The notes under the pieces were generated by a model. It saw only the letters and a program-made list of their open reading frames with translations, searched no databases and was not told where the DNA came from. Positions 1-64,000 of a stretch of DNA of 64,000 nt are shown here, in pieces (positions within the stretch are counted from its first letter, which is position 1; each line of letters starts with the position of its first letter). Both the position numbers and the translations under genes were made by a program. Origin of the DNA: Sunxiuqinia elliptica (lineage in GTDB: Bacteria > Bacteroidota > Bacteroidia > Bacteroidales > Prolixibacteraceae); the NCBI RefSeq assembly GCF_900113005.1, contig NZ_FONW01000008.1, forward strand, positions 1 to 64,000. Reading direction: 5' to 3'.

Positions 1-160
1 GGCAGCATCTTTAAGCCAAGCCATAACCCTTAAGGGTAGTCAATCGCGAATCGGAGTTCGCGACACCAGACTGACAGCCCTCCGATGCAGCTTATCCATC
101 AATCTAGTGAGGGCTTTACTTTGAGTGAAACCCTTACTTGCAAGCAACACATCACTGCCG
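1..160. other. left-edge non-coding stretch with palindromes
   Basis: No gene is recognised here. The stretch holds a perfect 12-bp palindrome (ACCCTTAAGGGT, 26-37) and a 7-bp hairpin with a 6-nt loop (TCGCGAA 44-50 / TTCGCGA 57-63). A plus-strand frame is open from base 2 to a TGA at 122, but the translation resembles nothing I know, so it may be the end of an unseen gene or chance. Confidence 0.4.
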
Positions 161-189
161 AAGACGACGAGATAAACCGTCTTTTTTTT
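161..189 (+). terminator. rho-independent terminator of a gene left of the window
   Basis: A 6-bp stem (AAGACG 161-166 / CGTCTT 178-183) with an 11-nt loop runs into an eight-T tract. It faces the plus strand and probably ends a transcript coming from outside the window. Its T tract overlaps the -33 region of the next promoter. Confidence 0.5.
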
Positions 190-218
190 GATTTGAAATG
201 CTGGCAATTGTACATTTG
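187..218 (+). promoter_or_regulatory. Bacteroidota-type promoter for the NarL-type two-component pair
   Basis: TTTG at 187-190 and TACATTTG at 211-218 are separated by 20 bases, an excellent match to the Bacteroidota primary-sigma consensus TTTG-N19-TAnnTTTG. The predicted start of transcription is about 225, some 18 bases before the kinase ATG. Confidence 0.65.
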
Positions 219-242
219 TAAGCAGACATTAAATCTCGGCTT

Positions 243-1202
243 ATGGTTCTTCAAATACTGCTGGTTATTACCATCATCCTGCAATTTTTTGCTGTGGGAG
301 TTGCAATAAAATTAACACGGGTAACGAAATATAACTTCTCATGGATCCTGTTAACCATTGGATTCATCTTTATGGGAATCCGTAGGCTTGTCGAGTTTTT
401 ACCCTTTATTAGTGACTTTGAACCCCAGGATTTAGGGGAAGTTTTTGTGTGGTTTGGAGTGGTTATTTCGGTTTCATTCGCCATTGGGGTATTCATGATT
501 CAACGCATATTCAAGTACATGAAACGCGTGGAAGATTCCCGCCGACTGACAGAGAAAATGTTTCTGAACGCCATCATTCAAACGGAAGAAAAAGAGCGTA
601 AACGATTTGCCAAGGACTTGCATGACGGACTCGGACCTTTGCTCTCAACCGTTAAGATGTCGGTCTCATCGCTGGCTCAGCTCGAACACGATAAAGCATC
701 GCAAGAGATTGTTGCCAATACTGAAATGGTCATTAATGAAGCCATCAAATCCTTAAAAGAAATTTCGGACAATTTAAGCCCACATGTCTTGAATAATTTT
801 GGTTTATTGCGGGCATTGCGCAACTTTACCAACAAAATCAATGCGACAAAAGCAATCCGGATTCAACTCAAATCAAACTTAGCCGATGAGCGGTTTAGCA
901 ATAATATTGAAGTAGTTTTATACCGGGTCGTGTGCGAGCTGATCAATAATACCATTAAGCATGCTTCGGCCAAAAACATAAGCATTGACTTACAACACCA
1001 GGAAGGCGTTTTAAGCATTGACTACCGGGATAACGGGAAAGGTTTTAATAAAGAAAAGCTGGAAGAGTTACCCATGATGGGCGGCATGGGATTTTCGAAC
1101 ATCTATTCGCGAATCAATTCGTTGAAAGGAGATATTCAAATTGAAAGTGAACCCAAGAAAGGGACACACGTTTACATTCAAGTAAATACTGAAAATGAAT
1201 AA
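243..1202 (+). CDS. NarL/DegS-type sensor histidine kinase
   Basis: This 319-aa membrane kinase senses an unknown signal and phosphorylates the response regulator encoded next to it. Three hydrophobic segments (about 2-24, 33-50, 66-88) anchor it, with no sizeable extracytoplasmic sensor domain. A HisKA_3 dimerisation domain follows, with the phospho-accepting His at about 127 in KDLHDGLGP, then an HATPase_c domain with an N box (ELINNTIKHA) and G box (DNGKGF, MGGMGF). The ATG at 243 lies just behind a strong promoter. Its stop overlaps the regulator start by 8 bases (ATGAATAA), so translation is probably coupled. The input signal cannot be read from the sequence. Confidence 0.9.
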   Translation: MVLQILLVITIILQFFAVGVAIKLTRVTKYNFSWILLTIGFIFMGIRRLVEFLPFISDFEPQDLGEVFVWFGVVISVSFAIGVFMIQRIFKYMKRVEDSRRLTEKMFLNAIIQTEEKERKRFAKDLHDGLGPLLSTVKMSVSSLAQLEHDKASQEIVANTEMVINEAIKSLKEISDNLSPHVLNNFGLLRALRNFTNKINATKAIRIQLKSNLADERFSNNIEVVLYRVVCELINNTIKHASAKNISIDLQHQEGVLSIDYRDNGKGFNKEKLEELPMMGGMGFSNIYSRINSLKGDIQIESEPKKGTHVYIQVNTENE

Positions 1203-1845
1203 CAGACAATATCAAATTATACTGGTCGATGACCACACCCTATTTCGTAACGGGCTTCGGATTTTACTGAATAATCAGCAGGAATATACCATTTGTGCCG
1301 AAGCAGCCAATGGCGAAGAGTTTCTGGAACTACTCGATAAGCAAAGACCAGACTTGGTGTTACTGGATATTGATATGCCTGTTATGGACGGTATTGAAGC
1401 GGCTAACCGGGCATTGAAGAAGTACCCGGAATTGAAGATCATTACCCTGTCGATGTACGGCGAAGAGGACTATTATTACAAAATGGTGGATGCCGGCGTC
1501 AAAGGCTTTTTATTAAAGAACTCGGATATCAACGAAGTCAAAGCAGCCATGCAAACTGTTTTGGAGGGCGGAAGCTATTTTTCATCGGAATTGCTACAAA
1601 ACTTGGTGAGCAGCTTAAGATCGAAATCGCAACAGCACGAAAAACAGAATGTTTTATCAGAAAGAGAAACCGAAATTCTCATTTTGATTTGTCAGGGCTT
1701 CTCCAACCAGGAAATTGCCGACCAACTATTCATCTCAAAACGGACCGTGGATAAACATCGCTCGAATATTCTTGAAAAGAGCGAAAGCAAAAATACCGCT
1801 CAATTGGTGATGTATGCCATCAAAAACCAATTGGTCGAAATCTAA
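1195..1845 (+). CDS. NarL/FixJ-family response regulator
   Basis: A 216-aa DNA-binding regulator, the cognate partner of the kinase it overlaps. The N-terminal receiver domain (about 6-122) has the acidic pair VDD at 11-13, the phospho-accepting Asp58 in LLDIDMP, and the conserved Lys in the LLKNSD region. The C-terminal LuxR-type helix-turn-helix (about 153-212) contains LSERETEIL and SNQEIADQLFISKRTVDKHR, typical of this family. The genes controlled are unknown; no binding site is obvious in the window. Confidence 0.92.
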   Translation: MNNRQYQIILVDDHTLFRNGLRILLNNQQEYTICAEAANGEEFLELLDKQRPDLVLLDIDMPVMDGIEAANRALKKYPELKIITLSMYGEEDYYYKMVDAGVKGFLLKNSDINEVKAAMQTVLEGGSYFSSELLQNLVSSLRSKSQQHEKQNVLSERETEILILICQGFSNQEIADQLFISKRTVDKHRSNILEKSESKNTAQLVMYAIKNQLVEI

Positions 1846-1861
1846 GACGAAAATTACCTCT

Positions 1862-1918
1862 CCCTCGTCTTAGCATCAGCGGTGACGAGGGGTAAAGCGA
1901 TAGGTCGTTTGTAACGAC
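1862..1918. other. two hairpins after the two-component operon
   Basis: An 8-bp inverted repeat (CCCTCGTC 1862-1869 / GACGAGGG 1884-1891) is followed by a 6-bp stem with a 3-nt loop (GTCGTT 1904-1909 / AACGAC 1913-1918). Neither has a T tract. They may protect the transcript 3' end or be a small interspersed repeat. Confidence 0.3.
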
Positions 1919-1924
1919 TATTAA

Positions 1925-1954
1925 AAAGCCTGGATGAAAATGCAAACAGGCTTT
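1925..1954. terminator. bidirectional terminator between convergent genes
   Basis: Perfect 8-bp stem AAAGCCTG (1925-1932) / CAGGCTTT (1947-1954) with A- and T-rich flanks, located between the convergent response-regulator and fructosamine-kinase genes, so it can serve both strands. Confidence 0.55.
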
Positions 1955-1979
1955 GCAGGTTTGCCACCAAACTATCCTT

Positions 1980-2861
1980 CTACAAATACCGTTGAGCTAC
2001 GCGAAGGGCTTGATTTCCGTAGGATCCACCAAACAGGTAATAGTGATTCAGAATATGGTAAAGTTGGTAAAGCTGCACACGTTCTTCCCATCCCGGGGCC
2101 AGTGGGTATTCGTTTTGATAAGCTTTCCAGGTCGTCGTTGAAAAACCGCCAAACATGGTCATCATGGAAAGTTCCATTTCCCGGTCGGCATAATAAGCTG
2201 CCGGATCAATCAAGGCCGGACCATGGGTGGTGTACAGATAGTTTCCCGACCACAAATCTCCATGAATCAAGGCTGGTTTCGAGTCGGAGGGAATCAACAC
2301 AGGCAATCGCTCAACCAGCTTCAGGTAAGTGTTCTTTTCAGCCACAGAGAGTGAACGAACCTGCTCTATCTTTTCAATCAAAAACAAGATACGCTGATGG
2401 CCAAAGAACTCAATCCAATCCGTATTCCAACGGTTGTTTTGCAAGGTGGCTCCGCAATAGTTAGCCTGCTGAAATCCGAAAGCAGCAGCCGTCTTTTGAT
2501 GCAACTGGGCCAAGCCAATCCCCAGGCGTTCGTCTTCCGCAGCTGTATGTCCCTCTTCCAGGTTTTCCAAAAGCAAATAGCCCGGAAGTTCATTGGCTTC
2601 GCTGGCCAAAATAACCTTGGGAATCGTTAGCTCCGATTGATCTGCTTCTCCCAACTCCTGAAGCGATTCTGCTTCGCGAATAAACAAATCATCAGGCGTT
2701 GAGCTGTTCCATTTCAGAAAGTAGCTTCCTTGATTGGTTTCAAGTTTCAGGCTATGACTGATGCAGCCCCCACCAACAGCAGACTTACGGCTTATCTGAA
2801 GTTCTGCTCCAAACTTCTCGGCGTAATCACGACTTATTTGACTGAGCAATTGTTCTTCCAT
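1980..2861 (-). CDS. fructosamine kinase family protein
   Basis: Cytosolic 293-aa kinase of the fructosamine/ketosamine-3-kinase family (APH-like fold). Family members phosphorylate sugar adducts on amines and so help to deglycate proteins or metabolites. Visible are a glycine-rich loop (AVGGGCISHS, about 28-37), an ATP-binding Lys (FLKWN, about 50), the catalytic loop HGDLWSGN (about 200-207), the Mg-binding Asp in LIDPA (about 219), and YYADREMEL. I chose the ATG at 2861 because an upstream in-frame ATG at 2915 would lie in the terminator of the preceding gene, and because family members are close to 290 aa. The substrate of bacterial members is generally untested. Confidence 0.85.
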   Translation of the reverse strand: MEEQLLSQISRDYAEKFGAELQISRKSAVGGGCISHSLKLETNQGSYFLKWNSSTPDDLFIREAESLQELGEADQSELTIPKVILASEANELPGYLLLENLEEGHTAAEDERLGIGLAQLHQKTAAAFGFQQANYCGATLQNNRWNTDWIEFFGHQRILFLIEKIEQVRSLSVAEKNTYLKLVERLPVLIPSDSKPALIHGDLWSGNYLYTTHGPALIDPAAYYADREMELSMMTMFGGFSTTTWKAYQNEYPLAPGWEERVQLYQLYHILNHYYLFGGSYGNQALRVAQRYL

Positions 2862-2880
2862 AGCAACAAATTTCAGCATA

Positions 2881-2928
2881 ATAAAAAAAAGTAGCAAACC
2901 CGCATTTTCATGCACGATTTGCTACTTT
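2881..2928 (-). terminator. rho-independent terminator of the DUF5606 gene
   Basis: Perfect 11-bp stem (AAAGTAGCAAA 2888-2898 / TTTGCTACTTT 2918-2928). Read on the minus strand it is followed by a run of T. It sits 26 bases after the DUF5606 stop codon. Confidence 0.75.
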
Positions 2929-2954
2929 CTATATGCTTTAAAAGAAACCGAGAA

Positions 2955-3383
2955 TTAGGCTTCCTCTTCTTCGCTTGCTTGATCTTCCGTGTTATTTTCG
3001 TCTTCTTCAAAGTTCAGCAAGTCTTTTCCTTGAAGGAGGTTATACCACTGAATAACTTTCTTCATATCAGACACATAAACACGATCTTCGTCGTATTCCG
3101 GAAGCACTTCTCCAAAATAAGCTTTCAGCTCTTCACCAGAACCTTTTTTGGCTACTTCTCCCCCGTCTTCTTTCTCACTAATGTTTTTGAATACTTCTTT
3201 CAAAGCAACTTCGCCAGTTTCTGTGAAAATTGCGATGTCCTCCAGTGCACTGATTTTAGAAGTGGAATACGCTGGCATGCGCTTGCCGGTAATCAATGAC
3301 TCAACGATAATGCTATTCTTTGCTTCTGCAACCAGTTTAAAAAGTCCTGGCTGGCCTGCTATCGACATAATTCCCTTTAACAT
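2955..3383 (-). CDS. DUF5606 family protein
   Basis: A 142-aa protein matching the Bacteroidota-specific DUF5606 family; the start MLKGIMSIAGQPGLF is characteristic. The N-terminal half looks like a small beta-rich domain (about 1-50), a helical middle follows, and the last 20 residues are strongly acidic. No catalytic motif is visible. It has its own promoter and a strong terminator, so it appears to be transcribed alone. The function is unknown; the start resembles a small nucleic-acid-binding fold, but that is only an impression. Confidence 0.8.
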   Translation of the reverse strand: MLKGIMSIAGQPGLFKLVAEAKNSIIVESLITGKRMPAYSTSKISALEDIAIFTETGEVALKEVFKNISEKEDGGEVAKKGSGEELKAYFGEVLPEYDEDRVYVSDMKKVIQWYNLLQGKDLLNFEEDENNTEDQASEEEEA

Positions 3384-3407
3384 ACAATTTGAATTTTATA
3401 ACCTCGG

Positions 3408-3439
3408 CGAAGATAATATTTTCCGAGAATTAGTTCCAA
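3408..3439 (-). promoter_or_regulatory. probable promoter of the DUF5606 gene
   Basis: On the minus strand, TTG (3437-3439) is followed after 21 bases by TATCTTCG (3408-3415), seven of eight matches to TAnnTTTG, about 25 bases upstream of the start codon. Confidence 0.4.
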
Positions 3440-3484
3440 TATTTTAGAAAATTCCAATGGGTCAGCAACAAATTTATTTGCCGA

Positions 3485-4369
3485 CTACTTCAAAAACTTC
3501 CGGTAATAATCGGACGTTTTCTTATCATCAAACCGATTATAAATGTTTACCAAATAAGTTGCATATTTTGAATCCTGCTCTTGTTCCCAAAGGGTTTTAA
3601 AGTATTCGGCCGACTTCCGAAAATCAGCAGTAACCTCTTTCAATGCCTGAGTTAATTTAATATGCTGAACCCGGGTATGATTCTTTTCATACGCCTTCAT
3701 TTCCTTTTGATAACGGTCTTCGGCCTGGTTATAATACTTAGCGCCTAACCACTCCAAAGCTTTGGTATGATTGGGATTTACATTCAACAAAGCTGAGGCA
3801 ACAGAATCAGCAACTTCTTCATTTTTCAATTGCTTTTGCAAGCTAAAGTACTCTTCCAAATATCGTTCTTCCTGTTGGCTTTCCGCACTCATTGCATTCC
3901 ACAACTCGACTGCTTTTTCCCGAGCGTTAATTTCGGTATAAATTTCAAAAAGCCTGTTCGTCACTTTTTCCTGATCCGCTGTTGGGTAGCTCGCGCGGAA
4001 AAATTCCAAACTCTCTAATTCTTTCGAAAGGTTATTTTCTTGTTTATACAACTCAGCTAAGGCTACATACATCTCTGCATTGTCATAATTTGACGCCTGT
4101 GCTTGCTTTAACCAGTTCAAAGCTAATTCAGTCTTATTGGCTTTAAAGGCCATTTGCCCGGCCTCTGCAAAAAGCTCAGGAGCAATTGGTTCATTGTCCA
4201 ACATTTGCTGATCAAAGTATAATTTCCAGTTTTCTGTTGCCGCTTCATAATTTCCCGCTGCAACAGCCTGTTCTGCAATGTTTCGGTATGATGTTGTTAC
4301 TTTGGGAGCACTACATCCTACAAAAAACAACAGCGCAGCTCCCATTAAATGTCCAAATTTAAATCTCAT
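3485..4369 (-). CDS. TPR-repeat lipoprotein
   Basis: A 294-aa predicted lipoprotein. The signal peptide ends in a lipobox-like FVGC with the lipidated Cys at about 19. The rest is almost entirely helical with tetratricopeptide-like units (for example AALNWLKQ-type helices, ALEWLGAKYYNQAEDRY and AEYFKTLWEQE), typical of protein-protein scaffolds. It is probably anchored in the outer or inner membrane facing the periplasm. It lies downstream of fumarase on the same strand, but the fumarase terminator separates the two. The partner is unknown. Confidence 0.75.
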   Translation of the reverse strand: MRFKFGHLMGAALLFFVGCSAPKVTTSYRNIAEQAVAAGNYEAATENWKLYFDQQMLDNEPIAPELFAEAGQMAFKANKTELALNWLKQAQASNYDNAEMYVALAELYKQENNLSKELESLEFFRASYPTADQEKVTNRLFEIYTEINAREKAVELWNAMSAESQQEERYLEEYFSLQKQLKNEEVADSVASALLNVNPNHTKALEWLGAKYYNQAEDRYQKEMKAYEKNHTRVQHIKLTQALKEVTADFRKSAEYFKTLWEQEQDSKYATYLVNIYNRFDDKKTSDYYRKFLK

Positions 4370-4516
4370 AGTTCCCTTTTTTAAATCTACAGTTTTTGTC
4401 CTTTACAAATCTTGTACCAGTCATTCAAGCCATTCACAATTTGCCTGAAGTTTTTGCGTTACCATTTCCTCCTTTGCAGCCCGGATGAAAAATGCTCATT
4501 TCATAAGAAGCAATAC

Positions 4517-4551
4517 AAAAAGGGCACTCCAAACACTTGGAATGCCCTTTA
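4517..4551 (-). terminator. terminator of the fumarase gene
   Basis: A long stem of about 14 bp formed by AAAGGGCATTCCAAG-like arms around a short loop. On the minus strand the second arm runs into TTTTT. It lies about 45 bases after the fumarase stop codon. Confidence 0.75.
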
Positions 4552-4593
4552 ATAGATCGTATTAGTTATTAAATAACTTCAGTTTCAATCTTT

Positions 4594-6198
4594 TTAAATT
4601 TGTTTGAAAAAGTCGTTTCCTTTATCATCAACAATGATAAAAGCTGGGAAATTTTCTACACGGATTTTACGAATAGCCTCCATGCCTAACTCCTCAAAAT
4701 CGACCACCTCTACCGATTTGATACTACTTTTCGCAAGAATTGCAGCTGGACCACCAATTGATCCCAGGTAGAAACCACCGTATTTTTGACAAGCATCAGT
4801 TACTTGCTGTGAGCGGTTTCCTTTAGCCAGCATAATCATTGAACCACCTAAACTTTGGAACAGATCAACATAAGGGTCCATCCGTCCGGCTGTTGTTGGG
4901 CCAAAACTACCTGAAGCCATTCCATTTGGAGTTTTTGCAGGTCCAGCGTAATAAACCGGGTGTTTTTTGAAGTATTCAGGCATTTCTTGCCCCTCATCAA
5001 CCATTTGCTTCAAGCGGGCATGAGCCATATCGCGAGCGACAATCAAGGTCCCTTTCAAGTTCAAACGTGTTTTGATTGGGTATTTGCTCAACTCAGCCAA
5101 CACTTCTTCCATTGGGCGATCCAAATCAATATCCACTGCAGGAGCTAATTCAGGAGCTTGTTCTGGTAAATATTTAGCTGGATTCTTTTCCAGTTCTTCT
5201 ACAAAAATACCTTCTTCAGTAATTTTTGCTTTAATGTTACGGTCAGCACTACAGCTAACGCCCAATCCTACCGGACAAGATGCTGCGTGACGTGGTAAAC
5301 GAATAACGCGAACATCGTGCACAAAGTACTTACCTCCGAACTGAGCACCCACTTCGCTTTCCTGGCAAATCTTTTGCACCTTGGCTTCCCACTCCAAATC
5401 ACGGAATGCCTGACCACCTTCATTACCTTCAGTTGGCAGGTGATCGTAATAACCAGCAGATGCTTTCTTAACTGTTGCCAAAGTTGCTTCGGCAGAAGTT
5501 CCACCAATCACCAATGCTAAGTGATAAGGAGGACATGCTGAGGTTCCAAGATCTTTAATCTTTTCCTTGACAAAGCTGGTCAGGTTCTCTTCGTTCAACA
5601 AGGATTTTGTTTGCTGATAAAGGAAGGTCTTATTACCTGAACCACCACCTTTGGTAATGAAAAGGAATTCATATTTATTCCCTTGCTCAGCATAGATATC
5701 AACTTGTGCAGGCAGGTTATTTCCGGTATTCTTTTCTTCGAACATCGAAAATGGAACCACCTGAGAGTAGCGCAAGTTTCGTTCCTGGTAGGTATTAAAA
5801 ATTCCCCGAGAAAGGAAATCTGCATCTTCAGCTCCTGTATATACGTTTTCACCTTTTTTCCCGAGAACAATAGCCGTTCCGGTATCCTGGCAGGTTGGAA
5901 GTTCGCCTTCAGCTGAAACCACTTGGTTCATCAGCATGGTATGCGCAACAAAACGGTCGTTATCTGATGCTTCTTCGTCACCCAAAATATTCTGAAGTTT
6001 TTCCAGGTGTGTTGGACGCAAATAAAAGGAAACATCTGCAAAAGCTTCTTTTGCCAAGTATTCCAATCCTTTAGGATCTACTTTAAGGATTTTACGGCCA
6101 TCAACTTCAACAGTTGACACATAGTCCTTGGTCAATATACGGTAAGGAGTGGTATCTTTTAGAATTGGAAACGGTTTTTGATACTTAAATTCAGACAT
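4594..6198 (-). CDS. fumA: class I fumarate hydratase (iron-sulfur)
   Basis: A 534-aa enzyme interconverting fumarate and malate in the TCA cycle or the reductive succinate branch. The length and two-domain layout fit class I fumarase: an N-terminal alpha domain with the [4Fe-4S] ligand Cys at about 103 in PTCQDTGTA, further Cys residues in [11 protein letters not shown] and [12 protein letters not shown], and a C-terminal beta domain (about 350-530) with [11 protein letters not shown] and [10 protein letters not shown]. The cluster is oxygen-sensitive, which fits a fermentative or facultative lifestyle. It has its own promoter region and terminator, so it is probably a single-gene unit. Confidence 0.95.
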
Positions 6199-6279
6199 AA
6201 CTTACGCTATTCAAAAGATTATTAATTATTTGGTTCTATGTATTATCCCTTTTTGTAAAAGGTCAATTTCAAAGGGTAA

Positions 6280-6287
6280 CAAAGATA
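6280..6287 (-). promoter_or_regulatory. -7 element upstream of fumarase
   Basis: TATCTTTG on the minus strand is a perfect TAnnTTTG match about 82 bases upstream of the fumarase ATG. No clear -33 element was seen at the right distance. Confidence 0.4.
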
Positions 6288-6366
6288 ACACATTCGGATG
6301 AACGAGGGGCGAATATCCACCCCATTTTTACCGATATTCGAATTTCTTCAGATTCTGGTTTGGATT

Positions 6367-7191
6367 CTATCTGCTTAAAACTTCTCGCAAATAAGCAGCC
6401 ACAAGCTCATCATAAGCAAGCATTAGCTCGCGTAAAGGTTTATGATCAACATTAAAGGAGTGCTTTCCTATTTTGGCTACAGGGAGAATTTTAGGCGAAG
6501 TGCCGGTAAAGAAAACCGCATCAAAATCAGCTATCGATTCACAGTCGATTTCCTTCTCAAAACATGAGTACCCTAACTCATGCAAGCAGGCCATCACTTT
6601 TTCACGGGTAATCCCACTTAAAACATGCTTCGCTGGCGAAGTATAAAACTCCTTCCCTCTCACCAGAAAGACATTGGTACGACTACCTTCCAGCACTTGA
6701 TTAAGCGAATTCACTAAAATGGCATCATATAAACCATTTTCCTGAATAAACTGATTAGCCTTATTTCGAAGGTTTTCCTGAACAATTTTCACCTGAGGTT
6801 CCAAACGTTCTGCTTTTAAAAAAGCAGCTTTTACACCATGCTTATAGTCATCCGCTGATGGATAACTGTGCGGGATGAAATAAAAATAAACGACTTGTGT
6901 CCCGTTATGGTATTGCAGCAAAATCTTGACATTTCCTTCTTGACAATTATTTGCCTCAATCAACTGTTGAAGGTCTGATCGAAACTCTCTTTCTGAAATA
7001 TTCAGCTGAATTCCAGCTAATTTTGAAGAAAATTTCAGCCGATTAAAATGCTCTTGGCAAAACAAACAAGCAGCGTCGACAATTCGTACAACTTCGTAAA
7101 TGAGAAGGCTTTCAGCGGGTATTTTCGTTTCTTCTGAAGCAGAGATCAACTGATGATCTTGTATCAAAAATGCTCCTTGAGGATCTAACAT
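6367..7191 (-). CDS. class IV PLP-dependent aminotransferase
   Basis: A 274-aa protein of the branched-chain aminotransferase / 4-amino-4-deoxychorismate lyase fold. The hallmark EGSRTNVFLV near 170 binds the PLP phosphate, and SGITREKVMA and FFTGTSPKILPV are typical of the C-terminal half. It is shorter than usual IlvE enzymes (about 300-360 aa), which leans towards an aminodeoxychorismate-lyase-like or D-amino-acid aminotransferase-like role. The substrate cannot be decided from the sequence. It is transcribed divergently from the histidine kinase gene that begins 119 bases away. Confidence 0.8.
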   Translation of the reverse strand: MLDPQGAFLIQDHQLISASEETKIPAESLLIYEVVRIVDAACLFCQEHFNRLKFSSKLAGIQLNISEREFRSDLQQLIEANNCQEGNVKILLQYHNGTQVVYFYFIPHSYPSADDYKHGVKAAFLKAERLEPQVKIVQENLRNKANQFIQENGLYDAILVNSLNQVLEGSRTNVFLVRGKEFYTSPAKHVLSGITREKVMACLHELGYSCFEKEIDCESIADFDAVFFTGTSPKILPVAKIGKHSFNVDHKPLRELMLAYDELVAAYLREVLSR

Positions 7192-7309
7192 GCTTTGAAT
7201 CTTTATTTAAAGGCCATAAATTTAAGGTGGAACTCGGTAGAATAAAAGCATAAATCTTATTTATTAAATGCTTTTTACCAATTATTAATGTTTTTGCAAA
7301 AAAACAGGT

Positions 7310-8269
7310 ATGGAACGGTATTTTGCTCTAAAAATTGCAGTAGCTTATTTCATCTTGGGCTTTCTATGGATTCTGTTTTCAGATTACTTGCTGACGTTTT
7401 TCATTGTCGATTTAGATATGCTTACCAAATGGCAAAATTACAAGGGATGGTTTTACATTGCCGTGACTGCCTTGATGCTCTATTGGTTAATCAGACGGCA
7501 AATGAAAAGAAAAAACAGGTTACTCGATGAGCTGGAAGCAGCCCGTTTAAAAGCAGAAGAATCAGACCGTTTGAAAACAGCCTTCCTTTCGAACATGTCG
7601 CATGAAATCCGCACCCCGCTTAACGGAATCTTGGGATTCAGTAATTTAATTTCGGAAGAAGATGTTCCGGTAGAACAAAAACAACTCTACCTAAAACAAA
7701 TTAACAGCAACGGGAAACTACTGCTCAAAATCATCAACGACATTATTGAAGTTTCTAAAATTCAAGAAGATCAATTGGCTATTAGCTATGAACAAGTCGA
7801 TCTCTCCTTAATGCTTGATAATTTTATCAAGGCTTATACGCTAAACGGAAATGTCTTTAAAAAGAAAGGACTTGAACTTCGTGTCTTGAATCGACTGGAA
7901 TCAGAGTCTTTGATCATTGAAACAGATCCTTCCCGACTCCTGCAAGTGTTGGTCAACCTCATGGATAATGCAATTAAATATACTGCTGAAGGGTGGATTG
8001 CCATTGGCTACCGGCTCGAGAATTCGGAAGTGCAAATCTGGATTGAAGATACCGGCTCGGGAATTGCTCCCGAAAATCAGGAAATCATTTTTGAACGTTT
8101 TAAACAGACCTCCACCTCAAAAAAGACCGGAGCGGGCTTTGGCCTGGGCTTATCCATCAGTAAAGGAATTGTAGAAGCGCTGCATGGTACGATTGAATTG
8201 GAATCGGCTCCTGGAAGAGGAAGCCGTTTCTTAATTAAGCTGCCGACTAAAACTGCCCTCCAGACATAA
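7310..8269 (+). CDS. HisKA-type sensor histidine kinase
   Basis: A 319-aa membrane kinase. Two hydrophobic segments (about 8-33 and 46-62) enclose only a short loop, so no large sensor domain is present. A coiled-coil linker (about 66-92) leads to HisKA with the phospho-accepting His98 in SNMSHEIRTPLNG, then HATPase_c with NLMDNAIKYT, DTGSGIAPE and GFGLGLSI. It resembles the kinase core of hybrid kinases but has no receiver. The last 23 bases overlap the end of the opposite-strand LytTR regulator; LytTR regulators normally pair with another kinase class, so its partner is uncertain. Confidence 0.9.
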   Translation: MERYFALKIAVAYFILGFLWILFSDYLLTFFIVDLDMLTKWQNYKGWFYIAVTALMLYWLIRRQMKRKNRLLDELEAARLKAEESDRLKTAFLSNMSHEIRTPLNGILGFSNLISEEDVPVEQKQLYLKQINSNGKLLLKIINDIIEVSKIQEDQLAISYEQVDLSLMLDNFIKAYTLNGNVFKKKGLELRVLNRLESESLIIETDPSRLLQVLVNLMDNAIKYTAEGWIAIGYRLENSEVQIWIEDTGSGIAPENQEIIFERFKQTSTSKKTGAGFGLGLSISKGIVEALHGTIELESAPGRGSRFLIKLPTKTALQT

Positions 8270-8966
8270 TCCCCTCAAAATTCAGAACATTCATTACCGT
8301 ATTCTTATAACTTCTCCCAATCGGTAAATCCGTTCCGTTAATTTCTACATTGCTCGAAGTATAGGCTTGTACCTTTGTTAAAGAAATGAGGTAGGACTTA
8401 TGAATCCGAAGAAAAAAGCGAGAAGGAAGTTTCTCTTCAATCTGGCTCATTCCCATTTTGGTGACGATCTTCCGATTCTGGGTATGAATTTGAATATACT
8501 CTCCCAGCCCTTCTACATATTGAATTTCGCACAATGGAATTTTAACCACCTTTTTATTTTCGCGCACAAACAAACATGGCACTCCAGCATTAAAATCAAG
8601 CTGGAAAGAACTGGTTAAATGTTGGAATTTATGAACTGCCCGCATAAATCGTTCAAACGTAATTGGCTTAAGCAAAAAGTCAACAACATCCATCTCAAAA
8701 CACTCCCAGGCATACTCTCGGTGTGCGGAGGTTACAATTACATGCGGAGGACTAGCTAACGATTTCAGGAAATCAATTCCTGAAGTTAAGGGCAGATGGA
8801 CATCCAGAAATATCAAGTCGATAGGAACTTCGCTCAATACCTGAGCAGCATGCTCTGTATCCATACATTGAGCGACAACATTCAATGTTTCAAATTTCTG
8901 CGTATGCCGATAAGTTATATTACGTGCCAAAGGGTCATCATCCAAAATCAGACACCTGGTTTTCAT
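8247..8966 (-). CDS. LytTR-family response regulator
   Basis: A 239-aa regulator. The receiver domain (about 1-118) has ILDDDP near the N-terminus and the phospho-accepting Asp in IFLDVHLP. The C-terminal LytTR DNA-binding domain (about 135-235) shows IQYVEGLGEYIQIHT, RIHKSYLIS and LPIGRSYK, all typical. I chose the ATG at 8966 because MKTRCLILDDDP is the usual receiver beginning; an in-frame ATG 57 bases upstream adds a non-conserved basic tail. No LytS-type kinase lies beside it. It overlaps the convergent kinase gene tail to tail. Confidence 0.88.
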   Translation of the reverse strand: MKTRCLILDDDPLARNITYRHTQKFETLNVVAQCMDTEHAAQVLSEVPIDLIFLDVHLPLTSGIDFLKSLASPPHVIVTSAHREYAWECFEMDVVDFLLKPITFERFMRAVHKFQHLTSSFQLDFNAGVPCLFVRENKKVVKIPLCEIQYVEGLGEYIQIHTQNRKIVTKMGMSQIEEKLPSRFFLRIHKSYLISLTKVQAYTSSNVEINGTDLPIGRSYKNTVMNVLNFEGIMSGGQF

Positions 8967-9174
8967 GCTTTTGTCTTTAAGGCTATTAAGAATTCTAGTA
9001 AGTCGTTTTCTTTCATTGGGCATTTTTCAATTTTGACAAAATGCCAAAAAGAAATCCAATGTTTCACTATTAAAAGACTATTAGCTCTTAAAAATGTTAC
9101 ACTTTTTTAGAAAAAAATGACATTAAGAATACTTTTGCAAACCTGATGTTCTGATTTTGTGAGGAATAGAATTA

Positions 9175-9552
9175 CTATTTTACAGCGATAGTTTCTATTT
9201 CAACCAGCACGCTCAACGGAAGTTCCTTGACCGCAAAAGCAGCTCTCGCTGGAGGATTTTCCTGATAGTATTTTCCGTAAACTTCGTTCATTGCCTTAAA
9301 GTTTCCCATGTCGCTTAACAAGCAAGTTGACTTTACAACATCAGCATACGAATATCCAGCCGCTTCAAGAATGGCTCCAATGTTTTTCATGACTTGCTCG
9401 GTTTGTACGGTAATGTCTCCTTCAACTACCTGAGCTGTTTGAGAGTCGATTGGAACTTGCCCTGAAATATAAAGCGTTCCGTTTACTTCAATGGCCTGGC
9501 TGTAAGGTCCGATAGCTGCAGGTGCATTGGGTGTTGAAATAACTCGTTTCAT
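9175..9552 (-). CDS. ridA: RidA family enamine/imine deaminase
   Basis: A 125-aa cytosolic protein of the RidA (YjgF/UK114) family, which hydrolyses reactive enamines and imines such as 2-aminoacrylate released by PLP enzymes. Visible signatures are ISTPNAPAAIGPYSQAIEV at the start, YISGQVP, and the catalytic-site Arg in PPARAAFAVKELP with VEIETIAV at the end. Full length for the family. It is divergent from ligA. Confidence 0.93.
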   Translation of the reverse strand: MKRVISTPNAPAAIGPYSQAIEVNGTLYISGQVPIDSQTAQVVEGDITVQTEQVMKNIGAILEAAGYSYADVVKSTCLLSDMGNFKAMNEVYGKYYQENPPARAAFAVKELPLSVLVEIETIAVK

Positions 9553-9670
9553 CTTTTATTCTAATTTTAAAGTTTAATAGCAAACATTGTGTTGCTTTTT
9601 AAAACAACATTTCTACAAATAAAGTAATTTTCTTACGGACTTGATTTCGTATTTTTAGCCCAAATTTTAG

Positions 9671-11680
<2,010 letters not shown>

Positions 11681-11797
11681 AAGTTTAAAGCGGCTCTATT
11701 CAGCTGCTAATATCTTTTATTTCAGGAGAAGTCTGCTTTTATCGAATGACTTTTTGCTTTTGGTTACACCAGACTATTCAGATCACAAACAATTTAT

Positions 11798-11805
11798 TAT
11801 TTTTG
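11798..11805 (+). promoter_or_regulatory. -7 element for the DUF6913-dapA unit
   Basis: TATTTTTG, a perfect TAnnTTTG match followed by C, lies 10 bases before the DUF6913 ATG. This implies a very short 5' leader. A -33 box is not evident. Confidence 0.4.
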
Positions 11806-11815
11806 CCCTTTATCT

Positions 11816-12343
11816 ATGAGTTTAAAAGATCAATTCCTAAGCTGGGTTTTAAATCGTAAGCAAAACGAACAAAACAGGCAAGTTCGGGCTGTCAATCTGA
11901 ATAAAATAAAAACAGCTGGAATACTCTGGAAAATGGAAGATCAAAAAGTCTTCAAACTTTTGGTCAGCCAGCTGAAGAAACAGGGCATTTCGGTGCACGC
12001 TCTCTGTTTCTCCGAGCAACGAGGATCCGTTCAGGGAGAGGCTATTTTTAGTCCAGCTGATTTTTCTCTTTTCGGAAAGATTAAGAATTCGGAAATTCAA
12101 CAATTCATAGATGAAAAATCAGATATTCTGATTGATATTAGCTTGAGTTCCGGGATTGAAATGCAATACATTCGGGGGCTATCAAAAGCAGCTTTTAAGG
12201 TAGGCTGGTCAAATGCCGAACCAAATTTTTTTGATATGACCATTGATGTAAGCAGTCAGAAAGAGCCAGGTTACCTGGTGGAACAATTGCTTTACTATTT
12301 AGCTGAACTAAACAAGCAGCAAGTGGTTAATGAAATAGAATAA
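11816..12343 (+). CDS. DUF6913 family protein
   Basis: A 175-aa cytosolic protein of a Bacteroidota family of unknown function that I recognise as DUF6913. It begins with a basic helix, followed by an alternating beta/alpha pattern (KTAGILWKMED, VFKLLVSQLKKQGISVHAL, SDILIDISLSSGIEMQYI) reminiscent of a Rossmann-like or glycosyltransferase-like fold. No catalytic motif can be named. It lies 22 bases upstream of dapA on the same strand, so the two are probably co-transcribed. Confidence 0.7.
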   Translation: MSLKDQFLSWVLNRKQNEQNRQVRAVNLNKIKTAGILWKMEDQKVFKLLVSQLKKQGISVHALCFSEQRGSVQGEAIFSPADFSLFGKIKNSEIQQFIDEKSDILIDISLSSGIEMQYIRGLSKAAFKVGWSNAEPNFFDMTIDVSSQKEPGYLVEQLLYYLAELNKQQVVNEIE

Positions 12344-12365
12344 CGTAATTCATAATAATTTAAAT

Positions 12366-13247
12366 ATGACACACCCGTTTAAAGGAGCCGGAGTTGCTTT
12401 AGCAACTCCATTTAAAGAAGATTTTTCAATTGATTTTAATGCACTGGAAGACCTGGTGGAAGATCAAATTAGCAATGGCATGGATTACTTGGTTGCGCTT
12501 GGCACTACCGCTGAGACACCTACTTTGTCGTTGGAAGAGCAAAAGGAAGTAGTTGCATGTATCAAATCTAAAATCAATAAACGGGTTCCACTGGTTTTGG
12601 GTATGGGCGGTAATGACCCATACAAAATCATCAAAAGCATCGAAGAAACTGATTTTACAGATGTGGATGGAATCTTATCTGTTACTCCATATTACAACAA
12701 ACCCTCACAAAAAGGATTGGTGGAGCACTACAAATTAGTTTGTAAAGCCAGCCCTGTGCCGGTTATTTTATACAATGTTCCTTCGCGAACAGGCGTAAAC
12801 ATGAAAGGAAGAACTTCAGTGGAAATTGCAGAGGCTTGTCCGAATGCCGTGGCAATTAAAGAAGCTTCGGGCATTTCATCTCAAGTTGCCCGTATGGCCA
12901 AACACGGGCCTGATCACTTTGCTGTAATTTCTGGAGACGATCTGCTTGCCTTGCCAGTCATTGCGGTAGGTGGAATTGGTGTGATTTCGGTAGCGGCCAA
13001 TGCCCTTCCAGGCAAATTGAGCCAACTGATTCACTTGGCCAATGATGGAAAATTTATTGAAGCGCGCGAATTGCACCTGCAAATGATTGACTTCTTCAAA
13101 TTGCTTTTCCGAGAAGGAAATCCTGGAGGAATAAAAGCAGCCATGGAAATCGCTGGAAAGGCGAAAAACGTTGTTCGTTTACCAATTTATCCTATTAGCC
13201 AAAAACTGTATGCCGATCTTGAAAAAGAAATGGCAACTTTGCTATAG
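12366..13247 (+). CDS. dapA: 4-hydroxy-tetrahydrodipicolinate synthase
   Basis: A 293-aa class I aldolase condensing pyruvate with aspartate semialdehyde in lysine and diaminopimelate synthesis. The TIM barrel carries the Schiff-base Lys165 in AVAIKEASG, the catalytic Tyr136 in ILYNVPSRTG, and the GTTAE motif at 46-50. Full length. A UUCG-capped terminator follows directly. Confidence 0.96.
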   Translation: MTHPFKGAGVALATPFKEDFSIDFNALEDLVEDQISNGMDYLVALGTTAETPTLSLEEQKEVVACIKSKINKRVPLVLGMGGNDPYKIIKSIEETDFTDVDGILSVTPYYNKPSQKGLVEHYKLVCKASPVPVILYNVPSRTGVNMKGRTSVEIAEACPNAVAIKEASGISSQVARMAKHGPDHFAVISGDDLLALPVIAVGGIGVISVAANALPGKLSQLIHLANDGKFIEARELHLQMIDFFKLLFREGNPGGIKAAMEIAGKAKNVVRLPIYPISQKLYADLEKEMATLL

Positions 13248-13270
13248 ACAAAATACCAAAAGATAAAAGA

Positions 13271-13300
13271 GAGGGGTAAATTTCGATTTGCCCCTTTTTT
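13271..13300 (+). terminator. dapA terminator with TTCG tetraloop
   Basis: A 9-bp stem (13273-13281 / 13286-13294, one T-G pair) closed by TTCG and followed by six T residues; a textbook rho-independent terminator. Confidence 0.8.
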
Positions 13301-13446
13301 CATGCTCTTAAAAGTGTATTGGAACAAGCTAACATTTAGAATTAGGAGAAACATCCTTCCTTAAAATTGTTTATTTTGCGAGTAGAATTCAACAGCTCTA
13401 TTGCTGTGTGCATTCTTGTTTTTTAAACCATGTTTTAAAGTAGATA

Positions 13447-14589
13447 ATGACAAAAACTTCTCAAATTCCATCACCATGTTTTGTTTTGGAAGAAGACTTG
13501 CTTCGTAAGAATTTACAGTTAATTCAATCGGTTTCGCAGGCCGCTGACATTGAAATCATTCTGGCTTTTAAGGGATTTGCCATGTGGAGTGCTTTTCCGA
13601 TCGTACGCGAATATTTCAAAGGTGCGACAGCCAGCTCACTCAACGAAGCAACTCTTTGTAAGCAGGAAATGGGCCGATTAGCCCATACCTATGCGCCGGT
13701 TTACGATCCGGCTGAGTTTGCAGAATTAATGGACTGCTCCAGTCACATTACCTTCAACTCGCTGAGCCAATATCAACGTTTTGACAAAGAATTGCAGCAG
13801 GCTGATCATCAAGTTTCGGCCGGGTTACGGATTAATCCTGAGTTTTCAGAAGTTGAAACAGAGTTGTACAACCCTTGTGCTCCCGGATCAAGGCTTGGAA
13901 TCGTTGCAGAGCAATTGCCAGAAACACTGCCTGCAGGAATTGAAGGGCTTCACTTTCATACCTTGTGTGAATCGGGCTCTGAAGATTTGGAGAAAACCCT
14001 AGCTGCTGTTGAACAACGATTTTCAAACTACTTGCAGCAGGTTAAATGGCTCAATATGGGCGGTGGTCACCTCATGACTCGCAAAGGGTATGATATCGAC
14101 CGGCTCATTCGTATTTTAAAAGCGTTTAAAAACCGTTATCCTCACCTTCATATTATTCTGGAACCAGGGAGTGCCTTTGCTTGGGAAACAGGTTTTCTGA
14201 AAGCAAGCATTTTGGATATTGTTGAAAATAAAGGCATCAAAACAGCCATGTTGAATGTCTCGTTTGCAGCCCATATGCCCGATTGTTTAGAGATGCCTTA
14301 CCAACCTCGAATTCGGGGAGCACAATCAGAAGCAATTACAGGAAAGCTGACCTACCGCATGGGTGGAAACAGCTGTTTGAGCGGAGATTATATGGGATAT
14401 TGGTCATTTGACAAGGAACTGGAGGTGGGCGATGAAATCATCTTTGAAGATATGATTCATTACACGATGGTAAAAACCACTTTTTTCAATGGCGTCCAAC
14501 ATCCATCCATTGGCATGCTTGACTCCAATGGCCAGTTTAAACTGATTCGAAAATTTACTTATGAAGACTATAAGAATAAGCTGAGCTAA
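13447..14589 (+). CDS. nspC: carboxynorspermidine decarboxylase
   Basis: A 380-aa PLP-dependent alanine-racemase-fold decarboxylase. NspC turns carboxynorspermidine or carboxyspermidine into norspermidine or spermidine, the last step of the alternative polyamine route common in Bacteroidota. Signs are the N-terminal SPCFVLEEDLL, the PLP Lys in ILAFKGFAMW, GLHFHTLCESG, NMGGGHLMT, EPGSAFAW, and the C-terminal GNSCLSGDYMGYW with the substrate-binding Cys/Asp. The partner dehydrogenase gene is not in the window. Confidence 0.93.
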   Translation: MTKTSQIPSPCFVLEEDLLRKNLQLIQSVSQAADIEIILAFKGFAMWSAFPIVREYFKGATASSLNEATLCKQEMGRLAHTYAPVYDPAEFAELMDCSSHITFNSLSQYQRFDKELQQADHQVSAGLRINPEFSEVETELYNPCAPGSRLGIVAEQLPETLPAGIEGLHFHTLCESGSEDLEKTLAAVEQRFSNYLQQVKWLNMGGGHLMTRKGYDIDRLIRILKAFKNRYPHLHIILEPGSAFAWETGFLKASILDIVENKGIKTAMLNVSFAAHMPDCLEMPYQPRIRGAQSEAITGKLTYRMGGNSCLSGDYMGYWSFDKELEVGDEIIFEDMIHYTMVKTTFFNGVQHPSIGMLDSNGQFKLIRKFTYEDYKNKLS

Positions 14590-14603
14590 TTCTTCAATCA
14601 TAA

Positions 14604-14633
14604 AAAAAGGAAGCTTGTTAGGGCTTCCTTTTT
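14604..14633. terminator. bidirectional terminator
   Basis: Perfect 11-bp stem AAAAAGGAAGC (14604-14614) / GCTTCCTTTTT (14623-14633), 8-nt loop, between the convergent nspC and ABC-F genes; works in both orientations. Confidence 0.8.
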
Positions 14634-14643
14634 CATTCAATTA

Positions 14644-16302
<1,659 letters not shown>

Positions 16303-16405
16303 TTAAAATTAAGAGCAAGCTTGTATCATGTGCGAACTTGACCGTAATTTAACCTTAGCGTCAAAAGAAAACTTGAGTTTTAGGGCTACGCATTATGAAA
16401 AAGCG

Positions 16406-18274
16406 CTATCGCCCGGCTGTCGCATCCGGAAGAAAACGAATGAAACCTCCCGAGGGTACTTCTACCTCAACGGTATTTTTTCGTTTCGTTTTGAGGTGGT
16501 CTTGTGCAACAAGTTGCCCCATGTGATTATACATTTCATAATCATAGCCACTTCCATCATGATTAACAACAAAAGAAATTAGTAAAGATTCCTTGGCATT
16601 GATTACGTCAATGGGCTGCTTGACAACCAAGGGAAGGCTTAGGTTGTAATCGGCATAGAGGCCATAAATGATTTTTGCTTCGTTCGCCACTTTAATGATC
16701 GGATACAGATTAGCAACCTGCATCGGTTCAAACTCTGACTCCATAAGTATCTTCCGATTCTCCTTCCAATAGTCAAGCCAAAAGCGAATGGTTTCTTTTG
16801 TATCTTCCGGCAGAGTCGTCGTGAAGAAAGACAGATGTGGATTCCCAAAGAGAATTGCCTGTAGTTTACGTGCAACCTCTTCACTTTTATCACGCGGATG
16901 TACTCCCATTATTTCCATGAATGGCGTATGTTGCCCATACAAAAGTCGATTATTGACCATTTTTTCGCGAACAACAGCAGCACTATTGATGCCAACAAAA
17001 CCAGCTAAAAAGCTTTGCCCTGCTGCTTGGTCAGGACCTGCAGAAGCAAACTCCTGCCCCATAAAAATACCCGGATTAATTTTTTGTAAACGTTGATTCA
17101 TCCCCTCCATTAATTGATCTACAGCAAGCTGGGTATCGATAAAATCACGGCCAAGATCATCACAAATAATGGTTGGCGCATTGGGATAAAACTCATTCAA
17201 AAAATCAAACCAAAACCCATCGGAAGGCCAGCTTTCATAAAAATTGGCATAGGTACTTACCAGGTGATTCCTGACTTCCGGATAACGCGGATCTAAAACA
17301 TGAATTTGCATCGGTGCTTTATACCGAATATACCTCGGAGCAAATTTTTTAGTAATAACCGGATTTCCACCCATAAAGGGAAGCGAATACCATAGGTACA
17401 GCTTCAAACCCATTTCTTTCCGTTTCTCATTAAAAAGATGCATGGTTTGTAGGCTATTCTCATCATAATCATACATCGTATCAACCTTCATCTTAACCAA
17501 TGAGCGCCATCCGTCATCAACTAAAATTGATTTGAATCCAAATGTTTTTAGAGAGTCCAGTTCACGTGCGATGTTTTCCAAAGGAATATTTCGGTGCATT
17601 GGATACCAAGTTGAGTACACCGGATAGTCATCGTTTTGTTTTTTGATGGCTGCTTGCTGGAATAAATCATTCAAGCGCCATTTAGAAGCATCAGAAACGG
17701 CTTCGGCAAAAGGAATATTCCGAAGGTCAACCAAAATGCGGACTTCGTATTCCTGCATTTGTGATATAGGAGGGTTGTCTGCAAAAAAGCCCAGACCAAA
17801 AATCAACGTATCATTCTTTTCCTGAACGAATGTACTAATGTAACGTGAATCAAATCGATCATCGGATGTAAAGGTGATTTGATTCTGATCATTCAGAGTT
17901 AAGCCAGAAACGATAGAAAAATCAGCAGCAGCCCGATCATATGATGGTAACGAGAAAAAGGAACGGTTCGACCATGTCTGAGAATTCCACAATTGATTCA
18001 CTTTATCTTTTGGAAAACGAAATGTCAGAGCAAACTCGGGTGGTATGCTTGGGGCAGATGCATGCAGCCGAAAAAATACCTGGTAGCGATCAACTGAAAG
18101 CCTTTCGATTTCCAGATCAGACTTAAAAGGCCTTGTTCCTCCTATTAATTCAATTTTTTCAGCATCAATTTGAAAATTGGATTGCGCTATTGAGCTCGCG
18201 GAATGCACACAAAGAGAGATTATGGCTATAAAAATACCCAGTACTCTCACGCTGATATTTTTTGTAGTTTTCAC
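16406..18274 (-). CDS. secreted GH36/clan GH-D-like glycoside hydrolase
   Basis: A 622-aa exported protein with a signal peptide of about 31 residues (ends near SSIAQS). An N-terminal beta-sandwich (about 35-215) precedes a TIM barrel with SILVDDGWRS (about 250), LYLWYSLPFMGG, and DGFWFDFLNEF (about 365), where the Asp is the likely nucleophile of alpha-galactosidase-type enzymes. A small C-terminal beta domain follows. The substrate (alpha-galactosides or related) is an inference. The start codon is GTG; an in-frame TAA lies four codons upstream, so no earlier start is possible. It is last in a minus-strand group with rhamnulokinase and an esterase, but the rhaB terminator precedes it. Confidence 0.75.
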   Translation of the reverse strand: MKTTKNISVRVLGIFIAIISLCVHSASSIAQSNFQIDAEKIELIGGTRPFKSDLEIERLSVDRYQVFFRLHASAPSIPPEFALTFRFPKDKVNQLWNSQTWSNRSFFSLPSYDRAAADFSIVSGLTLNDQNQITFTSDDRFDSRYISTFVQEKNDTLIFGLGFFADNPPISQMQEYEVRILVDLRNIPFAEAVSDASKWRLNDLFQQAAIKKQNDDYPVYSTWYPMHRNIPLENIARELDSLKTFGFKSILVDDGWRSLVKMKVDTMYDYDENSLQTMHLFNEKRKEMGLKLYLWYSLPFMGGNPVITKKFAPRYIRYKAPMQIHVLDPRYPEVRNHLVSTYANFYESWPSDGFWFDFLNEFYPNAPTIICDDLGRDFIDTQLAVDQLMEGMNQRLQKINPGIFMGQEFASAGPDQAAGQSFLAGFVGINSAAVVREKMVNNRLLYGQHTPFMEIMGVHPRDKSEEVARKLQAILFGNPHLSFFTTTLPEDTKETIRFWLDYWKENRKILMESEFEPMQVANLYPIIKVANEAKIIYGLYADYNLSLPLVVKQPIDVINAKESLLISFVVNHDGSGYDYEMYNHMGQLVAQDHLKTKRKNTVEVEVPSGGFIRFLPDATAGR

Positions 18275-18550
18275 GAAACGAATCGATTATGAAAATTTGT
18301 TCATTTCTAGCAGAAGATGGACTTCTATGCTACAAGTTAAGCCATCGCTTTTAGAAATCAAACACTAATTTGTTGCTGCTTGGCATAATTATCAGCAATA
18401 ACAACAAAATATCTCCTCGTTTGATCACTCAAAAGCATGTTTTGATAGACAAAATGCCTCACTCCTATCATATTTCAAAAAGTACTCCAGAGCTAAACTT
18501 AACAAAATATTACAAATTCATTAAAAGAACACAAATCAAATTGACATAAA
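18275..18550. other. intergenic stretch upstream of the GH36-like gene
   Basis: AT-rich, with no credible open frame on either strand. It should contain the promoter of the GH36-like gene, but I could not pick out a convincing one. Confidence 0.5.
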
Positions 18551-18588
18551 AAATCCCAAAATGAATAGCACTATTCACTTTGGGATTC
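18551..18588 (-). terminator. rhaB terminator
   Basis: Two 17-base arms (18552-18568 / 18571-18587) pair with one mismatch. On the minus strand the hairpin is followed by TTTTTTATG. It lies 37 bases after the rhamnulokinase stop. Confidence 0.8.
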
Positions 18589-18624
18589 GTTAATATTCTT
18601 AAAAGGCTATTTTAAACAAGCGTT

Positions 18625-20091
18625 CTACAATTGTTTAAATCGCCGATAAGCCTTATCCCAATTTAACTGAGCCTGAGGTTGAAATTCTTCAACTGGAAAC
18701 GAGTTTCGAACAACCTTCCGCATTTCCCTTAAAGAGGCTAAAGCGCCCAATGCTTTGGCTTGGACGAGAATATTCCCGGTGGCCGTCGCCTCTGCAGGCC
18801 CCGCAATTACCTTCATTCCTGTTGCATCGGCTGTTAGTTGGTTCAAAAACCGATTATTGGCACCTCCTCCAATGATATGAATACAACTAATCGGCTTCTG
18901 GCTAATCTTCCGAAGCTGCTCCAAGGTAAAGCGATATTTTAAAGCCAAGCTGTCGTACACACAACGGATAATCGCTGCATGAGATTCAGGCTCTTCCTGT
19001 CCCGTTTTACGACAAAATGCTTTGATTGCCTCCGGCATATTCCCCGGATTCAGAAACGATGAATCGTCAGGATTGATGAGGTATTTGAATGGTTCTGCTT
19101 CTTGAGCCAGTTGAACCATTTCATCCCAGCTGTAGTCTTTCTCATCCATCCATGCCCGACGGCACTCTTGAATGAGCCACATACCCATAATATTTTTCAG
19201 AAAGCGAGTTGTTCCTTCCACTCCCCCTTCATTGGTGTAATTCATTTCCAAACTTTGCGCAGACACAAATGGCTGTGGACTCTCAATTCCCATCAACGAC
19301 CAGGTACCTGAACTAATGTAAGCAAAGTCGTCTCCCTCTGCAGGTACTGAAGCAATCGCCGAAGCAGTATCATGTCCGGCAACAGCGATTACAGGAACAG
19401 CTTTACTTCCTGTTTCTTTTCCAATCTCCTCTTTTAACGATCCGATGATCGTTCCCGGCTCCACCAAATCGGTCAAAATTGACGCCGGAATACCTGCTTT
19501 CTCAATTAAAGGATGCTGCCACTTCATTTCCCCGGGGACCAAAAGCTGACTTGTACTGGCAATGGTACGCTCAGTTACTGCTTTCCCTGAAAACAAATAA
19601 TTTAACGCGTCAGGCATGAACAATACCTTATCGGTAATATCCAAAAGTGAAGACTTTTCCTTCACCATCGAAAATAATTGAAACAGGCTGTTAAACTGCA
19701 TAAACTGAATGCCTGTTTGCGAATAGACTTCCTCTGCCGGAATTTCCTTGAACAAGTCTTCCATAGCCGTATCGGTTCTGGAATCACGATAAGCAAAAGG
19801 AAGTGAAATAATCATGCCCTCCCGGTTCAGATGAACAAAATCAACGCCCCAAGTATCCACTCCGATAGAATCGGGTTGTATGCCATGCTCCTGTATACAT
19901 TTCTTCAGTCCAGTTTTAAGCTCGCTAAACAAGCTAAAAATATTCCAAAAAAAATGACCATTTATCTGTTGCATCTGGTTTTCGAACCGATGTATTTCTG
20001 TTAGCTCTAGTTTTTCGTTTTGTAGTGTTCCAAGTATTGCTCTTCCGCTTGAAGCCCCAAGGTCGAAAGCCAAAAAATGTTTTCCTTGCAT
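18625..20091 (-). CDS. rhaB: rhamnulokinase
   Basis: A 488-aa FGGY-family sugar kinase. RhaB phosphorylates L-rhamnulose to rhamnulose-1-phosphate in rhamnose breakdown. The start FLAFDLGASSGRAILG is the ATP-binding phosphate-1 motif, IGVDTWGVDFVHL is typical of rhamnulokinase, AVAGHDTASAIASVP holds the catalytic Asp, and IHIIGGGANNRFLNQLTAD is the C-terminal FGGY signature. Rhamnose isomerase and aldolase genes are not in the window. The strand is shared with a DUF1697 gene upstream. Confidence 0.92.
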   Translation of the reverse strand: MQGKHFLAFDLGASSGRAILGTLQNEKLELTEIHRFENQMQQINGHFFWNIFSLFSELKTGLKKCIQEHGIQPDSIGVDTWGVDFVHLNREGMIISLPFAYRDSRTDTAMEDLFKEIPAEEVYSQTGIQFMQFNSLFQLFSMVKEKSSLLDITDKVLFMPDALNYLFSGKAVTERTIASTSQLLVPGEMKWQHPLIEKAGIPASILTDLVEPGTIIGSLKEEIGKETGSKAVPVIAVAGHDTASAIASVPAEGDDFAYISSGTWSLMGIESPQPFVSAQSLEMNYTNEGGVEGTTRFLKNIMGMWLIQECRRAWMDEKDYSWDEMVQLAQEAEPFKYLINPDDSSFLNPGNMPEAIKAFCRKTGQEEPESHAAIIRCVYDSLALKYRFTLEQLRKISQKPISCIHIIGGGANNRFLNQLTADATGMKVIAGPAEATATGNILVQAKALGALASLREMRKVVRNSFPVEEFQPQAQLNWDKAYRRFKQL

Positions 20092-20192
20092 ATGAATAGC
20101 TTTAGGCTGTTATAATTTGTTCATTACTCAAAATAAAGGATAAATTCATTGCTAGCTGTCCTGCTCAATCCTGAATGTGTGCATCACTAGCT

Positions 20193-20711
20193 TTAAGCAA
20201 CGACAATCTTCTTTAATGTATTGAAATTCCGAGTCGTTACATTTTTACCTAAAAACGTTTCCAATACTTTCATCGCCTCTGTTGTCTTCCCTTTATCTAA
20301 ATCAATGAAGCTATAAACAGTCGATTTTTGCTGCTGGATAATATGAAATGAACCATCAACAGAACTCCAGGGCAAAGGCTCCGGGATGCTAACACCATCT
20401 ACTGAAAAAGTGACATAGTGCTTGATCTTTTTCCCTGCTTCGACCGTATCGAAAGGTGCACTTTCAACAAGTTTTCTGAGCTCTTCAAAAGGAATGATAA
20501 AACAGGGAATAGAAAAGCTAAAATGCTGTTCCAAGCGTTCCTGAATTGTCAAGACGATCTCTTCGCTGCCTTCCAAAACAATGTTGCCACTAGCCAAAAA
20601 TGTTTTAACACCGGAGAATCCCATTGATTTTAGCAGAGTTTTTAATTCTGTCACCGGAACCTTATGATGTCCCCCAACATTAATTCCTCTTAAAAAAACA
20701 GCAAACTTCAT
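20193..20711 (-). CDS. DUF1697 family protein
   Basis: A 172-aa cytosolic protein of the DUF1697 family. The start FAVFLRGINVGGHHKVPV and the ASGNIVLEG segment are diagnostic. The family is widespread, with an alpha/beta ferredoxin-like tandem structure, and has no established function. It sits 26 bases after the CE15-like gene on the same strand and may be co-transcribed with it, with no functional link evident. Confidence 0.85.
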   Translation of the reverse strand: MKFAVFLRGINVGGHHKVPVTELKTLLKSMGFSGVKTFLASGNIVLEGSEEIVLTIQERLEQHFSFSIPCFIIPFEELRKLVESAPFDTVEAGKKIKHYVTFSVDGVSIPEPLPWSSVDGSFHIIQQQKSTVYSFIDLDKGKTTEAMKVLETFLGKNVTTRNFNTLKKIVVA

Positions 20712-20737
20712 TGAATTGATTTTAGCACGAGATGAGT

Positions 20738-22024
20738 TTATTCTATTGCAATGACAGGTGCAAAATGCTTTTCAGCGAAACGGATGAACTGTTTCCAGTC
20801 ATAAGCAGTAATATTGTGCTTTCCCTTGCGAATATGGTAGCCAATAGTTCCCATTACCGGGGAATTAGGTTCAGGCATTTCGGCCACAGGTAAACCTTCT
20901 TTTTCATATAAGGCATACACTTTCCCAGCTTCTGAAGCAGAGAGAAATTCACCTTTCGGATCCGCCCACAAGTCAGCCGTTGCACTTGTTACATACAACG
21001 GACGCGGAGCAATTAACCCCAAAAGCATGTGCTGATCAACAGGGAGCAATTCTTCCCTTGCCGAATACTTATTCAGATTTTCGCAAAACCAATGCGGAAA
21101 AGTTGATGTGATTTTCCCAATGGTCTCCCCAAACTGGCGCCGTGACAATGCGGCTCCAAGGCAGCCTGAATTATTGGAAATACACATGGCAAACCGCTGG
21201 TCCTTTGCAGCTGCCCACAGTGCTGTTTTTCCTAAACGCGAATGTCCAAACACAACGACTTTAGAGGCATCAATTGTGGGAACTGTTTCCAAATAATCCA
21301 TAATACGGGACAAGCCCCATGCCCAAGCACTAACGGCTCCCCATTCATCATTTCCAGGCCGAAATTGCCCCAAACGATAAGTAAATGGATGAATCCCATC
21401 CTGGAAATTATCCCTGTCCGGATCAACATCTCCGTAGTAAGCTGTCACAATACCATAGCCAGACTTCAGTATCTCTTCAATTGGCCATCGCTCGTTTGAA
21501 ACCCCTCGTGACTGTTCAGTTACTTGATTGTGTACAATCCCAAGCGACGGGTTGTCTGGCACCCACGAATCTGTTAAAAGGATATCGGGATCATCATTTA
21601 TAGCGTGGTTTCCTTTGAAATTATAACCAACAAAAACCGGCACTTTGGCCGTATCTTTTGGTAGGTAAAGCAATACATTCACGCCCAACTCCTGATCGTC
21701 TTTACGAAAAACGAGCTCAACCTGTGTACGAGTTGCCAATCCATCAAAAATATCCGTAGTCTCTTCATGTACATTTACCTCCGAAATACTAATTGTTTGC
21801 GGAACTTTCCCATAAATTTCCTGCTCAAAAAGCTTCAAAATCTCCGGCCGGCGAATTTTCTCCCAACGTTTTGTATTTTTTATTTTCCGACCAGACTTCG
21901 AAATCAATAATTCGGGTAATTTATACTCAGGAACCTCTTTCTCATCATAGTTAACCTGATTTAATTGAGCCGATACATTAATACTGATAAGAAGAGATAA
22001 GAAGATTAATAGGAAGTTGTCCAT
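20738..22024 (-). CDS. CE15-like glucuronoyl methylesterase
   Basis: A 428-aa exported alpha/beta hydrolase with a signal peptide of about 19 residues (ends NVSAQ). The nucleophile Ser262 lies in FGHSRLGKTALW and the catalytic His is likely His403 in GKHNITAYDW; both match bacterial carbohydrate esterase family 15. NNSGCLGAALSRRQFGE is also typical. CE15 enzymes cleave ester links between glucuronoyl residues of xylan and lignin alcohols. Some members are annotated as acetylxylan esterases, so the exact substrate is uncertain. With the GH36-like enzyme and rhaB it suggests plant cell-wall sugar use. Confidence 0.85.
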   Translation of the reverse strand: MDNFLLIFLSLLISINVSAQLNQVNYDEKEVPEYKLPELLISKSGRKIKNTKRWEKIRRPEILKLFEQEIYGKVPQTISISEVNVHEETTDIFDGLATRTQVELVFRKDDQELGVNVLLYLPKDTAKVPVFVGYNFKGNHAINDDPDILLTDSWVPDNPSLGIVHNQVTEQSRGVSNERWPIEEILKSGYGIVTAYYGDVDPDRDNFQDGIHPFTYRLGQFRPGNDEWGAVSAWAWGLSRIMDYLETVPTIDASKVVVFGHSRLGKTALWAAAKDQRFAMCISNNSGCLGAALSRRQFGETIGKITSTFPHWFCENLNKYSAREELLPVDQHMLLGLIAPRPLYVTSATADLWADPKGEFLSASEAGKVYALYEKEGLPVAEMPEPNSPVMGTIGYHIRKGKHNITAYDWKQFIRFAEKHFAPVIAIE

Positions 22025-22181
22025 CGTTTAGTAGTTTTTTCAGTTTTTTATTCTCTCTTTCCCTATAAAAATAGGTGTTTTCTTTTGATCTTGGCAAATA
22101 TCGTCAGCTGTTTCTGATGATTTTAAATGATAACAACAACACGCAATACTTGTTGGCTAGTGGCTCTTTTAAGTTATCAAC

Positions 22182-23405
22182 TCAAGATCCGATTGAGTTA
22201 CCACCATCGACAATCTCGTTATTGGACTTTTTATTGGTACTCTCAGAAATTAAAGACCAAGCCATGATTAAGCTGGAGCATATGATAATCACTAACAGAG
22301 CGCCACTTTCAAATTCAGGGACTTTAAAATCGTCTGGAATCGCAAAGAATAATAAAATCGAAATCAAGCCTCGGGGAGCAAGAAATATCTGAGGGAAAAT
22401 ATCGCGACGTTCTACGGCATAAAACATGATGTACCGAGTCACATATAGAATGACCAAGAAGAGCCCACTCATAAGCCAAACTTTCCAGTTTTCCAATGTA
22501 CTAAGCGACAAGCTAATTCCGAAAACAACAAAGAAAAAGGTTCTAACCAAAAAAGAACTCTCAACGGTAATCATCTTGAAATTTTCGAACAAGCCATCAA
22601 TGGCTTCATCATCAAGCCAACGTTCCAGTTTTCCCCACAGCAACACCTTATGATTTCGAAGTAGAAGTCCGAACATCAAAATAATTAGCAGCGATGATAA
22701 ATGGAACAGCTTTGCCACAGCATACAGCAAAACCAATACAGCCAAGAATAAGAAAAACCGTGCTTCGGTTCTGATATTCTGAATCAAGTAAATCAGCGCA
22801 TAACTTAATACCACTGAAATCACCAAAGTTAAAAAGATGTTCCCTCCCAGAGCAAAAGCCACTTCTCCAGCCCCATTTGCATTGATATTTTCGATTAGCG
22901 AATAAAAAAACAAGATTCCCAAAATATCAGAAAAAGTACTTTCGTAGATCATAAACTCCCGTTTTTCTTTCGATAAGTTTGAGACACTGGGAATGATGAT
23001 TGCACTACTCATTATTGAAAAGGGAATGGCATAAATTAAAGCCGACAAAAAATCCAGGTTTTGAATAAAAAGTTGAATAACAAAGGTGATTAATACACTA
23101 GAAAGTACCAACGAAACAAATGCGATAACAAAAGATTTCCAGATAATCGGCCACTTCTCTCGTTTCAATTCCAAATCAAGAGCTGCTTCCAACACAATCA
23201 TGATCAACCCAACAATTCCCAACACCTCCAACGTGTTAAAATACTCCGGCTTTATTCCGAAATAGTTTAAAACCTGCTGAATGCCCAGTCCCAATAGAAT
23301 CAACATTAAGACACTTGGGATATTCGTTTTTTTGGCTAGTAGATTGAAGAAAAAAGATATGATAACTACAACGCAAAGGTTGATCACAAAAAGGTACGCA
23401 CTCAT
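22182..23405 (-). CDS. cation:proton antiporter (CPA1 family)
   Basis: A 407-aa inner-membrane protein with about 12 hydrophobic segments over its full length, of the Na+/H+ exchanger (NhaP/CPA1) type. VLMLILLGLGIQQVLNYFG near the start and VLEAALDLELKREKWPI fit the antiporter core; ESTFSDILGILFFYSL holds the conserved acidic pair of the ion-binding site. A short hydrophilic tail ends the protein, with no RCK domain. It probably exchanges Na+ or K+ for protons for pH and salt homeostasis. Confidence 0.88.
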   Translation of the reverse strand: MSAYLFVINLCVVVIISFFFNLLAKKTNIPSVLMLILLGLGIQQVLNYFGIKPEYFNTLEVLGIVGLIMIVLEAALDLELKREKWPIIWKSFVIAFVSLVLSSVLITFVIQLFIQNLDFLSALIYAIPFSIMSSAIIIPSVSNLSKEKREFMIYESTFSDILGILFFYSLIENINANGAGEVAFALGGNIFLTLVISVVLSYALIYLIQNIRTEARFFLFLAVLVLLYAVAKLFHLSSLLIILMFGLLLRNHKVLLWGKLERWLDDEAIDGLFENFKMITVESSFLVRTFFFVVFGISLSLSTLENWKVWLMSGLFLVILYVTRYIMFYAVERRDIFPQIFLAPRGLISILLFFAIPDDFKVPEFESGALLVIIICSSLIMAWSLISESTNKKSNNEIVDGGNSIGS

Positions 23406-23521
23406 GCTGCAAACTTACCTTTTTATGCCCCAAGATACAAATAAGCTCGCCACTGACACGCTCAATTTTTTTATTCAATTCGCATCAAAATGCTAGTCCT
23501 CTGATACCGAAAAAACAGGAA

Positions 23522-25654
23522 CTATTTTTCCTCCGTTGATTCCTTTGCTCCCATGTAAAGGTCAAACATTTGCTTAATCGATTTTGGCTCTCCGATGATA
23601 GTTAAAACATCATTTTCCATCATGGTTGTATAACCATGGGGCGCAAATGATCGTCCATCGCGTTCAACCAACGCTACAAGTACCTCGGCCGGCAATTTGA
23701 TATCTTTTAATTGCTTCCTGATCATTTCGGACTGCACTGTATTTCGAAGTAGTTTAACGGTAATGAAACGCTCATTATGCAGCAGGTATTCTTTTATTTC
23801 CCGCTCATTATTTTGTTTCAATATATTTGTCACAAAGTCATCCCGTTCGACAATATCCATTAAACGGGAAAGCATTCTCAACTGCAAGCGAAATTCTTTG
23901 GCTGGGTTTACTAAAAAGAAAAAGATTTTGATGAGGTCTTCCGACTTTATCTCCCCCTTGCCCACAGGCTTTAAAATACCCTGTTTAGCAAGAACAATAT
24001 GAAGCGTCGGTTCCGTTACTTCTTCGCTACGAGCATACTGAACTGATATTTCCGGAGTCACCAGTGTGGAATCAATTGTCCCCTGAGTGTTAAATTCGGT
24101 CACCAGCATGTCTTTATCAACCTGCAATTTCTTTGCTAACATGCCAGAAACATGATCAACCAAACCATCGAAATTCATTTGCTTGTCAGCAACAATCACT
24201 TTCGCCTTGATAATGGTCGCATCAAAAGGATCTCCATGTCGCAAACCTTTCTCTTTCAAAATGGTCATAAACTCATTCTCCAATTCGACATGCTGATTTT
24301 TTCCCAATAAGGCAAACCAATGGAAAATGGCTCCCTCTCGGCGAACTTTCCCCTTTGCATAATAGTTAAACCACAAAATAGATAACAGGATAATGATGCC
24401 ACTAAACAAAATAGACATCCATCCCATGTAAATAATCAAAATGAAGGAAATGAGAATTCCGGCCCATTGAACCCAAGGATATAGTGGTGATTTAAAGCCT
24501 GGATCATAAGATTCGATGTTACTTTTACGAAAGACAATAACTGCGAAATTAATCAGCATGAAGATAATTAAGTTGAAGGTACTCGCCAGTTTCGCAATTC
24601 CCTCCTCTGAAAAAACCAGGATAAACGTGATTACCAAGCCGGTTGTCAATAAGATTGAAGTGACCGGAGCACCACTTTTTCCAACAGTTGAAAAAACGCG
24701 CGGAAGTAATTTATCTCGTCCCATGGCAAACGGATAACGAGAAGATGAAAGCAAGCCAGCATTTCCCGTTGAGGCAAACGCAGCCATTGCAGCACCAATC
24801 ATCAGGTAAGTTCCTGTTTCGCCAGGCAGCCAGCCAAAAAGATGCTCGGCTGCTGTTGCTGCAGGTGCAAGATCGTTTGCAAAAGCACTCGGATCAATCA
24901 ACGAAACCATAATAAAGACGCCAAGAACATAGACGGAACCGGTAACAACCAAAGACAAAAGCATTCCCATCGGAATATTTCGTTCCGGATTTTTTATCTC
25001 TTCTGCAACACTGGCAATTTTAGTTAAGCCCAAGTACGATACGAACACAAAGCCAGCAGTGGTTATAATTCCTTCAAAGCCATTGGTAAAAAATGGCTCA
25101 AAATGATTATTCGCCCCTGGCATATTAATTCCCTCTGTAAAGAAGATTCGATAAAGCCCTTCAACCACAAAAGTTCCGAGAACGATTAAAAGGAAAACCA
25201 CAAAAAAGTTTTGAAGCCGAGAAGTCTTCTTGGCTCCAACCAAGTTCAATCCCATAAATGCAAAAGTGGCAGCGATCGCAATTGTTTTAACCGGTACATC
25301 CCAGAAAAATGCAGCATATGCACCAATACCAACAATGGCAAAGGCTGTTTTAAATACCAAAGCGAGGTAAGTTCCCAGCCCCCCAATGGTACCAATAAGG
25401 GGGCCTAAACTTCGATCCAAAAAGAAATAAGCCCCTCCGGAACGTGGTAACGCTGTTGAAATCTCAGCCATACTAAACATGGCAGGCAAGATCAATAAAC
25501 CAGCAATTAGATAACCAACAAAAACAGAAGGTCCTGTAAATTGGGAAGCAAGTCCAGGTAACAAGAAAAATCCGGAACTGAACATCGCACCAGTACTAAT
25601 GGAGAAAACATCGAATAATCCTAGTTCCTTTCTTAACTTCTCTTTTTTGGCCAT
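23522..25654 (-). CDS. APC-family amino acid permease with EIIA-like and RCK_C-like domains
   Basis: A 710-aa protein. Residues 1-440 form an APC-superfamily permease of about 12 membrane segments (FDVFSISTGAMFSSGFFLLPG, the usual first helix, and PRSGGAYFFLDRSLGP). After a linker, about 465-630 resembles a PTS EIIA type-2 domain without an obvious phosphorylation His, and about 640-700 (LPAEVLVALVERDGRSFAPHG, NDVLTIIGEP) resembles the RCK/TrkA C-terminal ligand-binding domain. The cytosolic half probably gates transport in response to a small ligand. It is preceded by a strong AAGGAGG ribosome binding site. Confidence 0.85.
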   Translation of the reverse strand: MAKKEKLRKELGLFDVFSISTGAMFSSGFFLLPGLASQFTGPSVFVGYLIAGLLILPAMFSMAEISTALPRSGGAYFFLDRSLGPLIGTIGGLGTYLALVFKTAFAIVGIGAYAAFFWDVPVKTIAIAATFAFMGLNLVGAKKTSRLQNFFVVFLLIVLGTFVVEGLYRIFFTEGINMPGANNHFEPFFTNGFEGIITTAGFVFVSYLGLTKIASVAEEIKNPERNIPMGMLLSLVVTGSVYVLGVFIMVSLIDPSAFANDLAPAATAAEHLFGWLPGETGTYLMIGAAMAAFASTGNAGLLSSSRYPFAMGRDKLLPRVFSTVGKSGAPVTSILLTTGLVITFILVFSEEGIAKLASTFNLIIFMLINFAVIVFRKSNIESYDPGFKSPLYPWVQWAGILISFILIIYMGWMSILFSGIIILLSILWFNYYAKGKVRREGAIFHWFALLGKNQHVELENEFMTILKEKGLRHGDPFDATIIKAKVIVADKQMNFDGLVDHVSGMLAKKLQVDKDMLVTEFNTQGTIDSTLVTPEISVQYARSEEVTEPTLHIVLAKQGILKPVGKGEIKSEDLIKIFFFLVNPAKEFRLQLRMLSRLMDIVERDDFVTNILKQNNEREIKEYLLHNERFITVKLLRNTVQSEMIRKQLKDIKLPAEVLVALVERDGRSFAPHGYTTMMENDVLTIIGEPKSIKQMFDLYMGAKESTEEK

Positions 25655-25971
25655 AACTCCTCCTTCTTTGTTTGAATCATCTTGTTAGTAATAAACAATA
25701 TCAATTTCTATTTAAAATAGATACATCCCTAGAACTTTTATTTCATCGGCAGCACGAGTAGCTTAAAACTCTATCTATATCGTCCAACTTTTCGCATAGT
25801 TAATATCGAAAACTTCATTCAAGCAATCTCACCGGTCTTTATTATGAAAAACCTTTCCCTAATATAAGTCAAAAAAAGAAAGAAAGGTTTAAGTGCACTA
25901 TTCATTATGAATGGAAAAGTGTTGTAAAAATGCTTCAGCGACAAGAATCAGAAATAGACAGCCTTCTTCAA
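25655..25971. other. intergenic stretch upstream of the APC permease
   Basis: AT-rich non-coding sequence of about 320 bases between the permease start and the terminator of buk. It must carry the permease promoter; no clear consensus box, RNA or gene was seen. Confidence 0.45.
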
Positions 25972-26029
25972 GTACAAAAAAAGCCACATTTGCACTTCAA
26001 CTTATACCGCTGAATGCACAAATGTGGCT
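25972..26029 (-). terminator. buk terminator
   Basis: Perfect 11-bp stem AGCCACATTTG (25982-25992) / CAAATGTGGCT (26019-26029); on the minus strand it runs into TTTTTTGTAC. It ends the ptb-buk unit. Confidence 0.75.
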
Positions 26030-26053
26030 CACTTTCGATCAAAAAAACAGAGA

Positions 26054-27154
26054 CTAAACCTCCTGCTCTATCATTTTAGGACTATATTCTTTCGCCTGCG
26101 TTTCGCTACGTGCTACACGGAGGGCATTTTGAGCCAATGCTTCCAGTTCATCTTCTCCTGGATAAACAAAGACAGGGGCTATAAAGCTCACCTTCTTTTC
26201 GATGTAGCTCGTTAAATATTCGTTGTAAGCTACACCTCCAGTAAGCACAATGCCATCAACTGCTCCATCCATTACCACGGCCATTTCGCCAATTGACTTG
26301 GCAATTTGATAGGCCATTGCATCCTGAACTAAACCAGCCTCAGCATCTCCTGCCTGAGCCCTTTCTTTTACTTCTTTGGCACTGTTTGTTTTTAGATAAG
26401 CCACATAACCTCCTTCGCCAACCACCATCCGACGGATTTCCTCTTTTGACATTTTGCCTTCAAAGCACCAATCAATAATTTGTCCGGTAGGAAGGCCTCC
26501 ACTTCGCTCAGGACTAAAAGGACCATCACCATCAAGCCCATTGTTTACATCAACAACGCGTCCTTTTTTATGGGCACCAACAGAAATTCCGCCTCCCAAA
26601 TGGGCAACAACCAAGTTTAGGGCTTCATAATCCTTCCCTACCTTTTTGGCGTGTAAACGTGCGGTAGCTTTTTGATTTAAAGCATGAAAAATCGAACGCT
26701 TCTTAAACTTGGGATGTCCAGTAAGCCGAGCTATTTCATCAATTTCATCGGTTACCACCGGATCGGCAATAAAAGCCTTCGCCCCGGGAATTTGGTTCGC
26801 AATAAAATCAGCAATAAGCGGTCCTAAATTACTGGCATGCTGTCCGTAGACTCCTTCACTGGCATGCGCCAGCATTTTATTATTAACCAAGTAAACACCA
26901 GACTCTAATGGATAAGTCAGTCCTCCTCGTCCGATGATGTATTTTATGCTGTCCACATCAAAGCCTTCTTCAACCAACGCATCAATGATCATTCCCTTAC
27001 GGTAATCAAATTGATGAAGAATACTTTTATAACGAGAAAGCTCGGTAATTGAGTGACGCAAGGTCTTTGTCAATTTGCATTCTTCATTGTAGTAAACAGC
27101 AAACTTTGTAGATGTTGATCCTGGATTAATTGCTAAAATTCGGTACTCATTCAT
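26054..27154 (-). CDS. buk: butyrate kinase
   Basis: A 366-aa acetokinase-family enzyme making ATP and butyrate (or a branched-chain acid) from the acyl phosphate. The start ILAINPGSTSTKFAVYYN is the phosphate-1 loop of butyrate kinases, VVAHLGGGISVGAHKKGRVVD and VLTGGVAYNEYLT are characteristic, and the length is normal. It starts 6 bases after the ptb stop, so the two are translated together. Branched-chain carboxylate kinase activity is an alternative. Confidence 0.94.
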   Translation of the reverse strand: MNEYRILAINPGSTSTKFAVYYNEECKLTKTLRHSITELSRYKSILHQFDYRKGMIIDALVEEGFDVDSIKYIIGRGGLTYPLESGVYLVNNKMLAHASEGVYGQHASNLGPLIADFIANQIPGAKAFIADPVVTDEIDEIARLTGHPKFKKRSIFHALNQKATARLHAKKVGKDYEALNLVVAHLGGGISVGAHKKGRVVDVNNGLDGDGPFSPERSGGLPTGQIIDWCFEGKMSKEEIRRMVVGEGGYVAYLKTNSAKEVKERAQAGDAEAGLVQDAMAYQIAKSIGEMAVVMDGAVDGIVLTGGVAYNEYLTSYIEKKVSFIAPVFVYPGEDELEALAQNALRVARSETQAKEYSPKMIEQEV

Positions 27155-27160
27155 AATATG

Positions 27161-28066
27161 CTAATGACTCATTAATGCCGCCAAAACGATGGAATTTAGT
27201 TTTGTTTCAGAACTATCGCCTCGCGATGATAGAACTACCGGAACTTTTGCACCATAGACCAGCGCTGCTTGTTTGGCATAACAAAACTTTGAATTCACTT
27301 TATAAAACACGTTCCCAGCATCAATATTTGGGAATAATAAACAATCGGCATCGCCTGCGGTTTTCGCTTCGATATTTTTTATTTGAGCTGACTCCTTATC
27401 CAAGGCAACATCCAAGGCCATTGGACCATCAACAATTCCCTCTGGGAAAGCTCCTTCAGAAGCCATCTTAGTCAGTTGGGCGGCATCAACACATGCCGGT
27501 ATCGATTCGATAATTTGTTCAGTTGGAGCAATTAGTGCCAACTTTGGACACTCAACACCAAGCTTAATAGCAACCTGCATCAAGTATCGAATCATGATTT
27601 GCTTTTGCTTTAAGTTCGGATATGGAATAATAGCCACATCGCTCACCGTTAGCAATTTATGATAGGCAGGATTTTCAATCACTGTCACATGGGTTAACAA
27701 GGCCCCTGGTTCAACCAAGCCAAATTCTTTATTTAAAATGGCTCGCATGTACTTGTCTGTACTTATCAGCCCTTTCATAATAAAATCAGCCGCTCCTTCA
27801 TGAATCATTTTTACGGCCTCGTGCGCAGCACTTTCTTCGGTGTCAGCCGCAACAACCTTGAAAGCAGAAGCTTCAACCCCCAATTTTTTACATGTTGCTT
27901 CAATTTGAGCTGGATCTCCTGTTAAAATAACGTCTACAACTCCCAATTTGCGGGCTTCTTCGGCGGCTTCAATGCTATGTGTATCAATTCCATTTACTAC
28001 CACCATCTTTTGACGAGCTTTTCCTTTGACTAAAAGGAATAGATCAGCAAGTATTTTTATCTTCAT
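27161..28066 (-). CDS. ptb: phosphate butyryltransferase
   Basis: A 301-aa Pta/Ptb-family enzyme that exchanges CoA of butyryl-CoA for phosphate, supplying butyrate kinase. Motifs include VDVILTGDPAQIEATCKKLGV, ADFIMKGLISTDKYMRAILN, LTVSDVAIIPYPNLKQK and the C-terminal PVVLSSRGDSSETKLNSI, all typical of Ptb and not of Pta. It lacks the longer Pta extensions. It follows the ackA terminator, so it may have its own promoter in the roughly 95 bases before its start. Confidence 0.93.
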   Translation of the reverse strand: MKIKILADLFLLVKGKARQKMVVVNGIDTHSIEAAEEARKLGVVDVILTGDPAQIEATCKKLGVEASAFKVVAADTEESAAHEAVKMIHEGAADFIMKGLISTDKYMRAILNKEFGLVEPGALLTHVTVIENPAYHKLLTVSDVAIIPYPNLKQKQIMIRYLMQVAIKLGVECPKLALIAPTEQIIESIPACVDAAQLTKMASEGAFPEGIVDGPMALDVALDKESAQIKNIEAKTAGDADCLLFPNIDAGNVFYKVNSKFCYAKQAALVYGAKVPVVLSSRGDSSETKLNSIVLAALMSH

Positions 28067-28160
28067 ATTTTCGGTTTGATAGCGTGAAAATACAATAAGA
28101 ACAATCTAAATTACAGAACAAAAATCAGTCTAAAAAATGTTTTAAAATCCTTGTAAAACA

Positions 28161-28192
28161 AAACATCCGGAGCTGAAGAGCTCCGGATGTTA
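28161..28192 (-). terminator. ackA terminator
   Basis: A perfect 13-bp stem (28162-28174 / 28179-28191) with a 4-nt loop and a T-rich tract on the minus strand, dividing the acid cluster into pta-hbd-ackA and ptb-buk units. Confidence 0.8.
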
Positions 28193-28249
28193 AAAGACAA
28201 ATATTTGATAGAATAAAGTTTTAGATTTGTTCTTTGCAAGTCCAAGAAC

Positions 28250-29458
28250 TTACAATTTCACATGCTCCTTAACTTTCTTTTCTGTATCCAATGCAATCAT
28301 TAATTCTTCGTTGGTTGGCACCACAACAACTTTCACCGGCGAATCATCCGTGCTGATAACGCCTTCACTTCTGAAACCATTATTTTTCGATTCATCCAAT
28401 TTAACTCCCAGGTAGTCCAGTTCACTGGCTACTCCAGCTCTTGTTGTGTCAGCATTCTCTCCAATACCACCAGTAAAAATCAATACATCAAGTCCATTCA
28501 TGCCTGCAATGTATGAGCCAATGTACTTGCGAACATGGTAATTGTAGATATCCAATGCCATTTTTGCACGCTCATTGCCACTGTCTTTGGCGTCTTCAAT
28601 CTCGCGCATATCAGAAGAAACTCCAGACAAGCCTAGCATTCCACTGTGCTTATTAAACAGCGTATTGGCCGACTTCAATCCTAATTCTTCTTTTTCCATG
28701 ATGTAGGTTACCACACCGATGTCCAAATCTCCCGAGCGTGTTCCCATCACCAATCCTTCGATTGGGGTGAAGCCCATACTGGTGTCAAATGACTTTCCAT
28801 CTTTTACTGCAGCAATTGAAGCCCCGTTACCCAAGTGGCATGAAATAATCTTCTGGTTTTCGTATTCTACTCCCAGTAATTCGCAGGCTCGTTTGGTAAC
28901 ATAGCGATGGCTGGTTCCGTGGAAACCATAGCGACGAATGCCATACTTTTCGTAAAGCACATAGGGGATTCCATACATGTACGATTGAGCCTCCATGGTT
29001 TGGTGGAAAGCTGTATCAAAAACCCCCACCTGAGGAATGCCTGGAATAAGTTCTTCCATTGCGTAAATCCCTTTCAGGTTTGGAGGGTTATGCAGTGGGG
29101 CCAAGTCGGTACATTTTACCAATGCATCAATAACCTCATCATTAATCAATTCGCTGGAAGCAAAATACTCACCACCATGAACCACACGGTGCCCGACAGC
29201 ATCAATTTCCTCCAAGCTCTCTAAACATCCATATTTGGAGCTGGTTAACACTCCCAGAATGTATTCAATCCCGCTTTTATGATCGAGAATTTCGCCTTCA
29301 AAAACGATTTGACGACCATCAGCATGTTTGTGTTTTAAGAAGGAACCTTTCATTCCTAATTTTTCAACTCCCCCTTTGGCAATCACCGACTGATCGTCCA
29401 TATTAAAGAGTTGATATTTGATCGAACTGCTACCGCAGTTTAGTACCAGAATTTTCAT
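28250..29458 (-). CDS. ackA: acetate kinase
   Basis: A 402-aa enzyme making ATP and acetate from acetyl phosphate. The start MKILVLNCGSSSIKYQLF, GFHGTSHRYVTKRA, HLGNGASIAAVKDGKSFDTS and FTGGIGENADTTR are canonical. The ATG at 29458 is the family start; an upstream in-frame ATG adds nine unconserved residues. It lies in one run with pta and the dehydrogenase gene, giving a complete acetyl-CoA to acetate route. Confidence 0.97.
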   Translation of the reverse strand: MKILVLNCGSSSIKYQLFNMDDQSVIAKGGVEKLGMKGSFLKHKHADGRQIVFEGEILDHKSGIEYILGVLTSSKYGCLESLEEIDAVGHRVVHGGEYFASSELINDEVIDALVKCTDLAPLHNPPNLKGIYAMEELIPGIPQVGVFDTAFHQTMEAQSYMYGIPYVLYEKYGIRRYGFHGTSHRYVTKRACELLGVEYENQKIISCHLGNGASIAAVKDGKSFDTSMGFTPIEGLVMGTRSGDLDIGVVTYIMEKEELGLKSANTLFNKHSGMLGLSGVSSDMREIEDAKDSGNERAKMALDIYNYHVRKYIGSYIAGMNGLDVLIFTGGIGENADTTRAGVASELDYLGVKLDESKNNGFRSEGVISTDDSPVKVVVVPTNEELMIALDTEKKVKEHVKL

Positions 29459-29564
29459 CTGTTTTAAATTAAAACCAAGATACAAACACGAAAAGAATAC
29501 GATGTGCTTCTATCAAGGCTGTTTCTTGTGATTAAATTATCTGTATTATCGAAATCAATTGACC

Positions 29565-30536
29565 TTAACAGTTGGTGTTAGTTGTCGTCAGGCGATTTCC
29601 ATCTTCATCATATTCATAAAATCCTTTCCCTGTAGAAACGCCCAATTGCTTGGCTCTCACCAGACGTTTGATAAATGGAGATGGTTTATAATGGACGTCA
29701 CCAAATTCGGCATAGATATTTTCCATCCATCGAACAATTTTATCCAATCCCATTTTATCAGCTACTTCAAATGGTCCTAAGCGCATACCCAAACCGATTT
29801 TCATGGTTGCGTCAATATCTTCCATCGAAGCCACTCCTTCCAGCAAGGTTTCACAAGCTTCATTCAACAACACAACAAACAGCCGCACACTCACTAAGCC
29901 TGCTGACTCTTCAACCGGAATAATTTTTCGATTGATGAGTTTAACAAATTGGCAAACCTTTTCATAAGCCTCCTCGGAGGTGTAAAGACCTTTGACTACT
30001 TCCATGATACGAGCTTCGCGTGACGAAACTGAGAAATGGAAGCTTACGCAACGATCCTTGTATTTCATTTCGGAAGAAAGCTCGGTGATAATAATGGTTG
30101 TTGAGTTGGTTCCAATGATACAATCACGGGAAACAACCTCTTCGATCTTTCTAAATATTTTCTTCCGCTCTTTAATTTTCCCACCACGATCAACGGCACG
30201 GATCGCCTCAACAACAAAGTCGCAGCCGGCTAAATCTTTATAATCCAGGCTTCCTTTGATGCGCGCTAAGATTGCTCTTTTCTCGCCTTGAGTTAATCCC
30301 CAATGCTCGATGCGGTGATCAAGAATTTTACCGATGTTCCGGTAAGCTTCTCTGATTTTTTCTTCACTAACTTCAATAAAAACAACCTCGATACCATAGA
30401 AACTAGCTACGCGAGCAATATTCTGCCCCACAAGTCCACATCCTACGATACCGATCTTCGAAAAAAGGGCTTTAGAAACCTTTTTCTTAATTAAACCAAA
30501 CTCTTCGATTGGTTCATAAATAACTTCACTAGCCAT
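29565..30536 (-). CDS. divergent 3-hydroxyacyl-CoA dehydrogenase family protein
   Basis: A 323-aa soluble protein of the 3-hydroxyacyl-CoA dehydrogenase (HBDH) family. A Rossmann NAD site (IGIVGCGLVGQNIARVAS, about 28-45) and a C-terminal helical domain (about 206-300, ending TGKGFYEYDEDG) are clear. His167 and Glu179 keep the catalytic spacing of 12. The usual HFFNP is HFSVS (Val170 for Asn), and the usual VNRL is VSVRL (Val217 for Asn). An in-frame TTG at 30557 overlaps pta, but the ATG at 30536, 13 bases after pta, is preferred. Sitting between pta and ackA suggests a role in butyrate-type fermentation; the missing Asn residues make the substrate uncertain. Confidence 0.85.
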   Translation of the reverse strand: MASEVIYEPIEEFGLIKKKVSKALFSKIGIVGCGLVGQNIARVASFYGIEVVFIEVSEEKIREAYRNIGKILDHRIEHWGLTQGEKRAILARIKGSLDYKDLAGCDFVVEAIRAVDRGGKIKERKKIFRKIEEVVSRDCIIGTNSTTIIITELSSEMKYKDRCVSFHFSVSSREARIMEVVKGLYTSEEAYEKVCQFVKLINRKIIPVEESAGLVSVRLFVVLLNEACETLLEGVASMEDIDATMKIGLGMRLGPFEVADKMGLDKIVRWMENIYAEFGDVHYKPSPFIKRLVRAKQLGVSTGKGFYEYDEDGNRLTTTNTNC

Positions 30537-30549
30537 TTTAAACTTTAAT

Positions 30550-31554
30550 TTATTCAAATAAAGCAGCCGCCTGGTTTGAGGTAATTGCTGCCATATTTAC
30601 AATGTCACTTACAGAACACCCTCTTGAAAGGTCGTTAATTGGAGCTGCCATTCCTTGCAGAACGGGACCAATTGCTTCGGCCTTTGCCAAACGCTGTACC
30701 AGCTTATAACCAATGTTAGCTGCTTCCAGTCCGGGGAACACCAACACATTCGCACGGCCAGCTACTTCGCTGTCCGGAGCTTTCAACTTGGCTACTTCAG
30801 GAATCAATGCTGCATCCAATTGCAATTCACCATCAATTTTCACAGTGCTGTCCAATTCCTTTGCAATGCGAGTGGCATTTTCAACTTTGCTCACGCGCTC
30901 ATGTTGAGCACTTCCTTTGGTTGAGAAGCTTAACATGGCAACCCGAGGTTCCATACCAACAATAGATTTAGCAGTTTTAGCTGTTGTTATAGCAATTTCA
31001 GCCAACTGGCGTTCGTCTGGGTCTGGCATAACAGCACAGTCAGCAAAAACAAGAATTCCGTCGTGTCCAAAATGAGGATCATTCACGAACATTAAGAAGG
31101 CTCCGGAAACAACACTTACTCCCGGCAAGGTTTTTACAAACTGGAAAGCTGGACGCAACACATCACCAGTAGCATTGATTGCTCCTGCAATTTCCCCATC
31201 CGCATCACCATTTTTAATCATCATTGGAGCGAATACCAAAGGGTCATTCAGCATTTCCAACGCTTCTTCTTTTGTCAGTCCTTTTGACTTTCTGATTTCA
31301 ACCATCAGATCAGCATAGTGTGACCGACGTTCATCCGTTTTGGGATCAACCAATACAGCGCCTTTAATGTTTACACCACATTCTTCGGCAGCTTGCATAA
31401 TTTCTACCGGATTCCCTAATAAAATGATCCGGGCGATATTTTCATTTAAAATGATTTCAGTGGCTCTAAGAGTCCTGGGTTCGTTCCCTTCGGGAAGAAC
31501 AATACGCTTTTGATAACTTTGTGCGTTTTTTATAACACGTTCAAGTAATTTCAT
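30550..31554 (-). CDS. pta: phosphate acetyltransferase
   Basis: A 334-aa short-form Pta without the N-terminal regulatory domains, converting acetyl-CoA and phosphate to acetyl phosphate. Motifs: RIVLPEGNEPRTLRATEII at the start, PLVFAPMMIKNGDADGEIAG, ATGDVLRPAFQFV, MLSFSTKGSAQHE, and the C-terminal GLEAANIGYKLVQRLAKAEAIGP. It is first in the acid-formation operon and is preceded by a long non-coding leader. Confidence 0.96.
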   Translation of the reverse strand: MKLLERVIKNAQSYQKRIVLPEGNEPRTLRATEIILNENIARIILLGNPVEIMQAAEECGVNIKGAVLVDPKTDERRSHYADLMVEIRKSKGLTKEEALEMLNDPLVFAPMMIKNGDADGEIAGAINATGDVLRPAFQFVKTLPGVSVVSGAFLMFVNDPHFGHDGILVFADCAVMPDPDERQLAEIAITTAKTAKSIVGMEPRVAMLSFSTKGSAQHERVSKVENATRIAKELDSTVKIDGELQLDAALIPEVAKLKAPDSEVAGRANVLVFPGLEAANIGYKLVQRLAKAEAIGPVLQGMAAPINDLSRGCSVSDIVNMAAITSNQAAALFE

Positions 31555-31744
31555 TCGAAAAAAACTTATCTAATTTAGTAACTATCAATCCTCTTATCTG
31601 AACCTTACAAAACTGCTTGATTTTACACGATCTTTCAATCTAAACCCCCACAATTCCATCTATTTTCAAGCAATTTGATTTTCACATTTGTTTGTTTCTT
31701 ACAAAAGTCTCAGAATTTAAACTTTCGAGCAAAAGATTCAAAAG

Positions 31745-31752
31745 GCAAAAGT
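31745..31752 (-). promoter_or_regulatory. -7 element for the pta operon
   Basis: TACTTTTG followed by C on the minus strand, a perfect TAnnTTTG match. A TTG sits 15 bases upstream, shorter than the ideal 19-20. Transcription would start about 185 bases before the pta ATG. Confidence 0.45.
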
Positions 31753-31973
31753 AGCGAAAATAACGTGTCAATGTCCCTGAGAAGGCTAATTAATTGTTAA
31801 TCCTGACAAAAATTAGGATTTTAAAACCAACTGGTTAGCCTCAGTAAAAGACCACACGACAATCGATTGCATAAATAAGATCCTTCGTTCTAGAAAAACC
31901 TGACACTGATCAATTTCTGTTTTTTTAAAATAAGTCCAAATAAATAATGCTTCAACCACCCAAAATAAATTGA

Positions 31974-31981
31974 TACTTTTG
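31974..31981 (+). promoter_or_regulatory. -7 element for the FAD/Fe-S oxidoreductase
   Basis: TACTTTTG, a perfect TAnnTTTG match, with TTC instead of TTG about 20 bases upstream. It lies 22 bases before the start codon. Confidence 0.45.
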
Positions 31982-32003
31982 TTTTCCGATCAAACCAATT
32001 AAC

Positions 32004-34919
32004 ATGAACAAAGAAGACCTATTTTTTCCACTAAAACAGCAATTAGAAGGCGATGTGTACACGAGTAATGTTCAACGCATTATTTATGCAACTGATGCAT
32101 CATCTTACCGGGAAATCCCTCAAGCTGTCTGTAAACCTAAATCCAAAGAAGATATTCGGCAAATCATAACATTTGCTCATCAAAATAAAACCTCAGTCAT
32201 TCCCCGCGCCGGAGGGACCTCCTTAGCCGGTCAAGTTGTTGGAAAAGGAGTTGTCGTTGATGTATCGAAATACATGAACCGGATACTGGAACTCAATGTA
32301 GACGAAAATTGGGTTATTGTTGAGCCCGGCGTTAATTTGGCGGAGTTGAACCAATACCTTGCTCCACATGGGCTGCAATACGGGCCGGAAACTTCAACAG
32401 CTAACCGCTGCTGCATTGGAGGTATGGTTGGAAATAACTCTTGTGGCTTGCACTCCTTAATCTATGGCAGCGCCCGCGAACACATTCTCGAAGCAGATTG
32501 CATTTTATCTGATGGATCCAACGTCCTTTTTAAAGCCCTTAGTAAAGATGAGTTTGAGGCCAAATGCCAAAGGGACGCAAGAAGTCTTGAAACCAAGATC
32601 TATCAAAACATCAAGAAAATCTTAAGCGATCCGGAAAATCAAGCCAGTATCCGAGCTGAATTTCCTGATCCGAAAGTTCGACGCAGAAACAATGGTTACG
32701 CCATTGACATCTTGCTGGAAACGGAACCATTTACCGAACAAGGTGAGCAGATCAATGTCTGCAAACTTTTAGCCGGAAGTGAAGGGACTCTGGCTTTTTC
32801 AACCAGTTTCAAGTTAAACCTCATCCCTCTCCCTCCAAAACACAAGGGATTGGTTTGTGCCCACTTCAATAGCTTGCAAGAAGCTTACCTCGGTAATTTA
32901 ATTGCATTAAAACACCAGCCCGGAGCAATTGAATTGATGGATGACATCATCATGAATTGCACCAAAGAAAATATTGAACAACGGAAAAACCGCTTTTTCA
33001 TTCAGGGTGATCCCAAAGCCATGTTGATGATTGAATTTGCACGGGACACCCAAGAAGAAATTGAAGCCATTGCCCAACAATTGGAAGCCGATTTTCGTGC
33101 TGCAAATTTGGGGTATCATTTCCCATTGGTGCAAGGCGATGCAAAAATCAAACAGGTTTGGGCACTTCGTACAGCCGGTTTAGGCTTGTTATCTAATATC
33201 CCCGGAGACCGAAGAAGTGTGACGGTTATTGAGGACACGGCTGTGGCTCCGGAATACTTGCCAGACTACATGGGTGAGTTTGACGATATTTTAGCAGGTT
33301 ACGGACTCAGTTGTGTTAAATATGCACACATTGCAACTGGCGAAATTCATTTACGCCCGCTGTTAAATCTGAAGGATGAAAAAGATATTGAGCTTTACCA
33401 CACCATTGCCAAAGAAATTGCGGCCTTGGTAAAAAAATACAAAGGTTCGTTAAGTGGAGAACATGGCGATGGCCGTTTGCGGGGAGAGTTCATTCCCTTT
33501 ATGCTCGGCGAACGGAACTACCAATTGATAAAAGACCTGAAGAGAACCTGGGATCCTGACAACATTCTAAACCCAGGAAAGATCATCGATACACCACCAA
33601 TTACTGAGAAACTTCGTTTTCTGGTTGGTGCCACTAAAGAGTTTGAAACGACCTTCGATTTTTCAGATCAAAAAGGTTATTTGCGCGCCATTGAGAAATG
33701 TAACGGATCTGGCGATTGCCGAAAAAGTGCGGCCATTGGCGGAAGCATGTGTCCAACTTACATGGCCACTAAAGATGAAGATAAAACGACCCGCGGCCGG
33801 GCCAATATTTTACGTGAGTTTTTAACCCGGTCAGAAAAAGCAAATCCATTCGACCACCAGGAAATTTACGAAGTACTTGACCTTTGCCTGTCGTGTAAAG
33901 CTTGTAAAGCTGAGTGCCCTTCCAATGTTGATATGGCCAAGTTTAAGGCTGAGTTCTTGCAACATTATTACGAAATTCACGGAGTTCCTTTTAGGGCTAA
34001 GCTTATCGCCTATCTGCCGCAGTTGAATAAACTAGGGCGCTTGGTTCGTCCTTTAACCAACTACATAACGAACACCGCTCTGTTCAAACGTTCGGTAGGT
34101 TTTGCCGTGGAACGTCAGGTCCCGAAAATGTCGAAACTGAGTTTGCGCCAGTGGTATAAAAAGCCCATCGAACTGGATGGTAAGCGCAAAGGGAAAGTTT
34201 ACCTGTTTGCTGATGAATTTACCAACGACAATGAAAGCCATATTGGGGTTAAGGCCATTCTTCTGCTGAATAAACTAGGCTATGAAGTGGCCATTCCAAA
34301 ACACCGGGAAAGTGGCCGAACCTATCTATCGAAAGGACTGGTAAAAACAGCCAAGGAAATTGCGACCCAAAACGTCAAGTGGCTTCAGCCACTTGTAACT
34401 GCTGAAACCCCTTTGCTTGGCATTGAGCCATCAGCAATTTTGGCTTTCCGCGATGAATACCCCGAATTGGTGCACGATCCGCAAAAGGAGGCTGCCAAGG
34501 AGCTTGCACAAAATACCTTCATGCTTGATGAGTTTATTGCTGCTGAATTTGAAAAAGGAAACATTGATTCTTCCCTATTCATTACAGAAAGTAAAGAAAT
34601 CAAACTGCATGGGCACTGTCAGCAAAAGGCTATTGCGTCAACAGCTCCTACGAAAAAGATGCTGGAAATTCCAAAAAACTATTCAGTCTCGGAAATTCCC
34701 AGTGGCTGTTGCGGAATGGCTGGGTCCTTTGGCTACGAGAAAGAGCATTACGAACTGAGCCAGAAGATTGGAGAGCTAGTCTTGTTCCCTGCAGTACGGC
34801 AGGCCACAGCGGAAATGCTTGTTTCAGCTCCGGGGACTTCTTGTCGTCACCATATAAAGGAAGGAACAGGCCGCGAAGCCTTGCATCCGATTGAAGTTCT
34901 TTATGAAGCGTTGGCTTAA
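32004..34919 (+). CDS. FAD-binding and Fe-S oxidoreductase (D-lactate dehydrogenase/GlcD-like)
   Basis: A 971-aa fusion. The N-terminal VAO-type FAD domain (about 35-240) shows VIPRAGGTSLAGQVVGKG, and the FAD-oxidase C domain (about 270-535) shows GEHGDGRLRGEF. A ferredoxin-like part has Cys clusters near 565 (CNGSGDC ... CPTY) and 627 (CLSCKACKAECP). The CCG-type C-terminus shows GHCQQKA and SGCCGMAGSFG (near 900). This is the layout of cytoplasmic quinone-linked 2-hydroxyacid (D-lactate or glycolate) dehydrogenases with the GlcF-like subunit fused. The exact 2-hydroxyacid is not determined. It is transcribed away from the acetate/butyrate cluster and ends at a strong terminator. Confidence 0.88.
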   Translation: MNKEDLFFPLKQQLEGDVYTSNVQRIIYATDASSYREIPQAVCKPKSKEDIRQIITFAHQNKTSVIPRAGGTSLAGQVVGKGVVVDVSKYMNRILELNVDENWVIVEPGVNLAELNQYLAPHGLQYGPETSTANRCCIGGMVGNNSCGLHSLIYGSAREHILEADCILSDGSNVLFKALSKDEFEAKCQRDARSLETKIYQNIKKILSDPENQASIRAEFPDPKVRRRNNGYAIDILLETEPFTEQGEQINVCKLLAGSEGTLAFSTSFKLNLIPLPPKHKGLVCAHFNSLQEAYLGNLIALKHQPGAIELMDDIIMNCTKENIEQRKNRFFIQGDPKAMLMIEFARDTQEEIEAIAQQLEADFRAANLGYHFPLVQGDAKIKQVWALRTAGLGLLSNIPGDRRSVTVIEDTAVAPEYLPDYMGEFDDILAGYGLSCVKYAHIATGEIHLRPLLNLKDEKDIELYHTIAKEIAALVKKYKGSLSGEHGDGRLRGEFIPFMLGERNYQLIKDLKRTWDPDNILNPGKIIDTPPITEKLRFLVGATKEFETTFDFSDQKGYLRAIEKCNGSGDCRKSAAIGGSMCPTYMATKDEDKTTRGRANILREFLTRSEKANPFDHQEIYEVLDLCLSCKACKAECPSNVDMAKFKAEFLQHYYEIHGVPFRAKLIAYLPQLNKLGRLVRPLTNYITNTALFKRSVGFAVERQVPKMSKLSLRQWYKKPIELDGKRKGKVYLFADEFTNDNESHIGVKAILLLNKLGYEVAIPKHRESGRTYLSKGLVKTAKEIATQNVKWLQPLVTAETPLLGIEPSAILAFRDEYPELVHDPQKEAAKELAQNTFMLDEFIAAEFEKGNIDSSLFITESKEIKLHGHCQQKAIASTAPTKKMLEIPKNYSVSEIPSGCCGMAGSFGYEKEHYELSQKIGELVLFPAVRQATAEMLVSAPGTSCRHHIKEGTGREALHPIEVLYEALA

Positions 34920-34940
34920 CCAAACAATAACAATACAAAG

Positions 34941-34979
34941 CAACCCACAGTGCAAACATAAGCCACTGTGGGTTGTTTC
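34941..34979 (+). terminator. terminator of the FAD/Fe-S oxidoreductase
   Basis: Perfect 12-bp stem (34941-34952 / 34964-34975), 11-nt loop, then TTTCC. About 20 bases after the stop codon. Confidence 0.7.
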
Positions 34980-34999
34980 CTTCTTAAAAATTGAAAGCC

Positions 35000-35593
35000 A
35001 TGAAAAATTTTTGGGATGAACGATTTGCTGGTTCCAACTATGTTTACGGAACCGCACCAAATACTTTTTTTAAACAAGAGTTGGATAAATTAACTCCAGG
35101 CAAGCTTTTATTACCAGGAGAAGGAGAAGGAAGAAATGCTGTTTATGCAGCGCAACAAGGCTGGCAGGTGCTTGCCTTCGACTCCAGTTATGAAGGGCAA
35201 AAAAAAGCCCTGCAGTTAGCCTCAAATCATCAGGTTGAGTTGGATTATCAGCTGGCCTCGTATGAATCCATGCCAATTCCAGAGGAAGCATTCGACTGTA
35301 TTGGTCTTGTTTATACCCATCTGCCTCCAATTCCCCGGCAAGCACTTCATCAAAAGCTAGCTGCTGGACTAAAGCCTGGCGGCACCTTGATTATGGAAAC
35401 ATTTTCAAAAGCCCAGATCAATAACAATACAGGAGGACCTCGCGACATCAATATGCTTTTTTCGAAAAAAGAACTGGCTGCTGATTTCTCATCGTTTAGC
35501 CACCTTCAATTTGAAGAACTGGAAATGGAACTGGATGAAGGAGATTTTCATCAAGGACATTCAGCCCTTATTCGGCTTATTGGCGTAAAATAA
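35000..35593 (+). CDS. class I SAM-dependent methyltransferase
   Basis: A 197-aa soluble methyltransferase of the TehB/thiopurine-like group. WDERFAGSNYVYGTAPN is the typical beginning, LLLPGEGEGRNAVYAAQQG replaces the glycine-rich SAM motif I (here GEGEGRN), and AFDSS gives the acidic residue at the end of strand 2; the FDCIGLVYTHLPP and LKPGGTLIMETF segments are motifs II and III. I start it at the ATG at 35000; a TTG nine bases upstream is possible but adds nothing conserved. The substrate is unknown. Confidence 0.82.
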   Translation: MKNFWDERFAGSNYVYGTAPNTFFKQELDKLTPGKLLLPGEGEGRNAVYAAQQGWQVLAFDSSYEGQKKALQLASNHQVELDYQLASYESMPIPEEAFDCIGLVYTHLPPIPRQALHQKLAAGLKPGGTLIMETFSKAQINNNTGGPRDINMLFSKKELAADFSSFSHLQFEELEMELDEGDFHQGHSALIRLIGVK

Positions 35594-35652
35594 AAACAGA
35601 ACACAAGAGTTCATTCAATAGCAAATAAACATTTTCTTAAATAGAACGTCTC

Positions 35653-36894
35653 ATGACAACATTATTCTGGATCATATTAGGCATCTTAGTTTTTGACTTT
35701 ATTTTGGAACGATGGCTTGACTACCTGAACACCACCAAGTGGAGCACCAGTCTTCCTGATGAAGTGAAGGGCATTTATGACGAAGAAAAATACCGAAAGC
35801 AACAAGCCTATTCAAAAACCAATCATCGGTTTGGTATGCTGACCAGTTCTTACAGCTTTCTTTTAATTGTATTGATGCTTTTCTTCGAAGGATTTGCATT
35901 AATCAATGGATGGGCAACCAACATAAGCACCAGCCCAATTTGGAGCGCTCTATTGTTCTTCGGCATCCTGTTTTTTGCCTCTGATCTTCTCAATACGCCT
36001 TTTGATTGGTATGCAACCTTTGTTATTGAAGAGAAGTACGGATTCAATAAAACCACCATCAAAACCTACCTGGCTGACAAACTAAAAGGTTGGTTATTGG
36101 GAGCAATTATTGGAGGTGGTTTGCTGGCTTTAATTATTTTCATCTACCTGAAAACCGGGGAATGGTTTTGGCTGTATGTTTGGGCCGTAATCAGTGGTTT
36201 TTCCATTTTTATGGCCATGTTTTATTCGTCGCTGATCGTTCCCTTATTCAACAAACAAACCCCTTTGGAAGATGGTGAATTGAAACAAGCCATTCAGGCT
36301 TTTGCCAGCAAAGTTGGCTTTAAACTGGATAATATTTTTGTCATTGACGGCAGCAAACGCTCCACAAAGGCAAACGCCTATTTTACAGGTTTGGGAAGCA
36401 AAAAACGCATCGTTCTTTACGACACCCTAATTAAAGATATGAGTACAGAAGAGCTCGTAGCAGTGCTGGCTCACGAAATTGGACACTACAAAAAGAAACA
36501 CATCGTTTGGAGCCTTCTATTAGGAATTATCCAAACCGGTCTTATGCTGTTCATTTTTTCACTGTTTATTGATAGTCCAGCCTTATCAGAAGCCTTGGGG
36601 GTTAAAACACCAAGCTTTCATATTGGACTTATCGCCTTTGGGATCCTCTACTCTCCCCTGTCCTCATTGATTGGAATTGGTATGAATATTTTCTCGCGAA
36701 AAAATGAATACGAAGCTGATGCCTTTGCTGCAAGCCACTATTCAGGAACAGCTTTAGCCAACGCACTGAAAAAGCTATCGGTACAAAACCTGAGCAATTT
36801 GAGGCCACACCCAGCTTATGTATTTGTTCATTATTCGCACCCTACCTTATTGCAGCGTTTATCAGCACTCAGTAAGGTACAAGCAAATTCCTAA
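35653..36894 (+). CDS. M48 family zinc metalloprotease (Ste24/CAAX protease-like)
   Basis: A 413-aa inner-membrane protease with about six to seven hydrophobic segments. The zinc-binding HEXXH is in LAHEIGHYKKKH (about 274-278) and the third ligand Glu is in NEYEADAFAA (about 351-355). GSKRSTKANAYFTGLGSKKRIVLYDTL is a signature of the Ste24-type branch (quoted in full only as position about 233-260). Bacterial members act in membrane protein quality control; prenylation-linked activity is not expected. It probably shares a transcript with cinA, 28 bases downstream. Confidence 0.92.
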   Translation: MTTLFWIILGILVFDFILERWLDYLNTTKWSTSLPDEVKGIYDEEKYRKQQAYSKTNHRFGMLTSSYSFLLIVLMLFFEGFALINGWATNISTSPIWSALLFFGILFFASDLLNTPFDWYATFVIEEKYGFNKTTIKTYLADKLKGWLLGAIIGGGLLALIIFIYLKTGEWFWLYVWAVISGFSIFMAMFYSSLIVPLFNKQTPLEDGELKQAIQAFASKVGFKLDNIFVIDGSKRSTKANAYFTGLGSKKRIVLYDTLIKDMSTEELVAVLAHEIGHYKKKHIVWSLLLGIIQTGLMLFIFSLFIDSPALSEALGVKTPSFHIGLIAFGILYSPLSSLIGIGMNIFSRKNEYEADAFAASHYSGTALANALKKLSVQNLSNLRPHPAYVFVHYSHPTLLQRLSALSKVQANS

Positions 36895-36922
36895 ATTCGC
36901 AGATTACATATTTAGATAGATC

Positions 36923-38179
36923 ATGAAAGCAGAAATTATTACAATAGGCGACGAAATACTCATTGGCCAGGTTGTAGATACCAATTCAGCATGGATTGGC
37001 GAACAACTGAACCGATACGGCATTGAAGTCTTTCAGATTACATCGGTGCATGACGATGCACTTCAAATCAAGGAAGCAATAAGCCAAGCAGCTCAGCATG
37101 CCGATTTGGTGCTGATTACCGGAGGGCTTGGACCAACAAAAGACGACATCACCAAAAAAGTACTGTGTGACTACTTTGACTGCAAGCTGGTTTTAAACGA
37201 GCAAGTGCTGGAGCATGTTACCACCATGCTGTCACGGCGAAATATCGACATCAACCAACTTAACAAGGATCAGGCATTGGTGCCCGAAAAATGTGATGTG
37301 CTCCACAATCCCAATGGCACAGCTCCCGGAATGTGGTTCGAACAAAACGATACCATTTATATCTCTATGCCCGGAGTTCCTTTTGAAATGATCGGCTTAA
37401 TGGAGCAAGCAATTCTTCCACGATTGCAAAAAAATGGTAAAGTAAAATCCATCTACCATCAAACCGTCTTGGTTTATGGCGTTCCAGAGTCCATGCTTGC
37501 TGAAAAAATTGAGCCGTGGGAAAATGCACTTCCTGACTTCATCAAACTGGCTTATTTGCCCAATCAACTTATGATTCGGCTGCGCTTAAGTGCTTATGGC
37601 TCCAATAAAGAAGTATTGGAAACAGAGGTCAGCCAACAAATTGACTTACTGAGAACCTATTTACCCGAGCAAATCTTTGGATACAACAACGATTCGCTAG
37701 CCGGAGTTACCGGCCAATTACTTGCAAAAGGAAAACTTACCCTCGGAATAGCAGAGAGTTGTACCGGAGGAAATATCGCCCATATGTTTACTGAGAACCC
37801 AGGAAGTTCGGTTTACCTAAAGGGAGGTATTGTTGCCTATTCCAACGAAGTGAAAGAAGCCCTGTTGCATGTTCAAGCAACAACTCTTGAAGCACATGGA
37901 GCAGTTAGTCGTGAAGTGGCTTTAGAAATGGCACAAGGAGCTTTGGATGCCCTCCAAACCGATTATGCAATTGCCACAACTGGCATTGCCGGGCCTGATG
38001 GAGGAAGTGAAGAAAAACCGGTGGGTACAGTCTGGATTGCTGTGGTCAGTAAAAAGAATCAAACAGTCCATTGCTACAACTTTGCACACAACCGCGAACG
38101 AAATATCCTAAGGTCATCACAAGCGGCAATCAATCAGCTTCGTCAGTTGATTTTGAAAGAAAATCCAGTTTTAGCATGA
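36923..38179 (+). CDS. cinA: CinA family nicotinamide-nucleotide amidohydrolase
   Basis: A 418-aa protein with an N-terminal MoCF-like domain (about 1-170, EIITIGDEILIGQVVDTN, ITGGLGPTKDD) and a C-terminal CinA deamidase domain (about 255-415, GIAESCTGGNIAHMF, ATTGIAGPDGGSEEKPVGTVW). The family hydrolyses NMN to nicotinate mononucleotide in pyridine-nucleotide salvage, with ADP-ribose pyrophosphatase activity in the first domain of some members. Full length. Confidence 0.93.
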   Translation: MKAEIITIGDEILIGQVVDTNSAWIGEQLNRYGIEVFQITSVHDDALQIKEAISQAAQHADLVLITGGLGPTKDDITKKVLCDYFDCKLVLNEQVLEHVTTMLSRRNIDINQLNKDQALVPEKCDVLHNPNGTAPGMWFEQNDTIYISMPGVPFEMIGLMEQAILPRLQKNGKVKSIYHQTVLVYGVPESMLAEKIEPWENALPDFIKLAYLPNQLMIRLRLSAYGSNKEVLETEVSQQIDLLRTYLPEQIFGYNNDSLAGVTGQLLAKGKLTLGIAESCTGGNIAHMFTENPGSSVYLKGGIVAYSNEVKEALLHVQATTLEAHGAVSREVALEMAQGALDALQTDYAIATTGIAGPDGGSEEKPVGTVWIAVVSKKNQTVHCYNFAHNRERNILRSSQAAINQLRQLILKENPVLA

Positions 38180-38311
38180 TTCTTTTAGCAATTCATTCGT
38201 TTATAAGTTACAAGAGGAGTTTTAACCCCGGAATTTTGTTATTTTAATACACTCAATGAAATGAGATTAGCTAGGCAGGCTAATCATCAAAAACAATAAA
38301 TAGATAGAAAA

Positions 38312-40792
38312 ATGAAGAAAGTAGTTATTACCATAGCAGTCATTGTTTTTGTGCTAATCGCTGCATTAATCATTGTTCCGGTCCTATTTAAAGGGCCTTT
38401 ATTGAAAAAGGTAAAAACAACCATCAATGAACAAGTTAATGCCGAAGTAGAATTCACTGATTTCAACCTCAGTTTGCTGAGAAGTTTCCCCAATGTAATG
38501 GTTGAACTGGAAGGCTTAACAGTTATTGGCCGTGATCAGTTTGCAGGCGACACCTTAGTTGCCATACAATCCCTTGCAACCGACATTTCGCTTAGTGATC
38601 TGTTTGGTGGCGAGGATTTCACCATTCAAAGCCTACGGCTAACTGATGCTCATGTGCACCTAAAGGCCAATGCGTCCGGTCAGGTCAACTGGGATATTGC
38701 AAAATCGTCTTCCGTTGAAGAAGAAACAGCAAGTTCTGAGGAGTCAGGAATGGCCATCTCCTTGCAAGAAATTAAAGTACGGGATTTAAGCATGACTTAT
38801 GCTGACGAAGCTTCAGCGATGGTACTCGGATTGCTGAATACCAACCTGGATGCCAGCGGGAAGTTGGACGGAACAATAACTCACTTTGACCTGGACGGAG
38901 AAGTTGGTGAGTTCAAATTCACCTATGACTCGGTTGATTACGTAGCCAACACCGTTTTAAAAGTTCGTAGCCAATTAATGGCCGACTACGATAAAATGAA
39001 TTTTGAATTTGGCGAAACCACCCTACATCTGAATGAACTGCCTTTGGACTTAAGCGGACGTTTTGAGATGCCTTCTGACAGCATGTATTTTGACTTGCAG
39101 TTTAAACAACCACAAAGCGATTTTGAAACCTTGCTGGCCATGGTTCCTCAAAGCTACCAAAGCTATCTTGAAGATATCAAAACAACAGGACAGGCCGGTT
39201 TTGAAGGAAGCGTAAAAGGATGGTTTTATGACGAGCTTTATCCTGCCATTAGCACACATATTTATGTCAACAATGCGACCTTAAATTACGCTGGATCACC
39301 AGAAAAAGTTGAAAAGATTACGTTGGATGGAAAAATTGAGAAACCAGAAGGTGGATTGGATCTGCTGACGGTAAATGTTTCTAAAGCGCATGCGCAAATT
39401 CGGGAAAACCCCGTGGACGCTCGTTTCTCTCTTTCGCACCCCATGAGTGACCCAGCCTTTGATGCCTCGTTCAGTGGAAAAATCGACTTTACACGTTTGG
39501 CTGAAATCATTCCAATGGACAGCATCCAATTGCAAGGATTGCTGGATGGAAAGCTAAGCGTTAAAGGAAGAATGTCGGCTATCGAAAAGGAGAATTACGA
39601 ACAAATCAGTTCGGATGGAGCTTTCAACTTTAAAGATTTTAAAGTGAAAACACCGGCTATGACCCAAGTTTTTGAAATTAACTCAGGCCAGTTAAAAGTC
39701 AACAATAAAGCCATCACATTAAGCTCTTTGGATGCGAAAACCGGACAGAGTGACTTCCATCTAAACGGTCAACTATCCAATTATCTGCCTTACTTTTTGA
39801 TGGATAAGACCTTGAAAGGGACCTTCAAATTACAGTCTGATTACATGGATTTCAACGAGCTTGCCAACCTAATGGTCACTGAAGATACTGTTACTACTAC
39901 AGTTGCCAACGATACCGTTTATGCTTTCCAGGTGCCAGCAAAATTGGATTTGGTGTTCAGCTCAGCAATCAAACGAGCCACTTTCGACCGGATGGATATC
40001 CGAAACATCGAAGGAACAATTGAAGTTAAAGATCAGATGTTAGCCCTTAAAAAGCTTAATATGGACATGCTGCAAGGACAATTAACTGTTGACGGCTCCT
40101 ACAAAAGTACCGAGGAAAATAAACCATTCTTCGATTTCAACATGCGGATCAATAAAGTTCAAATTCCGGCAGCTTACCAATCGTTTGGCATGGTTCAGCG
40201 CTATGTGCCAATCGCTGCCCGAAGCCAAGGGCTACTTTCAACCGAGCTCAAATTTAATGGTCAGTTGACCGAGCAGCTTAAAATCATTCCATCCAGCCTT
40301 GATGGCCGTGGATTCTTTAACACACAGGACCTGCAAATTTTGGATTCTCCAACCTTCGATCAAATCAAAAATTTCATCAAGAAGGAGAAACTTAAGAATG
40401 TTCGGATTGATGACTTTACAGCTTACTTCAACTTTGAAGATGGCAACATCAAATTGAAACCGTTTAAAACCAAGATTGCCGATCAGGACGTGTCTATTCA
40501 TGGGAACCTGACTGTAGAACAAATGTTGGATCTAAAAATGGATTTCCAAGTGAATAGAGAAGACTTGACCACAGACATCAACAATGCACTTGGATTTTTA
40601 CCTGGATCACAAAACATTCAAATCATTCCTATTACCGTTGATATTGCTGGGAACCTGACAAGCCCGAAAGTTTCTTTGGACCTAAGCGATGCAAAAAAAC
40701 AAGTTCAGGAAGAGGTTAAAAAGTCGACAAAAAAAGAACTAGAAAACGCGGTGAAAAATGTAGGCGATCAACTAAAAAAATTATTCAACTAA
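38312..40792 (+). CDS. AsmA family protein
   Basis: An 826-aa protein anchored by one N-terminal membrane segment (about 4-28), with the remainder predicted in the periplasm. The N-terminal AsmA region (FTDFNLSLLRSFPNVMVELEGL) is typical of Bacteroidota AsmA proteins; the body is a long repeating beta structure, as in lipid-transfer bridge proteins of the AsmA/TamB group. The C-terminal part has IQIIPITVDIAGNLTSPKVSL followed by a charged helix. The likely role is lipid transport or outer-membrane homeostasis, inferred from the family. Confidence 0.85.
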   Translation: MKKVVITIAVIVFVLIAALIIVPVLFKGPLLKKVKTTINEQVNAEVEFTDFNLSLLRSFPNVMVELEGLTVIGRDQFAGDTLVAIQSLATDISLSDLFGGEDFTIQSLRLTDAHVHLKANASGQVNWDIAKSSSVEEETASSEESGMAISLQEIKVRDLSMTYADEASAMVLGLLNTNLDASGKLDGTITHFDLDGEVGEFKFTYDSVDYVANTVLKVRSQLMADYDKMNFEFGETTLHLNELPLDLSGRFEMPSDSMYFDLQFKQPQSDFETLLAMVPQSYQSYLEDIKTTGQAGFEGSVKGWFYDELYPAISTHIYVNNATLNYAGSPEKVEKITLDGKIEKPEGGLDLLTVNVSKAHAQIRENPVDARFSLSHPMSDPAFDASFSGKIDFTRLAEIIPMDSIQLQGLLDGKLSVKGRMSAIEKENYEQISSDGAFNFKDFKVKTPAMTQVFEINSGQLKVNNKAITLSSLDAKTGQSDFHLNGQLSNYLPYFLMDKTLKGTFKLQSDYMDFNELANLMVTEDTVTTTVANDTVYAFQVPAKLDLVFSSAIKRATFDRMDIRNIEGTIEVKDQMLALKKLNMDMLQGQLTVDGSYKSTEENKPFFDFNMRINKVQIPAAYQSFGMVQRYVPIAARSQGLLSTELKFNGQLTEQLKIIPSSLDGRGFFNTQDLQILDSPTFDQIKNFIKKEKLKNVRIDDFTAYFNFEDGNIKLKPFKTKIADQDVSIHGNLTVEQMLDLKMDFQVNREDLTTDINNALGFLPGSQNIQIIPITVDIAGNLTSPKVSLDLSDAKKQVQEEVKKSTKKELENAVKNVGDQLKKLFN

Positions 40793-40809
40793 GCAAACTC
40801 TTTTGAACT

Positions 40810-41832
40810 ATGAGACACACCTGCTTTTTGATCCTTTGCGGACTTTGGTTTTCCGTTTCAACACAAGCCCAAAAGGCTACCGATAAAACCTCCGGGAACC
40901 CAATTTTCAACGATTGGTATGCCGATCCAGAGGTAGCCGTCTTAAACGATAGCTACTGGATTTTTCCAACTTACTCAGCAAAGTACGAAGAGCAGGTGTT
41001 TTTTGATGCTTTTTCATCCAATGATTTAGTGCATTGGGAAAAGCATGAACACGTATTGGATACCGCAATTGTTCCATGGGTTCACAAAGCCATGTGGGCG
41101 CCGTCAATTATCGAGAAAGATGGTAAGTATTACCTGTTTTTTGCAGGTAACGACATTCAAAATGAAAGCGGTCCGTATTACGATGCCTCACAAGGCGATA
41201 AAAACAAACAAGGCGGCATCGGTATTGCTGTTGCCGATCATCCGGGAGGCCCCTACCGCGACTACCTGGGCAAACCATTGATTCAGGATTTTTACCACGG
41301 AGCCCAACCGATTGATCAATATGTTTTCAAAGCACTGGATGGCCAATATTACATCGTTTATGGCGGATGGGGACATTGCAACATTGGACGCTTAAGCGAT
41401 GATTTCAAACGCTTAGTCCCTTTTGATGACGGCCAACTGGTGAAAGAAATTACTCCCGAAGGTTATGTAGAAGGACCAACCTTCTTTATCAAAAACAACA
41501 CCTATTATTTTATGTGGTCTGAAGGTAATTGGGGAGATTCCAGCTATCGGGTCGCCTTTGCCATGGCTGACAGTCCATTTGGCCCGTTTGAGCGCGCGGG
41601 GACCATCCTGGAGCAAGATCCTGAAATTGCCACAGGAGCAGGGCACCATTCCATTTTGCATGTACCAAACTCCAACGATTGGTACATCGTCTATCATCGT
41701 CGGCCAATTCCGAACCAAGGACGAGATCACCGGGTTGTTTGCGTTGATCGCCTATTCTTCAACGAAGACCAATCCATCAAGCCTGTGCACATGACCTTTG
41801 AGGGTGTTCAGGCTAATCCAATCAACCAATAA
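40810..41832 (+). CDS. family 43 glycoside hydrolase
   Basis: A 340-aa exported enzyme with a signal peptide of about 20 residues (ends SVSTQAQ). A five-bladed beta-propeller of GH43 type is indicated by the general-base Asp in NDWYADPEVAVL (about 40), the pKa-modulating Asp in IDQYVFKALDGQYYIVY, and the acid Glu in YVEGPTFFIKNNTYYFMW (about 221). GH43 enzymes remove arabinose or xylose from plant polysaccharides; the specificity here is unknown. It starts 17 bases after the AsmA gene, an unusual neighbour for a glycosidase. Confidence 0.9.
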   Translation: MRHTCFLILCGLWFSVSTQAQKATDKTSGNPIFNDWYADPEVAVLNDSYWIFPTYSAKYEEQVFFDAFSSNDLVHWEKHEHVLDTAIVPWVHKAMWAPSIIEKDGKYYLFFAGNDIQNESGPYYDASQGDKNKQGGIGIAVADHPGGPYRDYLGKPLIQDFYHGAQPIDQYVFKALDGQYYIVYGGWGHCNIGRLSDDFKRLVPFDDGQLVKEITPEGYVEGPTFFIKNNTYYFMWSEGNWGDSSYRVAFAMADSPFGPFERAGTILEQDPEIATGAGHHSILHVPNSNDWYIVYHRRPIPNQGRDHRVVCVDRLFFNEDQSIKPVHMTFEGVQANPINQ

Positions 41833-41957
41833 ACAGGCAAAAACTCTTACCGGCCTTGCTTTTCCGAAGGAAGGCCATATCCTCCACACCCCCAGGATAC
41901 TGTAACTTTTTATTCGAATTATCCCTAAAAAACTTCTTTTTAGCAAATAGTTTTGAC

Positions 41958-41965
41958 TAGCTTTG
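41958..41965 (+). promoter_or_regulatory. -7 element for the corA leader transcript
   Basis: TAGCTTTG followed by C is a perfect TAnnTTTG match. No strong TTTG is seen 19-20 bases upstream (only a T-rich CTTCTTTT region). Transcription would begin near 41972, about 20 bases before the small leader frame. Confidence 0.55.
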
Positions 41966-41992
41966 CAGCGCAAAATAAAAATAGACGATTTC

Positions 41993-42043
41993 ATGGACGA
42001 AGGCCCTGGTCATCATAAATATGAATTATTAACCTCGCTGTAA
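41993..42043 (+). CDS. putative 16-aa leader peptide of corA
   Basis: A small frame ATG to TAA encodes MDEGPGHHKYELLTSL. It starts about 20 bases after the predicted transcription start, behind an A-rich region as usual for Bacteroidota genes, and stops 44 bases before corA. The first six codons contain two acidic residues and a proline. In enterobacterial MgtL, acidic/proline runs are known to make ribosomes fall off at low Mg2+. Here the stop codon touches the 5' arm of one of two competing hairpins that control the corA ribosome binding site. Translation and function are inference. Confidence 0.6.
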   Translation: MDEGPGHHKYELLTSL

Positions 42044-42083
42044 GGGGGCCTAATGCCTCCTACAGACAAATCAAAAGGAGGCA
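42043..42083 (+). promoter_or_regulatory. two competing hairpins controlling the corA ribosome binding site
   Basis: Hairpin 1 pairs 42043-42049 (AGGGGGC) with 42055-42061 (GCCTCCT), 5-nt loop, one G-U pair. Hairpin 2 pairs 42054-42061 (TGCCTCCT) with 42076-42083 (AGGAGGCA), 14-nt loop, eight perfect pairs. They share 42055-42061 and so exclude each other. Hairpin 2 buries AAAGGAGG (42074-42081), the corA Shine-Dalgarno site six bases before the ATG. A ribosome standing at the leader stop (42041-42043) would cover the 5' arm of hairpin 1 and favour hairpin 2. The pairing is visible; the switching is inferred. Confidence 0.65.
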
Positions 42084-42087
42084 CATC

Positions 42088-43020
42088 ATGCTTAAGATTT
42101 TTAAGAGCTTTGGGGGGTATAGTGAGATACCACAAGCTGAGAAAGGATGCTGGATTAATGTTGTTCAGCCAACCCAAGCTGAGCTAAACCAACTTCAAGA
42201 GGAATTTCAGGTTCCTGCTGATATTGTGCAGGATATTATGGACGTTGACGAACGTCCCCGGTATGAAGTGGATGAAGATTGGTCACTAATCATTTTACGT
42301 ATTCCAGTAGAAAGTCCGAACAACGGTGTACCCTATTACACCCTACCTCTTGGCATTTTCCGATCGAATGAAATAACCATCACGCTTTGTTCAACGGTCA
42401 ATCAAGTGCTTCCTTTAGAGAAGCCGGCTCTGTACCGAGGACAAACCTTATTGGTTCATGATGAGCTCAATTTTATCATCAGGCTCTTTTTACGCTCAGG
42501 AAGTTCCTACTTACAGTACCTGAAACAGATTAATCATCAAACAACTCAAATAGAAACCGAGCTTGAAAAATCTGTTCGAAATAAGGAGCTCAACAAGCTA
42601 CTAAAAATGGAGAAGTGCTTGGTCTTCTTCATCACTTCGTTGAAAGCGAACGAAATTGTATTGGCCAAGCTTCGGAATGCGCTCAAGAAAAATATGACGG
42701 AGCTGAATGAAGATCTGTTGGAAGATGCCATTATTGAAAATAAACAGGCTTTAGAGATGTCACAGATTTATTCGGACATCCAAAGTGGCATGATGGATGC
42801 TTTTGCCTCAGTTATTTCAAATAATTTGAACGTGCGCATGAAGCAGCTCGCATCTATTTCCATCATCCTGATGATCCCAACCTTAGTGGCTAGTCTTTAC
42901 GGAATGAATGTCCCCAACCATCTGGAAAGCAACACTTGGGCATTCCCTGTAATCATTATCTTTTCCGTTGCCTTAGCAACCCTCGGAATCATTATTTTCA
43001 GAAAAAAAGAATTGTTTTAG
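42088..43020 (+). CDS. corA: CorA family magnesium transporter
   Basis: A 310-aa divalent-cation channel/transporter. A long cytosolic domain (1-245) forms the funnel, then two membrane helices (about 250-272 and 282-303) are joined by the selectivity motif YGMNVPNH at about 270-277. Family members make homopentamers that import Mg2+ (sometimes Co2+ or Ni2+). The start codon has an unusually strong Shine-Dalgarno sequence for this phylum, located inside an RNA hairpin, which suggests translational control by the upstream leader. Confidence 0.92.
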   Translation: MLKIFKSFGGYSEIPQAEKGCWINVVQPTQAELNQLQEEFQVPADIVQDIMDVDERPRYEVDEDWSLIILRIPVESPNNGVPYYTLPLGIFRSNEITITLCSTVNQVLPLEKPALYRGQTLLVHDELNFIIRLFLRSGSSYLQYLKQINHQTTQIETELEKSVRNKELNKLLKMEKCLVFFITSLKANEIVLAKLRNALKKNMTELNEDLLEDAIIENKQALEMSQIYSDIQSGMMDAFASVISNNLNVRMKQLASISIILMIPTLVASLYGMNVPNHLESNTWAFPVIIIFSVALATLGIIIFRKKELF

Positions 43021-43042
43021 AGTTTTGGATATATAAGGATTG

Positions 43043-43079
43043 AAAACACCCGGCTACTCATCTGTAGTACCGGGTGTTT
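43043..43079. terminator. bidirectional terminator after corA
   Basis: Stem AAACACCCGG (43044-43053) / CCGGGTGTTT (43070-43079), with an inner CTAC/GTAG extension, between corA and the convergent trans-sulfuration gene. Confidence 0.75.
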
Positions 43080-43102
43080 CATTATTGTAGAATGCTCAAT
43101 TT

Positions 43103-44335
43103 CTAGCCCTTAAACGCCTGATCAATATCTTCCATCAAATCTTCCGCTCCTTCAATTCCAACCGATAACCGCATCATGGTTGGACGAATCTTCATGCTCA
43201 AGCGCTCTTCTTCCGGAAAATCGACATAAATGGTTGACCAAGGGTGAATAATCAGCGATTTGTTATCATTCAAATTGGTTGCCCGACGAATCAATTGTAA
43301 GCGATTCATAAACTCAAAACAAGCTTTTTCTGACTCCAAATCAAAAGTCAAAATAGTACCAGGCTTACCTGCAAACTGTTTTTTAGCCAGTTCATAATCG
43401 CTGGCATCAGGCATGCCCGGATAAGTTACCTGCTTTACCTTTTCATGCTTTGCCAAAAAATTGCCTAACTGCATGCAGTTGCTATATGAACGTTCGAAGC
43501 GCAGCTCCAACAAATCAAGCCCAATACTCTGAATATGGGCCGTATGAGCAGTCATCGCACTTCCCATGTTCCGGTAATAGTTTTTGCGTAAGCGGGCGAT
43601 AAATGTATCCTTCCCAAATTTTGCAGTCAGCGGACTCAAGTTCGGATTCAAATTCCAATCGTACGTTCCATGATCCAGAATAACGCCACCAAACGAAGTT
43701 GCTCCTCCAGAGATGTGCTTGGTCGTTGACATCACCTCGATATCAATTCCAAGCTCTTTCCCCTGGCAAACGATGGGTGGAGTCACCGTGCTGTCGGCAA
43801 TCAATAACACCTTGTGTTTTTTCGCAATGCTTGCCAACTTTTCAACATTGGCAATTTCCAGCTGCGGATTGGTTACTGTTTCAAAGTAAATCGCCCGGGT
43901 ATTCTCATCAATAAGCTGCTCCACAGCCTCCGCATCGGTGGTATCCACAAAGCGCGTTTCCAAACCATAATTTCGCAAGCTTTCATCTAACAAAGCGTGC
44001 GAATGCGCAAATAAATGCTTTCCCGAAATAATATTGTCCCCGCTTTTCCCAATCGCCAAAAAACTGGCCGATATAGCTGCCATACCCGAAGGAACCGCCA
44101 ACACCTGATGAGCTCCGGTTAGCGCTTTCATTTTCATTTCAAAATACTCGACAGTTGGGTTGCTGGTTCTGGAGTACACGTGCGCTGGTAGCTCACCCCT
44201 AAAATTCGCGGCAATGTCTTCTGATGAACCAAAATCGTAGGCAACAGTCTCGTAGATAGGCATGTCGAGTGCATTGTAAGCATCATCTTTAGGAAATGGC
44301 ACATGCAATGATCGGGTTGTAAAATTCTTTTTCAT
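43103..44335 (-). CDS. trans-sulfuration family PLP enzyme
   Basis: A 410-aa Cys/Met-metabolism PLP enzyme (cystathionine gamma-synthase, O-acetylhomoserine sulfhydrylase or methionine gamma-lyase type). SRTSNPTVEYFEMKMKALTGA and AVPSGMAAISAS bind cofactor and substrate, and the Schiff-base Lys (about 205) is in MSTTKHISGGATSFGG. The C-terminal MRLSVGIEGAEDLMEDIDQA is typical. I chose the ATG at 44335 (MKKNFTTRSLHVPF). Sequence alone cannot separate the activities; no met or cys genes are adjacent. Confidence 0.88.
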   Translation of the reverse strand: MKKNFTTRSLHVPFPKDDAYNALDMPIYETVAYDFGSSEDIAANFRGELPAHVYSRTSNPTVEYFEMKMKALTGAHQVLAVPSGMAAISASFLAIGKSGDNIISGKHLFAHSHALLDESLRNYGLETRFVDTTDAEAVEQLIDENTRAIYFETVTNPQLEIANVEKLASIAKKHKVLLIADSTVTPPIVCQGKELGIDIEVMSTTKHISGGATSFGGVILDHGTYDWNLNPNLSPLTAKFGKDTFIARLRKNYYRNMGSAMTAHTAHIQSIGLDLLELRFERSYSNCMQLGNFLAKHEKVKQVTYPGMPDASDYELAKKQFAGKPGTILTFDLESEKACFEFMNRLQLIRRATNLNDNKSLIIHPWSTIYVDFPEEERLSMKIRPTMMRLSVGIEGAEDLMEDIDQAFKG

Positions 44336-44476
44336 GCGGGTTAGTTTGAAAATATTCATCAAAGATAACAGCTCTTATTTAAAACGGTTCTAAAATGCCT
44401 GCTTTCTCCCTAACTTTTAGAATGATTTAATCTTTTTGCTTTTCTCCTCTCAAGTAGCAAAATTGCTCATTCTTAT

Positions 44477-44484
44477 TATCTTTG
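44477..44484 (+). promoter_or_regulatory. -7 element for the DUF4159 gene group
   Basis: TATCTTTG, a perfect TAnnTTTG match, 18 bases before the ATG at 44503. No clear -33 element. It supports starting the gene at 44503 and not at 44482, which lies within the promoter. Confidence 0.45.
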
Positions 44485-44502
44485 TTCGTTCAATTTTACG
44501 CC

Positions 44503-45159
44503 ATGAAAAGACTGTTTTTAACCTTTCTTTTGCTTCTCCCGGCAAGTTTTCTATTCAGCCAAAATCCAAATCTGAAATTGGCACTTATCAAATACAAAGG
44601 AGGTGGTGACTGGTATGCAGATCCTACGGCTTTACCCAATCTTATCCGTTTTTGCAACCAGGAATTGAAAACCAATATTGATCCGCAGCCAGCAACGGTT
44701 GAACCGGGTAGCATCGAGCTTTTCAACTACCCTTTTGTGCACATTACCGGGCATGGCAACATCATTTTTTCAGAAGTAGAAAGTGAGAACCTTCGACTTT
44801 ACCTTGAAGCAGGAGGGTTTCTGTATATCGATGACAACTACGGTCTCGACCAATACATCCGTCGGGAAATGAAAAAAGTATTTCCGGAGCAGGAATTTGT
44901 TGAGCTTCCGCCAGATCACCCGATTTATCGGCAGAAGTTCGAATTCGTGAGAGGCCTTCCTAAAATCCATGAGCACGACAACAAGCGTCCCCAGGGATTT
45001 GGCCTTTTTGTTGGAGATCGCCTCGTTTGTTTTTACACCTACGAAGCAGATATCAGCGATGGCTGGGAAGATCCTTCGGTACACAACGATCCTCCGGAGG
45101 TCAGACGCAAAGCCCTTGAAATGGGGGCCAACCTCATTCAATACGTTTTTAGCAAATAA
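44503..45159 (+). CDS. DUF4159 domain protein
   Basis: A 218-aa exported protein with a signal peptide of about 19 residues (ends ASFLFSQ). The DUF4159 domain is related to glutamine-amidotransferase-like folds: GGDWYADPTALPNLIRFCNQE, FVHITGHGNIIFSE and GGFLYIDDNYGLDQYIRREM are characteristic. No catalytic triad is obvious and the function is unknown; family genes often lie near MoxR/DUF58/BatA-type genes, but none are here. A flavodoxin-like gene follows after 15 bases. Confidence 0.82.
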   Translation: MKRLFLTFLLLLPASFLFSQNPNLKLALIKYKGGGDWYADPTALPNLIRFCNQELKTNIDPQPATVEPGSIELFNYPFVHITGHGNIIFSEVESENLRLYLEAGGFLYIDDNYGLDQYIRREMKKVFPEQEFVELPPDHPIYRQKFEFVRGLPKIHEHDNKRPQGFGLFVGDRLVCFYTYEADISDGWEDPSVHNDPPEVRRKALEMGANLIQYVFSK

Positions 45160-45174
45160 CCAAAAATCGACATT

Positions 45175-45750
45175 GTGAAAGTATTAGCAATAAATGGAAG
45201 CCCGCGCAAAAACGGGAATACCAAACTCATTATTGAGCGTGTTTTTCACCCCCTGCAGGAAGCAGGTATCGAAACCGAGTTCTTCCAGTTGGGAGGAAAA
45301 CCGGTTCATGGCTGTACGGCCTGTGGAAAATGCCGGCAGGTCAAAGATGGACGCTGCCACATAAAAAACGACACCATCAATTTAGCAATCGAAAAAATGC
45401 TTGAAGCCGATGCCATCATCCTGGGATCGCCAGTCTATTTTGCCGACGTAAGTGCGGAAATGAAGGCCCTGATTGATGTTGCAGGCTACGTCACCCGTGG
45501 CAACGGACATTTATTAAAACGAAAAATTGGAGCCGGAGTACTTGCTGTGAGAAGAGGCGGCCAATTGCATGCCTTTGAAACACTCAACAACTTCTTCCTG
45601 ATTAGCCAAATGATTGTTCCTGGCTCCAGCTACTGGAACTTTGCTGTTGGAGGCCCCGAAGGGGCAGTTTTGCTTGACGAAGAAGGCATGCAAATCATGC
45701 AAACATTGGGTGAAAACATGGCTTGGTTGTTAAAAAAAATCAACGCCTAA
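45175..45750 (+). CDS. flavodoxin-like NAD(P)H-dependent FMN reductase
   Basis: A 191-aa flavoprotein of the NADPH-dependent FMN reductase/iron-sulfur flavoprotein type. NGSPRKNGNTKLII (6-19) binds the FMN phosphate, and GCTACGKCRQVKDGRCHI is the Cys-rich segment typical of this group, possibly for an Fe-S cluster. ILGSPVYFADVSAEMKALID is also typical. The start codon is GTG. It is probably translated together with DUF4159 and the pterin dehydratase. The physiological substrate is unknown. Confidence 0.85.
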   Translation: MKVLAINGSPRKNGNTKLIIERVFHPLQEAGIETEFFQLGGKPVHGCTACGKCRQVKDGRCHIKNDTINLAIEKMLEADAIILGSPVYFADVSAEMKALIDVAGYVTRGNGHLLKRKIGAGVLAVRRGGQLHAFETLNNFFLISQMIVPGSSYWNFAVGGPEGAVLLDEEGMQIMQTLGENMAWLLKKINA

Positions 45751-45804
45751 CAGGAATTGAACCATGTTTCAATCCACTTGTTTTCAAGTAGTAAAACAAG
45801 TGTT

Positions 45805-46038
45805 ATGTATTGGAATAAGGAAGAAGAAAAAATAAGCAAAGAGTTTACGTTCAAAAATTTTAAGGAAGCACTGAACTTTGTCAATCAGGTTGGTGAACTA
45901 GCAGAGGCAATGAATCACCATCCAGATATTCTGTTGCATGACTATAAAAAGGTTACCATCAGCTTAACCAGTCATGATAAAGGACATGTTACAGACCGGG
46001 ATCATCAGTTGGCTTCAAAGATTGACGCATTAGTTTAG
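45805..46038 (+). CDS. pterin-4a-carbinolamine dehydratase
   Basis: A 77-aa protein of the PCD/DCoH family, which dehydrates 4a-hydroxy-tetrahydropterins. The active-site motif is AEAMNHHPDI, and LTSHDKGHVTDRDHQLASKID follows, as in the family. I start it at the ATG at 45805 (MYWNKEEEKIS); a TTG at 45757 would add 16 residues without similarity to the family. No aromatic amino acid hydroxylase is in the window. Confidence 0.88.
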   Translation: MYWNKEEEKISKEFTFKNFKEALNFVNQVGELAEAMNHHPDILLHDYKKVTISLTSHDKGHVTDRDHQLASKIDALV

Positions 46039-46134
46039 GAACATTTTGCCCCATCGTTTCGAATTGCAGCTAAAGCATGGAGCAAAAGATTCCTGGCAAC
46101 GATCCGGCCTAACGGACACAAATTTCGACAATAG

Positions 46135-46713
46135 ATGAAATTACGGGTAAAGTTTAAGTTCCTTATTGAAAATATGCTGAAAGGGCTGCTTTGGATGGCA
46201 ATTCTGGCAGCGCTGTACCTTCTTGCCAAAGAATATGTTATTGATGAAAACCAGGAAGTATGGCTAGAGCGCTTTTACAGCCAGCCTTTGATCATTTATG
46301 GAATCTACATCGGGTCCGAAGTGTTCTTCGGCTTATTTCCGCCCGAGTTTTTTATGCTCTGGGCTTATTATAAAGGCGATGTTTGGCATTATGTAGGTAA
46401 CCTGTTCTTTTTCGCAGGCGTATCGTATGCTGCCGGCTACCTAGCATTCTTAATTGGGCGCTACTTGCGCAGGGTGGTCCTGTTCCGCTATTTAGGTCGG
46501 AAGTTTTTCAGCAAATACTGGCCTCTATTTCGCAAGTATGGCTCTTTTCTGATCATCGCTGCGGCCTTAACTCCCTTGCCTTGGTCAGCCATCAGCATGT
46601 TGGTCGGAACCACAGAATACCCCATGAAACGTTACCTCTATTTTGGCTTGTTTCGTTTGTTACGGTTTGCAGTTTACGGCTACATCATTTACCAAACGCA
46701 TCAAATTGCCTAA
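46135..46713 (+). CDS. VTT-domain (DedA-like) membrane protein
   Basis: A 192-aa inner-membrane protein with about five hydrophobic segments and a VTT/SNARE-associated domain: GLFPPEFFMLWAYY, SYAAGYLAFLIGRYL and ALTPLPWSAISMLVGT fit the DedA/TMEM41 superfamily, thought to move phospholipids across membranes. It is shorter than classical DedA and close to the YqaA-type. It precedes the DUF6787 gene by 140 bases on the same strand. Confidence 0.78.
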   Translation: MKLRVKFKFLIENMLKGLLWMAILAALYLLAKEYVIDENQEVWLERFYSQPLIIYGIYIGSEVFFGLFPPEFFMLWAYYKGDVWHYVGNLFFFAGVSYAAGYLAFLIGRYLRRVVLFRYLGRKFFSKYWPLFRKYGSFLIIAAALTPLPWSAISMLVGTTEYPMKRYLYFGLFRLLRFAVYGYIIYQTHQIA

Positions 46714-46853
46714 GAATAAAGATACAAGTAAGCATGGCAGGTTCAATGGTTTAAACCTTCCTGCTCCTCAATAGCAACACATTTTACACAAAGCGCATTC
46801 AACCATTCTTTCGACAGCTTGTTAAGGTAGATATTATTCAAAATAATGGAACT

Positions 46854-47153
46854 ATGTTTAAACAGTTGAAGGAAAAATGGGAGGTTGAGTCCAACCTGCA
46901 ATTAATCCTCATCTTTATTGTTTTCTCAATTTCTGGCTCGGGAGCATTATTGGTTCGCAAGCTTGTTTTTCATTTGGTTGATTACACGCCAGACTGGCCT
47001 TTTTGGCTTACGGCTATTGTGTATATCCTGACCATTGTACCGGCCTACCAGATCATGTTAATGATTTTTGGGACCCTGTTCGGACAGTTTACCTTTTTCT
47101 GGAAATTTGAGAAAAAACTACTGCGGCGATTCGGAATAAAACTAGATGATTAA
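46854..47153 (+). CDS. DUF6787 small membrane protein
   Basis: A 99-aa protein with two to three membrane segments (about 16-38, 52-84) and a basic C-terminal tail (FEKKLLRRFGI). It matches a short Bacteroidota family I recognise as DUF6787, often misnamed as diacylglyceryl transferase. The function is unknown. Its end overlaps the msrA start by 8 bases, so the two are co-translated. Confidence 0.75.
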   Translation: MFKQLKEKWEVESNLQLILIFIVFSISGSGALLVRKLVFHLVDYTPDWPFWLTAIVYILTIVPAYQIMLMIFGTLFGQFTFFWKFEKKLLRRFGIKLDD

Positions 47154-47754
47154 ACAAACGATGCATTGGCTTGTTTTCTTTATGCTGATAAGCCTTTCTT
47201 CAGGATCCACTCAAAAAGGCAAAACAATGGAATTAGCAACATTTGGAAACGGTTGTTTTTGGTGTACCGAAGCTGTTTTTAAAGAGCTGAATGGCGTAAT
47301 TGAAGTGACTTCAGGCTTTTCGGGAGGCGAAATTATAAATCCCTCGTACCGGGAAGTGACTACTGGTAGAACCGGACATGCTGAGGTCATCGAAATTGAA
47401 TTTGATCCGGCGATTATTAGCTTTCAAGAACTGCTTGAAGTGTTTTGGAGTACCCATGATCCAACAACCTTAAACCGGCAAGGAGCCGATGTTGGGACTC
47501 AATACCGCTCTGCAGTTTTCTACCACAACGAGCATCAGAGACAGTTGGCCGAAGAATTCAAACAGCAGCTCAATGAGCAAAATGTGTTCGGCAAACCCGT
47601 TGTTACAGAAATAAGTCCTTGGAAAAACTTTTTTAAAGCTGAGGACTACCACCAAGATTACTATGAAAACAATCCGAATCAAGGTTATTGCCAATTCGTT
47701 ATTGTGCCTAAGCTCGACAAATTCCGGAAAATATTCAAAGCGAAACTGAAATAA
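47146..47754 (+). CDS. msrA: peptide-methionine (S)-S-oxide reductase
   Basis: A 202-aa repair enzyme reducing methionine S-sulfoxide. The catalytic Cys37 is in FGNGCFWCTEA, with GFSGGEIINPSYREVTTGRTGHAE and YRSAVFYHN as further signatures. Residues 1-22 form a signal-peptide-like hydrophobic segment, which would place the enzyme in the periplasm or outside. An internal ATG at 47227 (MELATFGNG) would give the cytosolic form of normal length (175 aa). The ATG at 47146 overlaps the previous gene and is preferred. Confidence 0.92.
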   Translation: MIKQTMHWLVFFMLISLSSGSTQKGKTMELATFGNGCFWCTEAVFKELNGVIEVTSGFSGGEIINPSYREVTTGRTGHAEVIEIEFDPAIISFQELLEVFWSTHDPTTLNRQGADVGTQYRSAVFYHNEHQRQLAEEFKQQLNEQNVFGKPVVTEISPWKNFFKAEDYHQDYYENNPNQGYCQFVIVPKLDKFRKIFKAKLK

Positions 47755-47870
47755 GAATTCATCGTGCTCAAAAGTTTTTATTGGGGGGGAGCAAAAGGCA
47801 CCAAACTTCCCTAAAAATTCACTAGTTTTATTCAACTTAATTTTATTGAATACGAACAAAACGAAAAGCC

Positions 47871-48467
47871 ATGATTTCTACAGAAATTTATGATGAACGA
47901 CCTCAGGAAGAGGGAGTCAAAAAACAATCCGTAAAAAATCAAATTGAAACGAATTTTCTCAAGCAACGCCAGGTTTTCCTGTGGGGCGTGGTTGATGATG
48001 AATCGGCCGAAGATATCGTCAGCAAGCTCCTGTATTTAGAGTCTGTTGATCCCGGAAAACCAATTACGTTCTTTATCAATAGCCCTGGAGGCATGGTCAC
48101 TTCTGGTTTCTCAATCATGGATACCATGAACCTGATTTCCTCTCCTGTTTCTACAGTATGCATGGGCTTAGCGGCTTCCATGGGTTCCATTCTGTTAAGC
48201 GCCGGTGAAAAAGGAAAACGTTTTATCTATCCGCATGGTGAGGTGATGATTCACCAACCCAGCATTGGAGCTTTGCGTGGAAAAGCCAGCGACCTGGAAA
48301 TTCATGCTCGGCAAATCCTAAAGTCAAAAAAACTAGCAGCTGAGCTTTTGGCTGCCAATTGCGGACAAACCGTTGATCAGGTAATGGCTGACTTTGACCG
48401 GGACTACTGGATGGACGCCAATGAATCCATCGAGTATGGCATTGTTGATCAGGTTTATTCTTTTTAA
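47871..48467 (+). CDS. ClpP-family serine protease (paralogue)
   Basis: A 198-aa ClpP-fold protease with an intact catalytic triad: Ser103 in [11 protein letters not shown], His128 in EVMIHQPS, and Asp178 in [20 protein letters not shown] supplies the oxyanion and hydrophobic-cleft region. The N-terminus ([30 protein letters not shown]) is given here only by position 10-39; it differs from the usual axial-loop sequence of housekeeping ClpP. No clpX or tig gene is adjacent, so this is probably a second, accessory ClpP. Confidence 0.88.
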
Positions 48468-48485
48468 TAAAAAATACATTCAAAA

Positions 48486-48526
48486 GGGAGTTTAAAAGCG
48501 AAAAAGAATGTCGTTTTTGAACTCCC
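48486..48526 (+). terminator. hairpin after the ClpP paralogue
   Basis: GGGAGTT(T)AAAA and TTTT(G)AACTCCC form an imperfect stem with a long loop, 19 bases after the stop codon. No strong T tract follows, so it may act as a 3' stabiliser or weak terminator. Confidence 0.45.
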
Positions 48527-48560
48527 AATAGTCACTTTCCCTTCTTTTAAAGCATAAAAA

Positions 48561-48584
48561 ACCCGGTATTTTTCAATACCGGGT
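48561..48584 (-). terminator. ferredoxin terminator
   Basis: Perfect 10-bp stem ACCCGGTATT / AATACCGGGT with a GAAA loop on the minus strand, followed by TTTTTT. It lies 22 bases after the ferredoxin stop. Confidence 0.8.
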
Positions 48585-48605
48585 AGTAAATTTTATGCTG
48601 TCCGT

Positions 48606-48782
<177 letters not shown>

Positions 48783-48807
48783 TCATTTTTAAGTTAGAGA
48801 TTAGGAG

Positions 48808-48837
48808 CAAAAGTACAAAGTTTGGCAAAAAATCAAA
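48808..48837 (-). promoter_or_regulatory. ferredoxin promoter
   Basis: On the minus strand TTTG (48834-48837), 18 bases, then TACTTTTG (48808-48815), a near-ideal Bacteroidota promoter. Transcription should start near 48800, about 24 bases before the ATG. Confidence 0.65.
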
Positions 48838-48941
48838 GCAATTGATACATAAATTTATTCCAACAAAATCAACACTTAAATTGGAGTTAATATTTCCCTT
48901 AATCAATCTTGACTTTAACGATAAGAACAATGCCTGCCCTT

Positions 48942-49613
48942 TTACTTTGCGGCTTTGGACTGTTTCTTTTTCTCGAGTTGCTGGTAATATTTGCAACAGT
49001 CTGTTAATCCGCATTTAGCACATTTCGGGGTCCGTGCCAAACACGTGTAACGGCCATGCAGAATCAGCCAGTGATGCGCCAAAGGAACAATCTCGTCCGG
49101 AAAATACTTCATCAATTCCTTTTCTGTTTCCAAAGGAGTTTTTGAGTTGTTCGTCAGCCCAATTCGGTTAGCCACGCGAAATACGTGCGTATCCACCGCA
49201 AAAGCCGGCTTTTCATAAACTACCGAAGCAATCACATTGGCTGTCTTACGCCCCACCCCAGGGAGCTTCTGCAGTTCAACAATATCATCCGGTACAACGC
49301 CTTTAAAATCGTTAACCAGCATACGGGCCATTCCCACCAAATGCTTGGCTTTGTTGTTCGGATAAGAACACGAACGAATGTACTCAAACACCTCGGCAGC
49401 CTCTACCTCAGCCATCATTTCGGGCTTTGGGAAGCGTTGAAACAGCTCTGGCGTAATTTGATTCACCCGCTTATCGGTACATTGAGCCGATAAAATGACA
49501 GCCACAAGCAACTCATATGGATTATTGTATTCCAGCTCCGTTTCGGCAACGGGCATGGCTTGCTGAAAATATTCAATGACTCGTTGGTAACGTTCTTTCT
49601 TTAACATGTTCAT
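48942..49613 (-). CDS. nth: endonuclease III
   Basis: A 223-aa DNA glycosylase/AP lyase removing oxidised pyrimidines. The helix-hairpin-helix with the catalytic Lys is in LQKLPGVGRKTANVIASV, the catalytic Asp in FAVDTHVFRVANRIG, and the C-terminal Cys residues of CLARTPKCAKCGLTDCC match the [4Fe-4S] spacing C-x6-C-x2-C-x5-C. A lysine-rich tail follows. Two ATGs (49613, 49607) are almost equivalent. Confidence 0.95.
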   Translation of the reverse strand: MNMLKKERYQRVIEYFQQAMPVAETELEYNNPYELLVAVILSAQCTDKRVNQITPELFQRFPKPEMMAEVEAAEVFEYIRSCSYPNNKAKHLVGMARMLVNDFKGVVPDDIVELQKLPGVGRKTANVIASVVYEKPAFAVDTHVFRVANRIGLTNNSKTPLETEKELMKYFPDEIVPLAHHWLILHGRYTCLARTPKCAKCGLTDCCKYYQQLEKKKQSKAAK

Positions 49614-49732
49614 TTATTATTCAAGGTTGAAAGACAAAAATAAGGTTTTCAAAATAGAACAAGCTTTAAGCCTCGGGGTTTAATTTATCTGGCAAGAAAA
49701 TGCAGAACCTGCCCATTGCCAATTATAATTTC

Positions 49733-49740
49733 TATTTTTG
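49733..49740 (+). promoter_or_regulatory. -7 element for the second ABC-F gene
   Basis: TATTTTTG followed by C, a perfect TAnnTTTG match, 16 bases upstream of the ATG at 49756. It rules out a TTG start at 49738. Confidence 0.45.
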
Positions 49741-49755
49741 CACAAAATTAGTGCT

Positions 49756-51627
49756 ATGATCCCCTACCTACAGGCTGAGTCTATTTCGAAACGATACGGC
49801 GAACAAATGTTGTTCGAAGGTATTTCGTTTACCATTTTTAAAGATCAAAAAGTTGCTTTAATTGCCAAAAATGGGGCTGGTAAAACCACCCTGATGGATA
49901 TTATTGCAGGAATAGATACGCCTGATGAAGGACAGGTGACTGTAACCAATGACATTAAAATTGGCTATCTGAAACAAGATCCGGAACTGAATGACAACCT
50001 TACGGTACTTCAGGAAGCACTGCGCTCAGAAAATCCGGCGCTGGACGTTATTGCCCAGTTTGAAGCAGCTGTCAACCATAACGACCAGAAAGCCATTGAA
50101 AGCCTGACGATCAAAATGGAAGAGCTGGGAGCTTGGGATTTTGATGTTCGGGTGAAGCAGGTTTTGAGCCAGCTAAAGATTACGGACTTTGACCAGCCCG
50201 TTCGCGAGCTTTCTGGAGGACAGCGCAAGCGATTGGCCTTAGCCAACGTTTTGGTCAATGAACCCGACCTCCTGTTGTTGGATGAGCCTACCAACCACTT
50301 GGACCTCGACATGATTGAATGGCTGGAGGCCTACCTCGAAAAAACAAACTGTACCTTGTTCATGGTTACTCACGACCGTTATTTCCTGGATCGGGTCTGT
50401 AACGAAATCATTGAGATTGATCAAAATCAAACCTACGACTACCGGGGCAACTACAGTTACTACCTCCAAAAGCGACAGGAACGTATTGAGCAGGAACAAG
50501 CATCGACCGAGAAAGCCAGAAACCTGCTACGTACCGAGCAAGAATGGATGCGACGAATGCCCAAGGCCCGCAGCCATAAAGCCAAGTACCGGATCGACCA
50601 GTTTCACGAGTTGAAAGATAAAGCCAGTCAACGCCGTCAGGAGGACAACCTGGAGCTGAACATGGCTTCATCACGATTGGGGAAAAAGATTTTGGAGCTG
50701 GAACATATATCCAAAGGCTACGGCGACTTAAAGCTCATTACCGATTTTAGCTATAAATTCTCACGTTTTGAGAAAGTTGGCATTGTTGGTAAAAACGGAA
50801 CGGGGAAATCAACCTTCCTGAATGTCATTACCAAAGCAATAGCTCCCGACTCGGGTACGATTGACTGGGGCCAAACCATTCAAATTGGTTATTACCGGCA
50901 GGAAGGAATTAACTTTAAGCCCGATGAAAAGGTCATTGACATTGTAAAAAACATCGCGGAGGTTATTGTTTTTGAAGATGGCCAACGTATGACTGCCAGC
51001 CAATTGCTAACCCGTTTTCTGTTTCCTCCGGAGGTTCAGTATAACTTTGTGGAGAAACTGAGTGGTGGTGAACGACGTCGCCTGTACCTATGCACCATCT
51101 TGATGCAAAACCCCAACTTTCTGATTCTGGATGAGCCAACCAATGACTTGGACATCATGACCCTGAATGTTCTGGAAGATTATTTGGCGGCTTTTGGTGG
51201 TTGTGTCGTCATTGTATCGCACGACCGCTATTTCATGGATAAAATTGTAGACCACTTGTTTGTTTTTGATGGGAACGGTACCATTCGCGATTTTCCGGGG
51301 AATTACACCATTTACCGCAACCAGGTAGAAGAGGAAGAAGAGCAGAAAAAGAAACAGCAGCAAGCCATCAACCAAGCGAAACCAGCAGCAGAAAAGCCGA
51401 AGAAGAAATCGCCATTGAAAATGAGTTTCAATGAAAAACGCGAATTCGAGCAATTGGAGCAAGACATTGCACAGCTGGAAGAAGAAAAAAGCCAATTGGA
51501 AGAAGCCCTTAATTCCGGAGAGCTTACACCAGACGAGTTGACCGAGAAATCAAAACGATTTGGGGTGTTAACCGATGAATTGGACGAAAAGGAAATGCGC
51601 TGGCTCGAACTTAGCGAGAAAGCTTAA
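49756..51627 (+). CDS. ABC-F family ATPase (Uup-like)
   Basis: A 623-aa soluble protein with two complete ATP cassettes: Walker A GAGKTT and GTGKST, signatures LSGGQRKRLALAN and LSGGERRRLYLCT, Walker [13 protein letters not shown] and [11 protein letters not shown]. An Arg/Lys-rich linker (about 240-300) lies between, and a C-terminal charged coiled coil (about 545-623) is typical of Uup, which binds branched DNA or ribosomes. No membrane segment. The likely role is ribosome or DNA-structure maintenance. Confidence 0.92.
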   Translation: MIPYLQAESISKRYGEQMLFEGISFTIFKDQKVALIAKNGAGKTTLMDIIAGIDTPDEGQVTVTNDIKIGYLKQDPELNDNLTVLQEALRSENPALDVIAQFEAAVNHNDQKAIESLTIKMEELGAWDFDVRVKQVLSQLKITDFDQPVRELSGGQRKRLALANVLVNEPDLLLLDEPTNHLDLDMIEWLEAYLEKTNCTLFMVTHDRYFLDRVCNEIIEIDQNQTYDYRGNYSYYLQKRQERIEQEQASTEKARNLLRTEQEWMRRMPKARSHKAKYRIDQFHELKDKASQRRQEDNLELNMASSRLGKKILELEHISKGYGDLKLITDFSYKFSRFEKVGIVGKNGTGKSTFLNVITKAIAPDSGTIDWGQTIQIGYYRQEGINFKPDEKVIDIVKNIAEVIVFEDGQRMTASQLLTRFLFPPEVQYNFVEKLSGGERRRLYLCTILMQNPNFLILDEPTNDLDIMTLNVLEDYLAAFGGCVVIVSHDRYFMDKIVDHLFVFDGNGTIRDFPGNYTIYRNQVEEEEEQKKKQQQAINQAKPAAEKPKKKSPLKMSFNEKREFEQLEQDIAQLEEEKSQLEEALNSGELTPDELTEKSKRFGVLTDELDEKEMRWLELSEKA

Positions 51628-51663
51628 AAGCTGTTTTTATGAATATTTCCTCCTCCTTTTCAC

Positions 51664-52575
51664 TTAGAAAATGGACAGCTGGGATTTGGTCGTAAATTCC
51701 TCCAGAAACTTCATGCCTTTGTACGAATTGCCTTTGTGATTCAAGCGGGGACTCCAAACTGCAATGGCATATTGTTTCGGATGAACGGCCACAATTCCTC
51801 CTCCCACTCCACTTTTGCCGGGGAGGCCAACTTTAAAGGAGAACTCTCCTGACTCATCATAAAAGCCACAAGTCTGCATCAAAGCTTTCACCCTTTTAGC
51901 CTGACTTTGTCCCAACACCCTTCGACCTGACAAGGTGCAGCCATCATTCGCCAGAAACAGAAACAAGTTGGAAAGCTCCTGGCAATTGACTTCCAATGAG
52001 CAAAGGTTAAAGTAAAAATCAAGCACATCGGCTGGTTCGTTTTCAATATTGCCAAACGATTTGATCAGGTTACACAAGGCCACATTGCGATACCCAACAT
52101 TCTTCTCAGAAGTTGCAATTCGAGGCGAATAGTCAATCTTCGAATTGTTGGAAAGCGAACGAATAAAAGCCAGAAAATCTTCTTTGGGATGATCCAGTTT
52201 GGTGAGCAAAATATCGGAAATAACCAGTGCGCCGGCATTGATGAATGGGTTCCGCGGAATTCCGTTTTCCACTTCAAGCTGAACCAGTGAGTTGAAAGCT
52301 GTTCCTGAAGGCTCAACCCCCAAACGCTCCCATATTTTTTCGCCAAGCATACGATAAGCCAAGCTCAGTGACAGAACTTTGGCGATACTCTGAATCGAAA
52401 AAGCTTCATAACAATCACCAATGCCAAAGCCGGAGTTGTCAATGGTTGAAAGGTAAACACCAAACTTTTCAGGATCAACTTTCCGCAATTCAGGGATGTA
52501 AGAAGCCACTTCCCCTCTCCCTTCAAGTGAATTGATTTCCTGGAAGACATCTTTTACGATTTCGTCGAAATACAT
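51664..52575 (-). CDS. glsA: glutaminase
   Basis: A 303-aa enzyme with the serine-beta-lactamase-like fold, hydrolysing glutamine to glutamate and ammonia. The nucleophile motif Ser63-x-x-Lys66 is in FSIQSIAKVLS, followed by VEPSGTAFNS, NGIPRNPFINAGAL and KSGVGGGIVAVHP, all family signatures. Full length. It may support acid resistance or nitrogen supply; it is not beside a glutamate/GABA antiporter. Confidence 0.93.
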   Translation of the reverse strand: MYFDEIVKDVFQEINSLEGRGEVASYIPELRKVDPEKFGVYLSTIDNSGFGIGDCYEAFSIQSIAKVLSLSLAYRMLGEKIWERLGVEPSGTAFNSLVQLEVENGIPRNPFINAGALVISDILLTKLDHPKEDFLAFIRSLSNNSKIDYSPRIATSEKNVGYRNVALCNLIKSFGNIENEPADVLDFYFNLCSLEVNCQELSNLFLFLANDGCTLSGRRVLGQSQAKRVKALMQTCGFYDESGEFSFKVGLPGKSGVGGGIVAVHPKQYAIAVWSPRLNHKGNSYKGMKFLEEFTTKSQLSIF

Positions 52576-52724
52576 CTTTTATCGATTAAAATGAACGACT
52601 GGAGTCAGCCTTTGCAACGACTCAAAATATCATTCTAAAAATAGAAAAACTGCGTATACAATCGCTAACTCCAGCAGCTCCGAAAAGATGATTTTTCTAC
52701 ATATTTTGCCTGTTTTTGAAGCTT

Positions 52725-53147
52725 TTATTCCGCTTTCTCACCAAAACCGAGTAGGTAACCATTCAAGTCTTTCAGGTAAAATTCACGCATCCCGTACCAA
52801 GCCATTTTAAGTTCTGTCACCTCCAAGCCCTGACTTGACAATTCTGCATGCAGCTCCTTTATTCCTTCCATTTCCATGTAAAAGGAAACACTGGCGCCAA
52901 TTGGCAAGCCTTTGGCAAAAACAACATCTTCTTTAAACGAATCGGAGCGTTGAAACATCAATTCTACCTGATCTTTTTGCATCAAAGCATAAACGTAAGC
53001 TTTGTCATTTGCCAATTCCTGATCAATACCATCCTGACTTTCGGGAACAGCCATCACCAGTTTAAATCCAAGCTTTGTCGTATAAAATTCGACCGTCTTT
53101 TTGATATCACGAACCTCTAAGTTCGGAGTCAATTTGTTTGCTTTCAT
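52725..53147 (-). CDS. VOC-family (glyoxalase-like) protein
   Basis: A 140-aa single VOC protein: LTPNLEVRDIKKTVEFYTTKLGF at the start and EFYLKDLNGYLLGFG at the end carry the beta-alpha-beta-beta-beta repeats with a His/Glu-type metal site in the last strand. Family roles include glyoxalase, dioxygenase and bleomycin-type resistance; none can be assigned. It follows the AraC-type regulator by 31 bases, which probably controls it. Confidence 0.75.
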   Translation of the reverse strand: MKANKLTPNLEVRDIKKTVEFYTTKLGFKLVMAVPESQDGIDQELANDKAYVYALMQKDQVELMFQRSDSFKEDVVFAKGLPIGASVSFYMEMEGIKELHAELSSQGLEVTELKMAWYGMREFYLKDLNGYLLGFGEKAE

Positions 53148-53178
53148 TGGTTTTTACTTTTATGATTTCAGCACAAAC

Positions 53179-53922
53179 TTACGCTTGCTCCCGCGAGGAT
53201 AATTGTAAAAATCGGTCGTTTGTATTCTTATGAAGTTCTTTGGGAGTTGTTCCGGTGTATTTCTTCACCTCTTTAATGAAATGAGCCTGATCGAAATAGG
53301 ATTTTTGCGGAAATAAGACGCCCTCGGCAATATCTTTATAGCTCGACCGGCAACGCACAATTTTCAGAAACTCTTTTAGCGGAAAACCAAACTGATTATT
53401 GAAATAACGGTTCATTTGCCTGCTCGACCAGTGAACCTCCTGTGATAGATCGGCAACAGAATTCAGTTTGCCCTCATAAATCAGTTCAAAGAGCTCTAGC
53501 TTTCGCTGATCAATTTCCTTTAAGTGCCGGATTGACTCTTTTAAATGCTGGATCGTATCAGCAACAAATACCTCAAATTGATTACTCTCATAGCGCTCCA
53601 GGTTCCAAAACTTACCGGGCAACTGTTTGGTTGTATCCAGAATCGACTTGATTTCCTGTTGAAACAAATATTCGGTGGCCAACAGTTTAAAACGAATTGC
53701 AAACATTTTTGAGTGCTTTGGAATACTCACGTCAATCGGCTTTGTCCACGATCCGGTGAGTTGAACGGACATCAATTTCCTTTCTTCAAAGGTCATGATC
53801 AAATCGAAATAGCCATCAGGCAAAATGGTATGCACAATGGGCTGCTTTCCATTTTCGTATTCCCAAAAACACTGAACGAAATGGTGTAAAAAGCCATCAA
53901 CTGCTATTTCGCGATATTTCAT
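53179..53922 (-). CDS. AraC-family transcriptional regulator
   Basis: A 247-aa regulator. An N-terminal DUF6597-like ligand domain (about 1-120: FLHHFVQCFWEYENG, ILPDGYFDLIMTF) precedes an AraC helix-turn-helix pair (about 150-240: LSQEVHWSSRQMNRYFNNQFG, quoted by position, and the FDQAHFIKEVKKYTGTTPKE signature). It is upstream of and co-directional with the VOC gene. Confidence 0.86.
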   Translation of the reverse strand: MKYREIAVDGFLHHFVQCFWEYENGKQPIVHTILPDGYFDLIMTFEERKLMSVQLTGSWTKPIDVSIPKHSKMFAIRFKLLATEYLFQQEIKSILDTTKQLPGKFWNLERYESNQFEVFVADTIQHLKESIRHLKEIDQRKLELFELIYEGKLNSVADLSQEVHWSSRQMNRYFNNQFGFPLKEFLKIVRCRSSYKDIAEGVLFPQKSYFDQAHFIKEVKKYTGTTPKELHKNTNDRFLQLSSREQA

Positions 53923-53969
53923 TTAGCTATTCAATTTTAGGTATTTGAATTGTTTGATTTCATCACTAC

Positions 53970-54080
53970 TTACAAACGATATTTTAAGCCTACCGATAGT
54001 GAAAATCCATAATGCCTTAGTTTATCGCCATCAAGTTTGTTTTTAGCTAAGATATCGTTTTGTATCCAGTTTTTAATTAT
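53970..54080 (-). pseudogene. C-terminal remnant of an outer-membrane beta-barrel protein
   Basis: An open frame without a start codon (bounded upstream by a stop at 54081-54083) ends in GFSLSVGLKYRL and a stop at 53970. Alternating hydrophobic residues and the final aromatic/Leu pattern are typical of the last strand of an outer-membrane barrel. About 36 residues remain, immediately after the acyltransferase gene, so the rest was lost by deletion or rearrangement. Confidence 0.5.
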
Positions 54081-54089
54081 TCAGCTTGC

Positions 54090-55370
54090 TTAACAGCAGG
54101 TCGCTAAGTGATTCTTCATGATAGCCAACAGTTTCTGAATATGTTCATGGCTGATTCCTGGATTGTAATAACTGGCGCAAACCGTCAAAACATCCTCGTA
54201 AGTGCTAACTCCAATCATAAAAGCAGGGGCGTAAAATGCCGGAGACACCAAATACAAATCGCTGATTGTTATCCCACCAAAACTCATTGGGCTTGTATCC
54301 AAACGTCCCAAGTTTGAAATCATAGGCGTGCATTTTCCGGTTTCAAGAATGTTTGTCCAATCCGCTTTGAAAAAGTCTGCAGTAGCCTGAAAACCGAATG
54401 TTCCGGCTAAATCTCCACCAATTGTTCCGTGCACCAGGCCATCCGAAACCAAAGCCGCTTTCACCGCTTTTTCAACGAGGCCCACCATCACTGAAAAATC
54501 GGCATTTGGGGTTGGCAAGTCTGCATTTAAAATTGCCGACAGGTTGCAAATTGTTTGCTCGATATCCGCAGGTAAATAACTGCGAAGATCAACGGAAAAC
54601 TGAAGTTCATTGGCCCTTTCAGCTGGGGTTAACACCCCTCGCAATGCCAGGTAATAGGCAACCATCAACACCGAGTTAATCGAATACCCATGTTCTTTCG
54701 CAAACTGCCGTATTCGCAGAAAATCGGTTTTTCCAAGTCGCAACAACTGGTGAGAAAACACAGGAGTCGCTGTTTCCCCATCTTCAACTGGGAAACCCCA
54801 AGAGGAGGACAACTCAGCCTTCTTCGGATCAAAATAGCTTTGAGGTTCTTGAATACCTAAAGCCTCGTAAAAGGCCTGCATGTCTCGTGGCAACTTGTTT
54901 TCTGCCGGAATAACAGCCTCCTTCCGGCATAATCGCGTATAGCTTTTAGCCAAAAGCTTTAGGAAATACTTCGAGCCTGCACCATCGCAAACCGCATGGT
55001 TAAGTTTTACAACAATTACGTTCTGCTTGTTATTCTTGATCAAGCTCAGCTTGATGGGTGGTTCTTGGGCTGCATCCAGCTCTTGGCCCAAAAAACGATC
55101 AATTTCCTTTTGAATATCATTTGTCTCAACCAGCAGACAAAGGCTTTTGGCTTCAAGTGCGACAGGCGTCCAAACGAGTTGTTGTTCTTCTTCCCGAACC
55201 CTACAACCCAAAACAGGCTCTACCAGAATGGAGCGTAAAACGGCTTGGGAAAGTAACGCATAATCAATCTCGCCATCCAGCCGGATAACATATTGAATTA
55301 ACGCATTTGAGCTAAGTCCGCGCGCGATGTAGTTGAACCAATCTTGTGGTGTCGATGCAATTGTTTCCAT
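54090..55370 (-). CDS. condensation-domain-like acyltransferase (AATase/Pap-type)
   Basis: A 426-aa soluble protein of the chloramphenicol-acetyltransferase/condensation superfamily. The catalytic HxxxDG is intact (LNHAVCDGAGSKY, His125, Asp129). LGCRVREEEQQLVW and the C-terminal MSFGGITISDLYLVSP fit the alcohol O-acetyltransferase/phthiocerol-acyltransferase-like group. It probably acylates an alcohol or lipid from an acyl-CoA or carrier protein. No carrier protein or biosynthetic genes are adjacent, so the product is unknown. Confidence 0.75.
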   Translation of the reverse strand: METIASTPQDWFNYIARGLSSNALIQYVIRLDGEIDYALLSQAVLRSILVEPVLGCRVREEEQQLVWTPVALEAKSLCLLVETNDIQKEIDRFLGQELDAAQEPPIKLSLIKNNKQNVIVVKLNHAVCDGAGSKYFLKLLAKSYTRLCRKEAVIPAENKLPRDMQAFYEALGIQEPQSYFDPKKAELSSSWGFPVEDGETATPVFSHQLLRLGKTDFLRIRQFAKEHGYSINSVLMVAYYLALRGVLTPAERANELQFSVDLRSYLPADIEQTICNLSAILNADLPTPNADFSVMVGLVEKAVKAALVSDGLVHGTIGGDLAGTFGFQATADFFKADWTNILETGKCTPMISNLGRLDTSPMSFGGITISDLYLVSPAFYAPAFMIGVSTYEDVLTVCASYYNPGISHEHIQKLLAIMKNHLATCC

Positions 55371-55610
55371 GTTTAAAAGTTATCTGTCAATTTGGTATTA
55401 AAATCTACGAAAAAAGAGAGTCAGCCTCTCCTATTGAAAATAATAAGCAAGAGCCTTCTTTTCCCGGAGCAAAAGTAAAAACGTTGTAATGATTAATGCT
55501 GATAGAATTTATAGACCAAAGAAATCTTCCTTCTATTTATCGTAACTTCAACAAGCAAAGATAGCTCTTTCAGCTTCATTCAACTCACCAATTCCACTGA
55601 ACCGGCAAAT
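55371..55610. other. non-coding stretch upstream of the acyltransferase gene
   Basis: AT-rich sequence with no credible gene on either strand. It presumably holds the acyltransferase promoter, which I could not identify. It continues into a decayed dehydratase fragment. Confidence 0.4.
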
Positions 55611-55718
55611 TGGATGAAAATCACAGTAGAACCGTCAGTAACATTGCTCTTGGCTGCCATTCTCAAAAGCAAAGTAAATACCATCGGCAAAAAAGTGGGC
55701 ATCATCCGAAGTAGTTGA
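55611..55718 (+). pseudogene. C-terminal remnant of a threonine/serine dehydratase-like gene
   Basis: A plus-strand frame reads W-MKITVEPSVTLLLAAILKS and then GKKVGIIRSS before TGA at 55716. This resembles the MKIVVEPSSAVPLAAIL ... GKKVGIILSGGNVD segment near the end of PLP-dependent threonine dehydratases. The last residues and the whole N-terminal part are missing, and upstream codons are unrelated. I read it as a decayed fragment; chance similarity is not excluded. Confidence 0.45.
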
Positions 55719-55775
55719 AATGTGGATTTGGAAACACTACCATTTTAAGATGAATTTTATTTATTTGGGCAACTA

Positions 55776-58127
55776 TTACCACTTATAAGTATACGAAACC
55801 GACGGAATAATCGGGAACAAACTGATTTGCCTTAACCGATTCCCTTTTTTGTAATAGTACCACGGATTTAAACGGTCATAAACATTGTACACCGAGAAAT
55901 TCCAAATCACGGTTTTATCTGCTTTCTTTCTCTTCAGTTGATAGGACAAATGGAGGTTGTGAAAAGCGGGCATTCGGTAATTATTGATGCGCTCAATCAA
56001 ACTTAGTTGGCTCAACCAATTGGCATCGTACCGTGATCCGTCCATGTAAGGTAAAGGAATTCCTTGATATTCCCGCTCGGCCAGGGTAATGTAGTTGCCC
56101 GATGCAAAGTTGAAATTGGCTGAAAGACTTTTTCGGATGGCGATGCCTTTTTTCTGTTTTTCTCCCAGAAATAAATCGCCAACGACATGCACTTGGTGTC
56201 TTCGATCGTATGCAAACGGGAATGACTCACCAAAATTAATATCAGCAAACTGGCGAGTGCTTTTCGAAAGGGTGTAAGAGAGCAAGCCGGTCAATCTCCC
56301 GGTTTTCTTTTTAGCCATGAGTTCCAACCCGTAAGATTTTCCTTTGCCCGTTGTCACATAATCTTCCCAGCTTTCTCCCCTGTTTTTGAAAGCCATGGTG
56401 CTTGGTTTATACTGAATGGCATGATGTAAATTCGACAAATAAATTTCAGCTGAAAAATCATAAGCCGGCGATGGCTGATAAAAAGCACCTGCTGAAAATA
56501 AGTCGGATGTTCCGGGAATCACCCGTTTGGTGGAAGCAACCCAAAGTTCGGTGGGGATACCCAAGGTGGTGTTCTGCAGTTGATGCAAATATTGCGTCAT
56601 TCTTGAATAGGCCAGTTTTCCTGATAGCTTGTCCGAAAAAAGGTATCGCAACGAAAGTCGCGGACGAAAACTAAAATAATTTTTCCCTGAAGTTGACATC
56701 ATTCCTGTTCGAAAACCGACGTTGCTTTTCAGTCGATCTGTCAACTGAATATTTCCTTCAAAATAAACTTCTGAAAGCAGATTTTCCGTAAAGATATCTT
56801 TATTCAACTCAATAGAAGTACTGTCATCCTTGATAGAAATAATTTCGGGACTGAATTTTTTATACGAAAGTTGATAACCAAATTGAAATGACTGATGTTC
56901 CGAATTAAACCAGTCAAAGTCGCCTTTTAGGCTAACGTCATTCAAATTGTTAAAGCCCTTGTAATGGTTGTTCCCTTGCACATTGTATTTAATCAAATAA
57001 GTCTGTTTGTAACGGCTGTTGTAGACAGAAAAATTGGCAAACAGATCAGGGGAAAAAACATGATTCCACCGTAAAACACCAGTCAGGTTTTGCCAATTGT
57101 AGCTAAACTTGACATAGTTGCTGTCGTCCTTCTCGCCTTCTCTCATCTGGTACGCATCCCTGCCGGTATAAAAGCTCAGAAACAGGCGATTGTTTCGATT
57201 GATGATCCAGTTGGCTTTGGCATTAATATCCCAGAACCCGTATGTGAGAAATTGTTCACTGTTTCCCACTTGCTTTTGAGCTTCCATAAAAAGGACATCA
57301 ATCCAGCTTCGGCGCGCAGAAACCATGTACGACGCTTTGTTTTTCACAATGGGGCCTTCCATCGTATATCGTCCAGCAATCGGACTCAAAGAAAAAGTGC
57401 CAGCTTGCTTTTCCAGGTTTCCTTCTTTCATACTGATGTCCAACACCGAACTCAAGCGGCCTCCGAACCGGGCAGGCAAACTACCTTTGTAAAGTTTTGA
57501 ATCATTGATTGCATCGTTATTGAACAGGGACAAAAAGCCCAGGAGATGGTTAACGTTGTACACTGGCACACCGTCAAGCATAATCAGTGTTTGATCAGGA
57601 CTGCCTCCGCGGACACTAAATCCCGACGTTCCTTCGCTAGCAAAAGAAACACCTGGAAGCAGTTTGATGGCCTTCAAAATATCTGGTTCTCCTAAAACAG
57701 TTGGGATTTTCTCGACTTCATTCCCCGTCAATCGATTCACTCCTAACGCTGTCGATCGTATAAAGTTTTCATTCGAATTTGCTTGTACCTTTACTTCCCC
57801 CAGCTGGTTGTTGGTCGACAAACGGAAGTCCAGAACTGTATCATTTTTCAACTGTAATTGTTGAACTTGCGTTTCGTAACCCACAAAACGGACAAGCAGA
57901 GTCACCCGACCGTCAGGAACCTTCAAACTAAAAAAACCATAATTGTTACACGCAGTGCCCGACTTTGACTCTGAATTAAAAACCGTTGCACCGGCCAATC
58001 GTTCACCTGTTGCCCGGTCTGAAACAAACCCGCTAACGGTGAATTTATTTTGTCCCGATAAAAGCAGGACAAATAATAAGTTAAAAAGGAGCGTAGCAAA
58101 AATCCGCTTTAGTAGGCTTTTATTCAT
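55776..58127 (-). CDS. TonB-dependent outer-membrane receptor with carboxypeptidase-regulatory domain
   Basis: A 783-aa outer-membrane receptor. Signal peptide about 1-25, an N-terminal CarboxypepD_reg-like domain (about 28-110, SGFVSDRATGERLAGATVF), plug domain (about 120-230, SFASEGTSGFSVRGGSPDQT and MLDGVPVYNVNHLLG), then a 22-strand barrel ending in SVSYTYKW with the terminal aromatic residue. It imports an unknown ligand. It overlaps the DUF4249 gene by 8 bases. No SusD-like partner is present, so it is not a classical Sus transporter; DUF4249 lipoproteins are the usual companions of this receptor group. Confidence 0.92.
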   Translation of the reverse strand: MNKSLLKRIFATLLFNLLFVLLLSGQNKFTVSGFVSDRATGERLAGATVFNSESKSGTACNNYGFFSLKVPDGRVTLLVRFVGYETQVQQLQLKNDTVLDFRLSTNNQLGEVKVQANSNENFIRSTALGVNRLTGNEVEKIPTVLGEPDILKAIKLLPGVSFASEGTSGFSVRGGSPDQTLIMLDGVPVYNVNHLLGFLSLFNNDAINDSKLYKGSLPARFGGRLSSVLDISMKEGNLEKQAGTFSLSPIAGRYTMEGPIVKNKASYMVSARRSWIDVLFMEAQKQVGNSEQFLTYGFWDINAKANWIINRNNRLFLSFYTGRDAYQMREGEKDDSNYVKFSYNWQNLTGVLRWNHVFSPDLFANFSVYNSRYKQTYLIKYNVQGNNHYKGFNNLNDVSLKGDFDWFNSEHQSFQFGYQLSYKKFSPEIISIKDDSTSIELNKDIFTENLLSEVYFEGNIQLTDRLKSNVGFRTGMMSTSGKNYFSFRPRLSLRYLFSDKLSGKLAYSRMTQYLHQLQNTTLGIPTELWVASTKRVIPGTSDLFSAGAFYQPSPAYDFSAEIYLSNLHHAIQYKPSTMAFKNRGESWEDYVTTGKGKSYGLELMAKKKTGRLTGLLSYTLSKSTRQFADINFGESFPFAYDRRHQVHVVGDLFLGEKQKKGIAIRKSLSANFNFASGNYITLAEREYQGIPLPYMDGSRYDANWLSQLSLIERINNYRMPAFHNLHLSYQLKRKKADKTVIWNFSVYNVYDRLNPWYYYKKGNRLRQISLFPIIPSVSYTYKW

Positions 58128-59013
58128 GATTAACCTGTCTGAAAACTTTTGAGGTGCTGTTTACCGAACCGAAAATGCCGGTTCCGCCATGAATATTGGA
58201 ATAGATGGGAAAAGGGGAATAAGCAATGGGTATTTCACCGGATAAATCCTCCCGGTTCTTTTGCAATAAGCTTGACTTCATATACTTATCAAGACTCGTA
58301 TCAACCGAAAGAATAAAAATCGTTATAGGCCTGTTAATACATTGAGGCATGAAATTAATATCGACTGTTTTCCCTTGAATTTCATGGTCGTTGAACCGCA
58401 TATAATACTCATGCTCCCACCCATACATTGAGATATCTCCATGGGTTTGGTTGAAATCATCTGCGTAAACAAAGCTTGAATAAACAGCACAGGCAATATT
58501 TCTATTCCCCGCTTCCTCCGAGCCTTCATACCCGATGGCCGATACCCAATAAAAATTTGTTTCTTCCTTCGAATCAGACAACTGGATTTGGTAAAAGCTG
58601 ATATATCTGGATTGTGCGACCCGGATGTTGGCTACCGGGCTTGAAGGAACTGTAGTTTCTGCCCACACCAACTCATCGTCAACATGAGCTTCAACCCGGT
58701 ATGATTTTCCGGGTTGTGGCCGATAATTCAATAGATAGGCACTGCTGTCACTTCGGGTAAACTCTCCCACCTTTTGATCATTCTCCAAAAGGGAGATTTG
58801 TGCATCTTCAACTACTTCAAACGCTATATCTGAAGCCAATGGCCTTGATTTGGTTAACCAGACTGTCACGGTTTCCTGGCTGGCATCGAGAGTTCCATTC
58901 AAAACATAGGTTTGATCCTTGTCTGCGAAATTAACATCCACATCCTGAATACAGCCATTCAATGCAAAGACAATAGCCAGATAAAAAAGACAGCTAACAC
59001 ATTGCTTAATCAT
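58120..59013 (-). CDS. DUF4249 lipoprotein
   Basis: A 297-aa predicted lipoprotein with lipobox LNGC (Cys about 21 in FALNGCIQDVD). The DUF4249 family occurs in Bacteroidota next to TonB receptors and probably forms a surface or periplasmic lid, analogous to but unrelated to SusD. Beta-rich segments such as YRVEAHVDDELVWAETTVP resemble an Ig-like fold. It lies in an operon with the barrel protein (16 bases upstream) and the receptor it overlaps. Confidence 0.83.
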   Translation of the reverse strand: MIKQCVSCLFYLAIVFALNGCIQDVDVNFADKDQTYVLNGTLDASQETVTVWLTKSRPLASDIAFEVVEDAQISLLENDQKVGEFTRSDSSAYLLNYRPQPGKSYRVEAHVDDELVWAETTVPSSPVANIRVAQSRYISFYQIQLSDSKEETNFYWVSAIGYEGSEEAGNRNIACAVYSSFVYADDFNQTHGDISMYGWEHEYYMRFNDHEIQGKTVDINFMPQCINRPITIFILSVDTSLDKYMKSSLLQKNREDLSGEIPIAYSPFPIYSNIHGGTGIFGSVNSTSKVFRQVNHE

Positions 59014-59029
59014 GATCTCAAATTTGACA

Positions 59030-59683
59030 TTATCTTAATCGCCACAATGGAACCTGTGCTTTTAGCTGCAAATACTCTGTACGCACAGTATTTCGAAAAG
59101 GCACTGAAGGGTCAAGCACATGGCTTTGGTCTCTCAGACCATAAGCATATTCCAGAATCACATGCGTCTTTTTCAACTTCAATCCCAGTCCCAGTTTTAC
59201 CCGGTAGTCGATTTTATTGTTGTACATGTCTTGATTTAATGATCTGGCCACTACAAAAGCCGGATAGGCAAATAGTTTTTTTGTTAGATAATATTTTGTT
59301 CCCCAAGAAGCTGATAGAGAAGGAAACGATGTATTCCTAAATTCTGCACGAGTAGAATATGGTTGATCATCACCAACGCCCCCTCCCCCTGTCCCTTCCG
59401 ACACTTTTAGCATAGTAATATCACTAGATAAGGAAACATAGTTGATTTCAATGATTTGCTGGACTTTTGGGGTCAGGTAACGTTGTATAAACGCACCAGC
59501 CGTCCATCCGGCACCTTTGTCCATTTGGTCGATCGAAGTGTAAATGCTGTAATGGATCATCTCCGGATTAAATCGAGCAACTCCCGCTGTAATACCGATT
59601 TCAGTTTTTCCTTGTGCGTTTGCAAACTTAGCACCCAAAAGGAAAAGCATAAAAAGAACGATTGTAATATTTCTGTTTTTCAT
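59030..59683 (-). CDS. outer-membrane beta-barrel protein (PorT-like)
   Basis: A 217-aa exported protein. Signal peptide about 1-23 (ends KFANAQ), then alternating strands of an 8-stranded-type barrel (GAGWTAGAFIQRYLTPKVQQ, SFPSLSASWGTKYYL, KLGLGLKLKKTHVILEYAYG) ending in LQLKAQVPLWRLR. It is probably an outer-membrane protein without known ligand. First intact gene of the operon with DUF4249 and the receptor. Confidence 0.75.
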   Translation of the reverse strand: MKNRNITIVLFMLFLLGAKFANAQGKTEIGITAGVARFNPEMIHYSIYTSIDQMDKGAGWTAGAFIQRYLTPKVQQIIEINYVSLSSDITMLKVSEGTGGGGVGDDQPYSTRAEFRNTSFPSLSASWGTKYYLTKKLFAYPAFVVARSLNQDMYNNKIDYRVKLGLGLKLKKTHVILEYAYGLRDQSHVLDPSVPFRNTVRTEYLQLKAQVPLWRLR

Positions 59684-59750
59684 AGCTATGATTTTTGAAA
59701 TAAGACCAGCTACGCTGGCCTTACCTACTGTTTCTGTTCATTGTTGTCAA

Positions 59751-60110
59751 TTAATTATAAATAATGCTATTATGAATCCGAACGTAGTCTGACCAGAATT
59801 CAGCATTAAGGTTGTAAACGTTAAGAGTAGTTGTAATCTCCTCCAATGCCTTACCCTCAGTATCATAAATAAGATGATAGCCAACTGATTTTTGGGATTA
59901 GTCCCATAGTCAGAACCATTCAAGTTTTTTGCAACGCTATCTATTGTTTCATAATCTTTGAAGGCCAGATAGCCATTTCCCATACAAACATCAGCCTTTC
60001 CATGACCCCAAGGCTCAGCTTGAAGTTGCTCCACGACAGGCTCATCCTACTTACAGGCACCAAGAGTTGTTAACACGAGCCAGCATGGCAAAAAATTTGA
60101 TCTTTTTCAT
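59751..60110 (-). pseudogene. frameshifted small lipoprotein gene
   Basis: Beginning at the ATG at 60110 the frame reads MKKIKFFAM and then ends early. A second frame gives the rest of a lipoprotein signal (LVLTTLGACK) followed by an in-frame TAG and then DEPVVEQLQAEPWG and GNGYLAFKDYETIDSVAKNL. A third frame finishes with GYHLIYDTEGKALEEITTT to EFWSDYVRIHNSIIYN and a stop at 59751. Joined together these give a plausible lipoprotein of about 118 residues; the GYLAFKDYETIDSV part resembles DUF4848-type proteins (uncertain). Two frameshifts and one nonsense codon make it inactive unless the sequence contains errors. Confidence 0.65.
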
Positions 60111-60703
60111 AATTTTATATGGTTTATGGGATGGGTAGCTCCAACTCCCCACCCGTTTAATACAAATTTGACTAAGCCGGTTTCTTTTTCAAAGGGCCGG
60201 TTTTTTCCCTTTTAAAAATAGATATCGGTTCCACTTTGCCTTCTAGGCAATTTTTTCTTTTAAGTCCCTTAAGATTTTTCTCTTCACTCCCCAGAACGGG
60301 GGTCTCACTCTATGGAAGAAGCAGATGCAAATATAAATTTTTTATTAAAGAAACTGTTTAAATCTTATGTAAAAATAAGTTAAATCATAGCTCGACTGAT
60401 AGATGTATGATATACAAAATCTTTACTTAATTTTCTCGAGTTTTCTATGCTCACCAATGTTCTTTATACATCCATCTTTGGGGAATAACAACCTCTCCCC
60501 CCTGCTGGCGCGGAGTTATAATCCGTGTCATTGCTGAAGGCAATTCATTTTTTCGACAATCACATTCAATAAACCATGTTCTTCTGCACAATCAAATGAA
60601 CTGCAATCCAATTTGCAAAATAGATGATGACTAAACCATACAATACGATTATACAGTAGCAAGGGGATGTTGCCTTTTATATGCATCCGTGTTTCTCCAT
60701 TGG
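60111..60703. other. long non-coding region with gene debris
   Basis: About 590 bases without a recognisable gene. It holds a minus-strand -7 box, a near-palindrome CGGAGTTATAATCCG (60511-60525; perfect if one G is removed) and, at about 60570-60660, a minus-strand frame without a start (IVLYGLVIIYFANWIAVHLI, ending at a stop) that looks like a membrane-segment fragment. I cannot name its parent family. Confidence 0.4.
60328..60335 (-). promoter_or_regulatory. -7 element upstream of the decayed lipoprotein gene
   Basis: TATATTTG followed by C on the minus strand, a perfect TAnnTTTG match. It lies about 218 bases before the pseudogene ATG and could still drive the barrel/DUF4249/receptor genes. 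No good -33 box was found. Confidence 0.4.
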
Positions 60704-61102
60704 CTATTTCAACTCCCCTTGTTCTCTGAGAAATTCAAATATCTTTTTATCGACCTCCGAAATACGGTCAAGATCGCTGTAGTTTAGCCATTTCACTTCT
60801 TCGATTTCGCTGGTTGGCTTTGGAACGCCCTGGTACTTTGCCTTGTAGCAAGTCATTTTAACCACCACGCCCTTCGCCGCGCCGTCAGATTGCGCTTTAA
60901 AAGTACCAACATACTCAATCGTTGTTCTATCGATGTTAACGCTTAGCTCTTCTGCAATCTCCCGAACCAAGGTCTGTTCGTCCGTTTCGCCGGGCTCTCT
61001 CTTTCCTCCGGGAATGTAGTATTTGGTCTTCCCTTTCGATTTCGTACTTAAGATTTGTCCGTTTTGAGTATCAATGAGGGCTATTTTATCAACTTCATTC
61101 AT
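60704..61102 (-). CDS. Nudix hydrolase
   Basis: A 132-aa Nudix-fold pyrophosphatase. The Nudix box is G33KREPGE39 to REIAEELSV (47-55), matching Gx5Ex7REUxEExGU except that the conserved Gly is Ser54. YYIPGGKREPGETDEQTLV is typical. It probably hydrolyses a nucleotide or nucleotide-sugar diphosphate; the substrate is not known. It is flanked by non-coding debris and looks like an independent accessory gene. Confidence 0.88.
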   Translation of the reverse strand: MNEVDKIALIDTQNGQILSTKSKGKTKYYIPGGKREPGETDEQTLVREIAEELSVNIDRTTIEYVGTFKAQSDGAAKGVVVKMTCYKAKYQGVPKPTSEIEEVKWLNYSDLDRISEVDKKIFEFLREQGELK

Positions 61103-61151
61103 TTTTAAATCATTTTCTGTTCCTTCAAAATCTGGTGTAAATTTAAGTATT

Positions 61152-61245
61152 ACACCTTAAAATTCATCTTCGTTAAATACCGTGCGATTAGTTAATTCAA
61201 TACTTCCAGGATTTCCAACATCAGAAAATGACTAACGCCATCAAT
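61152..61245. repeat. 94-bp direct repeat, copy 1
   Basis: Identical to 62690-62783 at 89 of 94 positions by eye (five substitutions, no gaps). Both copies have the same orientation and flank the DUF5694 gene. On the minus strand the unit encodes the end of an alpha/beta hydrolase. Confidence 0.85.
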
Positions 61246-61272
61246 CTCATGATACTCCGCCCTATATACAAG
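61192..61272 (-). pseudogene. alpha/beta hydrolase C-terminal remnant, copy 1
   Basis: The frame reads RAEYHEIDGVSHFLMLE then ILEVLN and a TAA at 61192. GVSHFLMLE matches the segment around the catalytic His of alpha/beta hydrolases. The TAA replaces the CAA of copy 2, where the frame continues. Only about 26 residues stand between stop codons. Confidence 0.55.
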
Positions 61273-61396
61273 CTACATTCCCAAAGCAAAGATTGATAAG
61301 CCTCAATAAACGACATTGCATGGTTTCATAAGATCTTCTTTTCAGAAAGACAGAAGCCAATCACTTCTTTAACTATCGAAAGGAAGAAGCTTATCG

Positions 61397-62434
61397 CTAG
61401 TTATACTTCAACACCTCTAGATGTTCGACTTGCTCTAAATATTTTTCAATAAATGCACCATGTGAAGCACCAATGATAACGAGTATTTTTCTTTCAGGAT
61501 AACGAGCAACCACATTCATAATATTAGCCGTAATTTGAAGGTTTCTCATTTCCCATAAAGCATACCTTGCACGGTCAGCCCCTGATGGGAAATTGGTTTT
61601 AAGCCAGATCTCCCACTGTCCACTGTAATCTTGCTGCTTATATTCATTACTATTAAAGAACGCATACAAATTTGATAAGTCATTGGCTTGAACTCCTTCT
61701 TGACTTAGCTGGTTAATTTTTTGATACACTGGCAACTCATTGATCTGATCTAAGGGACCATCCTGGTCTTTATACTCTTGAACAAAATCAGGATAATACA
61801 TAAATAAAAGCGCTTCATCCTGCAAGTTATCAATTGACTCCAATTGATTAATATTTTCTCGTTTGGCCAATGAAGCTGCCAAGCTATAATATTCATTCTG
61901 GCTGGCAATCTTCTTTTCAATAATATTGGCTATGTATTTTTCAAAATCAGTTGCAAATACTGTTTTATTGTTGATGTATTCATATTGCAAAGCCGCAGAG
62001 GGTAAATCGGTTGTTGCCAGAAGATTAAACAACAACTCTTTTCGTTCGTTTATCGTAAGCTTTTCCTCACTCACTTGTTTCAGAACATTCTTTTTAGCTT
62101 CTAAAAAAGCAACTCCGTTAATCGCTTGTACGGTATCAGCTAATGAAAGAAATTCAGCACCAAAACGCCCTTTTGTAATCCCATCAAAAGCCGAATCTTG
62201 TCTTGATTGAATATCATACAAAAGTTCTCCTGACATTTTTTCGATGCAAATGACATCGAAATCAAAGGAATCTAATTTTGTAATGACCTTATCCAGCATA
62301 GGCGCTTCAACACCATCTATTTGCTGTAAGTGAGGTGTTCCCAAAATAAGAATTTGTGTTTTATTCGACTGAGACTTAGCTATAAATGGAACTAAACAAA
62401 TAAGGAAAACAATACATTTAAATTTTCTTTTCAT
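61397..62434 (-). CDS. DUF5694 exported protein (TraB/GumN-like)
   Basis: A 345-aa exported protein, signal peptide about 1-21 (ends FIAKSQ). ILILGTPHLQQIDG at the start, DFDVICIEKMSGE, and ILVIIGASHGAFIEKYLEQ at the end fit DUF5694, a family related to TraB/GumN (Tiki-like) folds with conserved GxPH, E and GxxH positions that could form a metal site. Activity is unknown; Tiki-type relatives are metalloproteases. It is bracketed by copies of a 94-bp repeat, so it may have arrived by insertion. Confidence 0.78.
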   Translation of the reverse strand: MKRKFKCIVFLICLVPFIAKSQSNKTQILILGTPHLQQIDGVEAPMLDKVITKLDSFDFDVICIEKMSGELLYDIQSRQDSAFDGITKGRFGAEFLSLADTVQAINGVAFLEAKKNVLKQVSEEKLTINERKELLFNLLATTDLPSAALQYEYINNKTVFATDFEKYIANIIEKKIASQNEYYSLAASLAKRENINQLESIDNLQDEALLFMYYPDFVQEYKDQDGPLDQINELPVYQKINQLSQEGVQANDLSNLYAFFNSNEYKQQDYSGQWEIWLKTNFPSGADRARYALWEMRNLQITANIMNVVARYPERKILVIIGASHGAFIEKYLEQVEHLEVLKYN

Positions 62435-62631
62435 TAAGTTTCAATTTTTTGAGTATACCTATTGATTATTAGTTCACAATGAAAATCACATACAATAATT
62501 GAATTTTCTACGAACGTACTGCATGTGTATTCAAATTGTTTTGAGTATGATCGGGATAATCATCCGATTTCCATTACTCCTTGCTATATGACAATTTATT
62601 AGGGCTAGTTGTTCTTTCTTTTTATTCAATC
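62435..62631. other. upstream region of the DUF5694 gene
   Basis: AT-rich, no gene seen. It should hold the DUF5694 promoter; no convincing TAnnTTTG box was identified. It adjoins the second hydrolase remnant. Confidence 0.4.
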
Positions 62632-62783
62632 GAAATCAATTTCTCAAACTTTGTTCTTCTCTTCGGGAACATCGTATTTAGCCGTCCCGACACCTCAAAA
62701 TTCATCTTCGTTAAATACCGTGCGATTAGTTGATTCAATACTTCCGGGATTTCCAACATCATAAAATGACTAACGCCACCAAT
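62632..62783 (-). pseudogene. alpha/beta hydrolase C-terminal remnant, copy 2
   Basis: The frame reads IGGVSHFMMLEIPEVLNQL and IARYLTKMNFEVSGRL, then continues to a TAA at 62632, about 50 residues. The first half is the His-containing end of an alpha/beta hydrolase. A TGA stands directly upstream (62784-62786), so the body of the gene is missing. Confidence 0.55.
62690..62783. repeat. 94-bp direct repeat, copy 2
   Basis: Second copy of the repeat at 61152-61245, same orientation, five substitutions. The distance between copies is about 1.44 kb and spans the whole DUF5694 gene. Confidence 0.85.
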
Positions 62784-62855
62784 TCAGTTTACGTATCACC
62801 ACCTCTTCAGTCATTGCGCTCTGCTCTGAACTGACGCTTAATGTTTCCAATAACT

Positions 62856-63455
62856 TTAGCTTCCTTTGATAATCTTTCTATTCTCTAATTCATTCAACAT
62901 CAATTCTAATTCATCACGACTTATAAATTCACTTTCAAATAACCACCGAAAAGTATACTCTTGATTTTCTTTATTATTCAGATCGTCAATTTTCATATAC
63001 CTTTTTCGAATGTATTCTCTTTGCTTACTTCTTAGTGACTCAACAAATTTATCTACTTCATCTTCATGCTTTTTATCATATAAAAAGAACAATTTTTCAA
63101 TCCCCTCCAAGGTTAGCTCCTTTTTCCGTTTAAAAAGTCCAATTGCCCAAACCGTTAGGCCTGCTGAAATTCCCATCCCTAATGTAGAAGTAATGATTTC
63201 ATCATTAGTCAATTTTACTAACCAGTCTGAGAGCAATAGTAGAACTAGCATTAGATTAAAAAATACAGAAATAAAAAGTCCCAGTTCAAATGGATTGATT
63301 TCTTTGCTTGTAATAATTTTATTAAATCCTATTTTTTCAAAAGGCATAATAAAAGATTTAAATCTTCCGTCAATTTGCCATTCAATAAGAAGCCCATCCT
63401 TTTTGATTTTATAGCTTCTTAGTTCTTTTCTTTCTTTCTGATATAAAGAATTCAT
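62856..63455 (-). CDS. hypothetical membrane protein
   Basis: A 199-aa protein I do not recognise. Two hydrophobic segments (about 57-80 and 88-108) follow an N-terminal cytosolic part with alternating charge (LRSYKIKKDGLLIEWQIDG), and the C-terminal half is charged and helical (EDEVDKFVESLRSKQREYIR, ELMLNELENRKIIKGS). The coding sequence is clearly more AT-rich than that of the housekeeping genes in the window, and it lies beside gene remnants, so it may be horizontally acquired. Confidence 0.6.
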   Translation of the reverse strand: MNSLYQKERKELRSYKIKKDGLLIEWQIDGRFKSFIMPFEKIGFNKIITSKEINPFELGLFISVFFNLMLVLLLLSDWLVKLTNDEIITSTLGMGISAGLTVWAIGLFKRKKELTLEGIEKLFFLYDKKHEDEVDKFVESLRSKQREYIRKRYMKIDDLNNKENQEYTFRWLFESEFISRDELELMLNELENRKIIKGS

Positions 63456-63694
63456 TGTCAGGGTCGCTTAAATTATTGGCATCGGACAAATATATGGGGA
63501 ACAAGCAATTATGAGCTTAAAGGCAAAACACAAGCGTTAATTCTGCTACGACCTTACCTGCTTTACATATACAACACCCTGTTGCACTATTCCATGTTAG
63601 TAAAACTAATCATATATTATTGATAAATCAATAAATATATAGAGCTTTGAACTATAAAATGTATAACCCAAAATTTCTAAGATTGCGACATCAT
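63456..63694. other. AT-rich non-coding stretch
   Basis: Contains no recognisable gene. A run such as ATATATTATTGATAAATCAATAAATATATAG near 63613-63642 (given by position) has weak dyad symmetry. It should hold the promoter of the hypothetical membrane protein. Confidence 0.35.
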
Positions 63695-63733
63695 CTAAAG
63701 CTCGCAGATCCCTTTATGATCCGCGAGCTTTAG
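63695..63733 (-). terminator. long hairpin after the right-edge VOC gene
   Basis: CTAAAGCTCGC (63695-63705) pairs with GCGAGCTTTAG (63723-63733), extended inside by GATC/GATC after one mismatch, 7-nt loop. It begins six bases after the VOC stop on the minus strand. A T tract is lacking, so it may be a terminator of the non-canonical type or a stabiliser. Confidence 0.55.
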
Positions 63734-63739
63734 AATCAA

Positions 63740-64000
63740 TTAATGCATTGAATGGAACCGCATCCGATTCCCTTCGGAATCGATAAACTCTGCAATGAAC
63801 ATGACTTCAAGTGGCGTTTTTGGCATCGTGACCTTTCCACCTGCAGCTTCAACTCGCGACAATGGAATGTTCAAATCATCTCCCCCATTCAGGTAAAGTA
63901 TTGGTCCCTCTGTAGTCGGTGTAAAACCTTTCATTTCTACAATTCCGCCGCTAACAGCAGATCCATCCTCCTCATACGGAAAGCACCCGTATCTCATCTT
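63740..64000 (-). CDS. VOC-family protein, cut by the window edge
   Basis: The C-terminal 86 codons of a VOC-family (glyoxalase-like) protein; the frame is open to the window end, so the N-terminal part lies outside. GPILYLNGGDDLNIPLSRVE, AAGGKVTMPKTPL, and FIAEFIDSEGNRMRFHS are the usual second half, with GGKV...IDSEGNR as in the YdhR/PhnB-like group. The function is not assignable. Confidence 0.8.
   Translation of the reverse strand, partial: KMRYGCFPYEEDGSAVSGGIVEMKGFTPTTEGPILYLNGGDDLNIPLSRVEAAGGKVTMPKTPLEVMFIAEFIDSEGNRMRFHSMH

Follow-up and report, generated by a model that had tools for sequence, protein, structure and literature searches.

The corA locus and its leader

The window analyzed here is a 64,000-nucleotide stretch of the Sunxiuqinia elliptica genome (NZ_FONW01000008.1, positions 1 to 64,000), and corA, its leader and their RNA elements lie on its forward strand. 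At 42088-43020 it carries corA, whose 310-aa product belongs to the CorA family of Mg2+ transporters (Pfam PF01544, E 4.5e-48) and scores 123.9 bits, below the cut-off of 200.75 for the NCBIfam corA equivalog. Reading of the upstream sequence identified a TAnnTTTG promoter box of the Bacteroidota type (TAGCTTTG, 41958-41965). The preceding GH43 gene ends at 41832, 125 bases before this box, which makes a separate promoter for corA probable. It is followed by a leader ORF of 16 codons plus stop (41993-42043; ATG 41993-41995, TAA 42041-42043), which encodes MDEGPGHHKYELLTSL. Beyond the transporter gene, an inverted repeat (AAACACCCGG/CCGGGTGTTT, 43044-43079) separates corA from a convergent gene for a Cys/Met PLP-enzyme and is probably a two-way terminator.

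Folding and alignment place two hairpins around the end of the leader and the start of corA. Hairpin 1 has its 5' arm at 42038-42049 (core 42043-42049, extension CTGTA 42038-42042) and its 3' arm at 42055-42065 (core 42055-42061, extension TACAG 42061-42065). Hairpin 2 uses an arm common to hairpin 1 (TGCCTCCT, 42054-42061) and pairs it with AGGAGGCA at 42076-42083. The first-pass annotation of this DNA had described the promoter box, the small frame ending at 42043 and both hairpins, and its coordinates are right to the base. The stop codon touches the 5' arm of hairpin 1 as it had stated, with the core arm beginning at 42043, and the Shine-Dalgarno-like AGGAGG (42076-42081), which it took for the corA Shine-Dalgarno site, lies inside hairpin 2.

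When folded alone, 42041-42064 adopts exactly the pairing 42043-42049/42055-42061 (-11.3 kcal/mol, z -1.9, 14 of 200 shuffles as good), and 42052-42086 gives precisely the stem 42054-42061/42076-42083, at -13.0 kcal/mol and z -5.6, with no shuffle of 200 equally stable. An 81-nt fold yields a longer hairpin 1 with CTGTA paired to TACAG, so that its 5' arm takes in the leader stop codon; a separate calculation gave -14.9 kcal/mol for the longer form. Taken as a whole, the 150-nt stretch shows ordinary stability (z 0.13), and its minimum-energy structure is made of other pairings, with neither hairpin as drawn. Among these is a weakly supported candidate "hairpin 0", in which GGCCC within the leader (42002-42006) pairs with GGGCC (42046-42050) in the 5' arm of hairpin 1. 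By reading, no U run follows either hairpin in the window. In one relative (L053, genome G007), seven T stand right behind the hairpin 2 arm, an arrangement resembling an intrinsic terminator.

Recurrence and target genes of the leader

A corA search of 61 relatives returned 30 loci. The first-pass annotation had proposed aligning the region upstream of corA across relatives, and the leader codons proved to be kept: the leader is present in 21 of the 24 best corA loci, the window's own included. Among these 24, L016 and L023 have no leader and L010 is truncated by a contig end, its leader sitting on another contig piece (L088); the distant CorA paralogs L025-L030 are likewise without one. A collecting script applied to 173 importer starts found 162 with a leader, 117 of them unique; the 11 starts without one are L010, L016, L023, L025-L030, L095 and L121. 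In L095, from a 2.2 Mb genome (G722), the hairpins and the later leader codons remain before corA and the conserved leader start is gone, making this a natural case of leader loss.

The leader peptides fall into two types, one starting MDEGPYH or close to it and the other MDDYH, which are separated by an in-frame loss of Gly-Pro. We compared 130 distinct peptides, 100 from the collecting script and 30 from covariance-model matches. Pro5 is present in 113 of them, and in all 130 two or more of residues 2-4 are acidic, a count in which acidic residue 2 was selected for in 100 peptides because the script demanded ATGGA[ACT]. Among the 30 model-derived peptides, four have Lys2 and one has Asn2, with acidic residues 3 and 4 retained. 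Residues in this stretch are conserved despite codon changes. In 15 leaders of NRAMP operons, Gly4 is encoded by GGG (8) or GGC (7) and codon 5 is CCT (7), CCC (3), CCG (1) or TCG, a serine codon (4); in 15 MDEGP-type corA leaders Pro5 is CCG (11) or CCT (4). Of these 15 corA leaders, 14 have GAC at codon 2 and 13 have GGC at codon 4, and such constant third bases may reflect an added RNA constraint.

The promoter box recurs as well. Among the 115 unique leaders having 60 nt of upstream sequence, 108 carry a TAnnTTTG box at most 60 nt before the leader ATG, against 2.6% in shuffles, and the distance from box end to ATG is 19-34 nt in 107 of these 108. Within the 5.09 Mb genome of S. elliptica, the pattern ATGGAYGANGGNCC occurs once, at corA, and its reversed control twice.

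To describe the targets, a covariance model was trained on 18 leaders taken solely from corA and mgtE loci; no leader of an NRAMP operon or of mgtA contributed to it. Applied to 393 genomes from the order, it gave 50 matches at E<=0.05 in 49 genomes, 10 of them training members: 19 precede corA, 19 mgtE, eight an NRAMP operon and two mgtA, and two lack an importer (L258, L263). A Mg2+ importer gene is thus found downstream in 48 of 50 matches, with an intervening short frame in two of the 48 (L248 and L261, both corA) and the G289 match assigned through locus L126. In 140 genomes of the family, 70 matches in 68 genomes (9 of the 70 being training members) comprise 52 corA loci, including L095 with its lost leader start and the contig-end-cut L010, 15 two-gene NRAMP operons, two mgtE loci, including L121, and one importer-less place (L108). 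An exact-pattern scan of named genomes returned 47 loci (corA 36, mgtE 10, cut by a contig end 1); the family, order and named-genome samples share genomes.

Most target genes were assigned by BLASTP to the window corA, the MgtE of L035 or the first gene of the NRAMP operon, and Pfam confirmed MgtE in three loci and CorA in five relatives. The first NRAMP-operon gene encodes MgtE_N and CBS domains, and the second is NRAMP in three of the three loci extended, the remaining operon loci being assigned by the first gene alone. One NRAMP protein was compared with structures and matched chain 7qia, which we take to be EleNRMT, at E 1.2e-106 versus 5.8e-23 for MntH. EleNRMT is described as a Mg2+ transporter (PMC8806188). 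The two mgtA genes, whose leaders were judged by eye only, score 1206.6 and 1221.8 bits against TIGR01524 (NCBIfam Mg2+ P-type ATPase, cut-off 610.75), and the one product tested against MgtA structures matched at E 3.7e-281. CorA, MgtE, NRAMP and P-type ATPases are mutually unrelated proteins. Since four unrelated Mg2+ importer families have the same leader, Mg2+ is very likely the signal. The first-pass annotation had described the leader for corA; that scope was too narrow, since leaders before mgtE, NRAMP operons and mgtA lead us to reject a corA-specific reading.

The S. elliptica genome itself yielded a single MgtE (L213, contig C15), and the 250 bases before its presumed start contain no such leader. 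At three other places, L121/L214 (G758), L248 (G184) and L261 (G296), a frame of 26, 45 and 31 aa, respectively, comes after the leader and hairpins, and the start of mgtE or corA lies approximately 160-170 bases further on. Possible readings of this extra short frame are a second control tier or a decayed first target.

Named carriers of the leader include Draconibacterium, Prolixibacter, Mangrovibacterium, Gaoshiqia, Marinifilum, Ancylomarina, Maribellus and Anaerophaga. A corA leader also occurs in a metagenome-assembled genome labeled Cyclobacteriaceae (L170), through either transfer or a binning error. A model search of 345 genomes of the phylum returned the S. elliptica genome as the sole match; the first filter was weak, and since 11 candidates per genome were scored in the genomes shown, this phylum-wide absence is soft. 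The single match hints at convergence with the enterobacterial leaders discussed below. No occurrence of the leader pattern was found in the viral contigs searched. The MDDYH pattern was found at 44 places in 295 genomes; of 30 loci read, eight lie upstream of corA (L184, L185, L193, L195, L198, L199, L206, L207) and the other 22 yielded no adjoining importer, and one further place is the leader of L020. A separate pattern scan gave 36 places. Reading of 20 loci there revealed seven corA leaders, three mgtE leaders and 10 non-leaders, five more loci were all leaders, and one place was the window.

Comparative support for two exclusive hairpins

The comparison of RNA structure was based on a MAFFT alignment (A5) of corA and mgtE leaders, comprising 69 of the 117 unique leaders, from which MDDYH-type leaders, NRAMP-operon leaders and near-duplicates were excluded. 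A structure-free search of A5 for conserved stacks put those corresponding to hairpin 1 (12 pairs) and hairpin 2 (12 pairs) in first and second place, far ahead of all others. For hairpin 1, 85.3% of 805 cells are paired, compared with 75.9% when shuffled and 47-53% when slid, and 88 cells are changed on both sides versus 34 in shuffles. The corresponding values for hairpin 2 are 79.6% of 803 cells (shuffled 76.0%, slid 44-54%) and 44 versus 20 double-changed cells. None of 500 shuffles matched the paired-cell and double-change values of either hairpin; the count of pairs with any double change is within the shuffle range, being reached by 92 of 500 shuffles for hairpin 1 and 75 of 500 for hairpin 2. 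The compensatory changes that the first-pass annotation had named as a check are thus present in both stems in corA and mgtE leaders.

Across the 117 unique leaders, the pairing energy of hairpin 2 averages -14.2 kcal/mol with its own partner and -11.1 kcal/mol with swapped partners, and in the median leader 16% of foreign partners are no worse than the native one. Hairpin 1 is better than 95% of shuffles in 85 leaders and hairpin 2 in 74. At least half of the hairpin 2 5' arm falls within the hairpin 1 3' arm in 105 of 117, which supports the earlier proposal that the two structures are mutually exclusive. In all 117 leaders, the stop ends close enough to hairpin 1 (+9 nt) for a terminating ribosome to reach it, as had been suggested; only the downstream limit is informative here because the search for hairpin 1 began 15 nt upstream of the stop end. 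For the other two frames, the first stop lands in this interval in 52 and 22 of 117 leaders, and shuffled leader bodies give 35%. At the level of sequence, the leader, the double-sided changes of both hairpins in corA and mgtE leaders, their geometry and the target genes are comparative observations.

Ensemble folding was then used to calculate the accessibility of the AGGAGG-like site for different ribosome positions (n=117). Its mean is 0.216 with a ribosome at codon 5, 0.066 with a ribosome at the stop and 0.096 without a ribosome, and shuffles of 0.33-0.40 stand against all real states. Accessibility is higher for the early than for the stop position in 108 of 117 leaders, by more than 0.3 in 29, with no positive difference in nine; the window gives 0.37 and 0.01, respectively, and in shuffled controls the difference is on average of opposite sign. 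Because early exceeds stop accessibility, the calculation agrees with a switch that is closed once the leader is finished and open after an early abort. The ribosome-free RNA was computed to be more closed than the early-ribosome RNA in 97 of 117 leaders, and hairpin 2 is usually favored at computed equilibrium. Given the low accessibility in all states and the closed ribosome-free RNA, hairpin 1 would have to win kinetically, by folding first during transcription. Equilibrium folding was therefore rejected as proof of the switch, its sign being right and its effect small.

The role of the AGGAGG segment poses a separate puzzle. Bacteroidia ribosomes are reported not to recognize Shine-Dalgarno sequences (PMC9976891), and a strong AGGAGG is nevertheless present in the window and in most relatives. 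Since Shine-Dalgarno pairing is reportedly skipped, masking of such a site may be a doubtful description of what hairpin 2 does. The AGGAGG is either a hairpin arm only or the target of special ribosomes, possibly ribosomes lacking bS21. In four leaders (L018, L019, L158, L174), other sequence replaces AGGAGG and yet pairs when judged by eye, which favors the hairpin role, at least in those four.

A putative Mg2+-responsive attenuator and its alternatives

In our view, this locus is best explained, with a probability of about three in four, by a translational attenuator that acts in cis, responds to Mg2+ and has the ribosome as its reader. Transcription would begin just past the TAnnTTTG box, and a ribosome would start the short leader immediately. 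When Mg2+ is sufficient, the leader would be completed and the terminating ribosome would mask the 5' arm of hairpin 1, leaving the shared arm to pair with the AGGAGG region in hairpin 2 and the importer untranslated. When Mg2+ is low, the ribosome would drop off or pause on the Met-Asp-Glu-Gly-Pro start; hairpin 1 would then form first, block hairpin 2 and allow CorA to be synthesized. We infer leader translation, its Mg2+ dependence, drop-off and the direction of the switch. By analogy with characterized leaders, the best mechanism appears to be that ribosomes fall off the acidic/proline start when Mg2+ is low, and the ribosome itself probably senses low Mg2+ and turns uptake on.

Several classes of known regulator were compared with this arrangement. 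The M-box and other Rfam Mg2+ riboswitches also control Mg2+ importers from the 5' leader; these candidates were set aside, as no Rfam covariance model matched the window at gathering scores or six leader loci up to E 0.1. An amino-acid attenuator of the trp type was likewise dismissed, there being no single-residue run common to the leaders and no U-run terminator in the window. Translational attenuators of the erm type share the leader peptide, the mutually exclusive hairpins and an occluded start region of the main ORF. However, drug-induced stalling opens the gene in erm systems, whereas here no drug is involved and the completed leader is predicted to close the gene.

A close functional precedent, which the first-pass annotation had not named, is mgtQ of the Salmonella mgtCBRU operon. 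In that study (PMC8092293), acidic residues 2 and 5 of this very short ORF destabilize the ribosome and MgtB translation rises. The resemblance covers the acidic codons near the start, alternative stems (2:3 and 3:4, with 3:4 covering the RBS of a Mg2+ transporter) and control at the level of translation, in which efficient leader translation lowers and its abortion raises the transporter, as published for mgtQ and predicted here. Unlike the Bacteroidales leader, mgtQ as described there is intra-operonic, serves one transporter in enterobacteria and has a leader-internal first arm; the leader described here stands at the 5' end, comes from a different phylum, encodes a different conserved peptide and serves four target families that are unrelated to each other. 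In MgtL, EPDP destabilizes the ribosome and raises mgtA (PMC11282234), and in E. coli, leader translation is inverse to corA expression (PMC11552253). MgtL and CorL resemble our leader in that the ORF precedes a Mg2+ importer, that corA is one of the targets and that importer expression runs inverse to translation of the leader (published for these two); for MgtL, acidic/proline residues also play a role. Their published outcome is Rho-dependent transcription termination (PMC11552253, PMC11282234), unlike the compact leader and apparent start-site occlusion seen here. A short ORF upstream of a Mg2+ importer, early acidic/proline codons and mutually exclusive RNA structures positioned for control by leader translation place the Bacteroidales leader functionally with MgtL, CorL and MgtQ, and on this analogy it is predicted to work as they do. 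A literature search, mostly open-access, incomplete and at the level of titles and abstract openings, found no such leader described in Bacteroidota. Of the interpretation in the first-pass annotation, the translational attenuator, the likely Mg2+ signal, the exclusive hairpins and the stop position are supported; ribosome drop-off at low Mg2+, the Mg2+ response of corA and the direction of the switch stay predictions, and the account was incomplete in dealing with corA alone and in not naming mgtQ.

The logic of the switch could differ in its details. In a four-arm arrangement such as that published for mgtQ (PMC8092293), the GGCCC/GGGCC pairing would keep the untranslated RNA off, an early ribosome would turn it on and completion would turn it off again. 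This variant is suggested by the GGCCC-GGGCC pair in the 150-nt window fold and by a pairing energy of -11.8 against -10.0 for shuffled arms. However, swapped arms do nearly as well (-11.4), 23 of 117 leaders beat 95% of shuffles, and MDDYH-type leaders gain hardly anything over shuffles and nothing over swaps, so that we regard it as tentative and on the unlikely side. It is less plausible still that the same switch and targets are governed by sensing at initiation, with low Mg2+ reducing leader initiation or ribosome activity and the peptide mattering for an efficient start only. The short fixed spacing between promoter box and leader ATG is consistent with that idea, as are GAC at codon 2 and GGC at codon 4, which look as if nucleotides counted. 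Yet Gly4 within the NRAMP-operon leaders, and Pro5 within both these and the corA leaders, are conserved over differing codons, Gly-Pro is lost in frame between the two peptide types, and the more closed computed state of ribosome-free RNA also speaks against it.

The outcome, rather than the sensor, would differ if the hairpins mainly governed Rho-dependent transcription termination or mRNA decay instead of importer initiation. Termination is the published outcome for enterobacterial mgtL and corL (PMC11552253 and PMC11282234), and the seven T of L053 would suit it; the window hairpins lack a trailing U run, and in leaders of corA and mgtE hairpin 2 covaries with the AGGAGG segment that adjoins the start codon, which renders this outcome improbable. 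Functionless chance hairpins beside a chance small frame would fit the ordinary stability of the 150-nt fold. Nevertheless, the comparative data exclude a chance origin, to which we assign practically no weight: the leader recurs before four importer families with a conserved peptide and double-sided changes, and ATGGAYGANGGNCC is single in its genome, at corA, against two occurrences of the reversed control.

Returning to the ribosome-read attenuator, we lean slightly toward a broader proposal, in which one portable translated leader runs a Bacteroidales Mg2+ regulon comprising CorA, MgtE, MgtA and NRAMP-type importers, with the ribosome as sensor and an origin independent of MgtL, CorL and MgtQ. 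Unusual ribosomes may read the AGGAGG, given that the ordinary ones of Bacteroidia reportedly ignore Shine-Dalgarno pairing. The presence of one leader before four unrelated importer families makes Mg2+ sensing in Bacteroidales directly testable. If the proposal is true, ribosome destabilization as an ion sensor would have arisen more than once, and the leader would offer a handle on translational control in a class that mostly ignores Shine-Dalgarno sequences.
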